The notes beneath the pieces were generated by a model. It made no database searches. It saw nothing but the letters and a program-made list of their open reading frames with translations, and was not told where the DNA came from. Below, one piece after another: positions 1 to 64,000 of a DNA stretch of 64,000 nt. The stretch spans positions 49,418,833-49,482,832 of the forward strand of contig NC_134851.1 of the NCBI RefSeq assembly GCF_965363235.1. The letters are read 5' to 3'. Positions within the stretch are counted from its first letter, which is position 1. Every line of letters starts with the position of its first letter. Made by a program: the position numbers and the translations under genes. The DNA is from Mytilus galloprovincialis. Lineage: Eukaryota > Mollusca > Bivalvia > Mytilida > Mytilidae.

Positions 1-674
1 ATAGTGGAATAATTTACGTATAGAAATATGACTTTAGTTATGTTTACGGTGACACATATGCCTGAAGTATATATCAAAATGTAAAAGAGACATGTACTTT
101 AGCTTTACTAGCAGAAAAAGTCCTAACGTAAATACAATACACAACTATGAATATAAAGCGCAAAACAGTATAGTATATGTACCAATTGTTTAAAAAAAAA
201 AACCTAACGTATTACAAAAGCTACATCCGATACGTCAATGTGTCTGAGTTAAATTGGTAGATTTAGCATTGTAAGTTCTCTTAATTAAATTGTTGTATAC
301 GAATAAGTATAGAAAGTTGATAAAGAAGAAACTTGACACGGGAAATATCTTGTCAAGAACATGAACTACGTGACATTTCTTAAATGTATAAAATGATCAG
401 TGTTTATTGTGTCTTTTCTTGTTTTTCATTAACATTACGTCTAAGCAATTGTCTTTTACAAAGAAACTTAATTATCAGAGGAATAGTTGATACATCAAAA
501 TAACGTAAACATCTATAAACGTCCATGAATTATGCTCTATTCGGTACCAAAGTCATCAATATATAAGTCTGTTAACATGATCATAAATTGGATGATGACG
601 ATAAACTAGTGCAATAATAGCAATTATAATAACACGTTACTTCAAAATCATCTAAAAGATGAATTTTACAGTAA

Positions 675-1347
675 TGATTGGATAGTAATTGTAGTATACC
701 GCTAATTAAAAATCATAAATCAATAGAGAGACTATAAATCCGGGTTACAAACTAAAACCGCGGGAAACACATCGACTATAAAAGGAAAAAAAAACCGAAA
801 CACTGTAGTGCAACAAAATCAAACGCATATACAACACACATAGAAACAAACTATTTGACAACAGCTGACATATTCCTGGCTTGGTAAAGGACATTTAAAA
901 AATGGTGGTTTGAACCTGGTTGATGGCTAATCATACTACTAAAATGACAAAATACATTCTATCGAGCAAACGTCAGGTTTTGCTTGTCGAAATGTTTACA
1001 TCCAAACATATTTGATTCATCCCCTTTAACTGTATAACTGAACACGTGACTTTCTATTTATCCTTCAATTGGTAATACTCTTTCTTTATCTATTCATCTC
1101 CCTCCTTTTTTATAGGGCTGATCATGAAACTACCAACATCATAAAATCAACCCACCATTGGTTTCCAAAAAATGTCCTGTACCAAGTCAGGAATATGACC
1201 GTTGCTATCAAACAGTTCGTTTCTATGTTTGTTCCGTTGTTTTTCTGTTTTTCATGTTTCGCTCGGTTTTAATTTGTAATCCGATTTGTTTCTCTGAATC
1301 GATTTATGACTTTTTAGCAGTGATATACTACTAGTACTGTTGCCTTT
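675..1347. mobile_element. Foldback (long inverted repeat) element, copy 1
   Basis: The left arm (about 675-990) and right arm (about 1118-1347) are imperfect reverse complements over a few hundred bases. For example, ATATTCCTGGCTTGG near 869 faces CCAAGTCAGGAATAT near 1182. The left arm has TAGTATACCGCT and the right arm ends with the opposing AGTGATATACTAC. The spacer is about 130 bp and has no coding potential. The same structure occurs in the duplicate at 5150-5790, and single arms occur at 17620-18060 and 39893-40100. I infer a non-autonomous foldback or long-TIR family, and its superfamily is unknown. Confidence 0.6.
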
Positions 1348-2123
1348 AAGTGCAGAATAGTTTACAAGTTATTTAAAATAATGCCAACCTGCTGTTTAAC
1401 CATTGCAAAAGATACTGCTTAACAATAATAAGTCTTCATTTACTAGATAATGTAGCTCAATATAAATCCTATTAGAGACATCTTAATGTCAAATAAAGCT
1501 TTTAAATTTCCTTCGCTTCTATCTTAGAATATTTGTCACCTTGAAGTGTCTTCTTAATCGATTTAAGAGATATTTTTTTTAGTATATTACTGTTGCCTAA
1601 ACTTATGCAATATTTCCTATTTGACATTAAGAAATCAATGTATCTATTTACGAATTCAAGGTTTACATTTATTTAAGGTGGTATGTTCTTTTTCATTGTA
1701 TATTTATCGAAGTAATAATATACTTGATTTGAGTGGTAGAGAGTGAAGATACACGTTCATATTTCAATCAGATTCGAGACTATAAATGCGAACATCAGGT
1801 TAGCTATATATCTAACGATTGTTACCTGAAGCAAATGTTGAGAATGATAAATCTTTAAGAGAAACTTTAATATTAAGTTATGCATTTAATTAATTTTTAG
1901 CAGAAAAAAAAACTGTCATTTTGAATTGTGTTGTGATGGTAGAAATAAACAAAATCAGCACGCAGTTTGCAAAAAATGAAAAAAATTAGCGCTGTTGTAA
2001 TTCACCGGTGTATACATATTTCAAGGTTATGTCAACAATCAATGTCCATTTCGAAACGCCTTACTCACTGCTCTTTAACTTTGTCATGTATTTGTTGGTT
2101 TTTTTTTTTTTTTTTTTTTTTTG

Positions 2124-2190
2124 GTTTGAGGGTCACTGATGAGACTTTTGTAGACGAAACGTCATTCACAAATATAAAATTTCCATAAAG
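2124..2190 (-). repeat. Fragment of the 365-bp satellite core, reverse orientation
   Basis: GTCACTGATGAGACTTTTGT and AGACGAAACG are the reverse complement of the core seen repeatedly at 19258-20584. A run of about 22 T precedes the fragment. It is part of the segmental duplication; the partner fragment is at 8265-8345. Confidence 0.7.
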
Positions 2191-2275
2191 GTATATATCA
2201 TTGTCTGTGATGAGTTTACTTACGTATAGATATGATTTACACAAGCAATTTGTCATATCTGTAATTCAAAAGAAA

Positions 2276-3370
2276 TTACCCCGATCGTTTGATTCCAACA
2301 TATCCAATTTAATACATTAGAATATCGATGATTTTCAAATTGAGTTGATTTTCCGTGACACTTATCAAGTAATATTAAATAAAGATGATTGTTTGATATG
2401 ATTGACACTTAAGCAACCATTAACATTAGTAGTCAGGCTGTCAATGTATGTCTTTTCTTAAAATCATACAGTTACACTAGTTATTGCTTCGATACAGTAT
2501 CATATCAAATTACATAGAAGTTACTGAACTTAGTTTTATGTTTTATAGATAATTAATGTTGAACGCAAGGAGTTGTGATGCATTAATTTATCATTTATTA
2601 TATTTTCAATACTAAAGTAATACAGTAAGTTAATAATGTCTTGTTAGTGGAAGTTGATACCTACAAGTATGGCATCTAAATATACAAAATGATGATGATA
2701 CTATTGATGATGATGATAATGAGGAGGGGGAGGAGGAGTGACTCAATGGAATTACAAAACCTACTAAAATCCACTAATTTTTCGTTCAGCAATCATTGGT
2801 AATCATTTGCTCATGCTGTGAATTGAAATTATAGTCACGATCGACAATTTCTAGAAGACAATTTTTTACACCAATGATCGTCTTATCTTTATTTTCACTG
2901 TCAATCATTACATGTCATGTAAGAGTTATCATATGAAGACCGTATATTGGTCTGTTTTTGTTAAATTGTATTTATTTTGCTATATGCTGAGATCATGGCA
3001 ATCATTCTACATCTTCCTATTTTCATAAGAACCAAGTGCCTCTCCAAGCAAGCTTCGATTATGCAACAACATATTTTTCTGTTTCATTTGTATAAACAAC
3101 TGCGTATTCTATCTTTTTAGGTAAGATGTAAAGAATTGTGATTTTATTTAATCAAAAATTGTGTCCAAGCAATTATCTGATAATACGAAACCAAATTATC
3201 AAAGGAACATTTAATGCGAACAACAATTACGATAAAACTTATAAACCACAATGAGCTAATTTATTTTAATGGTGAAGGTAGTCCCCTTAGTACTTTTCAT
3301 TAGATTTGTAATCGCTGTTTCGAAAAGAGGTAGCACATGTTATTTTATTATGAATGTACCACACTATATA
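2276..3370. other. AT-rich sequence without recognised genes
   Basis: There are no long open frames and no recognised motifs. It includes a short GAT-rich and GAGGAGG purine stretch at about 2688-2738. I see nothing else in it. Confidence 0.5.
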
Positions 3371-3374
3371 TGGC

Positions 3375-3790
3375 CTTGCAAATACGTTTTGATCCCTAAC
3401 ATCACTGAAGAGACATTTATTGTTGAAATTCGGATCTGGTGTACTAAAAAAATATTGACACCGTATGTTTGTGGCATAACATCGTGGCCACAAGTTAATT
3501 TTTTTCTGTTTAGTATTAAATTTATATTAAGATCCATTTTGTTACATCTTGTGATCAATTTTATTCGCCAATGGCAGCCAGCAGGGTTAAAGAACATCAG
3601 TTGTTCGACCTGTTAGTCAAATGCGTTTTGTTTAAATATACTTTTTCACTTTTTTGGTCTTTTGGAAAATGTTGTTTGTGCTGTTTTTAGACCCTTCTAC
3701 AACGAAATTTTTTTTACATGCACACGTATAAAAATTGCGGGTTTTATCGAATGCAATCATAGGTTTGAACGTAGTTTTCAATTTAGACTC

Positions 3791-3795
<5 letters not shown>
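3375..3795 (-). repeat. Single reverse copy of the 550-bp tandem repeat found at 15872-17332
   Basis: Read on the minus strand, this matches one unit of the array at 15872-17332. Matching landmarks are TTGTGGCATAACATCG, GTTACATCTTGTGATCAATT, the CCAATGGCAGCC region, GACCTGTTAGTCAAATGCG and GACCCTTCTACAACGAAATT. The open frame at 3269-3616 spans this repeat and is not a gene: its reading is only partly kept in the other copies. Confidence 0.8.

Positions 3796-3840
<45 letters not shown>
3794..3840. repeat. (TA)n microsatellite
   Basis: About 23 uninterrupted TA units directly abut the repeat copy at 3375-3795. The homologous edge of the array at 15842-15871 also carries a short TA-rich tract, so the microsatellite appears associated with the end of this repeat family. 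Confidence 0.95.
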
Positions 3841-3841
<1 letters not shown>

Positions 3842-3844
<3 letters not shown>

Positions 3845-4497
3845 TTTTTTCTACATTGATTAACATTCACGTAAAACGCTGGTTTAGCCTACAGAATACT
3901 CGATAAAATGTTTGAAAACCAAATGAAATATTAAGGTGAAGAGCACGGATGAACCTAAAATCAAATGAATTTAAGTCTTAAAAAAGGTAATGTTTATTTT
4001 GAAAACATCTCAAGAGTCTTGATAAATAATTAAGTCACGTACTGTCTTTCTAAAACATGTTCAGGTCAACCCACTGCAGTAATTCTGAGCTATTTCCTCG
4101 CAATAAATTCAGTATGATTTAGTTGCTTTAAAGACAAATGCAACGTAATGCTGATGTTAACAATTAAATTGCAGTTAATCTCAATAACCATAAAATAATT
4201 TGGAAAATAAGAAGCAATAAGTCGCACAAATTGAATACATAAATGCATCAAATAGCGAACGAACATTTCTCACACTAGTGCATTTATTCAATGTGTAAAG
4301 CTCTTATCACTGTGTGTGTGAGTTTTTTTTTTTTTTTGTTTTTTTTTTTAAAGACAAGACGTTTTATATGAATGGGATGAACAGTTATGATCACAGTATA
4401 TGAAACTAAAATTACAAAGAAGCATCTGTAAACTGAATAAAGCAAATGAAAGGTCAAGGAAATTGAACATATCTTACTAAAAACATCGATATAAAAA
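3842..4497. other. AT-rich sequence without recognised genes
   Basis: Non-coding AT-rich DNA with a T-rich stretch near 4324-4350. The minus-strand open frame across 4284-4562 runs through that homopolymer (a lysine-rich tract) and has no recognisable domain, so I do not call it a gene. Confidence 0.5.
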
Positions 4498-5149
4498 GTT
4501 GGAATAATACGTAATAGAAATATGACCTTACTGTGCCAAGTATGCCTCAATTTAGATGTCAAAATTTAAAGATACTTTATTCTTTACGTAAAGCAGAGGA
4601 AAAACACTAATATAAATGCAATACACTGAAAAAATAAAAAAAAAATAAAACAGTATAGTACCGATTGTTTACTAACATATTACCACATATGAGAAAAGCT
4701 ACATCTGATACGTCAATGTGTCTGGGTTAAGATGGTAGGTTAAGCATTGTAAATTCTCTTATTAAATTATGATATAAGAAGAAGTACAGAAAGTTGATAA
4801 TTAAGATACCTGACACGGGAAATATCTTGTCAAGAACATGAACTACGTGACATTTCTTAAATGTATTGAATGATCAGTGCTTATTGTGTCTTTTCTTGTT
4901 TTTAATTAAAATTACGTCTAAACAATTGTATTTTACAAAGAAACTAGTTATCAGAGGAATAGTTGATCAAAATAACGTAAACATCTATAAACGTCCATGT
5001 ATTATGTTCTATTCTTTACCAAACGCATTAAAATATAAGTCTTTTGACCTTATCATTCATTGGACGATGACGATAAACTAGTGCAACGATAACAATTATG
5101 GTAACACGTTGCTTCTTATTCAGTTCTAAGATGAAATGTACAGTACCAA

Positions 5150-5790
5150 TTGGATTTCATGTGTAGTATATTGCTGTTAAGAAGTCACAAACACATCAAC
5201 TATAACAGGAAAACAAAGGAACAACATAAACACTAAGTGCAACAAAAACAAACGCCAATGCAACACATATTGAAACAAACTATTTGACAACAACTACCAT
5301 ATGATTTACTTGGTAAAGGACATTAAAACAATGGTGAGTTTAATCTGCTTTTTTTAATTCTATCAAGCAAACTTCAAATTTTGCTTGTCAAAATGTTTAC
5401 ATCCAAACATTTTTTATTCCTCCCCTTTAACTTTATAACTCAAAACGTGACTTTCTCTTTATCCTTCAATTGGTAATACTCTTTATTTGTTTATTCAGTT
5501 CCCTCCTTTAATAGTGCTGGTCATAAAACTACCAACATCATAACATCAACCTACCATTGTTTTCTAAATGATGTCCTGTACCAAGTCAGGAATACTGCCG
5601 TTGCTTTTAAATAATTCGTTTCTATGCATTTTCGTTGTTTTCATGTGTTTCCCTCGGTTTAAATTGTAAATAAAATTGAGAATGGAAATGGGAGTGTGTC
5701 AAAGATACAACAACCTAGATTTGTTTTTCTTAATCGATTTATGACTTTTCTACAGCGATATAACACTGTTGCCTTTAAATACAGAATAAT
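5150..5790. mobile_element. Foldback element, copy 2
   Basis: Duplicate of the inverted-repeat structure at 675-1347. The left arm carries AACAAACTATTTGACAAC (near 5274) and ACTTGGTAAAGGACATT. The right arm carries CCTGTACCAAGTCAGGAA (near 5575) and ends near ACACTGTTGCC. The right arm is interrupted by a short retroelement-derived insertion at 5671-5716. Confidence 0.55.
5671..5716 (-). mobile_element. Severely 5'-truncated retroelement 3' end
   Basis: Read on the minus strand this ends with CCATTTCCATTCTCAATTTT, the same 3' terminus as the retroelement at 59577-61228 and the copies at 47002-47404 and 50796-50990. The corresponding place in duplication copy 1 (near 1275-1285) lacks it. It is an insertion of only about 46 bp that keeps the exact 3' end, as expected of target-primed reverse transcription with 5' truncation. 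Confidence 0.7.
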
Positions 5791-5876
5791 TTATCCGTTA
5801 TTTAAAATCATGCCAACCTTCTGTTTAACCATTGCGAAAGATACTGAAAATCAATTATAAGTCTTCATTTGCTAGA

Positions 5877-6083
5877 TGAAAAGTAAAATCACAAAAATAC
5901 TGAATTCAGAGGAAAATCAATTCGGAAAGTCCATAATCACATGGCAAAATCAAATAACAAAACGCATCAAAAACGAATGGACAAGAACTGTCATATTCCT
6001 GACTTGGTACAGGCATTTTCAAATGTAGAAAATGGTGGATTGAACCTGGTTTTATAGCTAGCTTAACATCTCACTTGTATGAT
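5877..6083 (-). mobile_element. Dispersed repeat inserted in duplication copy 2
   Basis: Copy 1 reads continuously through CTAGATAATGTAGCTC near 1444. Copy 2 is interrupted between GCTAGATGA and GATATAGCTC by about 205 bp. The insert contains CATATTCCTGACTTGGTACA and AACGAATGGACAAG. A diverged copy in the opposite orientation lies at about 59265-59400, and a weak copy at about 51650-51800. No coding potential. Confidence 0.65.
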
Positions 6084-6419
6084 ATAGCTCGATATCAATC
6101 CTATTAGAAACATCTTCATGTCTTTTACTGGTTTGACTTGTCATTCGCTTCTGTATTATAACGTTGTCACATTAATTTGTTTTCTTAATCGATGTAAGCG
6201 ATTTAAACTTTGGTAAATAACTGTTGCCTAACTTATGCAATATTTCCTCTTTGACATTAATGAATCAATATGTCTATTAACGACTGCAATGTTTACGTTT
6301 ATCAGAGGAAGTTGACCTAGGTTAGAGGACAGGATGTAACCTTTTCTAACTTTTTTTGTATATTCTCGACAACTAGTTCCGTATTGATGTTCATTGCTTC
6401 CACGTAACATTACACTAAT

Positions 6420-7875
6420 GCTTACAAATTATCAGCATATCAACTGACCCATTGATGAAAAACGAAAATATCTGCAATTTCACAGACTAAACTTAGAACT
6501 TTGACATTGTCGAAGTTTGTTCAAATTGATTACACACTGAGAAGGACCATTGCTGTAAACACACAAAAAATATATGTATATGTACATACCCAAACTACTT
6601 TATCATGGAACAAAAATTAAAAAAGTATAAAAACTGACCAAAATTTGTCTGTGTCTTCCTAGCTTCCGTGTACTGTTATATATTTTAGTTATGAGGCATA
6701 TTAAACATAAAGTTGAAATACGTAATAATAAAACTTTGAAAATTTATTTCAACACTAGTTTCCGTATCACAGTTTATCACAGTATGTCAAACTATTTGAA
6801 TGGAGTGCCCATAATAAATATGATATTGCCAAAACAGGCGCCTGGCATTCTACATTAATTGCCTTGAATCTTTGTTGTGTATATGTTGTGTTGAATTTAT
6901 TTGTTTGTCTGTTGGTCTTCCTCTTTCTTAATTACACGTGGCGTAGTTTTTTACTTGTAAGTTTGAATGTCCATCTGGGGTGCGCTATGTTGGCGAGTTC
7001 CAGACGATCGGAGTGCACGGAATCAACCGGAAGTTCAATGAAACAAGACAGAACTGTGCTCTGAACAAGTTCCAAGTGTGCAGAAAAAATAGTAGAGTAG
7101 GTGCTAACAGAATTCAAAATGGCGGAGACGGGAACTGAAAGATAATGATACAATAAACTTTAGATTTCAGTGAAATAAAAAGTACGAATTGGCTATCTGT
7201 TCAATCAAAGATTTGTATAGTACGATTATACAAATCATTGGTTAGATGTATTTCAAGGTATTTGACCATATAAGCATTATTTTTTAGGGAAATATGCAAT
7301 AAAACTCTCTGTTTTTTTAAGAATAACATTTTATAGTGGCCGTCTGATGTCTTTTTCTTATGATGATAATCGTGACAACTTCGAAGTCAGTCTTTTTATT
7401 TGGACACTAAAAAATGTTAGTTCGGAAAGGCCAAAAAGATTCACCCTACGGAAAAGTGATGTCAGTTGCAATTATGTCTTGCCACTCAAAAATACAAATT
7501 ATTTATTAACACTTCTTTTTTTTATTATTATTATTATTAGAAATCAAGTGAAATAAAATAAAAGATTAAACGAACACAATAAGAAACTCAATCTACAATG
7601 ACTTGTTCACTTCATTTTGTTTATTAATATATATACTAGCAGGCCGAGTTTAATATGATCCGAGTTTTCGATATGCCGATTTTGTTCTTTTAGGCCAAGT
7701 TTACCAGCAGTGAGATATATCCGGTTCCAATTCGTTTGATTGACGTCTTGATTCAGAACAGACATGACCTTATAGAACACGCCAACCGAGCGCATCCCTG
7801 GTAACTTTCGCCTCTCTTTTAAGAGGCATGTGTGCTTTGTTTTATTTAGCTTATAGATAATAAATGCACACATCT
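6420..7875. other. Sequence present only in duplication copy 2
   Basis: No counterpart in copy 1 and no recognisable protein. The stretch 6970-7140 is locally less AT-rich and holds an ETS-like ACCGGAAGT and a YY1-like CAAAATGGCGGAG, but the ATG in the latter opens only an 8-codon frame. The remainder is AT-rich, with a short (TTA)n run near 7522-7540. Confidence 0.4.
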
Positions 7876-8264
7876 GATTTAGCTACATTTAACGATGATT
7901 GCTTGAAACAAATGATAGATAATACTGAGGTAAATAGCACTTACAAAAAGTAACTTTAATTGAAGTAAATACATTTCAGGAATAACAAGAGGAAACCAAG
8001 GTTTTCTTGTTATTTTGAAGAGTGTTGTAAAAAATATCTCTATTTTGTTGAAAGGTTTGCACATTTCTTTTTGTGCATTGCGTAAATATTGTAGAAATGT
8101 ACAAAATCAACATACAGTACACAGTGCGCAATTCTACTTAAAATGAAAGTACGATGTTCTCATCCGCCAGTGTACACTTTTCCAAGGTTACGTTAACAGT
8201 CAATGTCCAATACGTTTACACCTTACTCAATGCTCTTCAATTTCGTAATTTAGTTGGCCTTTTA

Positions 8265-8345
8265 CCTATTTTGGATTCGAGCGTCATAAATGAGTCTTTT
8301 GTAGACGAAACATGCGTCAGACGCAAATACAAAATTTCAATCTTG
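8265..8345 (-). repeat. Fragment of the 365-bp satellite core, reverse orientation
   Basis: GGATTCGAGCGTCA, TGAGTCTTTTGTAGACGAAA and the following GCGTCAGACGCAAAT match the reverse complement of the array core at 19258-20584. The reading frame on + through here gives the recurring repeat-derived peptide (SFVDET). It is not a gene. Confidence 0.75.
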
Positions 8346-8405
8346 GTATCTTTGATTAGTTTACTAACGTACAGTTATGATTTACACATTTGTCATATCT
8401 GTTAA

Positions 8406-8870
8406 TTATAAGGAAGGAAGAAAACATAGCAAGTAAGTAATATGTGTTCATCTTGTCAAGACGATATCCGCTAGGTTGACAGATTAATCGTATGTTTTTC
8501 ATTAGAGCGGAGTTATTTTCGGGAAATGGATTTCCTCAAGGAATTCTGTAAGTAATATTCATATTAGACGATATTGAAACCCCATTAGCACAACATAATA
8601 ATTCATATAACCGTAAGGTCAGTCCTCTTTTTTTTAAATACTTGATCCAATACTGTTTTGTCATCAGAAATAAATCCTATTAAAAAACAGAAATATACAT
8701 ATAGTAAAAGCGAAAGAACTTTAATTGGTGAAAAGCATTGCTTATTAATTTAAAAATTATTTTTTATTTTGTTTTTATATTAATGGGAATTTGTTGACTG
8801 AAAAACAACAAATAACGGTTCAGGATTAGACGTTAAACGCAACGTACAGGGACATTTATAACATGAAATA
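8406..8870. other. AT-rich sequence without recognised genes
   Basis: I see no coding region, RNA or repeat signature here. Confidence 0.5.
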
Positions 8871-8871
8871 T

Positions 8872-9072
8872 GTATATTGATTTTGTTATCAGTAAATTAA
8901 AAACTAACTAAATATTACTAGTATGTTATATGCATATACATATTCATGGATCTACAATCTGTCGATACCTGTAACCTGGCATTGCACAAGGTCATGTTCT
9001 TCTCTGGCTGTTTATGACGTCTTAACACTAAATCCATTGGATGTGTACTGATTGATAGTTTAGTTTTAGTTA
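8872..9072 (+). repeat. 5'-truncated retroelement fragment, direct repeat of 10258-10455
   Basis: About 190 bp match 10258-10455 almost base for base, including ACATATTCATGGATCTACAA and CCTGGCATTGCACAAGGTCA. In the second copy this block starts in the last codons of the decayed RT gene, so the first copy is a shorter fragment of the same retroelement 3' region. Confidence 0.85.
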
Positions 9073-9905
9073 ACAGGTAGTTGTCTCATTGGACCACATT
9101 TCCTTGTTATATACATGTATAACTTTTCCTTTGATGCAATAAGAAACCTTGACCTTTGACCACCAACCTGAATATTATATTTGTACATCACAGTTGGAAA
9201 CATTTTGTATTTTTTGGTTTAAATTAGACTATCTATTTATCTTTGTTGTAGCTACATTGTGGTATATAGATTGAAACATATATGTTAAACAAGGCATCTT
9301 ATCAAAACAGACTCCAAATGTAACATCTGCTGAAATGTCTCACCTGCTTCACTGACCAGGATTGAATTCATGCTGAATGTCTTGAGAGAAAATGATCATA
9401 CAAGTTTTACATAAAATTTAAATTATCAAAAATACAAATTGATGAGGCCAAGGTTAGATGAAACCTGTCTGACAAACATGTTAGTCTTTCAATCTTTCTA
9501 TACACCTAATAAAGTTGATCTATTGCTTTTGTATGAGTCAAGTCATATCTAAGGTTTATATCAGATATCAACTAATTTTTTCATTCACATAATGGTAAAC
9601 TCATCGTCCCAAGACACAAGTATAAGTGTATGGATCTCTTTGAAATTGTACCACTAGGATCCAAACCACAACAGGAAGTATAAGATTTAATTTGAGGGTA
9701 TTTTGTCCCAGCTGTTCATGAGTTATGTCCCTTTATAAAGTTTTATGCACCTACTTATACAATATCAACCTGTAAGAGATATATATGAAAAAGTCTTGAA
9801 AATAAAATAAGTAATTTGATATATTCATATATATATATGCTATTCCTTGATGATTCCTGGTGTTAATTTTTTTCAAATTGGAAAAAACAAGTGCATGATT
9901 TTTTT
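9073..9905. other. Sequence between two retroelement fragments, no recognised gene
   Basis: AT-rich and without long open frames. It lies between the truncated fragment at 8872-9072 and the RT pseudogene at 9912. Confidence 0.5.
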
Positions 9906-9911
9906 TATTAG

Positions 9912-10284
9912 TTGTTAGTGGCTTTGACCCGTGTCTGTTGTGATGTTTTTGATTTTAACGAACGCAACCTATTTATTACTGGTAAACTATTAAACCAGGG
10001 ATATTGTTACCATAAATTACTTAAAACCTTTACTAAATTTTTCCATAGATATAAATATTTGGTTTTGAAGTTTGGTTGTACCTATATTTATTTCAAACGG
10101 GATAGCACATCCTCATTTTTACGGAAATGTTGTTAACCGTGCCCGGAAATTTAGAAATGATCCATGTAAACTTGTCGCTCCTTTAAATAAACTTATTCTA
10201 AAAAGTTACCTATTCAACACTGTAATAAGATCATTGAATATTGTTTTTATTGGTATACATATTGATATTGTTATCAGTAAATAA
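9912..10284 (+). pseudogene. Decayed reverse transcriptase (C-terminal part)
   Basis: Two overlapping frames together match the C-terminal 120 residues or so of the RT protein at 59577-60590. The first frame shares FDFNERNL, YHKL and KTFTKF. A frameshift near 10075-10090 is followed by the second frame, sharing SNGIAHPHFYGN (functional copy SGISHPIFYGN) and PLNKLI. The copy is therefore 5'-truncated, since the catalytic RT core is absent, and frame-shifted. It is followed directly by a retroelement 3' tail (10285-11010), which defines a second subfamily of the same element type. It cannot encode an active enzyme. Confidence 0.85.
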
Positions 10285-11010
10285 AAAAAGGTAACTAAAT
10301 ATTACTAGTATGTTATATGCATATACATATTCATGGATCTACAATCTGTCGATACCTGTAACCTGGCATTGCACAAGGTCATGTTTTTCTCTGGCTGTTT
10401 ATGACGTCTTTACACTATATCCATTGGATGTGTACGGATTGATAGTATAGCCTTAGTTGCATGGTTATTTTATTGGTTGTTAGCGGCTTTGAACTAGCTG
10501 TCAGATAACTGCGAGTACTCTCAGATCTGTTCATTGTGTCCTTTTGTGTCGGGAGGTATAAGTACCGGGCCACTTCCACTTGTATTTTTGTCCATCTGAT
10601 GAGTTAAGCCTTTTTCAACTGATTTTGATAGTTCGTTCTTATGTTGAACTGTTATACCACTGTCCCAGGTTAGGGGGGGTTGGGATCCCGTTAACATGTT
10701 TAACCCCGCCACATTATTTATGTATGTACCTGTCCCAAGTCAGGAACCTGTAATTCAGTGGTTGTCGTTTGTTTATGTGTTACATATTTGTTTTTCGTTC
10801 AATTTTTTTTTTACATAAATAAGGCCGTTAATTTTCTCGTTTGAATTGTTTAACATTGTCTTCTCGGGGCCTTTTATAGCTGACTATACGGTATGGGCTG
10901 ACTATGCTCATTGTTGAAGGCCGTACGGTGACCTATAGTTGTTAATGTCTGTGTCATTTTGGTCTTTTGTGGATAGTTGTCTCATTGGCAATCATACCAC
11001 ATCATCTTTT
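10285..11010 (+). mobile_element. Retroelement 3' untranslated region and tail (subfamily 2)
   Basis: It follows the RT pseudogene and runs to a tail with GGATAGTTGTCTCATTGGCA and ATCATACCACATCATC. It shares AACATGTTTAACCCCGCC and TGTCCCAAGTCAGGA with the 3' region of the RT copy at 59577, so the two retroelement subfamilies are related. Truncated copies of this tail are seen at 17385, 18515, 23085, 23281, 32205, 40222 (reverse) and 54050 (reverse). The minus-strand open frame at 10521-10712 is a by-product of this repeat. Confidence 0.7.
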
Positions 11011-13230
11011 TTATATATATACCTAGTAGTAAAAAGTCTTAAAGTTACTAAACAGAACCAGGGACAGCATTCCGTCCGAAAGACTTTTCATTAGCCAGTT
11101 AAAGAACGAAAAAGGATAAGATACAATAAAAAAATTTCATGTTATAAATATTATGGAAAAAATTAGCAAATATTTACTCCAAACGTTTATTGTTTAAAGT
11201 TAGGACATGTCAGCCAATCATTCGACATTGACATTCGATTTGGAAACTATAAAAAAGTTTTGGTAAAAGGATCATAGAATTGGCTGTCAATTTTGAGTAT
11301 TTATTTTACTATTATGACAAATTATACGTCGATTAGAGACATTACATTGGCCTGTATTAAGCATAAATCTATGTATAAAAACGCTTCAGTATCTTCGAAC
11401 ACACTTATGCCTATCTTGTATCGATTATGCAAGATCCTGAAATGTTAACTAATTTAAATAATGAGGATGAAAATACTAGACATACAACCATGTTTGCTTA
11501 CATGTGGAGTGTTTAAAATTTGGAAGTATGGAGAAAGATATGACAATTTATCCATAACAGAAATGCAAATATTGAAAAACCACTTCTGATTTATAAATAA
11601 AGAGGAACCATGTGCTTTTCATTAATGTCGTCAGTTGTGGATTTCTATTCCGTAATTCAGAAAAAAATACCAAGTAGTAAAATCATTAGATTCCATTATA
11701 AGACGCTGACCTTGTAGCAACAGGAGTCGTCGATTACAAATACTGTACTTCTACGGTGAATAGGAATAATATCATATATGAGTTATTTTTTTAAAGGTTG
11801 ACATAGATTTAAAGGGATCGGTCAAATTGAATACAAAATATAACAAACATCTATATTTCGATTCATGGTTAGGAATAAGAGCGTATATAGTTCGAATACA
11901 AAAGAAAAACAAATGTAACAATGGCTTCTCGTTAAGATTTGATTTCTATTTTCATCTTGTGTAGGCAATAACTTAATTTGCCTTCAGTCAAAGTGCATTG
12001 ACAAAAGATTAATACAATCCAATACTGATCAGTAATTGACACAAATTTTACATATATTTAATTTCATTGAAGAAGCTATTTCAGTCCACGGTACTGATGT
12101 TTAGTTATCACTATCATTTAAATATTATGCAAACCAAAGTACTATTGAAAACCCATTAATTTCAGACGTATAGAGCGTCTTTCTAATTCAAGGGGGAAAA
12201 TCGAACAATAAACCTCCAAGTTTGAAAAGTAAATTCAAATGTAAATCATGATGTATGAAACATATAGGTAATTAACAACTTCCGGTTAGGTAAATGGGTA
12301 TACAATAGCTTAATACAAAGATACTTAAAGAACATATTCAACAAATATAGAACGACAACACCATGGATATAAAAGGAACAAGTACAAGTACGCAAACAAC
12401 AACATGGGAAACAATGGAAAGCTAAGAAATCCAACGGGTCATCGTACATGTAGCTGCTCCAGAAGGGTACATTATTTTACAATTATTTAAGAAAATGTAA
12501 GTTTTTTAATTTGAATGCACTTTTGTTAGACTTTATAGAAATATGTTTGCTTCATCCGGTTAAAAAGTCTGATATGACAGTTAATGTATACTGATTATCA
12601 AAATTTAGGTCTTTTTTAGTCGGTTGTTTACCAACCCAATGCACAAAACAAAACTAAGGACTTTAGTATATTCCTGTATGTTCAATCATCATAAAGGTTA
12701 AAATCTATAACCTCAAATATACCTTTGACTTTGACATAGAATTCTTTGTCATAGAAATCTATGTCAACGATCCTAAATTTGAAAAAAAATACACTTATTT
12801 ATACAGTTCATGATTTACACTTGTACATCACTTTTGTCATAATCAGCAAGATAATTAACTATCATATAGCATGAATACAGTTATAAGGCAGGATTAAAGA
12901 GAGTTAGCATGCCAAAATGCTCATTTTAAACACCTAAGTTAAGAAATTTCTTATATAAAGTATACGGAGGTTTTGAAGCGGCGATAAGTTGTAACAAACA
13001 GTTTGATAACACTTATATTTTCTAAAGGTTACTTACAAACTTTGAAATTTAAAACTTGACCCTGACCGTAAATCATTAATTATACAAAGATAAAATAAAT
13101 ACATAGGGGGTATTCACTGTTTGATATTATATACTATTTAACAAAGAGTCACAATGATAGCAAGTAGGCTCAATGATCATTATAAAAACAGGTCATAAAC
13201 AAATCTGAATTCAGTTATATTGAATGGATC
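11011..13230. other. AT-rich sequence without recognised genes
   Basis: No recognisable protein or RNA. Small structures only, for example the inverted pair TTGACATAGA / TCTATGTCAA near 12730-12764. The minus-strand open frame at 12246-12449 has no domain I recognise. Confidence 0.5.
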
Positions 13231-14110
13231 TTTTTTATGGCCCTGAAACGAAGTTACGGGCTTTGGACTTTGATAAATTGTTGAAAATCACAATTATACG
13301 GATTTTTTTTTTCAAATGCCTTCAGATTTGGAGCTGACTTTTTATATGTGAGTTAACCATGATGAGTTACAAATCAAGTTAACTTTTGTTCCGATCTGCT
13401 AATTTTTGCCGAAATTAGGTGCTTTGGACTTTGATAAATTGTTGAAAATTCCAGTTATACGGACTTTTTTTCTAAATGCCTTCAGATATTGGGCTGATTT
13501 TGTATATGTGAGTTAACCATGATAAGTTACATATCAAGTTTAAGTTTTGTTCCGCTCCATCAAGTTTAAGTTTTGTTCCGCCCTGCTAATTTTTGCCGAA
13601 ATTACGGGCTTTGGACTTTGGTAAATTGTTTTATCAGTTATACGGACTTTATTTCTAAATACCTTCAGATATTGGGCTGGTGTTTAATATGTGAGTTAAC
13701 CATGATGAGTTACAGATCAAGTTTAAGTTTCATACCGCTCCGCTAACTTTTACCAAAATTAGGGGCTTTGGACTTTGATAAATTGTTAAAAAACAAAGTA
13801 ATACGGACTTAATTTCTAAATGCCTTCAGATATTTGGCTGATTTTTTTTGTATGTGAGTTAACCATGATGAGTTACAGATCAAGTTTAAGTTTTGTTCCG
13901 CTCCACTTATTTTTGCTGAAATTATGGGCTTTGGACTTACAAATTGTTGTAAGTCACAATTACACGGACTTTTTTTTATACGCCTCCAGATTTTGAGCTG
14001 ATTTTTGATATGTGAGACTACCATCATGTTTGAGTCCACACGTGTTATTCAAATTGCAGATTTTTCAACTTTTTGGGACGGGGCCATGCATGTCGCTTTG
14101 ACACATCTAG
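13231..14110. repeat. Tandem repeat, about 160-bp unit, five copies
   Basis: CTTTGGACTTTGATAAATTG or a close variant starts at 13261, 13422, 13609, 13766 and 13929, giving spacings of 161, 187, 157 and 163. The longer third interval contains a small internal duplication of TCAAGTTTAAGTTTTGTTCC. Each unit also has ATGTGAGTTAACCATGATGA. The array is framed by TTTATGGCCCTGAAACG on the left and GGGACGGGGCCATGCATG on the right, which may be the true ends of the parent element. Confidence 0.9.
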
Positions 14111-15860
14111 TTTTAACTATCCTATCAAATTATGATTAAGACATAACAATATTTGATCGTGCTACACATTTTTAACATGTCTTTTATGTCATATCAGTAT
14201 TACATGACTGATAGTGACTCTGAAAATCATTTTCAGTTTCATCGATTGGTGGGTGCTTGCTTCTTTATTAACAAAAATATAATTGACCGGTATGTTTGTA
14301 TCAAAATAATATACCATTGAAGGTACAGTATTAATTTTGATGTAAACCTCAGAATGAATATTACATTTTTGCACTGCATTGCCATACATTGACTATACCA
14401 TATCAATAAAGATATATATATAATAAGTGCAGCAAGGGTACTACACCTTGAACTTTATAATCTGTTGTTTGTTATAATGAAAGCTGAACTCTGTATACTC
14501 CATTTTCCTTCTACAATTAACGTATGAAAAATTAGTTATATGAAGTAAACAGTTATTAAAACTGAATTAAGGAAGAACAGGGAAACTATGCGGCATTCAA
14601 ATTTAGATATTGCTATTACAAAGCAAGACCCCCTTAAGCGCAATGCACTGGTACCCTCTAATACTAGACCACATCATACGGAAATTCACAATTTTCTTTT
14701 TTTAATAGGATAAAAGTGTTACTATAAAACAACAAATATTCGTTATATCAACTATACAAATTGGTGATTGACTAAGAAGCGATTGTCTTCTCAAATTGAA
14801 AAATTTTGAGTATTGAAAGAGTACATGTACATAATTAATGTATTTTATCTTCCCAATAAAGTAAAAAAATCGACTTTAAGTTTTATTATGATGCATTTAA
14901 AGATAACAATTTCTATAAAATATATGAATCTTATTGAAATTATAAATGTCATGCTTTTTCGTCTAAAGGCAACGCTATCAACACCAGAATGATATGTTCA
15001 ATACAGTTAACATCGTTTTACAGCCATGATTGGAGATTGTCTTTTTAGAAAAGTGACAGCTGAAATGGATGATATAATCTTAAAGTATTTACCAATGTTA
15101 TTAGGTTTTGTCTTCAACGGTACAGAAAGTTCAGACTGTCTTTCGATCCTACGTTATTTTTTATCTTATTCTCTGCACATCTGTATAATACTCTCTCGAG
15201 ACGAGATTCGTTCATATAAGGTAACGTATTTACGAAGAGTGACCTTTGATCAATGTTTTTGTTCTTTGCAAATCAACATTGATACAATAATGATTTAAAG
15301 GGAAAGGCTTTATTATGTTTTTTTTCCTTTAAGAATAAAAGCTGACATACTTGTTGACTTAAACCAATCACTAACATTGTCCAATAACTGGTGCACATCT
15401 AAATTAGATATGTCAATTTTTTCTCTAATTGTCCGTTAGTTTAAAAGTCATTCGATTAATAATTTATTATTTCAAATTGATGTGGTGAGATTTTGTAAGT
15501 TGGTTAGAGTGATACCAACGTTAAATATGCAAACTATATATTTTTTGACTACATGCATGTTTAAACCTGGAGAAAAAATACAGCACGCACCGTCTTGCTA
15601 TAAAACAATTGACAATATACAACAGTAAAAAATGTCTGCTGTCAACATATTTTATTTTGCGGACTTTTATAGTGTGTCTTTCTATGTTGTGATTTTAAAC
15701 AATTTTTTTTTTTCAAATAAGGGCGAATATTGATACCTATTAGAAAATTTAAACCCGCGGCATTTGCTTACAGCTGTCCTACGTCAGGAATTTGATGTTA
15801 AGTAGTTGTCGTTTGTTGATGCTGTTCATAAGTGTTTTTCGTGTCTCGTTTGTATATATA
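14111..15860. other. AT-rich sequence without confident genes
   Basis: One open frame at 15026-15298 (+, 90 aa) is preceded by a pyrimidine stretch and CAG resembling a splice acceptor (ATCGTTTTACAG just before the ATG). Its product shows no domain or composition I recognise, so I leave it as an unsupported possibility. The rest is AT-rich and featureless apart from short homopolymers. Confidence 0.4.
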
Positions 15861-15871
15861 TCTATATATAT

Positions 15872-17332
15872 AAACGAGTCTAAATTGAAAACTACGTTCA
15901 AACCTATGATTGCGTTGGATAAAAACCGCAATTTTTATACGTGTGCATGAAAAACAAATTTCGTTGTAGAAGGGTCTAACAACAGCACAAACAACATTTT
16001 CCAAAAGACCAAAAAAGTGAAAAAGTATATTTTAATAACACACATTTGACTAACAGGTCGAACAACTGATTTTCTTTAACCCTGCTGACTGCCATTGGCG
16101 ATTGCCAGATAAAATTGATCACAAGATGTAACAAAATGTATCTTAATATAAATTTAATACTAAACAGAATAAAATTAACTTGTGGACACGATGTTATGCC
16201 ACAAACATACGGTGTCAATATTTGTTTAGTACACCAGATCCGGATTTCGACAATAAATGTCTCTTCAGTGATGTTAGGGATCGAAACGGTATTTGGAAGG
16301 CCATATAAAAAGTACCCTCATTTTTAGAACAAGTTCCCTCATTTTTAGATAAACTCTTGAATTTTAAGAGTCAATATAGGATGAACGGATCATGTAAACC
16401 AGAGGGAAAATATGATACAAGCCCAAACTAAAAAATATAAACGAGTCTGAATTGAAAACTACGTTCAAACCTATAATCGCGTTGGATAAAAACCGCAATT
16501 TTTATACGTGTGCATGTAAAACAAATTTCGTTGTAGAAGGGTCTAAAAACAGCACAAACAACATTTTCCAAAAGACAAAAAAAGTGAAAAAGTATATTTA
16601 AACAAAACGCATTTGACTAACAGGTCGAAAAACTGATGTTCTTTAACCCTGCTGACTGCCATTGGCGATTGCCAAATAAAATTGATCACAAGATGTAACA
16701 AAATGGGTCTTAATATAAATTTAATACTAAACAGAATAAAATTAACTTGTGGCCCCGATGTTATGCCACAAACATACGGTGTCAATATTTTTTTAGTACA
16801 CCAGATCCGGATTTCGACAATAAATGTCTCTTCAGTGATGTTAGGGATCGAAACGGTATTTGGAAGGCCATATAAAAAGTACCCTCATTTTTAGATAATA
16901 TCTTGAATTTTAAGAGTCAATATAGGATGAACGGATCATATAAACCGGAGGTAAAATATCATACAAGCCCAAACGAAAAATTATAAACGAGTCTAAATTT
17001 AAAACTACGTTCAAACCTATGATTGCGTTGGATAAAAACCGCAATTTTTATACGTGTGCATGTAAAACATATTTCGTTGTAGAAGGGTCTAAAAACAGCA
17101 CAAACAACATTTTCCAAAAGACCAAAAAAGTGAAAAAGTATATCTTAACAAAACGCATTTGACTAACAGGTCGAACAACTGATGTTCTTTAACCCTGCTG
17201 ACTGCCATTGGCGATTGCCAAATAAAATTGATCACAAGATGTAACAAAATGGATCTTAATATAAATTTAATACTAAACATAAAAAAATAACTTGTGGCCA
17301 CGATGTTATGCCACAAACATACGGTGTCAATA
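15872..17332 (+). repeat. Tandem array, three units of about 550-565 bp
   Basis: Units start with AAACGAGTCT at about 15872, 16439 and 16985. The third is truncated after ACATACGGTGTCAATAT. Internal landmarks common to the units are GATTGCGTTGGATAAAAACC (or the near variant), GTGTGCATG, GGGTCTAA, TGCCATTGGCGATTGCCA and CTTCAGTGATGTTAGGGATC. Unit 1 has an extra partial duplication of CCCTCATTTTTAG. Short open frames in it recur from unit to unit only because the DNA is repeated. An inverted solitary unit lies at 3375-3795. Confidence 0.92.
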
Positions 17333-17384
17333 TATATATAGATATAAGACCGTTGGTATTCCCATTTTAATGGTTAAACATTAG

Positions 17385-17605
17385 TCATTAATGTCATTTT
17401 ATTATAAGGCCGTTTATAGCTTGCGGTCTGATGTGAGCCAAGGCTCCTGGTAGACGATCGTACTTTGACCTATAAAGATTTACTTTTACAAATTGTGACT
17501 TGCTAGATAGTGCGAGGGCTGTATAAACAGTCAAGATCGTTAAAAACTCCCATCATCATCACGCTAGATAGTTTTCTCTTTGTCACTCATACCACATCTT
17601 CTTAT
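17385..17605 (+). repeat. Retroelement-tail type repeat
   Basis: TGAGCCAAGGCTCCTGGTAG, TTTGACCTATAA, AATTGTGACTTG and the closing CACTCATACCACATCTTC match the tail family seen at 22535-22800 and, in reverse, at 40222-40350. Confidence 0.65.
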
Positions 17606-17619
17606 ATTTATTGGTAAAT

Positions 17620-18060
17620 AAAGGCAACAGTAGTATACCGCTGTTCAAAACTCGTAAATCTATGGACAAAAAAAAACAAAATCGGGGTAACAAACTAAAA
17701 CTGAGGGAAACGCATTAAATATAAGAGGAGAACAACGACACAACATTAAAATATAACACACACATCAACGGACAAGCATTAGACAAAATCCGATGAGAAT
17801 AACCAATATAACATCAAAACCAAATACATGAATTTGGGATAGAAAAGTATCGTGACACGTCTTATAGTAATGTGAATTCACACTCAAATATAGGAGAAAA
17901 CAAACGACACAACGGAAACACAACGTAAAAATGTTACACACACAGAAACGAACTATGATATAATAATGGCCATTTTCCTGACTTGGTACAGGACATTTTT
18001 AAAGAAAAAAATGGTGGGTTGAACCTGGTTTTGTGGCATGCAAACCTCGCACTTTAATGG
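17620..18060 (+). repeat. Solitary foldback-element arm
   Basis: It begins GGCAACAGTAGTATACCGCT and contains two stretches related to the left arm of the foldback element at 675-1347. The last holds TTCCTGACTTGGTACAGGAC and GGTGGGTTGAACCTGG. I do not see an opposing arm nearby, so it is either a half-element or a related simple repeat. A shorter relative is at 39893-40100. Confidence 0.55.
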
Positions 18061-18514
18061 CATTGTTGAATATAACATTAAAATGACAACATAATAATAC
18101 AGGAATTCAATACAAATAAATAGGAGAACGTATTAGTCAAAGAAACACATGAATAATAGATAACAAAAGGCATCCTTTATTTGTTACATTGGCCTACGGC
18201 AATCACATCAAACTTATAGATACACTGATATTTTACAGGTTATTACCATTCTGTTTTACTTTTTTGTTTGTTTTACAATTTTCTTTTTTTCGAACCACTT
18301 TACATATCGTTAAAACTCTAAATATCTTTCTTTCGTTTGATTTGACTTGTACAACATCAATTGTGTGTCTTTCTAACTGATTATAGTGTTATTTAAGAAC
18401 ATATGAGACTGATGTGAGTCAAAAATATGTAACAAAAATTGAAAGATAATATATGTACATGGAACAAACAAAAGGTGTTTTATCTTGTCAATATTTTAAT
18501 CAAACATATACGTT
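18061..18514. other. AT-rich sequence without recognised genes
   Basis: Nothing recognised here. The open frame at 18189-18380 is phenylalanine-rich because of T-rich DNA. Confidence 0.45.
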
Positions 18515-18700
18515 AGGCCATTATTTTCCTTTGAATTGTGTAACATTTCTCATTTCGGGCCTTTTATAGCCAGCTATAATATATATATAGGCTTTTCTCA
18601 TTGCTGAAGGCTGTACGATGAACATAAATTGTTAGTTTCTGTATTTTTTGGTATCTTGTGAAAAGTTGTCACATGTGGAATCATACCACTTCTATGTTTT
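18515..18700 (+). repeat. Diverged retroelement tail
   Basis: GTTAGGCCATTATTTTC, GGGCCTTTTATAGC, CATTGCTGAAGGCTGTACG and GGAATCATACCACTTCT follow the order of the tail at 10830-11000, with more substitutions. Confidence 0.65.
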
Positions 18701-19257
18701 TATCCCCATAGAGTATGATATGACTAATTGCTCCTTTAATAATTGCTATAATTTTTATTTTGACTGTTCATATATTCGTGTATTATTACTTAAAATCGAA
18801 AAAAAGGCAAAATTTTTTTTGTAAATTGATGAAGGCACGTTCGTCATAGTGACGATACGTGTAAAACAAACTGCTAAATGATATAATTGATTTTTTTTTT
18901 TATTAAACACTAATAACAAATCCGTTCGTGAAAAAAAAACACATTAAAAATTATTGGTCAAGAAAGAAATAACTTAAGAACAAACACAAGATAAATACAC
19001 ACTGAAGATAAACACATACACAAGATAAACACACACACAAGATAAACACACCTATCAATACCAGATATTTTCAAGATCAAAACAGCTAAACAAATGTAAA
19101 CAACAAACCACTAATTCAAATTATTTGAATAAAAAAATTTACCAAAGTTATATACAAAACTAAAAGTTTCAAAAACAAAGCAACATGATCAATGCAGTAA
19201 AGAAACGTTGATGACACTATGCATTCGAAAACAAAAACAAAAGATTTATACTGCTTA
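18701..19257. other. AT-rich sequence with a short minisatellite
   Basis: At about 18985-19052 the motif ACAAGATAAACACACAC is imperfectly repeated about four times. Otherwise nothing is recognised before the satellite array begins. Confidence 0.5.
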
Positions 19258-20584
19258 AATAAACTCATCATAGATACCAGGACTAAATTTTATATATACG
19301 ACATACGTGCGTTTCGTCTACAAAAGAATCATCAGTGACGCTCGAATCCAAAAAAGTTTAAAACGCCAAAAAAAGTACGGAGTTGAACAGCATTGAGGAC
19401 CAAAATTCCTAAAAGTTTTGCCAAATACAGCTAAGGTAATCTATGCCTGAGGAAAAAGCCTTTGTATTTCAAAAAATTCAAAATTTTGTAAACAGTTAAT
19501 TTATAAATTTAACAATATCAATGATAATTCATGTCAGCACAAACAGTGCTGACTACTGGGCTTGTGATACCCTCAGGGAAATAACTCTCCACCAACAGTG
19601 GCATCGACCCAGTGGTTGTAAATACACTCATCATAGATACTAGGACTAAATTTTATATATACGCCAGACGCGTTTTTGGTCTACAAAAGTCTCGTCAGTG
19701 ACGCTCGAATCCAAAAAAGTTAAAAAGGCCAATTAAAGTACGAAGTTAAAGAGCATTGAGGACCAAAATTCCTAAAAGTTTTGCCAAATACAGCTAAGGT
19801 AATCTATTCCTGAGGTAGAAAAGCCTTAGTATTTCAAAAAATTCAAAATTTTGTAAACAGTTAATTTGTAAATATAACAATATCAATGATAATTCATGTC
19901 AGCAAAACAGTGCTGACTACTGGGCTTGTGATACCCTCGGGGAAATGAATCTTAACCAGCAGCGGCATCGACTCAGTGGTTGCAAATAAACTCATCATAG
20001 ATACCAGGACTAAATTTTATATATACTCCAGACGCGCGTTTCGTCTACAAAAGACTCATCAGTGACGCTCGAATTCAAAAAAGTTAAAAAGCCAAATAAA
20101 GTACGAAGTTGAAGAGCATTGAGGACCAAAATTCTTAAAAGTTTGCCAAATACAGCTAAGGTAATCTATGCCTGATGTAGAAAAGCCTAAGTATTTCCAA
20201 AAATTCTAAATTTTGTAAACAGTTAATGTATTAATATAACAATATCAATGATAATTCATGTCAGCACAAGCAGTGCTGACTGTTGGGCTTGTGATACCCT
20301 CGGGGAAGTAAATCTCCAATAGCATTGGCATCGACCCAGTATTTGTAAATAAACTCATCATAGATACCAGGACTAAATTTTATATATATACGCCAGACGC
20401 GCGTTTCGTCTACAAAAGTCTCGTCAGTGACGCTCGAATCCAAAAAAGTTAAAAAGGCCAATTAAAGTACGAAGTTGAAGAGCATTGAGGACCAAAATTC
20501 TTAAAAGTTTGCCAAATACAGCTAAGGTAATATATGCCTGATGTAGAAAAGCCTAAGTATTTCCAAAAATTCTAAATTTTGTAA
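19258..20584 (+). repeat. Satellite-like array, left part (period about 365 bp)
   Basis: ACTCATCATAGATACCAGGA or a near variant recurs at about 19262, 19628, 19990 and 20355. Each unit carries the core CAGACGCGCGTTTCGTCTAC (with small variants), TCAGTGACGCTCGAAT, GAGCATTGAGGACCAAAATT and a perfect short hairpin, GTCAGCAC...GTGCTGAC. The array is interrupted at 20584 by the outer transposon and continues at 36209. A minus-strand open frame (LDSSVTDETFVDET) recurs in two units but covers only part of the repeat and has no known function. Confidence 0.95.
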
Positions 20585-20629
20585 CACTACTGGACGAAAA
20601 AACGTCTGTCCATACCAGTAACAGTCGTT
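20585..20629 (+). repeat. Left terminal inverted repeat of the 15.6-kb element
   Basis: 45 bp facing 36164-36208, with differences only at positions 20-21 of the repeat (GT versus AA). Near-identity of the two ends suggests fairly recent mobility compared with the decayed interior. The flanking duplication is TAA at 20582-20584. Confidence 0.92.
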
Positions 20630-21040
20630 CTAAGACTGATAATGTTTGTTAAAGTTGTAACAGTTGTTAAATTTCACTGCTGCAGTTTTTTTGTAACTGT
20701 CCCAACTTTAAAAGTGTTTGTCTACAACATAAATCGACTGTAACAACGCAAGAAATAACTGTCACCGTTATTAAAGGACTGATACAACTATTTCAAAGTT
20801 GTAACAGTTGATTTACAACTGTCCCAACTCGGAAAACGTTGCAACAGTCATAAATAAACTGATTAAACGCCTAAAGGGTTGTCACAGTCGTAATAAAACT
20901 GATGCAACCATTTGAAAGTTGTAACAGTCATTTAATTACTGTACCAACACGGAAAACGTTGAAACAATCATAAATAAACTGTTTAAACGCAGAAAAAGTT
21001 GTAACAGTTAAAATATGATAGCTACAACCATTGTATAGGC
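20630..21040 (+). repeat. Left subterminal palindrome array
   Basis: Repeated short motifs alternate in orientation: GTTGTAACAGT (near 20655, 20795, 20918, 20999) and ACTGTCCCAACT (near 20697, 20819). They are separated by about 40-60 bp and often pair as ACTGTnCCAAC ... GTTGnnACAG mini-palindromes. The same motifs fill 35655-36163. Subterminal arrays of short direct and inverted motifs are typical transposase-binding regions in large cut-and-paste elements. Confidence 0.75.
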
Positions 21041-22530
21041 ATAGCTAATTTATAAGCGTAGCAACTTCCAAAAATTGATCTTCATGTACACTTTAAAGTC
21101 ACGGATACAAAATGTCTAACAGTCAGGGATATAGGTTCAATTATTTGTAAAAAAAAATTTACTGTGTGAAATATAAGGTTGTGACATAGAGAAACAACTA
21201 TCACTCCAATGTAATATATTAATTTTAGATAGATATTGATTTTAAAAAAAAAGTATTTTGAAATATTTGCCGCTGAACACATTTTTGTATTCCTCGGTTA
21301 TTTAGTGAATGTGCTGAATTTATATATTTTTTTAACACTTCCTCGCCCTAATCTCTTCGAACCAATAAAATCGGAACCAGCACTAGATACCTGCAATTTC
21401 ACTAGATAAAAGATATATATACTAACAGAAAAATCGAAAAACGTTACCCAATATATTTGTTACCAAATGTATCTTTATAACTGAATTAAAAGTTGACAAT
21501 TTTTATATCATCTAAATAACAATTTAATTATTTTTCTATTAAATTAGTTAGGTGTAAAATCATTCATGCATACACGGTTGTTTTCAATACCCGTAGTTTT
21601 ACGAATCACATCACTTCATAATAACGCTGAATATACATGATATACTCTAAACCTAGCGAGGAACTCCTAATACACGCACTTGTCAAACTTATCCCCACAT
21701 AAAACTGCTTTATATTTTCTTGAGGGTTTATTTCACACACTAATTTTTGGGGGGCTACATTTCTTGTAAAATTATAAATATTGCCGTATAATCATTTTGA
21801 TTTCTATACATGTAAAAAAAAAATCAGACATTTAACACATCTTTTGCAGCTATGGAAAACAAACCTTAAATCTATCTGAATTTGATTTATTTTATTTTAC
21901 CGTATTTTATTTTTGAATAGGTCAATATTAACTCGACTTTGTATTGTACATTGTACGGAATGGTCTATTTGAAGTTCAATTGTAATTGATACACATGATA
22001 CAGGTAAATAGCACGTCAGCATTCATGATTGAGGTAAAAAAATATTATCACTCGCGAGAAAAATTCATATTTTCAACGGATTTTTCATTGTTTTTCGCAA
22101 AGAATTTACCATACATAATTTATGTAAATACTAGTAGATGGACGTACTGTTCAAGACCCGACAAAATAACTAGCGCAAGTGAAAGTTCAAATGTTCAAAA
22201 CATGAAAACTCGCATTGTTTAAGACAGGGAAATCAAATCTTAATTCTTTTATTTTTTTCACATCACTTTTTAGAACTTGATGTACTTCTCTTTAGACTCC
22301 GGTCTTATTAAATTCTAAAGACTGACATCGGATTCTCTTGTGTGGTTTCAGTTGATCAGATGTACTAACGTTTATCCAAAATATTTTCCCATTTCAATTG
22401 TTCAAATTCAAATTATTTAATCCCATCAATGCTTGTACAATAATGACATATTATTCAATCAGTAAAGAAAACTAACAATGTTACTAGATAGATATATAGA
22501 TAATTATGTACAGACAATATTTTGGGTCCC
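21041..22530. other. Interior of outer element, left arm, no gene recognised
   Basis: AT-rich, with short open frames at most about 78 codons long and no known domain. Nothing resembling a transposase remains. Confidence 0.5.
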
Positions 22531-22534
22531 TTTA

Positions 22535-22800
22535 TATTTTTTTGTTCGGTGTGAGCCGAGGCTCCATGTTGAAGGCCAAGGAGCTGATCCAGCCATTTTA
22601 AAAAGAAGTTGTTACTAACCCAGGACAAAGGGGGGTTCCAATTACATGTACCCATTCAAATAAATGCCTTGATCGTCCAAAAAAGGGGGGTTCAAACCCA
22701 TGGACAACCCCCCCCCTGGATCCACGCCTGAGGCTATACATTGACCTATAATGGTTTAGTGCGTTATACATGTATGACTTTGTAATGCTTATTGTGTTTA
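22535..22800 (+). repeat. Retroelement-tail repeat interrupted by a MITE
   Basis: GTGTGAGCCGAGGCTCCATG and TTGAAGGCC at the left, and TTGACCTATAATGGTTTA at the right, are the two halves of the tail family seen intact at 17430-17500. They are separated here by the MITE at 22577-22732. Confidence 0.7.
22577..22732. mobile_element. MITE with GGATCC-containing inverted ends, copy 1
   Basis: The ends are GCTGATCCAGCC (left) and CTGGATCCACGCC (right). Inside are paired G- and C-rich runs (AAGGGGGGTT and ACCCCCCCC). The element is inserted between the halves of a retroelement tail. It is related to the better preserved copy at 34674-34836. No coding function: open frames across it are proline- and glycine-rich by-products. 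Confidence 0.7.
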
Positions 22801-23084
22801 TGGAAAACAATGGGAATATGTTGCTTAACATCTTGGGATATATATTAAGAAGGCATTTATTCAAAAGCAGATAGAATTGATTTGTAGAAAAACATGAATA
22901 TTAAAGGGCAGATGATCAACTATTATAGTACAAGTCTTTGATTAACCACAATATTATATTTGTCATCACTGACGTATCAATGTTGCTTTTGTATACATGG
23001 TATAAAAATCCAACTTGGGTTTCTCATCTGAACTTGTTTACACGGTGTTACATTATCTAATATAGCTAGGCCTGTTATAGGTTT

Positions 23085-23262
23085 TTCATTATCACACTTA
23101 TGGGGAACTGATTTTGCTCATTGTTGAAGGATGTACAGTTACTAACAATTACATCACTTCACTTGAAGTTCCTCCATCGTTCAATTTTCATCCATGGAGA
23201 TCCCTGTCTTGGTTTACGGTTGATGGTTGTCTTATTGAAATTCATACCACATCTCCTTATTC
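23085..23262 (+). repeat. Diverged retroelement tail
   Basis: ACTGATTTTGCTCATTGTTG, AAGGATGTACAG and, at the end, GTTGTCTTATTGAAATTCAT plus ACCACATCTCC follow the tail consensus. An unrelated stretch of about 60 bp (near 23170-23215) sits inside it. Confidence 0.6.
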
Positions 23263-23280
23263 TGGTTATCATACAGTATA

Positions 23281-23605
23281 CATGTTATACCAATGTCCCA
23301 GGTTAGTGGGAGGGTTGGGAACTCGCTAACATGTTTAACCCGCCACATTATTTATGTTTGTGCCTTTCCCAAGTCAGTAGCCTGTAATTCAGTGGTTGTC
23401 GTTTGTTTATGTGTTACTTATTTGTTTTTCGTTCATTTTTTTAAATAAATAAGGCCGTTAGTTTTCTCGTTTGAATTGTTTTACATTGTCTTATCATTGT
23501 TGAAGGCCGTACGGTTACCTTAAATTGTTAATGTTTGTGTCATTTTGGTCTTTTGTGGATAGTTGTCTCATTGGCAATCATACCACATCTTCTTTTTTAT
23601 ATGTT
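23281..23605 (+). repeat. Retroelement 3' tail, 5'-truncated copy
   Basis: Collinear with 10650-10998: TGTCCCAGGTTAG, CTAACATGTTTAACCC, CAGTGGTTGTCGTTTGTTTA, AAGGCCGTTAGTTTTCTCG, TTGAAGGCCGTACGG and GGATAGTTGTCTCATTGGCA occur in order. The 5' end is truncated. The 3' end is the family terminus, ACCACATCTTCTTTTTTATA. Confidence 0.85.
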
Positions 23606-24545
23606 ATACAAGACTAAAATACCTAGTATTATCAAATGAATTATAACAATTGTTAATAGTTGTCAGACTTTTGTTATCAAAAAGCAGCTACTGTACATGT
23701 GTATAATCAAGATGTACACATGATCACTGGTGTCAGATGTAAACAAGAGTGACTGTGCAAATGCTGAAATGTCATCTCTGCTTTGCCTACATGTATGAAG
23801 GTTTTACTACATGTACAAGTATCACATAAACTTTCAATTTTCATTAACCTTTGAAAATGAAGTTGCAGTCAAATTAACCATGCCAGACAGATGATGTACA
23901 CCCTACAAACTGACATTCCATACCCATGATACCCAAAATTTAGTGATTTAAACTGTCTGTGAAATAGACTTAACATTCATAACATCCAAACCATGAAAAC
24001 TAACTTATGAATATCCAATAATATGCCAAAAATAGTGATCCTATACATGTCATGCATGTACATGTAGTTTATACTGTAGCATCTGAGAAACATTTGGAAA
24101 TAGATCAATCCACAAAAACTAAGCATTGTTCAATGAACCATGTAACTGAAGTGACCTTAATCACTGATCCATGAAATGAAGTCAGGATCAGGCCAACCCT
24201 GCCTGACAGACACTGAGACATGTACACCTTTCAAAATACCATAACAATTAATCCAGTAACTCAATTAATATACATACGTTATACATTTAAGACTTCAAGT
24301 GTATTTCACTGTGACTGTTCAAACAGTAATATTTTTTTGTAAACAGTTACATGTACATGTAGTGTACCATGAAAACTAGGTGAAGTGCAATGAACAAATC
24401 AATAACAGAAACTTCATAACATTTTAAAGGAAGTATCCAGGCATTTCAGCTTCTAAAATGTATCTGGTGAAGCTTAAAAATACAAAACGGTACGCTGTAG
24501 CCACTGCCAGATTGTAATACATATTTCTTGGCTTGCATGCATGTA
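23606..24545. other. Interior of outer element up to the inner insertion
   Basis: AT-rich with many ACATGTA motifs and no recognisable genes. TA at 24544-24545 is the left copy of the target duplication of the inner element. Confidence 0.5.
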
Positions 24546-24591
24546 CAGTACGGGTAGGGACTTATTTTTATGGATGTCTTAATCCGTCTAG
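24546..24591 (+). repeat. Left terminal inverted repeat of inner element
   Basis: 46 bp pairing with 30958-31003. Mismatches fall at repeat positions 7, 30 and 32. The preceding TA is the target-site duplication. Confidence 0.92.
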
Positions 24592-26139
24592 TCGGATATG
24601 AATAATCGGACATTTTTATGGTAGGTAGTATGGTCATTAATCAACAGATCCAGGTGTGATGGTAATATACTTTTCCTTTCATCTTAATCCGTGCTACTAG
24701 AATTACGGTTCACTGATTTCAGAATTAGGTTACCTGTAATTTTAACCACTCAGTCACTTTATTGATTATTTAAGTTCTACATCGTTTTTGACATAAAATA
24801 TTTTTACAGGTGAAGTACTGGAGAACATTTTGTTTTAATAAAAATAGCGCATTTCTTTTATTTAACGGTTTTTATATTGCAACTGCTATATATTTTCTTT
24901 GTTTTTTTCTCAAAATTATTTTTATTTGTTGATTTGGGTTTTTTTTGTTTGTATCTTTTTTTTTATATGTTTGCATAAAAAATTTAAATATATTTTTATT
25001 CTAGAAGGTTATTTTTGTTTGACTGATTTATTTCCCATGTCATCCCATTGATTAGCAGAATTATTTGCGTACGTTTTAGTTTGACCCGGTAAATGCAAAA
25101 TATTGCAAAGTAATGCAATTCCTCACATTTAAATAATTTAACGGTGCCGTATTGACTCTTAATTCATAATATTAATTTACGCACAATCCATGTATACTTG
25201 TATGTTAAATCTAAAAAAATATTTGCCTTGAAAAGACAATTCCATGATGCATATATTTTTAATTCACAGTGTGTCCACGTGGTTAAACTTTAACTTGACC
25301 TCACTCACAATATTGAATGCTAAAAATAGACATATTAATACAGATCGATTTTGTCCCCTGCACAAGATATTTATATGGCGGGAAATATCGTAACAGTAAA
25401 CCCAGGTGACCTTACTGAACGACCGTGGGAAAATCATTCATGATTAAATTTGATGTGGAATGATTGACAGTATTGTGCGGTCTCTGAGGCTCTTGATCGA
25501 GCTCCATTAACAATTGATTTACGAGATTAGAAATTTAATCCATTTACATTCATGTAGCTGTAGTCTTCTTTAACTATTTTATGTTTATATTTATCAGTCA
25601 TTTCCCGTATTTCCATTTAAATAATATATTTGGAGATCTGCTTTGAAGTTCGGAATAAACACGGCGTACGTTATATATATTGTATTAAAAAAAAAGATTG
25701 TTTCAAACAGATTAACGGGAAATATACATTGATACTTGTATAGTTTGACGTTTCTTTAATACTAGTAGTCAAGTTGTGAATTTTCCTTCTTTTTTTTGTG
25801 TGTCTGCCGGCGTAAGGTTGATGGTATAGTATTACTGAATAGAACGCAAATAATAACTCAAGAAGATTACGAATCAAGACCCAATATGACAATTTACAAT
25901 GTATTTGAATATGGAATAGACGATCTGATTTTTTTTGTTTCTATGTCGTAATTTTCTGTTTTTTTGTCGTCGGTAGAAATGCAAATATTCTATTTAAATA
26001 ATTGAAGAACAAGAATGGAACAAGTGAATATGAGATTTAATTCATTAATAAAACAAAATGTATGGCATGTAATGATGATGATATATTACACAGTTTAAAC
26101 ATTTTATGATTTAATAATGTCACACATTTTTACACGTTT
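24592..26139. other. Inner element, 3' side of the BEN gene
   Basis: Non-coding. A minus-strand ATTAAA at 26110-26115 lies about 25 bp past the BEN stop and could serve as its polyadenylation signal. A somewhat less AT-rich island at about 25390-25510 (CCCAGGTGACC, GCGGTCTCTGAGGCTC) has no assigned role. The rest is very AT-rich. Confidence 0.5.
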
Positions 26140-27399
26140 TTAACACTTCCTGGTGGCTGGTTGGACTGGTCGACGAAGATACTGGTTCAACTTCTCAACG
26201 ACTAAAGCATGATAGGCTGACTCTGTGTTGACTGATGGGAAGAGTGCAGTGACATACCTCTTAATCACATTCTTTCTGTTGTCTTCTAATGGCCTTTTGC
26301 TAAGTTTACCACCGCCCCTGTACGAATAGTGGATACGTAGTTGATCTGAGGTGAATAATTCCGGGAAAAAGTGCTTTAGCAATAAAACCCCAAACGATCC
26401 AGGGTTTGTTCCACAGTTGGAATACTTGCTGAAGTCATCTTCTGTTAGACGCATGTGCTCGGGAATGTCATTGAACAAATGCATAGGCATGACTATGCGT
26501 TGCATAATTGGCTGAGGTTGAGGCGAGTCTGGTAACGATGATGTAGGTGTAAGTGGCAAATCTGGCAGAGGTTGGGGAATTCTCGGCGTTGTGGGTGTAG
26601 CTGGAGTAGTTGGTAGTCTGATTGGAGCGAGGATTGGAGTTATTGGTAAAGGCGTAAGATGGGCAGTTCTCTGCTTTGTAGCTAGCTCTTTTATAATATT
26701 GCCTTGCTCTTTAATAATATTGCCTTGCTCTTTAATTATATTGCCTTGGTTTATCATTAGTCTTTCCATCTCGGCTATTCTGGTGTTGGAGAGTTGCATC
26801 TGTTTTTCAATAGCTTGAAGAGACTGCTGTATTGAAAAAGCAGGTGGGTCCTTGTTGGTTGGTGTTGTTTGAGTAGTAGCTGCTTTACACACTGGTGGCG
26901 GAGTTGCTGGAGTAGTTGGTGAAGGTGGTGTTGGAGCCAAGAGATGAGGTGGAAGTTCCGGCGAAACTGACGGCGACCTGTACTGATACGGGTCGCTGGT
27001 CCCCTCTCCTGTGCTCAGCATGACAGCAAGTTGTTTGACTCTTTTAACCTTAGGTGCACGACGAATCACCCTTTTTCTTTTGCGTATAGTATACTCTGTA
27101 TCTGGTTGCGAGTCAGGTGAAGAAGCTGCTTTAGCTGGCGAATCTGGTGATGATAGTGGCGATGACGGAGCAACTGCATGCTCAGTTTCTTTCTGTTTCA
27201 TAAGGATGTAATCACCCGTGTCTAATATCTCAGCTGTTTCTGGGTTGTCGGAGCTAGTGCCATAAATGACTGGGTACCGCTCGCCGATGCGGACACGGCC
27301 TTCTGTAACAATCTTTATTCTAGGACATGTATAGATAGTGTCATCATCATACTTTACAAGAAAGTGACTGAATTCTCGTGTAGCAGCTCTGATAGCCAT
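26140..27399 (-). CDS. BEN-domain protein encoded by the transposon
   Basis: The 419-aa product is complete, with an ATG in good context (A at -3, G at +4). Residues 9-75 resemble a small Tudor/SH3-like fold (FLVKYDDD, YPVIYG, AEILDTGDYI). Residues 76-104 are Ser/Pro-rich. Residues 105-123 form a basic NLS-like patch (RKRKRVIRRAPKVKR). Residues 140-185 are Pro/Thr-rich. Residues 188-243 form a coiled coil containing three tandem QGNIIKE heptads. A second Pro/Thr linker follows, then a C-terminal BEN domain at about 318-409 with TNPGSFGVLLLKHFFPELF and RPLEDNRKNVIKRYV. BEN domains bind DNA and chromatin factors and often act in repression. The gene lies inside the TIRs and points away from the transposase, so I infer an accessory transposition or silencing factor. 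A captured host gene is the alternative. Confidence 0.88.
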   Translation of the reverse strand: MAIRAATREFSHFLVKYDDDTIYTCPRIKIVTEGRVRIGERYPVIYGTSSDNPETAEILDTGDYILMKQKETEHAVAPSSPLSSPDSPAKAASSPDSQPDTEYTIRKRKRVIRRAPKVKRVKQLAVMLSTGEGTSDPYQYRSPSVSPELPPHLLAPTPPSPTTPATPPPVCKAATTQTTPTNKDPPAFSIQQSLQAIEKQMQLSNTRIAEMERLMINQGNIIKEQGNIIKEQGNIIKELATKQRTAHLTPLPITPILAPIRLPTTPATPTTPRIPQPLPDLPLTPTSSLPDSPQPQPIMQRIVMPMHLFNDIPEHMRLTEDDFSKYSNCGTNPGSFGVLLLKHFFPELFTSDQLRIHYSYRGGGKLSKRPLEDNRKNVIKRYVTALFPSVNTESAYHALVVEKLNQYLRRPVQPATRKC

Positions 27400-28531
27400 A
27401 CTGATTATAATGATTAATGAAAAAATATAGTTATATTTATATTAAATTATTATAAATCTTATTAATGAAAACAGCTCAAGTAAAATAAACAGTCTTTGAG
27501 GAAAAAATAAACAATCTTTGAAATAAAAACATTCTTTGAAGTCAGAATAATATTATGAGTTCATTTCAGGACATCAAACAATCGCACAGCTTGTGTGAAT
27601 TTCCTTTGATATAATTATACTTTTATTCAATACTTAATTTCCAATTAAATTTCAAAAGTTGATTATTAATTAATAATTATTTAAGTATTTTTTATTTTAG
27701 GTCAATATTCGTAACACCTCATTTAATAACTCATATATGGAAATTGTTTCATTTTATTGTCGAAGTAGGTAAATTGCTAATAATTTTCAGCCTTTGATAT
27801 ACGCCAGTGACAAAACTTATGTAATGTATTTATGGGGGTCTAAATGGAGGTCCTTTGGTTTAATTTTTAATTCCATTAAATTTGTATTCATTTTCTCTAT
27901 TCTTTAAATTTTTTGTCCATTATTCTTTATTCTTTATATTTAAGGACCTCATAATTCTCAGAATATCTTTATATTTATTTCTTTTTTTGTTTTTCCCCCG
28001 TTTTTATTTTAATATATATATATTTATAAATTAATTAGATAAGAAAGATACTTTCTATGTATATTTATAAATTATACATAGAAAGTATCTTTCTTATCTT
28101 TTAAGTTAAGATGATGGATAATGAATATCTTAATGATCTGAAATTAATATGATCAATTAAGAGTGAAAACAATATAGATTTATGAGTAAAATATCTACAT
28201 CCACGCATTATAGTTTATTAATTTATTTAAAGTATATTTAGTTGTTTTGTTGTGTATCCGTTTTTTATGCATCTTTAATTGATATGAAATATTCTTTTAC
28301 AAAAGTCGTATGGGGCTAGTGTCAGTAACACACGATTTGAAGTTCCAACTTTCTTTCTCACGATTAATTTGACATGTGTATTAATGTAACCAGATGATGG
28401 TCTACAGGTGTTCACCCAGACAAGTCGACTCCTGGTCATTTCCCGTGCAATACACATGCCATGTTAGGGGATGCATTTAAATAGCATTTGTAAATTTAAC
28501 TTATCAGTATAGTTCGATATCTTCACATACC
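27400..28531. promoter_or_regulatory. Shared upstream region of the two divergent transposon genes
   Basis: 1,132 bp separate the two start codons, so both promoters must lie here or start within it. It is very AT-rich and includes pyrimidine runs around 27893-27945 (ATTCTTTATTCTTTATATTT). It also holds a perfect 27-bp hairpin at 28037-28099. I cannot place transcription starts by eye; divergent sharing of control elements is inferred from geometry only. Confidence 0.55.
28037..28099. repeat. Perfect 27-bp inverted repeat with 9-nt loop
   Basis: Arms 28037-28063 and 28073-28099 are exact reverse complements (AGATAAGAAAGATACTTTCT at the start of the left arm), with the loop TTTATAAAT between them. 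It sits 433 bp before the transposase start and 638 bp before the BEN start on the opposite strand. In so AT-rich a tract, a mismatch-free 27-bp palindrome suggests a recent inverted duplication or a maintained binding site or hairpin. Confidence 0.95.
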
Positions 28532-29677
28532 ATGCCGAAGTTTAAGCTTACACATCAAGACAACCTAGAAATCATCGCTTTGTATAGACAGAGCTGGCCA
28601 GTTTATGCCATTGTAAATAAGCTAGCCGCCAGAAGCATAGATGTTACCTGGGGTACCGTTAAACATGTCATTAAAAGATACCAAAGTGGCAAGATAGGCT
28701 ACGACAATTTGAGCAAGGAAGAAGAAAAATTACCAACTTTCCAATATATCACTGATCATGATGTCAACTTTGTAAAGAATGCTTTGGCTAAAAAACCTAC
28801 TCAAACGTCTACCGACATTCAGCGTCTTTTAGCAGACAAGGGTACACACACCAGCAAATCAACTGTCAAAAAAGTCATTAAAGCAGCCGGTTATACAGCT
28901 TCCTCACCTAGATATGGACAGATGGTTCGAGAACCTAACAAGTTGAAACGGGTTCTGTTTTCTAAGGCGGCCATTGCCGACAACGATAACTTTGACAATA
29001 TAATCTTCACTGACGAATGTTCCGTGCAACTGCACGATAACAAGGTTATCATCTACCGAGAAAAAGACTCCGTTGCTCCAGTTCTACCTAAACCTAAGCA
29101 CCCACTGAAGGTACACGTTTGGGCTGGTATAAGTCGTCGGGGGACCACAAGTATTCTGATATTTGAAAACATCATGACATCAGACTTCTATATCAACTCG
29201 ATACTGGTGACAGGCCTAATACCATTCATCAACCGATTATACCCTGACACTCACCGATTTCAGCAGGATAATGACCCTAAGCATACTGCAAATGCAACAA
29301 AAGACTTTATGAGGCAGCACAATATTAACTGGTGGGATGTTTGGCCAGCAGAGAGTCCCGATTTTAACCCAATAGAGATGGTGTGGAGCATGATGAAGTC
29401 TAGATTGTCCAAAAAAGAACCAAGAACAAAAGAAGATCTCATCAATGGCATCAAGTCTGTTTGGAGAGAAGATATGACCATAAACATCTGTAACAATTTT
29501 ATCGACCATATCTTCAAAGTACTACCGATAGCAGTTCAAGTAGACGGGCGAGCTACGGGAGATCTACCCAAGAAGATATTCCCAGAGAGATCCAGTGGCA
29601 AGTCTCTCAAGTATTTTGATGACAAGCTGAAAACACCAGAGTACCAACTGAAAGTCGTGGGCATGAAGCTGAAATGA
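28532..29677 (+). CDS. Tc1/mariner-type transposase (DD35E)
   Basis: This 381-aa protein is intact. It would cut the element at its TIRs and insert it at TA. The N-terminal half holds two helix-turn-helix units: residues 5-50 (TWGTVKHVIKRY at 39-50) and about 75-120 (TSTDIQRLL, SKSTVKKVIKAAG). The catalytic core follows: D161 in IIFTDECSV, VWAGIS at 196-201, D246 in QQDNDPKHT, and E282 in SPDFNPIEMVW. Thirty-five residues lie between D246 and E282 by my count, one more than in Tc1 itself (34). The C-terminal 90 residues are basic and longer than in many Tc1 proteins. The start ATG has A at -3, and homology begins at once. It lies within the 24546-31003 TIRs and is divergent from the BEN gene. 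AATAAA occurs at 29948-29953. Confidence 0.95.
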   Translation: MPKFKLTHQDNLEIIALYRQSWPVYAIVNKLAARSIDVTWGTVKHVIKRYQSGKIGYDNLSKEEEKLPTFQYITDHDVNFVKNALAKKPTQTSTDIQRLLADKGTHTSKSTVKKVIKAAGYTASSPRYGQMVREPNKLKRVLFSKAAIADNDNFDNIIFTDECSVQLHDNKVIIYREKDSVAPVLPKPKHPLKVHVWAGISRRGTTSILIFENIMTSDFYINSILVTGLIPFINRLYPDTHRFQQDNDPKHTANATKDFMRQHNINWWDVWPAESPDFNPIEMVWSMMKSRLSKKEPRTKEDLINGIKSVWREDMTINICNNFIDHIFKVLPIAVQVDGRATGDLPKKIFPERSSGKSLKYFDDKLKTPEYQLKVVGMKLK

Positions 29678-30957
29678 AGATGAATGCAAGATTACATCAA
29701 TTCAAAACAGTCCTTTTAAGGGCTACTTATATTGTACGAAAAGAGTCTAACAATTGTTGTTTAATACATATCAAGTACCAATTTTATTTTATTAATTCTC
29801 ATATCCACGATCATGTCTTTATTCGGACACCTCTTTTTAAGTTAATTAAGTTCGGAAATACCCATCAGCATGAAATTTAGTTTAAATGAATAATTCAAAT
29901 ACATTTTTTTTTAAATCCGCTAATCATGATTAATTTTAATTCCAACAAATAAACATCAAAATTAAAAACATTCGTGTATTGATTGGCACAATTCTTAAAA
30001 ATTGATTTAAAAAAAGATTCACGTGTCAGCAAAATTGTTATTTCCATTACATGTAAATTTAGTAAAGTTTGTTTAATTTTTTTATAAATATTAATGTTCA
30101 CGGCTAAAAAGATATTGTAATAAATAAAATAATTGTTTAAATAGCAAGCACGCCTGATCTGGCTGACCAAAATGTTTAACTTTCGAGTAATGATTGACAG
30201 GTATGAACTTTGATAAATAGATGTGGAGGCTCCGGCGGGGAACGTAATGTCGAATGGAAAATGATAGTTTAATTAATTTGTTTGTTTATAAACTTTAGAA
30301 TACTACAATCAGCTTTTTAAACTTTTATATAAATACTAGAATCCGAAATATGTTCAGGGCTTTATAAATATTGTTATAAAAAGGTAATTGTTTTAAAGGT
30401 TGACGGAAAATAAGTTTAATAGTAAGTAAGCACGCGGGATCTGGTTTTAACATGCGGGTATGGTCATTGATAAATAGATGTGGAGGCTCCGGCGGGGAAC
30501 GTATTAATGTCGAAAGGAAAATGATAGTTTAAGTAATTTGATACTGCAATAAACTTTTAAAACTATAATACGGGATCAAGTTTATTTTTGATTGATGGCT
30601 CAACATTTTTTATGAAAACTTCCATTGAAAATCGTCCTGGTTTTTATTATGTTGAATAATATGAAATATTTACGATTAGCAATACATTGTTAAAAATCGT
30701 ATTTTTTCCATTTGTATAACAACTTCACATACATGTACATGTAAAAGTTATATATCTTATTCAATTTTCATAAGTTTATTGAAGTTTTATTCAATATTTA
30801 ACATTTATTTATCCTCTATTAATAATAAAATATATGTACAGGTAAAATTCAATTCTTATCAAGGTGGGACATATTTACGACCCTCCACTGATATTGCACA
30901 GGTAATATCACAGCAGGTGTTTATTACACAGGGACTACTGTCCGACTAGTCTGACAT
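29678..30957. other. Inner element, 3' side of the transposase
   Basis: Non-coding AT-rich sequence containing the duplicated GC-rich motif at 30150-30530. Open frames here (for example 29895-30170 on minus) show no domain. Confidence 0.5.
30150..30530 (+). repeat. Direct duplication with a GC-rich core
   Basis: TGATAAATAGATGTGGAGGC, continuing into TCCGGCGGGGAACGTA, occurs near 30210 and again near 30469. It is followed in both by AATGTCGAA(T/A)GGAAAATG and TAGTTTAA. Upstream of each are AAGCACGC and GATCTGG. The repeat distance is about 259 bp. The core stands out sharply in base composition from the AT-rich surroundings. Confidence 0.9.
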
Positions 30958-31003
30958 CTAGACGGATTAAGGCTTCCATAAAAATAAGTCCCTACCTGTA
31001 CTG
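30958..31003 (-). repeat. Right terminal inverted repeat of inner element
   Basis: 46 bp, reverse complement of 24546-24591 with three mismatches. It is followed by TA at 31004-31005. Confidence 0.92.
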
Positions 31004-31005
31004 TA

Positions 31006-34000
31006 CTTCAACTTTTGTTGCAGGAGGGATAATAAAATTATACTTTAATGTACGTGCATGGTTTATTTGTTTCAAAAACCATGAACACTTGGCCACTCAC
31101 ATGACTAATCATGCTAATTAAGATTTTTATTTAATTCTAATTCAGACTTTAATAATTTAAGTACAGCAAGCAGTCATTTGACTCTAAACAATTGACACGG
31201 ACTGCACGAGACCCTCATAGTTGGTTAAGATCTTTTTACACACCCTGGACATGCTGGCGGTAGTTAACAATTGCAATGCCAACATAAACTTCAGATGTGA
31301 TATACATGTACTGTTTTGTTAATTTCACTGAAACTAGAAATTCACATTATCCATATTGTTATTATATTAAAATGACTGATTATCGACTAATTAAAAGTAT
31401 TCATGAATTCAGATATGATGCACTATTATTAGTAGTATTCACTGAAACTATGCATTTTCATTATTCCAAATTGCTATTTCAAATGAATAGTTATCCTGGG
31501 TATTCTTGGAATTCAGAAATAATGTACATGTATGATTGCACTTTTAATATTCACTGCAACTACGAAATTTTGTTATTCCAAATTCACAATTGATCATGAT
31601 AATCCAAGGTAATTAGTCCTCCAGTAACGTGGTCCTCCTTTAATACAATTTGTAATTTTCCTATTTGTACAAGGCACAATTTTCTTCTTGTCCAATTTAA
31701 TCAGAACATCACATTATCATCATGGAATAATGCTGCACGCCATATTCATAATTTCCAAAAACAATAGATACCTAGCATTAAATAATGAATTAATCCATTG
31801 TTTCACAATTTGCAGCTATACAGCGACTCAGTGACATCTATATTTTCTATGCATCAAAGTGCACATGTACTAGCAGGTGTCATATTCTATTAAAGTGGGA
31901 ATCATGGTCAAACCAATACATATTCAGTATGATTCTACAAAATAAAATATACATTTAGACTCAAGTACAGTAAATGTTTAACTAATAATAAATATATAAT
32001 ACTACATGTATATACATTGTGCAATAATAAGAAAGTTAATTACAATAACTGTATTTACCTAGATAAAACTAGCACTTCTCATTTGATTGACCAAAAAATT
32101 CTAGCACTAATACAATTCTATTTTCAAGTCACTATTAACAAGAAAAATAAATCTTTTAAGGGGGTCTAAATTCTATATAGTGTTGTCTTTTTTCCTGCAT
32201 TAATGATTTGTTAAGTGTGATTGTGTACTTTCATTGAAGGGTTACTGTCTCATTGAGGCTCACACCATACTTTTTTTCATCAATTCTTTAAAGTCAGACA
32301 TCATGGACATAGTTATTCCTCTCTAAAACACAACAGGTTATTTCTTTTGTTTATTTTAATTATGTTTATGATTTAATATGAAATATATTGATACTACAAA
32401 CATGACAAAGAAAAGTTTAAGGAACGAAAAAATAAAATAAATAAATGCCCTGTTACTATATACATGTAGATGATATTGACTTTACCTTTGTCCAGTGCAT
32501 ATAATGAATAAACCTTTGTGATGTAAAAATATTGTTCCAAGACTTAACCATCCCAGTTAATGTTTTAAATCCTTGAGTTTAATAATTTTTACATCTTTTG
32601 TGTTACCCTGAATACTTTTTACTTATTCATTTGTTATAACAGCTTGCATTAAATAATGCTTTGCAGCTCACTTTTTTATTTAATTTAGTTATTTACCCAA
32701 TTTTATTTTAATAAATCAATATTCAGATTACTTTTAAAATTTGCATTTTAATATCCAAAATAATATATATCCTGCTGTTTCATATTTTTCTTAAATTATA
32801 ATTTGTTTTGAAAAAGTTATCAAAATTTTGAAGAGGACAATTTTAATCATGATAATTTGTGAACATTATTATAAAATTGTATCATTATACCAATGACAGA
32901 TTAAATATCATCCCCCAGGGCAATAAACTATTGTGTCTTAATTTGTATATTAGCTAGATCATGTATATAAGAATTTCTGATTATTACCTATCGCATATCC
33001 AGTGTTAACATCCTGATTATTACCTATTTTAATGTCACATTTGCATGGTCATATTCAGTAAATACAAATATTTTAATTGTTAATTTTGAATTTGAATTAA
33101 AAAAAATTGTTTTAGACTAAATTAGTAGATACAACACATACAATGCAGTTAACACAGTAAATTTTATGAGAACTTACTGGATAATACATACTATATCTAT
33201 AAAAAATATTTTGAGCTTCATAAAATACTTTAAAAAAGTTTATACCATGTTAACATAAAAAAATATGCATACAGATAGATTTTTTTGTTATGTTTTCCTG
33301 ACATATTGAATGTTTACATAAAATAATTATCATGATTATGTAAAAAATGCAAAAAATCTGCAGTCGTATGTGAATGCACATGATCAAAGGAGATGTGGGA
33401 TATATCAATGATGCATCAACCCAACAGTTTAATAGGCAACAATAAAGTAATCAAAACACAATTGAATGCGTGTCGAAAAATATATATGACTTATGATTAG
33501 AAGGTCCTTAATCATTGCGGAATAAATATAATGACCATTGAATGTTACTACTTGTAAGTTAGATAACATGTATGGCACAAATGAATTTTGAAAAACAATG
33601 CTAACAGGGCACAATTTATATAAAAATTTCACATGAAAATACATAGTTTGGGTTCAAAGTATTAACAAATTATAGTGATTTAATATAAATTCTATGTTAA
33701 ATCTAAAAAGAATAAAATTATGATGCTAGCTTTGCTCTTTTAATATGTGTTTTTTAAACAATGTAGTACATGATAAAACAATTACTAATTGAATTAGCAC
33801 AATTTGTTTAATCAACTGTGTTTAAATGGCAACTGTTTATGACTCTGTGCCTTGTTTCAGGAACATTAATTTAATAATATTGTTTTATTTTGATGATTAA
33901 TGCTATTTTAAACCATTTTTAAAATGTTTATTCACTTTCAATGCCTGGCATATGCATGCTATTATCAAATATATTAATGTTTTGTTGTCCATGATTTGAG

Positions 34001-34670
34001 AATTATTTAAAATCTAAATGAAAATGGACACTTGCTAAATAAGTCACTATTTAATCTTAAAGGTAATAATTTTCTTAACATTTTATGATCATATCATATG
34101 TGTTTGTACTATGCATGTTTTTTTTTTTTTTTATCGAAATCGTGACGTCACAATGCATTCTAAATAGAACAAAAACTATCAGCTGATAAAGCAAAACTAG
34201 GGAAATACTAGTAATCCAGCATAAGCATGATAAGAAACACATTTATATGGATACGTACATGTAAAGATCGGTTGGTTGTTGGTTATAAAATGTCCAGTGA
34301 CAAGTATTTCATGCAAATTTATGACCCGAGTTAGCAATACATTAACATACAATATGTACACTACATGATGTATAGGTTAGCATGGTCAGTGGCAGATCCA
34401 GAACTTTTCATAAGGGACAGGGCCCCTGACTGCCCTTAGGGCACGGATCCAGTCATGCTTGAGTGATTCCCTATATAATCGACCAAAGGGCGGTGTCCTT
34501 CATGACTTTCAATGATTTATTATGAAGCACAACTTTAACATTGAAGCTTAAAGGTGGCTCAAAGCTTATATTTTCCCTGGAACATACAACTATGCACGAG
34601 TGTGGTAATATAGAACGTCGATTCATAGCTATATATAGCCTATCGGAGTATCTCAATATAGATTCCGTAG
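31006..34670. other. Interior of outer element, right arm, no gene recognised
   Basis: Strongly AT-rich, with short open frames only. A weak retroelement-tail remnant lies at about 32205-32280 (GGGTTACTGTCTCATTGAGG, CACACCATAC). No transposase, RNA gene or other coding signature was found in 3.6 kb. Confidence 0.55.
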
Positions 34671-34673
34671 GAT

Positions 34674-34836
34674 CAGTGGCGGATCCAGCCATTCTAAAAA
34701 GGGGGGGTCCAACCCAGAACGAAACAGGGGAGGGGGGGGGGTCCAACTATATGTCCCCATTTAAATGCATTGAGCGGCCAAAACAAAGGAGGTTCGAACC
34801 CTTGGAACCCCCCCCCCCCCTTTGGATCCGCCAATG
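34674..34836. mobile_element. MITE with GGCGGATCC inverted ends, copy 2
   Basis: 163 bp beginning CAGTGGCGGATCCAG and ending TTTGGATCCGCCAATG, so the ends are inverted. Internal G- and C-runs (AAGGGGGGGTCC, GAACCCCCCCC) mirror each other and could fold back. It is related to the copy at 22577-22732, so both arms of the 15.6-kb element carry one. Confidence 0.8.
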
Positions 34837-35650
34837 AGAACACATTGTAAGGTCTGTAAGCCGACAAATGTGCACATTTTCCCTTCAAAATTATGAATCC
34901 ATGATTATTCGATAGACATGCTTTAAAATATTGATAATTTCTACTCACCAATTGTATTTTCCAGCTCAGATTATTGAACATGTGGTCTAACATCTGTAGT
35001 TACCTGTGTAAAAATATAGTTTGCCGACCTGAGGTCCCGGTTTTTTTGTTTTTTTACCGACAAAAAATTAAAGTGGATAAATCGTTTACGGTGAAGAATT
35101 GTTTTCCGTTTTTAATGAAACTTGACAGATTTTACTAATTATTTTTTTAGTCATCGGAAATGTCCCTCTTGGTGTAATTCGAATTAAAACGGGTTTATTA
35201 TGCTGTACAGTATTGGTAACTTAGTCATAATCTTTAAATTTATTTCAAGTACACCCTTGTACATTTTTCTATTGCGCAGAATTTATCAAATATGAATTTG
35301 AATGAATCCATTATCATCTTCTCATTCTTCTGCAATAATATTAAAACTCTATTTTAAACGAAAGCTTCTGGTTTTTAAAACCAGTTATGAACGAAAATGT
35401 TATAAAACAGATATTATAAAATAAAAAGTAAGGATATCAAAAGGATTATTTAAAGTCAAACGCACATGACTGTCAAAAATGAACGGACAATGCTACGGCA
35501 ATAAATGTAAAACGACAAAAGACAAACAACGATCGCAAAATAAGTGAATAAACAGCAAAACAAGTTTACAATCGCACGATAGACGATAATAGTATAAGTA
35601 ATGGACTATTTCACAACAAAATCAAATCTTGAGAGCCGTGTGAGACGTGA
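34837..35650. other. Interior of outer element, right side
   Basis: No recognised gene. Around 35455-35530 is a stretch rich in ACAAAAGACAAACAACG that may be a decayed dispersed repeat. Confidence 0.45.
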
Positions 35651-35654
35651 TTTT

Positions 35655-36163
35655 TTTTTTACACTGATGGACTACCGTTACGCTAAAATATTTGTATTAA
35701 AACATTTACCGACTGTATCAACCTATGAAGTGTTTGTTTTAAACATTTAACGACTGTGTCAACCTTTTATAAGTTGTAATAAACATTTAATGACTGTGCC
35801 AACCTTTACAAAGTTGTAACAAACATTTAACGACTGTCCCAACTCTAAAAACGTTGTGACAAACATTTTTTGACTGCATCAACGTCTGAAAAGTTGACAA
35901 AAACAAATTTTAACTGTCCCAACTATTAAAAGGTTGGGACGGACATTATGCAACTGCCACAACTATTAGAAAGACTGTAATAAATAGATTTTGACTGTGA
36001 CAACACCGTAAACCACTGCAACAGTTCTGAAATGACTGATGGTAGAATTTTTTGACTTTCACAACCCGTAGAAAAGTTGGGACAGACATAAATGAACTGT
36101 TGCAACGAAATATGACATATTTGACAGTCATTACTTGTCTTTTACAGACTAAGACAGTCGTAC
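35655..36163 (-). repeat. Right subterminal palindrome array
   Basis: The motif AACATTTAACGACTGTnnCAAC (in pieces near 35680-35850) and the pairs CTGTCCCAACT ... GTTGnGAC recur about every 45-55 bp. There are at least nine ACTGTnnCAAC-like sites. This mirrors 20630-21040 at the left end. The two arrays are similar in motif but not alignable as one long inverted repeat. Confidence 0.78.
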
Positions 36164-36208
36164 AACGACTGTTACTGGTATGGACAGTTGTTTTTTCGTC
36201 CAGTAGTG
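36164..36208 (-). repeat. Right terminal inverted repeat of the 15.6-kb element
   Basis: It ends TTTTTTCGTCCAGTAGTG, the reverse complement of the left end apart from two bases. TAA follows at 36209-36211. Confidence 0.92.
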
Positions 36209-37238
36209 TAAACAGTTAATGTATTAATATAACAATATCAATGATAATTCATGTCAGCACAAGCAGTGCTGACTGTTGGGCTTGTGATACCCTCGGGGAA
36301 GTAAATCTCCAATAGCATTGGCATCGACCCAGTATTTATAAATAAACTCATCATAGACACCAGGACTAAATTTTATATATATACACCAGACGCGCGTTTC
36401 GTCTACAAAAGTCTCGTCAGTGACGCTCGAATCCAAAAAAGTTAAAAAGGCCAATTAAAGTACGAAGTTAAAAAGCATTGAGGACCAAAATTCCTAAAAG
36501 TTTTGCCAAATACAGCTAAGGTAATCTATTCCATGTATTCCTGAGGTAGAAAAGCCTTAGTATTTCAAAAAATTCAAAATTTTGTAAACAGTTAATTTGT
36601 AAATATAACAGTATCAATGATAATTCATGTCAGCACAAACAGTGCTGAGTACTGGGCTTGTGATACCCTCGGGGAAATAAATCTTAACCAGCAGTGGCAT
36701 CGACCCAGTGGTTGCAAATAAACTCATCATAGATACCAGGACAAAATTGTATATATACGCCAGACGCGCGTTTCGTCTATAAAAGACTCATCAGTGACGC
36801 TCGAATTCAAAAAAGTTAAAAAGCCAAATAAAGTACGAAGTTGAAGAGCATTGAGGACCAAAATTCTTAAAAGTTTTGCCAAATACAGCTAAGGTAATCT
36901 ATGCCTGAGGTAGAAAAGCCTAAGTATTTCAAAAAATTCAAAATTTTGTAAACAGTTAATGTATTAATATAACAATATCAATGATAATTCATGTCAGCAC
37001 AAGCAGTGCTGACTGCTGGGCTTGTGATACCCTCGGGGAAATAAATCTCCAATAGCATTGGCATCGAACCAGTATTTGTAAATAAACTCATCATAGATAC
37101 CAGGACTAAATTTTATATATACGCCAGACGCGCGTTTCCTCTACAAAAGACTCATCAGTGACGCTCGAATCCAAAAAAGTTAATAAGGCCAAATAAAGTA
37201 CGAAGTTGTAGAGCATTGAGGACCAAAATTCTTAAAAG
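36209..37238 (+). repeat. Satellite-like array, right part (period about 365 bp)
   Basis: It resumes at TAAACAGTTAATGTATTAAT, exactly where the left part stopped. ACTCATCATAGA recurs near 36348, 36722 and 37085. The first unit here (36209-36560) is almost identical to the last full unit on the left (20216-20580), including the variants CAATAGCATTGGCATCG and AGTCTCGTCAGTG. The array ends abruptly after TTTTGCCAAAT at 37238. Confidence 0.93.
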
Positions 37239-38130
37239 TTTTGCCAAATTTATATATCTCAGAAACTAGTTATCTTTTATACTCTAAAAATAGCAACAGT
37301 TATTCATGTTTTATTGACGCAAACAAACTTCATATTGTTATAATGTGTTTGATAATTGCATGTCACACCAGACTTAATCAGCATTTTGTTGTTTATTATG
37401 ATTTGTTCAGCGGATCTATACATAGTAATGATTTGTTATGTGTCATTATGTAAAACACGTAGCAGGTCATAAATCAATGATTTACTGGTATTGCAACAAT
37501 ACATTGTGTGAAGGCTTCAAAAGATCTTAGAAGGACAATTTGCATATACAAAATATCTCCTCAATTCATTTTAATGAAGATTTGGAAATGAGATTTTGTT
37601 GAGAAATGTAAAGGGCATATCTCCCATGAGTTGCACGACACTTGTGATTCAGCAGGAAATAAAGTATCACATATATCATCATTTATTTTGAATGAAGACA
37701 TATGCTCTTATAAATTAAACATCCCAATGTATGATAGTCTAAGAGTCATTAAGCTATAACATTGCTGAAAATATAATCACTATTTGAATTATGCATTTCA
37801 GTGTTGGAATATCGTAAGTATCTCGTAAATTTTCAGTTTTTTAAAACCGGTTTAAAAGTATTTTTACAAGTTTGATACATGCAACGTGTAAATGATGTTT
37901 TTTTTATTTTTCTGTATTTCATTATACAGTATACGGACTTAATAAAACTGTGTTTCAGATTCATTACACTTATAAAAGAAATCTCTCTGTTGTCAGTGCA
38001 AATAACGATTGACGATATAATTTAATACATTATTTTTTTTATATATCACATATTCAATTGTATATCACTGTTAAATTCCGTGGTATTGTAGTGATGTTAT
38101 TTTATTTCAGTTTGGGGAAAATAAATCCAT
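37239..38130. other. AT-rich sequence without recognised genes
   Basis: Nothing recognised. The open frame at 37241-37453 has no domain I know. Confidence 0.5.
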
Positions 38131-38372
38131 CTTAAACTGGCCAATATCTTCAGAAATAATTGCAAGAGAAGACGGGGGGAAAATACAGTCAGTTAATTAC
38201 AGTTATTAAAGAATAAACTTAATAACATGGATGTTATAACGACACTCACTTAAACTGGCCAATATCATCAGAATTTATTGTAAGAGAAGACAGGGAACAA
38301 ATACCGTCAATTAATTACAGTTGTGGAAGTATATACTTGATTACTTGGATGTTATAACGACACTTACTTTCG
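38131..38372 (+). repeat. Tandem duplication, about 123-bp unit, two copies
   Basis: CTTAAACTGGCCAATATC, AAGAGAAGAC, CAGTTAATTACAGTT (second copy CAATTAATTACAGTT) and TGGATGTTATAACGACACT occur twice in order, near 38131 and 38252. Confidence 0.9.
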
Positions 38373-39050
38373 AAAATATCAATAAAGGACTGCAAAATGA
38401 TGTGATTTATTTAGTCGTGTTAACATATGTGATATATACGGATTGTTGCGTTTTATGTTAACTGCTTGATACTTTTATTTGTCATAGTTTTTATTACGGA
38501 TTTTTATAAAGACAAAAAATGCGTAGGTAATAATGAGATATGACAACTTAAATCAATTGCAAACGTTATGTTCGAGACATAGTCTAAGAAGTTCATGTCA
38601 GTGATATATAGCAATGTTTTAAACATTGGTAAGTATTAACTTTATAGTCTTTGAAGGAAGCATGTTGCTCTTTTATCAATGATATGAAATATTATAATTT
38701 GTCATTATAATATTTTCATCGGACATCTTTAAAAGATTCATTCGTTTTTGTCGATTTTTGTTTTCTTTCCAAATATCAAACAAACTTTAATTGGTATAGT
38801 TATTGTACACATGCATGTCAACTCTGAAGTGACAGTGCACGCATAATTCAACATGACGTAGTAAATACAACTTTGTTTATTCAAAATGTGTCTATATTTC
38901 ACAGTTTTTGCCTAAGTATTTCATGATCATATCGTTTTAATTTTTTTATAACCAAATAACTTCCGGATTCAACGATGGAAAGATCTGAGGAACTTGGCAA
39001 AGCTTTAAATCTATCTATGTACTAAACATATATGCCATCTTCATTGTTTA
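38373..39050. other. AT-rich sequence without recognised genes
   Basis: Nothing recognised in this stretch. Confidence 0.5.
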
Positions 39051-39056
39051 CCTTAT

Positions 39057-39498
39057 CGTCGCTGGGCTTCCAAAATGTTGTAAATTCAAGAAAAAAATAT
39101 CTCACACACAGGTTTTGAAAATATTGACAAAATGCATGCTTCCAAAATCTCGTATATGAACTTGAACATTTCTGTAGATAGCAGTGAAATGAAAACGTTG
39201 ACATTTCCGGATTATCCGAGAACTTAAATTATTTTCACAAAAATAAAACAATGTACAATTGTTTGATTCCCAAAGCCATTATACAAAGATTTTTAAGTTT
39301 TCATACACCATTTTGGAAGCAAACTTTAAAAATAACTGACATTGGCAATTTTGTAATATGTCTTATCTCAAATGTTTTGGTTGGTCTAACTGTATGCTTT
39401 TTTGTAATATCAGAGATTTCCTCCCGCCCAGACCATTGGTGTTAAAAAGTATTTTTAGCCAAAAAAGTCATATACGACATTTTGGAAGCCCAGCGACG
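39057..39498. mobile_element. MITE-like element with 22-bp TIRs and TTAT duplication
   Basis: The ends CGTCGCTGGGCTTCCAAAAT (39057) and ATTTTGGAAGCCCAGCGACG (to 39498) are perfect inverted repeats. They are flanked by TTAT at 39053-39056 and TTAT at 39499-39502. Two further inverted copies of GCTTCCAAAAT lie inside (near 39138 and 39310). Length is 442 bp. Open frames across it have no domain and are not genes. Confidence 0.85.
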
Positions 39499-39502
39499 TT
39501 AT

Positions 39503-39892
39503 GTATTATTAACGTACTGCATTTGATTAACTCAACTATTGCATTTGTTTTGATTTTGTATTTTTCTCTGTAAACTTGTATTAAGTTTTTTTTTATAATA
39601 GCATATCTATCTAACTATCTATCTTCTTAACTTTTTTCACGATTTATCTATCCCAAATCACAAATATAAAAAAACTGATAGCTAGGTCAATATCTATTGT
39701 TTTTTTCAGAGGCGTATTATATCGATTTATTTTCTAAATGTGTAATTTACTTCTTAAAAAGGCTCATTTAAGTTGTGCCATAGAAAACAATTATTTCCAA
39801 GTGTATACTACCGATGATGTTCTTATCATTGTTTTCTCTTTGTACCTATATTTTCTTTTGACTTTTTGAATCTTGTACTTTTAACACACTGT
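39503..39892. other. T-rich sequence without recognised genes
   Basis: Nothing recognised apart from a short ATCTATCTAACTATCTATC stretch near 39604. Confidence 0.45.
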
Positions 39893-40100
39893 GGGCAACA
39901 ATTGTATACCGCTATTCAAAATTCATAAATCGATTGAGAAAAACACAAATCCGGGTCAAAACTAAAACTGAGGAAAACACATCAAATAAAGTGGAGACCT
40001 ACGATCAAAAATACAACATTAAAATGTAGCACACATAGAAACGAACTGTTCTATAACAATGGCCATTTTCCTGACTTGGTACAAGACATTTTAAGACCAA
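39893..40100 (+). repeat. Solitary foldback-element arm, second example
   Basis: GGCAACAATTGTATACCGCT, AACTAAAACTGAGGAAAACA, ACATAGAAACGAACTG and TTTTCCTGACTTGGTACAAG match the arm at 17620-18060 in order. Confidence 0.7.
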
Positions 40101-40221
40101 TGTTTTCTGATTTGATTGACATGTTATGTCCAAACAAATCTACTTGTCCATTCTCAACGTTTTTTTCGAAACAAATAACTAGATTTTAACTCATGATCTA
40201 GCAGCAACACTTACAATGTTT

Positions 40222-40620
40222 CAATAAGGAAGATGTGGTATGAGTGCCAATGAGACAAACCTCTATTCAAGTCACGATTTGTAAAGAAAAACATTATAGG
40301 TCAAAGTCAGGTCTTCAATACGGAGCCTTTTCTCACACCGAACAGCAATTTATAAAGGGCCCTAAAATTACAAGTGTAAAATTATTCAAACGGAAAATCG
40401 AACGGTCTAATTTATATAAAAAAAACGGGAAACAAAAAACATGCATGCATCACATCAACAACCAGTTCTTTGTTCCGTTTTGTGGAAATACTGTGGATCA
40501 GTGTTATTCCTGCATACATTTTTCATATCCCAGCATATGCACATGTTGTTGTCAGCAATGAAATCCTTAATTCATTTTGGTGTACTCATCCAAACAATCA
40601 AGTGGTTTAAACATGAGCTA
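40222..40620 (-). repeat. Retroelement-tail repeat, reverse orientation
   Basis: AGATGTGGTATGAGTGCCAA and TGAGACAAACCTC at the left are the reversed tail terminus. Then come TTATAGGTCAAAGTCAGG, GGAGCCTTTTCTCACACCGA and AAAGGGCCCTAAAATTAC. This is the longest copy of the tail subfamily also seen at 17385 and 22535. The open frame at 40244-40561 is a repeat by-product. Confidence 0.7.
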
Positions 40621-41404
40621 AAATAGTGATAGCACAAACATGGACATACATTCTGGTGCATAAATTTAGAATTTCAATTTTGAAATCTTCAGGCGTTATT
40701 AATTTTTTGAGTTTCATTACGTTCAGGGTTTATTTAAAAAAAAAAATCACCAAAAACTAAAAGACTCCATTGAATGTCATTCTGAAAGAGGCTTTTTGTA
40801 ATCAGCAATATTTTTTGTATACTTATAAATTTTCTTGATTATGTTTCGAATAACAAAAAAACAATAGTTTTGCTATCGGTGTTAAATTATAAGACGTTTC
40901 TCTTGTATTGCAAGGTAGAAGTGTACGTACAATTGTATTATTTTTCTCATCTTTCATGAGGTCACATTATTTTTTGGTTTTTCAATTCAACATATTGAAA
41001 TATATTTTTCATCATCGACTACAATATGCCAACTCAAACCATGTAGAATAAGGATACGTAGTATGATTGACAACGATCAAAACTATCCAACACAGTTAAA
41101 ATGAAGTTGAAGTTAAAGATAACAATTATAATCAACTTTCGGCCTTCGACAATGGTCAAACACTCAGAATTCAGAGTCAACTTGTTAAGGGCCCGCCAAG
41201 TAAAATATAACAAACACTAACAACCTAGTTTATGACAAAACAATTTACGAAAAGTAAAACTGTTGTATAGAATATTACGGTCTTATATTCAAATATTTTC
41301 TTCGTACTTTGTATCATTTTTTGTTGAAAAAAATCATGGGAAATATACCTGCTAAACGGTCTCCCACGTTGATTGTATATAGTTAGATTTTAATATGCAA
41401 GTTC
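40621..41404. other. AT-rich sequence without recognised genes
   Basis: Nothing recognised up to the start of the tandem duplication. Confidence 0.45.
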
Positions 41405-41716
41405 AAATTATAGATCCAGATCAGATTTAGAAAGCAGTCAATATTAATCTTATGCATTATATATTATATACTGTATTTCATTGAATGTAGGACCTGTTTC
41501 AGTTTTAGCGTATACAAAGATAAGAGTGTATGTAGACAATCCCTCTACATTAAATATACATATCAAGATGACGTTAATGACAACAAATCCGACACTACAA
41601 ATCTTATCTTACTTTTATATTGCATTAAAAGATGCCAGCAAAAATCTATATCCTACATGAAGATCCTTGATTTCAATATGACTTAGGGAATACGACACGA
41701 ATCGTGATATGATACT

Positions 41717-42600
41717 TAACATTTTTTTACAAACTATGTGAAATAAACGCATATTGTCAAAACAAACATGTCTTGTCTTTTATTTATCTTAACTGTGTAT
41801 CAATGTAATTGCTATCAAATAAGTAAAAATAATTATCATTATCATGATTATCATGTATGATTCTCATGAATAGACATTAGTTGAAAAGACCAAGTCAAAT
41901 AGACACTAACAAAACCGAAATTAAAAGAATCCATTCCAACTTGTATTGATGCTGTAAAATACATATCTTTAAATGCAGTTTTGTGCAATACAATAATTTA
42001 TATACTACATGTAAATATTCACACAGGTGTGATCATCACTGTCCTTTTCGATAGTATCATCACGAAAATAATGCTGGACCTACTAGTGAATTGACTATCC
42101 CTTGTCATCCAAAGTCTACTTAACTGTTATTAAGCTCCAATGATATTAGAAACACAGTGCGCTAGTGAACTTTAACGATAAATATGAAAATACCTGCGCG
42201 GATTCAGTACGTGATACTAACTAAGTAGAACTTTGACTATTAAAATCTTCTTAACTGCTACTGGAGAAAACTGTTAGTATCAGACAATAACCCAAGCCAA
42301 GTTATAGGTGCTTCCCACCAATATAATTTTCATCAATTTTCTTTGTGTTTTGTGTTGATAAATGAAAAAAAGCATGTCTCTGTAATACATATCCTCTCGT
42401 TCCCGAAAGCAATTATTTGATTAAATCGATTATCGTTTTTTTTTTTTTTTTCAAGAAATAAAAATGAACAAGATTCATCATCTAAACCAAAATTATTCGA
42501 ATACTCCTTTATAGTATATTCATATAAATCAAATGAATTTAAAAATTAGAGTTTTTGATAATGCAGTTATCTCAAATTGTAATTGAAAAATGTTTACAAG
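41717..42600. other. Segment present only in duplication copy A
   Basis: In copy B the flanks GATATGATAC and CCTATTTAATGATG are almost adjacent (45520-45545). The segment has no terminal repeats that I can see, so deletion from B is as likely as insertion into A. AT-rich, with a T-run near 42439. Confidence 0.7.
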
Positions 42601-44871
42601 TCCTATTTAATGATGTATTCTTTATCATTGTTTATGTAATTTCCTCTCTTTACATGAATTTGAGAATGTTAGTCATTATTTATACTTATATAGGTATCCG
42701 TTTTGTGACATTTGGTGATCACATAAAGCTGGTCAGTCAAGGAAGTACATACATCTGTTTGATTTCAGGGGGGGGGGGGGGGTGAGAGAGACAATAATGG
42801 TCATGAAATGCATATCTAACATTTGACGGACATGAATGGGATGACCAAATAAAACTAACGACCCTGAAAGCTGTGTCTTTCCAATTTTACCGACATTGGT
42901 GCAAAAATCTATGCTATTCTCTCCTTTAGTGAAACAGCTAAACGTTTAAAAAACAGTAAATTGTCGTCTGCTTCATATGGAATTAAAACTTTTATCATTT
43001 CTATGGAAATTATTGGATAAAATATTGCCCTAGCAAACGTACAAAAGGTACACATTTGTACATATGCCAACATTTCTAGCAATCAATGACAATATGATGG
43101 CTAAATGTTGTCTAAAAGTTAAGAGCAAAATTCCCTCTTAAAATCCAAATGATTACATGGCTTCAGCGTTAATTATGACGTCACAGAAGGCGTCAAATTA
43201 AGAAAATAAATAAAAATAGCCTTTCAAAGCGTCATCTTTATTTGGATTATTTTATTGCCGATTTGTCTTTTATCTTAATGTTTTGGTTTTTTTTTTTTTG
43301 TTATAAGATTCTGTCAAATATTTCATTTGCCAGCTGATAACATTCTCCATTCTCTGTGTTTGGAGTTCATTCCATGCATATGCATTTTGTTAATCTTATT
43401 ACGCATTCTTTTAGAAGATCTACTAGTTTTGACAATCAGGCCACTTGTCATTCTAAATTAGTAAAATTGTTTTGTAGATTTGAAAGTTATGGAAACAATA
43501 AGTTCTTTAGTTATATACTTTAAGTATATATATTGTTAATTCATTGTTATGATAAAATACATATTGGACATCAAACCAATCGTTTAACATATCGTGGGCA
43601 CAAACCTACGTTTTTATCACTTGAATCATTGTATTACCGGTATATCTCACTTTTCATAAAGAATATTCTTATCTGTATTCAGGCCGGTGTTTAATATAAA
43701 AAAATAACGTTGTATTATAGTTCCGAGCTTGACAGATTAAATCCAAATGTAATTGATAACCCTTTATGAATAATGCGATATGATATGTTTCAGATCTTGT
43801 TTCGGAAGAAACATTGAAATTTCTTTGTGAAACTTCATAACTGATACTGAAATTCTCACTTAAAGAAACAACGATTGAGATTTATGTTAAGAAAATATTC
43901 AATTTATTGGCGGCGGGGGTATACTTACGTTCTAAGTAAAGCTTATTATTGTATTTTACTGCGACTTTAACACACAAGAGTGTTATAAACAATAGATAAC
44001 TAAGCTTTAATCTAAATAGAAAACTTAATAATTATTAATCGATGCATGCATACGATACACGGTGTATCTCTATACAACACACAAACATATATTGAGGTTC
44101 TTTATTTTGTTAGTGTTTTTGGATTGTCTGAAGATCTGTTTCAATTATTTTATCTCTTCGTACTTTATCTCGGCAGTAAAGAAGGAGAATGTCGTGACCG
44201 CCATAGGGTTTGGCGATATAAAAACGTTTTTTTTTTTGTTGTTAAATCTAAAGTACAAATATGTATTTTTTGTCAAATTAGGTTCCAGGTGCATATTTGA
44301 TTGATATTTTATTACGTTTCAAGGTATCAATTTTAACTGCTTCTGATAACGATAATCTATACAAGCTGTTCTAATGCACAAATCACGAAATTCCAGATAG
44401 AGAAATAACTTATTACAATCAATGTTCGTGGCGGGGTTTTTTTTTTTTTGTTTGCTTGTTTGTTTGTTTATTCGTTTGTTTCTGGGTTTACTACTTTTAT
44501 TGATAAGCATATGACCATATATGTATATATAATTCCAATAAGTTTACCAAATTAACTTTGCCTTAATCTATATTAGCAGGATATAAACTGGCATAACGGC
44601 GTTTGGCGTTCAATATATATTTTTGTAGCTTTTTAATCCATGGTAATGATGTTTCTTGCTAATGAGAGGATGTTCAGATCCGTGTATAAGTGCGTCGTCA
44701 TTTCTTCTGGCCATAATAATGGGTAAATTCGTGTACAGGTGTCTAAAATCAAAGTGCAGTCTTCCGTTTTATATATACATAATTTATAAATAATGTTTAA
44801 TTACTTCGATTTTTAATGTTAGCTTGTATTATTACTGGGGCACTTGGATAAATGTAGGTCGTCTGTAATGC

Positions 44872-45217
44872 AGGGTTCACACATTGCCGATTATTGCTCC
44901 CGTTGAGATCAGACAGCGATACGACACGAAAAATGAAAAAGTTGAATAACTATCCTCAATTATCTGGAATGTCCTACCATTGTCTGAACGCAGTCGTTTA
45001 AGTTCGTAACAGATTCCTACGGGTCAGCAAGGTTCCGAAAAGTTTCGCGAAGCACCCCGACAATTAGGTGCGTCCCGTAGCATTCGGAGAAACTTAGCCG
45101 ATTTTGTCTAGTCGGAAAACAATCGTGTCTCTGTCGTGACAGATTCTGCTGTATCAGATCAAAATCCTAACAATGTTCTGTGTATTCTGGACGGTGTCCT
45201 GTGGAACAGGAATGATC
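44872..45217 (+). mobile_element. Left third of a TIR element cut by the duplication breakpoint
   Basis: It begins GGGTTCACACATTGCCGATT and matches 48378-48709. It stops at the copy A/B junction, so only the left end is present. The complete element is at 48378-49350. Confidence 0.85.
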
Positions 45218-48200
45218 AAATTATAGATCCAGATCAGATTTAGAAAGCAGTCAATATTAATCTTATGCATTATATATTATATACTGTATTTCATTGAATG
45301 TATGACCCTGTTTCAGTTTTAGCGTATACAAAGATAAGAGTGTATGTAGACAATCCCTCTACATTAAATATACATATCAAGATGACGTTAATGACAACAA
45401 ATCCGACACTACAAACCTTATCTTACTTTTATATTGCATTAAAAGATGCCAGAAAAAATCTTTTATCCTACATTACGATCCTTGATGTCAGTATGACTTA
45501 TGGAATACGACACTAATTGTGATATGATACCCTGTCTAGATGATACCCTATTTAATGATGTTTTCCTTATCATTGTTTATGTAATTTCCTTTTTTTACAT
45601 GAATTTGAGAATGTTAGTCATTTATTATATATACTTATATGGGTATCCGTTTTGTGACATTTGGTGATCAAATAAAGCTGGTAAGTCAAGGAAGTACGTA
45701 CATCTATTTGATTTTATTTGAAAGTCGTTTGAGAGGGGGTTGAGACTCAATAATGGCCATGAAATGCATATCAAAAATTTGACGGACCTGAATGTGATGA
45801 CCAAATAAAACTAACGACCCTGACAACTGTGTCTTTCCAATTTTGCCGATGTTGTTGCATAAATCTATGTTATTCTGTCCTTAAGTGAAACAGCTAAACG
45901 TTTGAAAAACAGTAGATTGTCGTCTGCTTCATATGGAATTAAATATTTTATCATTTCTTTGGATATTATTGGATACAATATTGCCCTAGCAAACGTATAA
46001 AATGTACACATTTGTACATATGCACACATTTCTTGCAATCAATGACAATCTGATGGCTAAATGTTGTCTCAAAGTTAAGAGCAAAATTCCCTCTCAAAAT
46101 CCAACTGATAACATGGCTTCAGCGTTATAACGTCACAGAAGGCGTCAAAGCAAGAAAATAAGTAAAAATAGCCTTTCAGGACGTCATCTTTATTTGGACT
46201 ACTTTATTGCCGATTTGTCTTTGATCCTAATGTCTTGGTTTGTTTTTTTTTTTTTTTTTTTTTTTGTTATAAGATTCTGTCAAATATTTCATTTGCCAGC
46301 TGATAACATTCTCCATTATCTGTGTTTGGAACTCATTCCATGCATATGCATTTTGTTAATCTTAATGTGCATACTTTTAGAAGATCTACTAGTTTTGACA
46401 ATCAGGCCACTTGTCATTCTAAATTTGTAAAATTATTTTGTAGATTGAAAGTTCTTTAGTAATATACTTTAAGTATATATATTGTTAATTCATTGTTATG
46501 ATAAAATACATATGGGACATCAAACCAATCGTTTAACATATCGTGGGCACATACCTACGTTCGTATCACTTGAATCATTGTATTACCGGTATATCTCACT
46601 TCTCATAAAGAATATTCGTATCCGTATTCAGTCCGGTGTTTAATATAAGAAATAACGTTGTATTATAGTTCAGAGCTTGACAGATTAAATCCAAATGTAA
46701 TTGATAACCCTTTATAAATAATGTGATATGATATGTTTCAGATCTTGTTTCGAAAGAAACATTGACATTTTTTTGTGAAACTTCATAACTGATACTGCAA
46801 TTCTCACTTAAAGAAACAACGATTGAGATTTATGTTAAGTAAATATTAAATTTATTGGCAACGGGGGTATACTTACGTTTTAAGTAAAGCTTATTATTGT
46901 ATTTTACTGCGACTTTAACACCCAAGAGTGTTATAAAGAACCAAAAGATAAAAAGGCTTAAATCTGAATAGAAAACTTAATAATTATTAATCGATGCATG
47001 GTTACATCTTCTGACATCAGACTCGGACTTCCTTGAACTGAATTTTAATGTGCGTATTGTTATGCGTTTACTTTTCAGCATTAGCTAGAGGTGTGGGGGG
47101 AGGGTTGAGATCTCACAAACATGTTTAACCCCGTCGCATTTTTGCGCCTTTCCCAAATCAGGAGCCTCTGGCCTTTGCTAGTCTTGTATTATTTTAACTT
47201 TTAGTTTCTTGTGTATAATTTGGAGTTTAGTATGGCGTTCATTATCACTGAACCAGTATACAATTGTTTAGGGGCCAGCTGAAGGACGCCTCCGGATGCG
47301 GGAATTTCTCGTTGCATTGAAGACCTGTTGGTGACCTTCTGCTGTTGTCTGCTCTATGGTCGGGTTGTTGTCTCTTTGGCACATTCCCCATTTCCATTCT
47401 CAATTTTATGGATACGATATACGGTGTATCTCTATACAACGCACAAACATTTATTGAGGTTCTTTATTTTGTTAGTGTTTTGGATAGTCTGTAGATCTGT
47501 TTCAATTATTTCATCTCTTCGTACTTTATCTCGGCAGTAAACACGAAGGAGAAAGTCGTGATCGCCCTAAGGTTTGGCGATATACAAACTACAGCTGTGT
47601 TATACGATTGAAAAAATCTAAAATTTTGTTGCAATAAAAAGGCGGATACTGTCATTTTCTAAATACAAAATGCATCTTACGTAATTGTATTTGAATTTGA
47701 GGAATATAGTACTTAATGAATTCAAAACATTTTGTTTTTTGTTGTAAAATCTAAAGTACAAATATGTGTTTTTGTCAAATTAGGTTCCAGGTGCATATTT
47801 GATTGATATTTCATTACGTTTCCAGGTATCAATTTTAACTGTTTTTGATAAAGATAACCCATACAAGCTGTTCAAATGCACAAATCACAACATTCCAGAT
47901 AAATAAATAACTTATTACAATCAACGTTCGTTGCGGGTTTTGTTTGTTTGTTCGGTTTTTTTTTTGTTTGTTTGTTTATTCGTTTGTTTCTGGGTTTATT
48001 ACTTTTATAGATAAGCATATGAACATATATGTATATGTTATTCCAATTAATTTACCAAATCAACTTTGCCTTAATCTATATTAGCAGGATATAACTGTCA
48101 TAACGGTGTTTGGCGTTCAATATATATTTTTGTAGCTTTTTAATCCATGGTAATGATGTTTCTTGCTAATGAGAGGATGTTCACATCCGTGTATAAGTGC

Positions 48201-48709
48201 GTCGTCATTTCTTCTGGCTATAATAATGGGTAAACTCGTGTACAGGTGTCTAAAGCCAAAGTGCAATCTTCCGTTTTATATATACATGTTTTATAAATAA
48301 TGTTTAATTACTTCGATTTTTAACGTTCGCTTGTATTATTACTGGAGCACTAGATAAATGTAGGTCGTCTGTAATGCGGGGTTTACACATTGCCGATTAT
48401 TGCTCCCGTTTGAGATCAGACAGCGATACGACACGGAAAATGAAAAAAAAATTATCTGGAATGTCCTACCATTGTCTGAACGCAGTCGTTTAAGTTCATA
48501 ACAGATTCCTACGGGTCGGGAAGGTTCCGAATAGTTCGGCGAAGCACCCCGACAGTTAGGTGCGTCCCGTAACATTCGGAGAAACTCAGCCGATTTTGTC
48601 TAGTCGGATAACAATCGTGCCTATGTCGTGACAGATTCTGCTTTATCGGATCAAAATCCTAACAATGTTCTGTGTATTCTGAGCGGTGTCCTGTGGAACA
48701 GGAATGATC
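45218..48709 (+). repeat. Tandem segmental duplication, copy B (3.5 kb)
   Basis: Second copy of 41405-45217. After ...AGGAATGATC at 48709 it continues into sequence (TGGAGACATTTTTC) that is not in copy A, locating the breakpoint inside the TIR element at 48378-49350. Copy B therefore looks like the original right edge, and the junction at 45217/45218 is the new joint. Confidence 0.9.
47002..47404 (+). mobile_element. 5'-truncated retroelement 3' end inserted in copy B
   Basis: About 400 bp closely match 60821-61228, downstream of the RT gene: ACATCTTCTGACATCAGACT, AACATGTTTAACCCC, AGCCTCTGGCCTTTG, GGGGCCAGCTGAAGGACGCC, and the terminus CCATTTCCATTCTCAATTTT. Copy A reads GATGCATGCATACGATAC at this site. 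Copy B reads GATGCATG, then the insert, then ATGGATACGATA, so the target was ATG or a slightly longer string. The insertion post-dates the duplication, or was lost cleanly from A. Confidence 0.85.
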
Positions 48710-49350
48710 TGGAGACATTTTTCATTGCTGTTTTTTCTGTCGATTGAATCCAGATTGCATCCAGATCTTGTCGATTGCGAACCGTTTTTGACGAAACCGT
48801 TCCGGAACAGTCCCGTTATAAATACGAAAATTGTCAATGATACCCACGTCAGAATCTCGAAAATTACAGAAAGTAATACGACTTAGACCAGACATAGGCG
48901 TTTGCAATGCGATATAGCGGACCGTGATAGGATTACATTCTGACAGTACCTGCTCATTCCGATTATGCCGACAGTTTTCGAACGGATAACATACGTCAGC
49001 GTCGGTTCCCTGTCTGGTCACTGTCTGATCTCTGTCTGATTACATTCGGTAGAATCGGGACGCAGTCGTAACAAACTCGGTCGAATTTTACCTGGCGAAA
49101 GATACAAATTGGTTTAGAAGTGGATTGAGAACGGGACTATCGGGATAATTTCGTTTGGAATCGGTTGAATGTCGACGCTTCCTGAACATTAACTGATTAT
49201 TGTCATGATTAAATTATTCGTTTTACAAATTTTAATTAAAGTTTGAATTTCCATCCACGATTCACAGGATCTTGATCAGACTTTTGACAAATTTTAATCG
49301 GGAAAAGGTCCTGTCAGGTACGGCAGTAAAAATTGTGAATGTGTGATCCC
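48378..49350. mobile_element. 973-bp TIR element, complete copy
   Basis: The left end, GGGTTTACACATTGCCGATT, and the reverse complement of the right end, GGGATCACACATTCACAATT, match as imperfect inverted repeats of about 30 bp, both continuing to (A/T)TTGCTCCCG- or TACTGCCG-like ends. It is less AT-rich than its surroundings and full of short CTGTCTGATC, CAGTCGT and CGGATAAC motifs. The minus-strand open frames inside (up to 99 aa at 48722-49021) have no recognised domain. Probably non-autonomous. Confidence 0.65.
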
Positions 49351-49504
49351 AGCTTAAAACGGAATAAATCTTTAAAACAAATGTAGTGCGTTAGAGGCAA
49401 TTTTTTGGAATAACCATTTCCAACCGCTATCTTTACCACTTTTCATGTAATGATGACATGTAAAATATTTTGCAAATAATAATATTTAATAGTTATCAAA
49501 AGGT

Positions 49505-49700
49505 ACCAGGATTATAGTTTAGTACGCCAGACGCGCGTTTCGTCTACATAAGACTCATCAGTGACGCTCATATCAAAATAGTTATAAAGCCAAACAAATA
49601 CAAAGTTGAAGAGCATTGAGGATCCAAAATTCCAAAAAGTTGTGCCAAATACGGCTAAGGTAATCTATGCCTGGGATAAGAAAATCCTTAGTTTTTCAAA
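49505..49700 (+). repeat. Diverged single unit of the 365-bp satellite
   Basis: TACGCCAGACGCGCGTTTCG, TCATCAGTGACGCTC, GAAGAGCATTGAGGATCC and GCTAAGGTAATCTATGCCTG follow the array order. It shows the satellite is a tandemly amplified form of a dispersed repeat. The 61-codon open frame at 49606-49791 is not a gene. Confidence 0.85.
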
Positions 49701-50795
49701 AAGTTCAAAGTTTTGTATACAGGAAATTTATAAAAATGACCACATTATTGATTCGATGACCTGCATTTGTTACATCCATCCTTGTTCTTAGGTCTATTTG
49801 CCAGTTCTTGTACGATTGACAATTAAACAGAATTTCCTTATTTTCATTTTAGGATTGATATGTTGGTTACGACGATTAACTTAATGTTTTTATCACTAAA
49901 AGTGATGATTTATTAGCACATATATTAAATATTAATCTTTTCCAATACTAAAATTAGCACAAATTCCGTACTTCTTTATTTCTTGAGAAATCAGTTGTTA
50001 TTTTATGTCTCAATATGTCGCTGATCAAAGCGCTGGCACTTTAATAATTATGTAACATGTATTTCTATTAGCTGCGAATGCTTATTTGAAACATTCAAGC
50101 CTCATAAAGTCAATGACACCAGTTGTGTTAATGCTTTCAATTACTGTCCCTTTTATGCAGTCAATTAATAACGCCATATCGTATTTATACTTTTGATTTG
50201 AATACAGCACAACTCTTTATTAAAGTGAAATTGAATTCAAACGAAAAATTAAATCTAAGTAGAAAATAAACATGTTGATACAATCCATCCCCTTTTACGT
50301 CAGTTAATTGAAAAATGAAACTATTACATATGCCAGTTGCATATTAGAAACTCAACTATATCATAGATTTAATTCTGAAAGGAATCACACATAAGAGAAC
50401 ATATCATAACTAGTGTGCACAAACAGGTTAGTTATTATGCTATCTTTTTAATTTTATCTTTTTATTGCAAATACTGATTTTGTGTGCTACTAAATTTGTT
50501 TTTACAACATTAAGGAAATAATTTGAAACTAATGAATTTTAATTGTATCTCCATTATTTAACGGTATGATTCCTTGACTTACTTTGGATTGAATGTGTTC
50601 TCGTTTTTTGACAAGCTTTTTGTGCTTTAAGTGTTATATTATCATAAGATTTTACCTCCCCTTATCAAAAAGGCATTGTTAATCGTTATACTAGTAACCA
50701 ACCTGTGCTGGGAAATTGGTACCGTTTATGTTGTTTTATTAGCCTATACGTCTGTGAACAGTGTTTACTGAAACCAGAATTTCTTATGACATAAA
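49701..50795. other. AT-rich sequence without recognised genes
   Basis: Nothing recognised. Confidence 0.5.
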
Positions 50796-50990
50796 TTTGA
50801 GAATGGAAATGGAGAATGTGCCAAAGAGACAACAACCCGACCATAGAGCAGACAACAGCAGAAGGTCACCAACGGGTCTTCAATGCAAAGAGAAATTCTC
50901 GCACCCGGAGGCGTCCTTCGGCTGGCCCCTAAACAAATATATACTGGTTCTGTGATAATGAACATCATACTAAACTCCAAATTGTATTAT
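50796..50990 (-). mobile_element. 5'-truncated retroelement 3' end, reverse orientation
   Basis: On the minus strand this matches the last 195 bp or so of 60821-61228 and ends in the same CCATTTCCATTCTCAAATTT terminus. AGGACGCCTCCGGGTGCG (in reverse) and GACAACAACCCGACCATAG are landmarks. Open frames across it are by-products. Confidence 0.85.
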
Positions 50991-51179
50991 TGTTTAGTAT
51001 ATTACTTTTTTATATGGTTCGCGATGTGTCAACCTTTGAATATAGTGGCTTCCATTCTGTTATAATATTATCATAACAGAGAAAACATGCCTTCACTAAA
51101 TTATATTTAAATAACAACACGAACACTTTTCTTTCATTGACATTATTTGTAAATAAGTTCTACGTTAACTTATTCAACA

Positions 51180-51520
51180 CTGCAAGTTACATCAACACTG
51201 AGTCGATACCTCTGCTGGTGGACTATCGGTTCCCGAGGGTATAATCAGCTCAGTAGTCAATACTACAGTACTGACATAATTTAACATTTTTTTCTAAAAT
51301 TGTCTGTTTATAAATTATAAATTATTAAGAAACTAAGGTTTCAACTCCCTCAGGCAAAGTTAACTAAAAATGAATTTGGCTATCAATTATAGGTATTTTT
51401 GTCATATATCTCTTCAACGGTTTCGGTACTTTTACATCCTCGGATTTCAAATGTTTGGCTTTGAGTGTTCCTGATGAAGGTAAATCCAGAAACGCGCTTC
51501 GGACGCATTGAAAGTATGAA
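51180..51520 (-). repeat. Diverged reverse relative of the 365-bp satellite
   Basis: GAGTCGATACCTCTGCTGG, CCCGAGGGTATAATCAGCTC, CAGTACTGACAT and, further on, TCCTGATGAAGGTAAATCCA plus GAAACGCGCTTCGGACGC give the same order of landmarks (hairpin, GGGGAA box, core) in reverse, with heavy divergence. A second piece with the core only is at about 53505-53545. Confidence 0.6.
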
Positions 51521-52108
51521 ACGTGTCGTTTTCATTTTTTTTTTTTTTTTTATATATAAATAACACTCTTTTAGGGAAATATGTAAAATGATGATCGCCA
51601 AAACTGTATTAAGTCACATAACAAAATCCTGAACGCCATAGAAAATTCAATTCGAGAATGTTATTATTCAACGGTTTAATCAAAGGCTCAACGATGTCAA
51701 ACGAATGGAAAACAAATGTGATATTCCTGAACTGTTACAGACATTTTCTTTATAGAACATAGTGGATATACTCTGGTTTGATTGCTAGCTTAACCTCTCA
51801 CCTGAATGCCAGTTGCATTGAACTCTATTTTATGAACAATTCAAGTTTTGATCAATTTTAAAATTGTGTCAACCAATCTAAACTGAAGAAACAACGGTAT
51901 ATAACGTTGATGTTATTATAATTGGTGTCAAACAATGTCCGAGTAGTTCCATTATAAAATATCAAGTAATTATACAATGTTTATATTGAACGTTAAGTTT
52001 TTCACGTAGCTTAATCTGAATCTGTACTATCTTGGTCTTTCAATAGAATTCTAGAAACAATCTTTGTCAGCTTTTGGATTCAAATTATCAAATGAAACAT
52101 TACTATTT

Positions 52109-52255
52109 AAGGAATGACTGTAATATTTTTTCTGTTTATGAAGAAATAACATAAAAAATTTGGTGCACACACGCGCTTAGCGGGTTTTTTAACAGTGTGC
52201 ACCACATTTTTTAGGATATTTCGAATAGACAGAAAAAATATTACAGTCATTTCTT
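52109..52255. repeat. Large palindrome (61-bp arms, 24-nt loop)
   Basis: Left arm 52109-52170 and right arm 52195-52255 are imperfect reverse complements. Outer parts such as GACTGTAATATTTTTTCTGT and inner TGGTGCACAC match exactly. The loop, near 52171-52194, contains CGCGCTTAGCGGG. It is likely a foldback MITE or the paired ends of a deleted element. Confidence 0.9.
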
Positions 52256-54045
52256 ATAATTTAATTCTAAATTCCATTTTAAACCGTAGAAAACCATGAA
52301 AAAACGTTGATGACATCACGGTCACATAACTAAATTATGTCTATGGGCTCATAACAAAATAACGTCAGCCAATCAGACGACGCGTTATATCCAAAATTAA
52401 ATCATTCTGATTTGTATCGTCTCTAGCACAATATAGTCGGTCAGTATTCGTTATATTTTTTGAATTGTACAGCCTTGATATAGATTAACTTTTGTGTGAC
52501 TATATCGCAAATTAGTATTGAATTTACCATAGATCTTAATACTCATACTCTTAAGAAAACATAAGGGAACACATGTGTCGGTGGTATCTATCAAAATGCC
52601 ACACATTTAATCAAATGCTTTTCATTTATAAATTGAACAGTATAGTTATTTATAACAAACATGATTCATGGTTAAGCAAACTAGACTTAAAGGCGAAATG
52701 TACGTAATTAAACTACTCAATGGATTTTTTTTTTTAAATTTCACATATGAATTCTGCTTGTAAAATTACACCAGAAAATAAAATTAAAAAAAGGGGTAAC
52801 CTTTTTCGTTTTTGAGATACGAGCCGTTGAAATTAATAGCATGATACGCCAAAAATACAAAGGATATATAGGGGAAAATCATCAAAATTAGCAGATATTT
52901 TTACATTATCAAAATTTTCTATTTTGTTGATCAACAGATTTTTTTTTTTTAAATTGATATATGATTCAAAAATGACAGACGAATCCATCGGTGCAAAAAA
53001 AAAAGTCCTGAGCAACCGTGCTAGTTTTTACGCTACTCCTTGATGAAGTTTGATTTTTTTTTGCCGGAACATTGAAATTAATCGGCGACGTCATTGTCTA
53101 CAGTAACGTCGCCCCAACTTCTTCGTCGTAACTCTATTATACCGTACAATGTCTTAGCAATGTTGTGCATGTGAATCATAAATCTTCCTTTGTATTACAA
53201 ATGATCTAGCGTTGTAAATTGATAAGAAAATAAACTAACTAATTTTAAAGAATATTTCTGTCTCAAAAAAATTGCAAGTTTGTAATCAAATTTACCGCAA
53301 ATGAAAGAAAGTTATCGTAGATTTTATTCTTTTCTATATAAGAGTGGTTTCCATACCTTTTTTAAATGCATGCATGGATCGTATTTTTTTTATGAATCAA
53401 ATATCGAGTTTAAATTTGTCCCGGTTAACAAAGTGTTGTCAGAATGAATCAATCGGTTTCAATATTAGGATCAAATGTTCGGCCTTTCATGTTCTATATC
53501 AAGCTTAATCCAGAAAAGCGCTTCGGACGCTTAAAATTTGAAACGTGTTGATTTCATTTAATCTTCAGAATTTTTTAGGCCGTAATGCGGTTAAAAAGAA
53601 GGACTCCCTAATACCTTTTAACAAAATAGAAAAGAGTAGTTGGTATAACTTCCTGTCGCAAATATTTCATACATATTCAAGATGAAAACATACACCTAAT
53701 CGACTTACTTGGTGCAATTACGACAGGACCATACCCAGTACTGTTATACAATAACATTGTGTATAGGGAAATGCTTAAGCAATGTATATAGTGTAATGAT
53801 TTTAATTAACTGGTGTAAAATAAATGATATAGAAGAAAAAACCAAAGGCAACCTTATGGGAATGTATCATGTTCGGTGCTTTAAAAATTAACCTAATGAA
53901 ATTTAATAAGAATTTACTCAGTGTAATGCACGGCGATTATTCATAATGTTTGCTACACGGGTTTACCTATAGCGTAGTGCCGTACGAATATTGTTTCTGA
54001 ATAATGCAAATGCATAGCTTCCCTATTTATATAAAATGAAAAAAA
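52256..54045. other. AT-rich sequence without recognised genes
   Basis: No gene recognised. A satellite-core fragment (CAGAAAAGCGCTTCGGACGC) lies near 53512. Homopolymer runs are frequent. Open frames of about 60 codons here are unsupported. Confidence 0.5.
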
Positions 54046-54049
54046 ATAA

Positions 54050-54220
54050 AGAGATGTGGTATGACTTCCAATGAGACAACTACCCGCCACTGATTAAATC
54101 AATTCGATGTAAGCAAACACTATAAACAACCATACTGTTTTCAACAATTGAAGGAAAAAAAATAATGTGTAGGCCACAAAAGACTCAGCTGACAAAATCC
54201 ACCGCCTTATATAAAAATAT
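54050..54220 (-). repeat. Retroelement-tail repeat, reverse orientation
   Basis: AGAGATGTGGTATGACTTCC and AATGAGACAACTACCC are the reversed tail terminus. CACAAAAGACTCAGCTGACA further on may be part of the same copy. Confidence 0.65.
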
Positions 54221-54372
54221 TTACAGAAAACTAATACCATGTTGTGAAGTAACATAATTAAACCAAAGTGAATTACATTCAGCTCTATGATTTCGCCTTG
54301 TTCATGATCATACAATAATTGAGAAGACTGTGGTCTTATCGAATATTTCTATTTTATTTATTTATTTTTTTT

Positions 54373-54388
54373 TGGGGGGGGGGGGGGT
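54373..54388. repeat. Poly-G tract
   Basis: A run of about 13 to 14 G after a T-rich stretch. A similar G14 tract is at about 42769-42782 in duplication copy A, where copy B has lost it. Confidence 0.9.
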
Positions 54389-54489
54389 TCAACATTGATA
54401 GTAAAAAAGAAATAGACGACAAAAACCGTTGAATATAAATGATATGAACTTTCCTGACCTCTTTTCTTCAACCGTAATAGAGGGAGGCG

Positions 54490-54670
54490 GAAAAGAGGGG
54501 TCCAGAACCCGAAATCCCGGGCTTATAAACCTGATATCCCGAGGTCCCGAATTTAAATAAATTTAAATCCCGACATCCCGAAATTCGGAAATAGAATTCC
54601 CGGATCCCAAAAGGGTCAATCCCGAAACCCTGAGTTTAAAACACCCGATCCCGGAGTCCCGATAAAGGTC
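54490..54670 (+). repeat. Cluster of CCCGA-type motifs
   Basis: ATCCCGA, GTCCCGA and close variants recur about a dozen times at spacings near 10-20 bp (for example AACCCGAAATCCCGGGC, ATCCCGAGGTCCCGAA, ATCCCGACATCCCGAAA). It is an island of higher GC in AT-rich DNA. Likely a degenerate short-period tandem repeat; its role is unknown. Confidence 0.8.
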
Positions 54671-56007
54671 CTATCCTCGTAATACTATACTCTATTCTCA
54701 TTCATAATCTTGAATTGAGACTTTTTACTTCAAAATTGCATTCTCTAATTTTGAATGATGCACACAGGCACAATGAAAGAAAACAGATTTCGTTTAATAT
54801 ATCTCTTCGAAATTTGAATTTGATAAAGAAGAAATCACATGTTATATTTTATCTTATATGTGTACTTTCAATTTCAATTTGGTTCTAAATTTAGATTGAG
54901 TATTCCCATAAATTGCGGACGGAATAGAAGACACCTGTTTATTTTCTGCACATGTAGAAAAAGTTAATAACTAGGAGTTGAATGCCATAGTGTTTACTTA
55001 TTCTAAGATAAATGTTAGAGTGAGACAACTTTTAAGTTGCTGAGTAATTTTTTGGGCCTTATTGTTTTCCGTCTTTGTTCTTCTGACTTGTAAGTGTTGC
55101 ACTAGTGATGAAATTATTCTCTTGGTATTGTCTTATTCCTTATATGAATATAAATCATGTCCTAAAATTTTCAATTGCACAAAATACGAACGTCTATTTA
55201 ATTCAACAAATAAATGCAGACGCTTTTTATCAATTATTTTTAACCTATTATAAAACTTTACGTTGAGTACTGTGTTTTTCGTTCAAAACTACGGCTTTTT
55301 AAAACGATATTGTTGGGTCAATTCAGGTTTCATTTTAATTTTAATTAATTTGATATCAATAGAAGTAAAATTGTAACATGTTTATTTGTTTATTTGTTGA
55401 TAATTTTCTTGTGATGTGTTTTTTTTCTTTCTGTTGATATCATAAACACGAAATGCCTTCTCTTACGCGTCTAAAACAACAACAAAAAAACAGTATTTTA
55501 ACAGCTGCACACAGAACAACGTACATAATGCTTTGATTTCTAATTGGAGTAATTCAGATAATTTCTATGAGGTTTTGAGACAGCACGGGTGTGCTTGTTG
55601 CATTCATGATGACCGCAAAAAGTAGTTTCTCTTTCGTGTGTCCTTTCTTGGAGTAAAGGAGATAACTTGCGTAACTAACGACAGACGTTTTTCATCCCGT
55701 ATTCCGCTAGAGGCTTGCAATTACGTACACTTCGCCTTAGACAAAATGAGTTTCAAAAAGTGTAAGTAATTTTTTAAAGTAAATTCCTTACAAGAAACCA
55801 ATAAACGTATTGTCTAGTAAACGTGAATGTTATCCCTTGCTTGTAAATTCCAAGTTTTCGAATATTTCCATTTCACATTTTGTAAGAATTATATTTTGTA
55901 TACCATGATTTTTTGCATGTATTTATAATACCTGTTGTATCATGTGTATATGATATGAACATTGGGAAATAAAATCCATCGATAGCACCACAATTGCACA
56001 ATGTATA
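54671..56007. other. Mostly AT-rich sequence, no confident gene
   Basis: Around 55570-55765 the DNA is less AT-rich and ends with AAAATGAGTTTCAAAAAGTG followed by TAAGTAATT. This could be a 5' exon (Met-Ser-Phe-Lys-Lys) with a GTAAGT donor, but nothing supports it beyond the splice-like motif. Otherwise nothing recognised. Confidence 0.4.
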
Positions 56008-56009
56008 TA

Positions 56010-56226
56010 CCGTATAGCGGGTTTTTTTCGCGGGGTGTGAATTTTCGCTTATTTTCTCGGATAAAACAAAATCGCCAAAATAAATTCCGCCCAATTAAAA
56101 GTGAAAATCCAAAGGTATTAATAAAATTTTTGAAATCGCCAACATGGTAAACCTCAAAATATTTCGTATACCTTATTCAATGGAAATCGCGAAATTTTAC
56201 AACCGCGAAAATAACCCGCTATACGG
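56010..56226. mobile_element. MITE with CCGTATAGCGGG ends
   Basis: The left end is CCGTATAGCGGGTTTTTTTC and the right end AATAACCCGCTATACGG, nearly perfect inverted repeats, continuing inward as TCGCGG / CCGCGA. TA flanks both sides (56008-56009 and 56227-56228). Length 217 bp, non-coding. A TA duplication would fit a Tc1/mariner-derived MITE, but the superfamily is not proven. Confidence 0.85.
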
Positions 56227-56228
56227 TA

Positions 56229-58625
56229 AATATGTAAGCCAGATTGAAAGTGCATTAATTTTTCCCTTTACAAGAATTGTTCAAGGCAAATACTGTGTTT
56301 GTCTTTAATATTTGATAGATACAATTACTGTTACCTTTTGTCTTTCAAAATATGACATTTATAATCATAATAAGTATACACATACATTGGGTTTTTTAAC
56401 AGTTTGCCAAAAAAAAATCCATTAAGGGTCAGCAGAATACCATTTAACTTACAATAATACTACAACTTATCATCAAGGTGAAAGTTTAAAGTTCATGTGT
56501 TTTCGTGAATAACAGTAGCGTATGTTTTTGCATTGTTGATATTAACTCAAGAAATGATAACGGGCGGTCTTTAAGTGGCATTTTGATTAACGCTATTCCT
56601 GTAATTCACGTTAACATGAGTCTTCTATGTATTGAATATTATTAATGTTTTTATATTTTATATTTACATCAAAACTGTCACTCGACATTGACTAAATCTA
56701 AGTGATCTGAAGTGGTTCATATATTTATTTGTGTTGCCGTTATACATATCATTAGAAAACCAAATGCTTTGAATTAAGCAAAAGATCAGATGTCTTTTCC
56801 GAAGGAAGAAACAATTTGATATACCACGCACTTTACTTCAAGACGTATGGTAACCCATACAATTACAATTGACGCAGGAATTTAATTTAACACACCATTG
56901 TTGTTGGGTTAACGATGGGACACAATCAATTTGAATTACTGTTTTCTTTGCCTTCAAAAGCGTAGTAAAAATCTTTACATGTTTAATGTACGTTTGTAGC
57001 GAAAAACCTTGTAACCTCGTACTTCTAAGGATAGACTTTCAGAAACATTCCAGGCCCCGTTTACAAAATAAAAACATACAACTGACAGTGAAAAATATTT
57101 CACTAACAATTTAGTTTTCTTTAAAGCATTGTAGTCGTTATGTTCACATTAAACCTAGACATTTTACACACAACTTAAAACTAAAGCAAAAGAACAACAT
57201 TCAATGGACATATTTCATTTGTTAAACATTAATAACATATTTAAAGAATTCCATATCTATCAACACGTGACACACACTGGAAACGCTAATAAAGATTTTT
57301 TTTTAAATGCAAGACATGTACTTGTTCACGGCCGTAAAATAAAGTATCAATGAAAATGTAATGAACAGTTATTTTGGTAAATTTTACATAATTAAAGTTG
57401 TTGGTGTCAACAGGAAATTCACGAATTTGCTTCATCAAATACATTAGAATCATCCCAATTAAATGATTCCCCTGGAGGACATGGAGTCAAACGTACGCCT
57501 ATGCCGTTACTATTTAATGTTCTATGTTGTGTCTTGTGTACTATTATTTGCGTGTTTATCATTTTTTTCTTCTTTTAAGCCATAACGTTGTCAGTTTATT
57601 TTCGATCTATGAGTGTGAATGTCACACCAGTATCTTTTGTCCCTTTTCTATGTTATCTTCTAGAATTAAATTTTTAAATTAATTTCTATTTCATCATTTG
57701 ACACAGATGGTAACTTCCAGAAACAGGATACTGGTTGCAGATCATTTTTTATTTTAATGTTTAGAAATATTGTTTAAGCACATGCCCACGATTTGTCTTT
57801 GAACAAGTGATCTGTCAGTAATGCAATGATAAGGTTGCAAATATGATGCAGTAGTATTTGTAAAATCTAAAATCTGATAATTCATTTAACAGCATAGTGA
57901 TCTGTGATTCAACAAAGTATCTTTTAACAAAAACACAACTGTTTTCCAATATCTTCAAATGTTGTAAAAATCTCATAGGATATTGTGTTTTTCAAAATTC
58001 TATTAACCAACAACTCAACTGTCCAAGAGATATACTGTAAATTAAGAAATTATTGCGATAATTTTTTTATTATTGCAAAAATGCGACAGGGTAACAAAAG
58101 CAATAATTTAAACTCGCATTTTGAATATTTTTTATGAGTTAAACAAAAAAAACAAATTCTTATCGCAAAATTTCAACTATCATTTTAGTCTTAAATGACG
58201 AAATCCTAATCATAAATGCACGTAATAATTCCTGAATTTCCATTATATTATATGACCTCAATGACTTAAAAGGAATCACACAATCGCTGTTTGATTAGAA
58301 TGCATTCAGTGTCTACAATTTTTATTATTTTTTATTTCATTTGTTTGTTCTCATGTTCCAACATTCCTCAGTCAATCCACGATAATCATTGTCGTTCATT
58401 TCTAATAATAAGCTAGAGTGTGTTACCTAGTAAAATGCTCAAATAACTAACCGTTTGATTAACTCACTTTTTTTTTGCACGAGTAACAACAAACAGCTTG
58501 ATCGTTAACTCCTTCCCTTTCATATATTTTTAAACTGTTTCATGAATGTAATTAATTCAATATTCATAATAAAAGTAAGATAACAAAAATAATACCAAAC
58601 AATACCTAAAATTGAAGACAGAAAG
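56229..58625. other. AT-rich sequence without recognised genes
   Basis: 2.4 kb with no long open frames or recognised repeats. I see nothing in it that supports a gene. Confidence 0.5.
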
Positions 58626-58629
58626 TCCC

Positions 58630-58800
58630 TTATCAACCACTGGGTCGATGTTTTAATTCCCCGAGGATTCACCAGTCCAGTAGTCAGCACTTCTTTGCTG
58701 ACATAAAATATCATTGATATGGTCATACTTATAAATTAACAGTTTACAAAACTTTTGATTTGTTTAAATTCTAAGGCTTTTCTACCTCAGGAATAGAATA
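58630..58800 (-). repeat. Truncated reverse unit of the 365-bp satellite
   Basis: CAACCACTGGGTCGATG, TTCCCCGAGGATTCACCAG, GTAGTCAGCACTTC...GCTGACAT, TTAACAGTTTACAAAACTTT and AGGCTTTTCTACCTCAGGAA are the reverse of the array order at 19480-19620. The core with CAGACGCGCG is missing. Confidence 0.85.
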
Positions 58801-59264
58801 TTTTCAGTAAAACTGTAGTCCTTCTCTCAACAGTATGTGATTGTTTAGTATATATCTGTGTTAGTTGTTCAGAATGCGTCAAAATATTCGTCTTCCCTTT
58901 TGTTTGGGTTTGTTCGTAACAGAAGATTTCAGCTTTCTCCAATTCAGCCAAATACATGTTTTACGTTTACAATTGAAATCGACTTGGAAAAAATTCCGTG
59001 AACGTGTATGTACGCCCCCTCCCCCCCTTCTATAATAAAACGTGACACAATGATGTCATTGTTACATGAAAAAAAGCTTTTTTGAAGTTATATTCCTCTT
59101 CATCTCATGCATGATATTGTTATTGATCATAACGTCCATTTTTAAGTAAAGTCATATAATGTATTTGTTTTATTCAAAATTGTGGACATGAAATAATTTA
59201 TTGTATCAATTTTGGGCTAACTGTCCTTTTACACATATAACGGATATGTTGCATTCTAATTTTG
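58801..59264. other. AT-rich sequence without recognised genes
   Basis: Nothing recognised apart from a C-rich run near 59016. Confidence 0.45.
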
Positions 59265-59400
59265 AGTTGTTTCCCTTGTTAATATGACAGTTGTTATCCA
59301 TTCGTTTGGTGTGTTTAAGCTTTTGATTTTACCATTTGATTAGGGACTTTTCTTTTTGAATATTCATCGGAGTCCAGAATTTTTTGTGATTTTACTTTTG
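59265..59400 (+). repeat. Dispersed repeat, opposite orientation to 5877-6083
   Basis: AATATGACAGTTGTTATCCA, CATTCGTTTGGTGTGTTTAA, TTTTACCATTTGATTAGGGA and TTTTTTGTGATTTTACTTTT follow the reverse complement of 5880-6000. It lies about 180 bp before the RT gene. Confidence 0.65.
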
Positions 59401-59576
59401 TTGATCGTTAGTTATCGAATATTTTCATTTCAGAATTATCAAGAAATCATATAACATTTTTATTAGTCAGTTCATTTTTTTTTTTTTTTTTTGTATGTAT
59501 ACTTTGTTATCAACACTGTTTTTTTTATATAATTTTCATTTAAAATGCTTCAGAAGCCAGAGTTAAGAGTACAGTA

Positions 59577-60590
59577 ATGTTTCTCATTCTCATTAAGAAA
59601 AAATTCACACACCTAATTAAATGGGCATTCAAAAAATCAGAATGTGAATATATATGTTCAAACTCTTTTAGGTCATTTTTTAGTAGCAATAAACAAAAAA
59701 ACTATGTTAATTGGACATGCTTTGATACTATATATGCCCTTGAATTTTTACTAGATAACATTTTTGTTCGCTTTGGAGATTCCGTATATCGTCAGATTAT
59801 CGGAATTCCAATGGGGACTAACTGTGCACCACTTATTGCGGACCTGTTTTTGTATTGTTATGAGTTACAATTTATGACAAAAATAAGCAAAGACCCATCG
59901 AAACAACATCTGATAAACAAATTTAATAATACTTTTAGATATTTGGATGATATTTTGGCTCTCAATAATAACGACTTCAGTATGTATATTAATGAAATTT
60001 ATCCTGTTGAACTTACTTTAAATAAAGCTAATACTAACAATGACCACTGCCCTTTTCTCGATCTTGATATCTATATCACTAATGGAAAGCTGAATACTAA
60101 AATTTATGATAAAAGGGATGATTTTTCATTTCCTATCGTTAATTATCCGTTTTTAGATGGTGACGTTCCCTTGTCACCATCTTACGGTGTTTATATATCT
60201 CAACTTGTACGATTCGCTCGTGTATGTAACAATGTTTTCGATTTTAACGAGAGAAATTTATGTATTACTGAAAAATTATTACACCAGGGTTTTCGATATC
60301 ACAAACTAGTCAAAACATTTACTAAATTTTATCATCGGTATAAAGACATCATTCGTAAATATAGCTCAACATGCAGACTTCTAATACGTTCAGGTATTTC
60401 ACATCCAATTTTTTATGGTAATATTCTTTATAAAGCACAAAGGTGTCAGTATTCACCTCAGAAACTTACAAAACCATTGAATAGACTTATTAAGAAGGGA
60501 TATAATTACGATACTGTTGTCAAGTCATTAAAGATTGCATATTTTGGCGTTAATATTGAGTCACTGATAAGGTCTTTGCATCGGAACTAA
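59577..60590 (+). CDS. 5'-truncated reverse transcriptase of a retroelement
   Basis: The 337-aa product is the C-terminal part of a retroelement RT. Visible are motif B (QIIGIPMGTNCAP, residues 73-85), the catalytic YLDD box (122-125, in RYLDDIL) and a following PFLDLDIYI motif (159-167). A conserved C-terminal region has FDFNERNL, KTFTKFYHRY and SGISHPIFYGN. Motif A, which carries the first catalytic aspartate, is absent, and an in-frame stop lies about 36 bp before the ATG, so the copy is 5'-truncated and presumably inactive. The PFLD.. and ..YDKRDDF order recalls Penelope-like RTs, but I see no GIY-YIG endonuclease and do not assign a clade. The 3' region runs to 61228. A decayed relative is at 9912-10284. 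Confidence 0.85.
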   Translation: MFLILIKKKFTHLIKWAFKKSECEYICSNSFRSFFSSNKQKNYVNWTCFDTIYALEFLLDNIFVRFGDSVYRQIIGIPMGTNCAPLIADLFLYCYELQFMTKISKDPSKQHLINKFNNTFRYLDDILALNNNDFSMYINEIYPVELTLNKANTNNDHCPFLDLDIYITNGKLNTKIYDKRDDFSFPIVNYPFLDGDVPLSPSYGVYISQLVRFARVCNNVFDFNERNLCITEKLLHQGFRYHKLVKTFTKFYHRYKDIIRKYSSTCRLLIRSGISHPIFYGNILYKAQRCQYSPQKLTKPLNRLIKKGYNYDTVVKSLKIAYFGVNIESLIRSLHRN

Positions 60591-61228
60591 ACACATTTAT
60601 TCTAAAAACAGTTGTTGGCATGACACGGGTTATGTTCTTCTCATATATGTTATGATGGTATGATACTAAACCCCTAAAGGGAAGGATTGTGCCTGATGTT
60701 CATATGATGAAATCATAATCTTTCAGTCAGTGTAATTGAAGTCTGGAGCTGGCATGTCAGTTAACTGCTAGTAGTCTGTTGTTATTTATGTATTATTGTC
60801 ATTTTGTTTATTTTCTTTGGTTACATCTTCTGACATCAGACTCGGATTTCTCTTGAACTGAATTTTAATGTGCGTATTGTTATGCGTTTACTTTACTACA
60901 TTGGTTAGAGGTATAGGGGGAGGGTTGAGATCTCACAAACATGTTTAACCCCGCCGCATTTTTGCGCCTGTCCCAAGTCAGGAGCCTCTGGCCTTTGTTA
61001 GTCTTGTATTATTTTAATTTTAGTTTCTTGTGTACAATTTGGAAATTAGTATGGCGTTCATTATCACTGGACTAGTATATATTTGTTTAGGGGCCAGCTG
61101 AAGGACGCCTCCGGGTGCGGGAATTTCTCGCTACATTGAAGACCTGTTGGTGACCTTCTGCTGTTGTTTTTTATTTGGTCGGGTTGTTGTCTCTTTGACA
61201 CATTCCCCATTTCCATTCTCAATTTTAT
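60591..61228 (+). mobile_element. Retroelement 3' region and terminus (subfamily 1)
   Basis: Downstream of the RT stop. The segment 60821-61228 recurs at 47002-47404, its last 195 bp at 50796-50990 (reverse), and its last 45 bp or so at 5671-5716 (reverse). All share the terminus CCATTTCCATTCTCAATTTT. There is no poly-A tail. Common 3' end plus variable 5' truncation is the pattern of target-primed reverse transcription. Confidence 0.85.
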
Positions 61229-62560
61229 TTCACATTACAACAACTGCTCTAGGCAAACTAAAGTGGTTTTGTTTTCATTTAATTGATTTAATAACTGTTT
61301 CCTTTTTGTTTGTAATAGCATATATATCTGTTATCTGTATACGCATATACACATTAGTTTTTCAAATTAAATGATTGGCAGGTTTTTAAATTGCAAAAGA
61401 CTGATCCATTAAAAATAGTTGTTTCCCTTCAATTTACCTGCATAATTTCAACACGTCTTTACTTGCAGTGACGCATGTGTAAAATGTATCGTATATAGTT
61501 GAGTGATTTGACTGTTAACTACTCCTTCTGGAGTCTTATGCAAATGTTAAAGTTGTAATTGGTTTAATACTGCCACTTTGAAAAGCTTGTGAATGTGTGG
61601 CTGTCAGTAGATTTCAAAGGGTATCATGACGTCACACATCTAATGTAAATTGGGACACCACGTTTTATTGGTTGTTTTAATACTTACGTTGGTTGGGAAA
61701 GTGCTGTGCAAAGAAGTCGTTATTCTTTTCTTTATTGACCCCATGTGGACCAATAGAGAGTTAGTAAAGTCTATTAAGGGCGAGAAGCAAGTAATATGGC
61801 TTACAGTAATAATACAACTAATCATACAGGAGAACTTTGAAGATCGTTTATTTTGAAGAACACTTGCTAGGTTTCAACAGATGGGTTTTATAATGAAATC
61901 GTTATACAATTTACTTTTTGAAGACTCTTTTAGTTGACTCTACGATATGTGGCTTTCTAATTGGCTGTACGGTTGCGTATAACTGTTACATCAGCTTCAT
62001 TTGAAGCTAAGTGGGTTTTTTGTGTCACGGACAATCATACCAAAGCTCCTTATTTTCATAATTATGTTATTGACTTGTTGGTATCAAGTTTGGCACGGAT
62101 ACGGAGCAATATCTAATATCTCTAATTGACACGTTAGAATATAATTTTCCTGTCAATCTAATAAGCATCACCCTTCTATAAATGGTATACTATTAATGTC
62201 GTTATTTTTATGTCAATGTCAAAACTGTCATTTGATGTTAACTTAATCTCAATGGATCTAATATTCTTCATATATATTACTGTTGCCGGTATATATGTCA
62301 TTGAAAACCGGATTGATTTGAATTCAACAAAAGTTCAAATGATCTTTTGAAAAAAAGAACAAATTAGACATAGCGCGCACGTTAGTTTCACGCGTATGTC
62401 AAACCATATAATGGCAACTGACATTGGAATTTAATCTAACATAATATGGTTTTTCGTGTAACTTTAACACTATTTGTTTGTCCATTTTATTCATGTTGAC
62501 ATACTGTTTTATAGTCTCTAACTATTAGTTACATTGGAATTGCAGTATTATTTTGTCTCT
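61229..62560. other. AT-rich sequence without recognised genes
   Basis: A weak retroelement-tail remnant may lie at 61955-62060 (GGCTGTACGGTTGCGTATAA, ACAATCATACCAAAGCTCC). The opposing open frames at 61640-61856 lack domains, and I do not call them genes. Confidence 0.45.
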
Positions 62561-62561
62561 A

Positions 62562-62732
62562 TATAGTCAAACCCGTATTCAGCAAAAACCTGTGTTAAAG
62601 ACCACCATTATTAGATCCCTCTGTCGTGCATTTCATATAAATTGAACCTGTATTAAAAGACCACCTGTCTTAAGAGGGCACTTGTTTACTCTCCCGTAAG
62701 TGGTGTCTTAACACAACACAGGTTTGACTATA
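62562..62732. mobile_element. MITE with TATAGTCAAACC ends
   Basis: It starts TATAGTCAAACCCGT and ends ACAGGTTTGACTATA, inverted over about 15 bp. Internal CCTGTGTTAAAGACCACC and CCTGTATTAAAAGACCACC are direct repeats. 171 bp, non-coding. Confidence 0.8.
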
Positions 62733-63554
62733 GTTGTACTAAACCCACTTCACATGCATGTTTAATATTTAACAAAGAAAGCTAGGAATCGTGAACTTTT
62801 AACAATTTATGATGGGGTTCATCTTAGATCTTGAATTAGTTGTGTTTTTTAGACTGAGTTTTGTGGGTTTTTTTTTCAAGTTTTGCGTTTTGACATGGCT
62901 TGTGAGTTGAACTATAGATTTGGTATTTAACACCTCCCATACACCAATGAACATGCAGGGCATGACAGCAGAAGCTTCAAGCCCAAGAAGGAACAGTTTA
63001 ACAGTGTTCAACAGATTTCTTTTGCACTTGCTACCTATTCAATACCTTTTAATAAGTGTCACACATTTGAGAAACTATTAAAGTTTAAGAGATAAAAATC
63101 AGGGAAATTTCTTTTCACACAACCAAAAATTCATGTTTTTAAAAATGTGTATTAACGTGTGTTAATTTCTCTGGCCAATTATGCATATGTACTGATGTAC
63201 TGTCAAACTACAACAACTATAGTTCGGTGGTATATCCTGTATTAATAAGATTTTTTTGTTTGTTTCCTGGAGCCCAATAAGCCTCTTTAATCGACTTTAA
63301 CTTGACGCGGTTGGTAACTATTTTCACTTGAATGTACTGAAAGACTGTCTCAACACGCACTCATGAGTAATTACTCTTGAGACAAGGAATATGTCAGTAT
63401 TAGAGAGTAGTACATGTTTTGTCTCGAGAGATGATGTATATCATTGATTATTTCGATCATCAATCATTTCAATTGTCAAAAGATGCGTTTTAATTCTAGG
63501 TAAATCAATCTGTTTAAATCTCTCGATTAATGGAGGATGAACATGCATCTTTAT
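62733..63554. other. AT-rich sequence without recognised genes
   Basis: Nothing recognised. The 70-codon minus frame at 62799-63011 is unsupported. Confidence 0.45.
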
Positions 63555-63830
63555 GCCCCATGGGCATTATGTTTTCTGGTCAGTGCGTTCGTTCGTCCGT
63601 TCGTTCGTCCGTTCGTCTGTTTGTCCAGCTTCAGGTTAAAGTTTTTGATCGAGGTAATTTTTGATGAAGTATAAGTCTAATCAACTAGAAACTTTGTAAA
63701 CATGTTCTCTATGATATGATCTTTCTAATTTAAATGCCAAATAAGAGATTTTATCTCATTTTCACGGTCCACTGAACGTAGAAAAATATAATGCGGATGG
63801 GGAATCCGTGTGCTTAGGACACATTCTTGT
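63555..63830 (+). repeat. Dispersed repeat with CGTT microsatellite
   Basis: TGCCCCATGGGCATTATG begins the block, GCGTTCGTTCGTCCGTTCG forms an imperfect (CGTT/CGTC)n tract at about 63585-63622, and it ends near GGGGAATCCGTGTGC and GGACACATTCTTG. I recall such blocks as common in bivalve DNA. There is no coding content. Confidence 0.6.
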
Positions 63831-64000
63831 TTTTTATTGAAAATAATAATTTTTTGAATATATTTTTTTCAAAATTTTTTAAATCTTAATAATAACCAAT
63901 TTGCAAACTTTAAGGGATTCTTTAGTTTAATATGAATTTATACTTATATAAAATATTAAATGTGTTGTCAAGTCCATAAGTTGATTATTATACACAAGTA
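63831..64000. other. AT-rich end of window
   Basis: Nothing recognised. Confidence 0.5.

What the first reader, a model, noticed from the sequence alone, without database searches (positions are those of the whole stretch)
24546..31003. Tc1/mariner-type transposon carrying a second, divergent BEN-domain gene
The sequence shows 46-bp TIRs with TA flanks enclosing exactly two intact, divergent genes: a DDE transposase and a complete BEN-domain protein with NLS and coiled coil. Elements of this superfamily normally encode one protein in 1.3-2.5 kb; this one is 6.46 kb. BEN domains bind DNA and recruit chromatin factors. The partner could therefore help the transposase bind the TIRs (as the Myb-like protein does in Harbinger elements), direct target choice, or counter silencing. 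I do not know of a described two-gene family of this kind.
Basis: partly seen in the sequence, partly recalled or inferred. Interest (0 to 1): 0.88.

Follow-up and report, generated by a model that had tools for sequence, protein, structure and literature searches.

The report
Two-gene Tc1/mariner transposon with BEN partner
A jumping gene in this genome carries, besides the enzyme that moves it, a second gene for a DNA-binding (BEN-domain) protein, and relatives of the element in the same genome have kept the two genes together over deep divergence, which points to a two-component jumping-gene system.

Summary
Window 24546-31003 is a 6,458-bp element with 46-bp TIRs, TA on both sides, an intact 381-aa Tc1-type DD35E transposase and an intact, divergent 419-aa BEN-domain protein. 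Its flanks, joined with one TA, match 40 listed uninterrupted sites (6 of them aligned), so both genes inserted as one unit.

It is not a one-off capture. In the same genome 24 of 51 loci of this transposase clade have a BEN match within 6 kb, against 0 of 43 loci of more distant transposases; among clade loci with at least 1 kb matched, 13 of 16. A second subfamily has a complete 6,094-bp two-gene element (L010), also with uninterrupted sites. Transposase and BEN trees agree. The four shorter TIR copies that I read lack both genes.

Precedent: ciliate TBE and Tec elements are multi-gene Tc1/mariner. I found no paper on a BEN partner in the library searched. The BEN protein's role is inferred: most likely a DNA-binding cofactor acting in trans; two known BEN motifs are not enriched. 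A new variant of a known kind.

The parts
24546..31003 (.). complete two-gene element, 6,458 bp
   Evidence: TIRs, TA flanks, 40 listed uninterrupted sites elsewhere (6 aligned)
24544..24545 (.). TA target-site duplication, left
   Evidence: sequence; one TA in the 6 aligned empty sites
31004..31005 (.). TA target-site duplication, right
   Evidence: sequence
24546..24591 (+). left TIR, 46 bp, begins CAGTAC
   Evidence: the same start TA|CAGTAC in subfamilies B, C and C'
30958..31003 (-). right TIR, 46 bp
26140..27399 (-). BEN-domain gene, 419 aa, single open frame
   Evidence: relatives
26167..26388 (-). BEN domain (aa 338-411)
   Evidence: Pfam PF10523 E 1.2e-7; BEND3 in the PDB (with the 7-row profile E 2.9e-18)
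27184..27399 (-). conserved N-terminal region of the BEN protein (about aa 1-72), no Pfam match
   Evidence: alignment A1 of subfamilies A, B, C, C'; besides BEN only Pfam matches at E 0.1 or worse
27040..27084 (-). basic stretch, possible nuclear localisation signal (aa 106-120)
   Evidence: read from the sequence; not tested with a program
26685..26748 (-). 21-bp x3 tandem repeat in the presumed coiled-coil segment
28532..29677 (+). transposase gene, 381 aa, DD35E (D161, D246, E282)
27400..28531 (.). 1.13-kb region between the two divergent start codons, with a 30-bp-arm hairpin at 28037-28099; candidate shared promoter region (inferred)
30200..30246 (+). subterminal repeat, copy 1; its core is found once, diverged, in each of the 4 short copies read
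30457..30503 (+). subterminal repeat, copy 2 (94% identical to copy 1)
24627..24649 (+). left subterminal sequence related to the start of the right repeats; found in each of the 4 short copies read

Best explanation
Window 24546-31003 is one member of a lineage of two-gene Tc1/mariner-type cut-and-paste transposons. Gene 1 is the DD(34-35)E transposase. Gene 2, read in the opposite direction, is a BEN-domain protein that has stayed with the transposase since before its subfamilies separated. Shown here: the TIR/TA unit inserted as a whole, for subfamily A (window) and subfamily B (L010); both genes are intact in both; the genes occur together across the transposase clade and not beside more distant transposases; and their trees agree. 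Inferred: the BEN protein is an element-encoded cofactor that acts in trans. The most likely mechanism is that its C-terminal BEN domain binds element DNA (subterminal region or ends), its central coiled coil oligomerises, and its conserved N-terminal region contacts the transposase or chromatin, so helping transposition as the Myb-like protein does in PIF/Harbinger elements. I put the two-gene mobile unit at about 0.9 and this particular mechanism at about 0.4.
For: Empty sites for the window element: 40 of 40 listed rows span the join, 6 of 6 fetched sites align through a single TA. Empty sites for L010: the first 14 of 42 listed rows cover nearly the whole 182-nt joined flank. Subfamily B: the left boundary is shared by 7 loci whose flanks look unrelated; L010 and L011 are 99% identical over 4.76 kb with both ORFs intact. 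Co-occurrence: 24 of 51 clade loci against 0 of 43 more distant transposase loci have a BEN match within 6 kb (17 of 28 with at least 500 nt matched), chance about 0.0006 per locus if spread evenly; 18 of the 24 are divergent, 4 convergent, 2 same-strand, and one of the 18 shares its BEN with a neighbouring pair. Shared terminal start TA|CAGTAC in A, B, C and C'. Congruent trees; identity correlation 0.79, reached by 9 of 40,320 relabelings of 8 rows. Constraint: window against the B copies, BEN pN 0.30-0.33 and pS 0.72-0.74, transposase pN 0.12 and pS 0.78-0.79. Acting in trans: 4 of 4 short TIR copies read match neither protein, and of 40 listed left ends only the window's has a listed clade transposase or BEN locus within 8 kb.
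Against: No expression, binding or activity data. BEN recognition sequences of BEND3 (CCACGC) and, recalled, of fly Insensitive (CCAATTGG) are not enriched in the five elements tested. Between the window and L009, BEN codon positions 1+2 change no more slowly than non-coding sequence (0.034 against 0.039, p 0.64), although position 3 changes faster (0.090; positions 1+2 against 3, p 2e-4); recent constraint on BEN is therefore weakly supported. Either gene can be missing from a TIR-bounded copy: L018, L012 and L014 have BEN (in L014 in two pieces) and no transposase match; L033 has transposase and no BEN. Ends were not found for families E, F, G and I, so their pairs are not yet shown to be mobile units. 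27 of 51 clade loci have no BEN match near; 16 of these 27 match over less than 500 nt. The trees include pieces of broken genes, and human BEND3 falls beside E/G (support 0.87), which leaves room for more than one acquisition of BEN.
Confidence: 0.85

Rival explanations
1. The BEN gene is an autoregulator: it binds the region between the two genes and represses or times transcription of the transposase, rather than taking part in the transposition complex.
For: Divergent genes about 0.5-1.1 kb apart in the A, B and C-type pairs, with a hairpin in the shared region of the window element. BEN proteins are chromatin or DNA-binding factors (Abhiman 2008, seen only as a citation; passages). Copies with an intact BEN frame but no transposase match exist (L018, L012).
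Against: Four pairs (family E) have the genes tail to tail, so a shared promoter is not universal. Of the motifs counted none marks the intergenic region.
Confidence: 0.25
2. The BEN gene counters host silencing or steers insertion to certain chromatin, acting on the host rather than on element DNA.
For: BEN evolves about three times faster than the transposase between A and B (dN 0.39-0.44 against 0.135), as expected for a factor facing a changing host target. [quoted passage not shown]
Against: The faster rate may only reflect the variable Pro/Ser/Thr-rich middle of the protein. The window and L010 elements both lie in dispersed repeats, but two sites say nothing about preference.
Confidence: 0.2
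3. Passenger: a host BEN gene was caught by an ancestral element and hitch-hikes without function.
For: Copies lacking one gene exist (L018, L033). In the one A-A comparison BEN positions 1+2 change as fast as non-coding DNA.
Against: Open BEN frames of 402-423 aa in A, B, C and C' down to 32% identity, pN well below pS between families, co-occurrence over the clade and congruent trees are not expected of a passenger.
Confidence: 0.08
4. Chance neighbourhood: an element inserted next to or around a host BEN gene at this one locus.
For: The genome holds many BEN matches (60 merged loci).
Against: The aligned empty sites lack the BEN gene as well as the transposase; 24 of 51 loci against 0 of 43.
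Confidence: 0.01

Closest known systems
Tc1 group of the Tc1/mariner (IS630-Tc1-mariner) superfamily, e.g. Sleeping Beauty
   Same: DDE_3 catalytic domain with D, D, E; Tc3-type HTH; TA target site; TIRs.
   Different: Two genes in 6.46 kb. [quoted passage not shown] D-E spacing is 35 in A, B, C, G and I and 34 in F.
Ciliate TBE and Tec elements (multi-gene Tc1/mariner)
   Same: Tc1/mariner-type transposase plus extra element-encoded proteins, in TBE under purifying selection; TIRs (PMC4724952 and PMC7325037, passages).
   Different: Partners are a 22-kD protein and a zinc-finger/kinase protein (TBE) or include a recombinase (Tec), not a BEN protein; hosts are ciliates.
PIF/Harbinger transposons
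   Same: Two element proteins; short non-autonomous copies moved in trans. The abstract of PMC2836001 says that mobilization requires ORF1 and TPase (search listing).
   Different: Other transposase superfamily, other target site and a Myb-like rather than a BEN partner (recalled).
BEND3 and other host BEN proteins
   Same: BEND3 is the best sequence match of the BEN domain among solved structures.
   Different: Host genes, not inside transposons; BEND3 has four BEN domains (recalled), this protein one Pfam BEN match.

Membership tests
Tc1/mariner superfamily | DDE/D transposase of the DDE_3/Tc1 type with HTH | tested here: met
   L010, L030, L032
Tc1/mariner superfamily | TA target-site duplication | tested here: met
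   6 aligned empty sites with one TA. The TA on both sides of the 10 other TIR-bounded copies is not independent, because TA was part of the pattern used to find their ends.
Tc1/mariner superfamily | terminal inverted repeats | tested here: met
   46 bp in A, 32-33 nt in C including the TA; in B the two ends are identical only over the first ten bases
Tc1/mariner superfamily | single gene, 1.3-2.5 kb (typical, not strictly defining) | tested here: not met
   two intact genes in 6,458 bp (window) and 6,094 bp (L010)
Ciliate TBE/Tec-type multi-gene elements | partner genes of the TBE/Tec kinds (22 kD, zinc-finger/kinase, recombinase) | tested here: not met
   the only partner ORF of 140 aa or more is a BEN protein
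PIF/Harbinger | Harbinger-type transposase and Myb-like partner | tested here: not met
   Pfam matches over the cut-off are DDE_3, HTH_Tnp_Tc3_2 and BEN only
Two-component transposon (functional sense) | both proteins needed for transposition | not testable with these tools
   needs a transposition assay
DD35E/Traveler group (name recalled) | phylogenetic grouping with that family | not tested
   no reference sequences of named families were on hand; only the spacing of 35 was measured

The most novel reading that the evidence does not exclude
An animal lineage of Tc1/mariner transposons with many subfamilies has a fixed second component, a BEN-domain DNA-binding protein that co-evolves with the transposase and is needed for, or directs, transposition. 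It would be the first two-component Tc1/mariner system outside ciliates, and BEN proteins would be a new class of transposon cofactor and a possible source of some host BEN genes.
Probability: 0.5. Interest if true: 0.82.

Novelty: new variant of a known kind. Interest (0 to 1): 0.72.

Why it matters
Tc1/mariner elements are the standard example of one-protein transposons and the basis of gene-delivery tools. A lineage that keeps a second, DNA-binding protein would show that the superfamily can evolve a two-component machinery in animals, parallel to PIF/Harbinger. It gives a concrete pair of proteins and defined DNA ends on which to test what a BEN protein contributes, and it suggests asking whether host BEN proteins of animals descend from, or gave rise to, transposon cofactors.

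Tried and rejected
Known BEN binding motifs (CCACGC, CCAATTGG) in five elements: not enriched. CAATTG is above a simple base shuffle in B and C' only, and GTGAC in C and C' only; with five motifs and five elements tried I do not use them as evidence.

Conserved subterminal motif across subfamilies: the A repeats at 30200 and 30457 were not found, with up to 5 mismatches, in the B, C and C' elements tested.

IMG/VR scans with the transposase and with the BEN alignment: no relative.

TIRs for E, F, G and I: the TACAGT pattern gave no pair in L029, L030, L031, L032 and L036. For G a candidate inverted repeat was dropped because a second copy stays 98% identical beyond it on the BEN side. For E two copies are alike up to the edges of what was fetched, so the ends lie outside.

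Weak Pfam match DUF16 and PDB match DotF to the middle of BEN: taken as compositional.

The BEN tree had two rows in a wrong frame; discarded and redone. The rate comparison counted one repeat stretch twice; redone without it, which makes recent constraint on BEN look weaker (p 0.64 instead of 0.38).

Literature, by search listing unless said otherwise. Searches naming BEN: 2 papers held all terms; 12 held both 'BEN domain' and 'transposase'; passages looked at in 2 of the 12; 2 papers; passage in 1 further; 10 of 494 listed; 20 of 95 listed; 15 of 300 listed. Searches for multi-gene Tc1/mariner or mollusc Tc1/mariner: 32 (20 of 5,914 listed), 54 (10 of 19), 73 (10 of 10). None of the listed titles and abstract openings reports a BEN gene in a Tc1/mariner element. 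The library holds open-licence papers only, so this is not proof of absence.
Full report
The element. Two inverted arms, 24543-24591 and 30958-31006, are 94% complementary. Trimming the flanking bases leaves 46-bp TIRs that start CAGTAC, with TA on each side, and an element of 6,458 bp (24546-31003). It holds a 419-aa ORF on the minus strand (26140-27399) and a 381-aa ORF on the plus strand (28532-29677), and no other ATG-started ORF of 140 aa or more. The first has a BEN domain at its C-terminus (PF10523, E 1.2e-7; BEND3 in the PDB). The second is a Tc1-type transposase (DDE_3 and HTH_Tnp_Tc3_2; Sleeping Beauty in the PDB) with D161, D246 and E282, so DD35E.

Proof of insertion as a unit. The window lies in a genome of 1.38 Gb held as G000. 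I joined 86 bp of left flank (with one TA) to 83 bp of right flank. This 169-nt sequence gave 40 listed matches at 92-99% identity, each across the join (40 scored of 66 candidates). Six were fetched and aligned: each reads through the single TA, and the small gap in the alignment lies elsewhere. The element therefore inserted, with both genes, into one copy of a dispersed repeat and duplicated TA.

Relatives in the genome. The BEN search gave 75 matches, the Pfam BEN search 23 and the transposase search 114 (108 scored of 445 candidates, so counts are lower bounds). I split the 114 transposase rows by identity: 71 rows with 40% or more (51 merged loci, the clade) and 43 rows with 32% or less (43 loci, more distant); no row fell between. 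Of the 51 clade loci 24 have a BEN match within 6 kb; of the 43 others none has; chance is about 0.0006 per locus if BEN loci were spread evenly. Of the 24, 18 are divergent, 4 convergent and 2 same-strand; one of the 18, a fragment at C12:61.844 Mb, shares its BEN with the pair beside it. With at least 500 nt matched it is 17 of 28; with at least 1,000 nt, by my count on the list, 13 of 16. The three exceptions there are a subfamily-A copy without the BEN half (L024/L035), a subfamily-C copy with BEN deleted (L033) and one family-E copy (C6:58.19 Mb, not fetched). Against a simple rule: 27 of the 51 clade loci have no BEN match near (16 of these match over less than 500 nt), and 37 of 60 BEN loci have no clade transposase near.

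Subfamilies. A: the window; L009 (BEN frame from about aa 32 on, right end, no transposase match); L024/L035; degenerate copies on C11. B: L010 is complete, 6,094 bp, both ORFs intact; L011 has both ORFs and no right TIR; L012 and L014 are TIR-bounded without a transposase match; L013, L016 and L017 are broken. Seven B loci share the same left boundary, with flanks that look unrelated. The joined flanks of L010 match uninterrupted copies too: the first 14 of 42 rows cover nearly all of the 182 nt. C: L019, 5,634 bp, intact BEN and broken transposase; L033, 4,205 bp. C': L018, 3,734 bp, intact BEN and no transposase match. A, B, C and C' begin TA|CAGTAC. E (convergent), F, G and I show the gene pair, but I did not find their ends.

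Short copies. The left end of the element gave 40 rows (152 candidates) and the right end 41 (145 candidates). By coordinates they form 13 left/right pairs within 10 kb: the window (6,458 bp), nine of 1.2-2.7 kb, and three of 3.7, 4.8 and 6.2 kb. Of the 40 left ends only the window's has a listed clade transposase or BEN locus within 8 kb. I read four copies (L025-L028): TIR-bounded, 2,371-2,717 bp, no match to either protein; they keep subterminal sequence from both ends. The short copies are non-autonomous, so mobilising proteins act in trans.

Co-inheritance. The transposase tree groups A with B, then I, then C (0.83), and apart from these E with G (0.96), with F loosely nearby (0.53); five distant transposases fall outside. 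The BEN-domain tree gives compatible groups. The correlation of pairwise identities over 8 rows (two of them from F) is 0.79, reached by 9 of 40,320 relabelings. The limits: short domains, some pieces of broken genes, modest support at deep nodes, and human BEND3 placed beside E/G (0.87).

Selection. Window against B: BEN has pN 0.30-0.33 and pS 0.72-0.74; the transposase pN 0.12 and pS 0.78-0.79. Synonymous change is near saturation, so ratios are rough; both genes are constrained over the long term, BEN less so. Between the window and L009, BEN has dN/dS 0.23, and codon position 3 changes more than 1+2 (34 of 379 against 26 of 756, p 2e-4). But positions 1+2 do not change less than non-coding parts of the element (64 of 1,643, p 0.64) (which corrects). 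So recent constraint is at best suggested.

The BEN protein. Seven sequences align. They share a conserved N-terminal region without a Pfam match (L009 lacks its start), a variable Pro/Ser/Thr-rich middle with a basic stretch and, in A, a short tandem repeat, and the BEN domain. With the profile, BEND3 is matched at E 2.9e-18.

Mechanism. Shown: a two-gene TIR/TA unit, and long joint inheritance. Inferred: the BEN protein is a trans-acting DNA-binding cofactor, most likely binding element DNA near the ends and contacting the transposase or chromatin. The alternatives are autoregulation through the shared intergenic region, and action against host silencing. The two known BEN motifs tested support none of them.

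Relation to what is known. Ciliate TBE elements are Tc1/mariner and encode three proteins under purifying selection (PMC4724952, passages); Tec elements have three ORFs (PMC7325037, passages). A 2025 paper calls accessory proteins surprising for Tc1/mariner and reports that the TBE accessory proteins did not change DNA-binding profiles in E. coli (PMC12242761, passages). So multi-gene Tc1/mariner elements exist, but in the listings of my searches (open-licence papers only, long lists seen in part) I met none with a BEN partner and none in animals. I rate it a new variant of a known kind.

Noticed in passing
G000 contig C11 (genome-wide lists): Copies of this clade pile up on one chromosome-sized contig: 18 of 51 clade transposase loci and 17 of 60 BEN loci are on C11, about 6% of the assembly, against 3 of 43 more distant transposase loci (hand count on the lists). 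Many carry stops. Cause unknown.
   Followed up: no
L029 and L034 (also C6:35.37 Mb, C6:58.19 Mb, C12:0.09 Mb): Family E: transposase and BEN tail to tail (no BEN match near the C6:58.19 copy), transposase split by about 550 bp as if by an intron; L029 and L034 are 97.6% identical over about 8.3 kb and 97.8% over a further 1.0 kb, up to the edges of what was fetched, so the repeated unit is longer.
   Followed up: partly
L018:3222-6959: TIR-bounded 3,734-bp element with an intact BEN ORF and no transposase match: a BEN-only mobile unit.
   Followed up: partly
G000 C6:13179600-13185759, C8:78992590-78997412, C1:81852128-81855827: Three copies with both A-type ends that span 6.2, 4.8 and 3.7 kb but have no listed clade transposase or BEN locus nearby; contents not read.
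   Followed up: no
L014, L015: A B-family copy with its surroundings is duplicated in tandem (about 6.26 kb apart, 99.7% identical).
   Followed up: no
window 59577-60590 (+): 337-aa ORF that looks like a reverse transcriptase (YLDD motif; reading from memory, no database search).
   Followed up: no
window 19256-20584 and 36207-37249: Two tandem arrays with units of 363 and 364 bp.
   Followed up: no
window 24400-24545 and 31006-31200: The element sits in a dispersed repeat: 40 listed matches to the joined flanks at 92-99% identity, the best at 99%, which suggests a recent insertion.
   Followed up: yes
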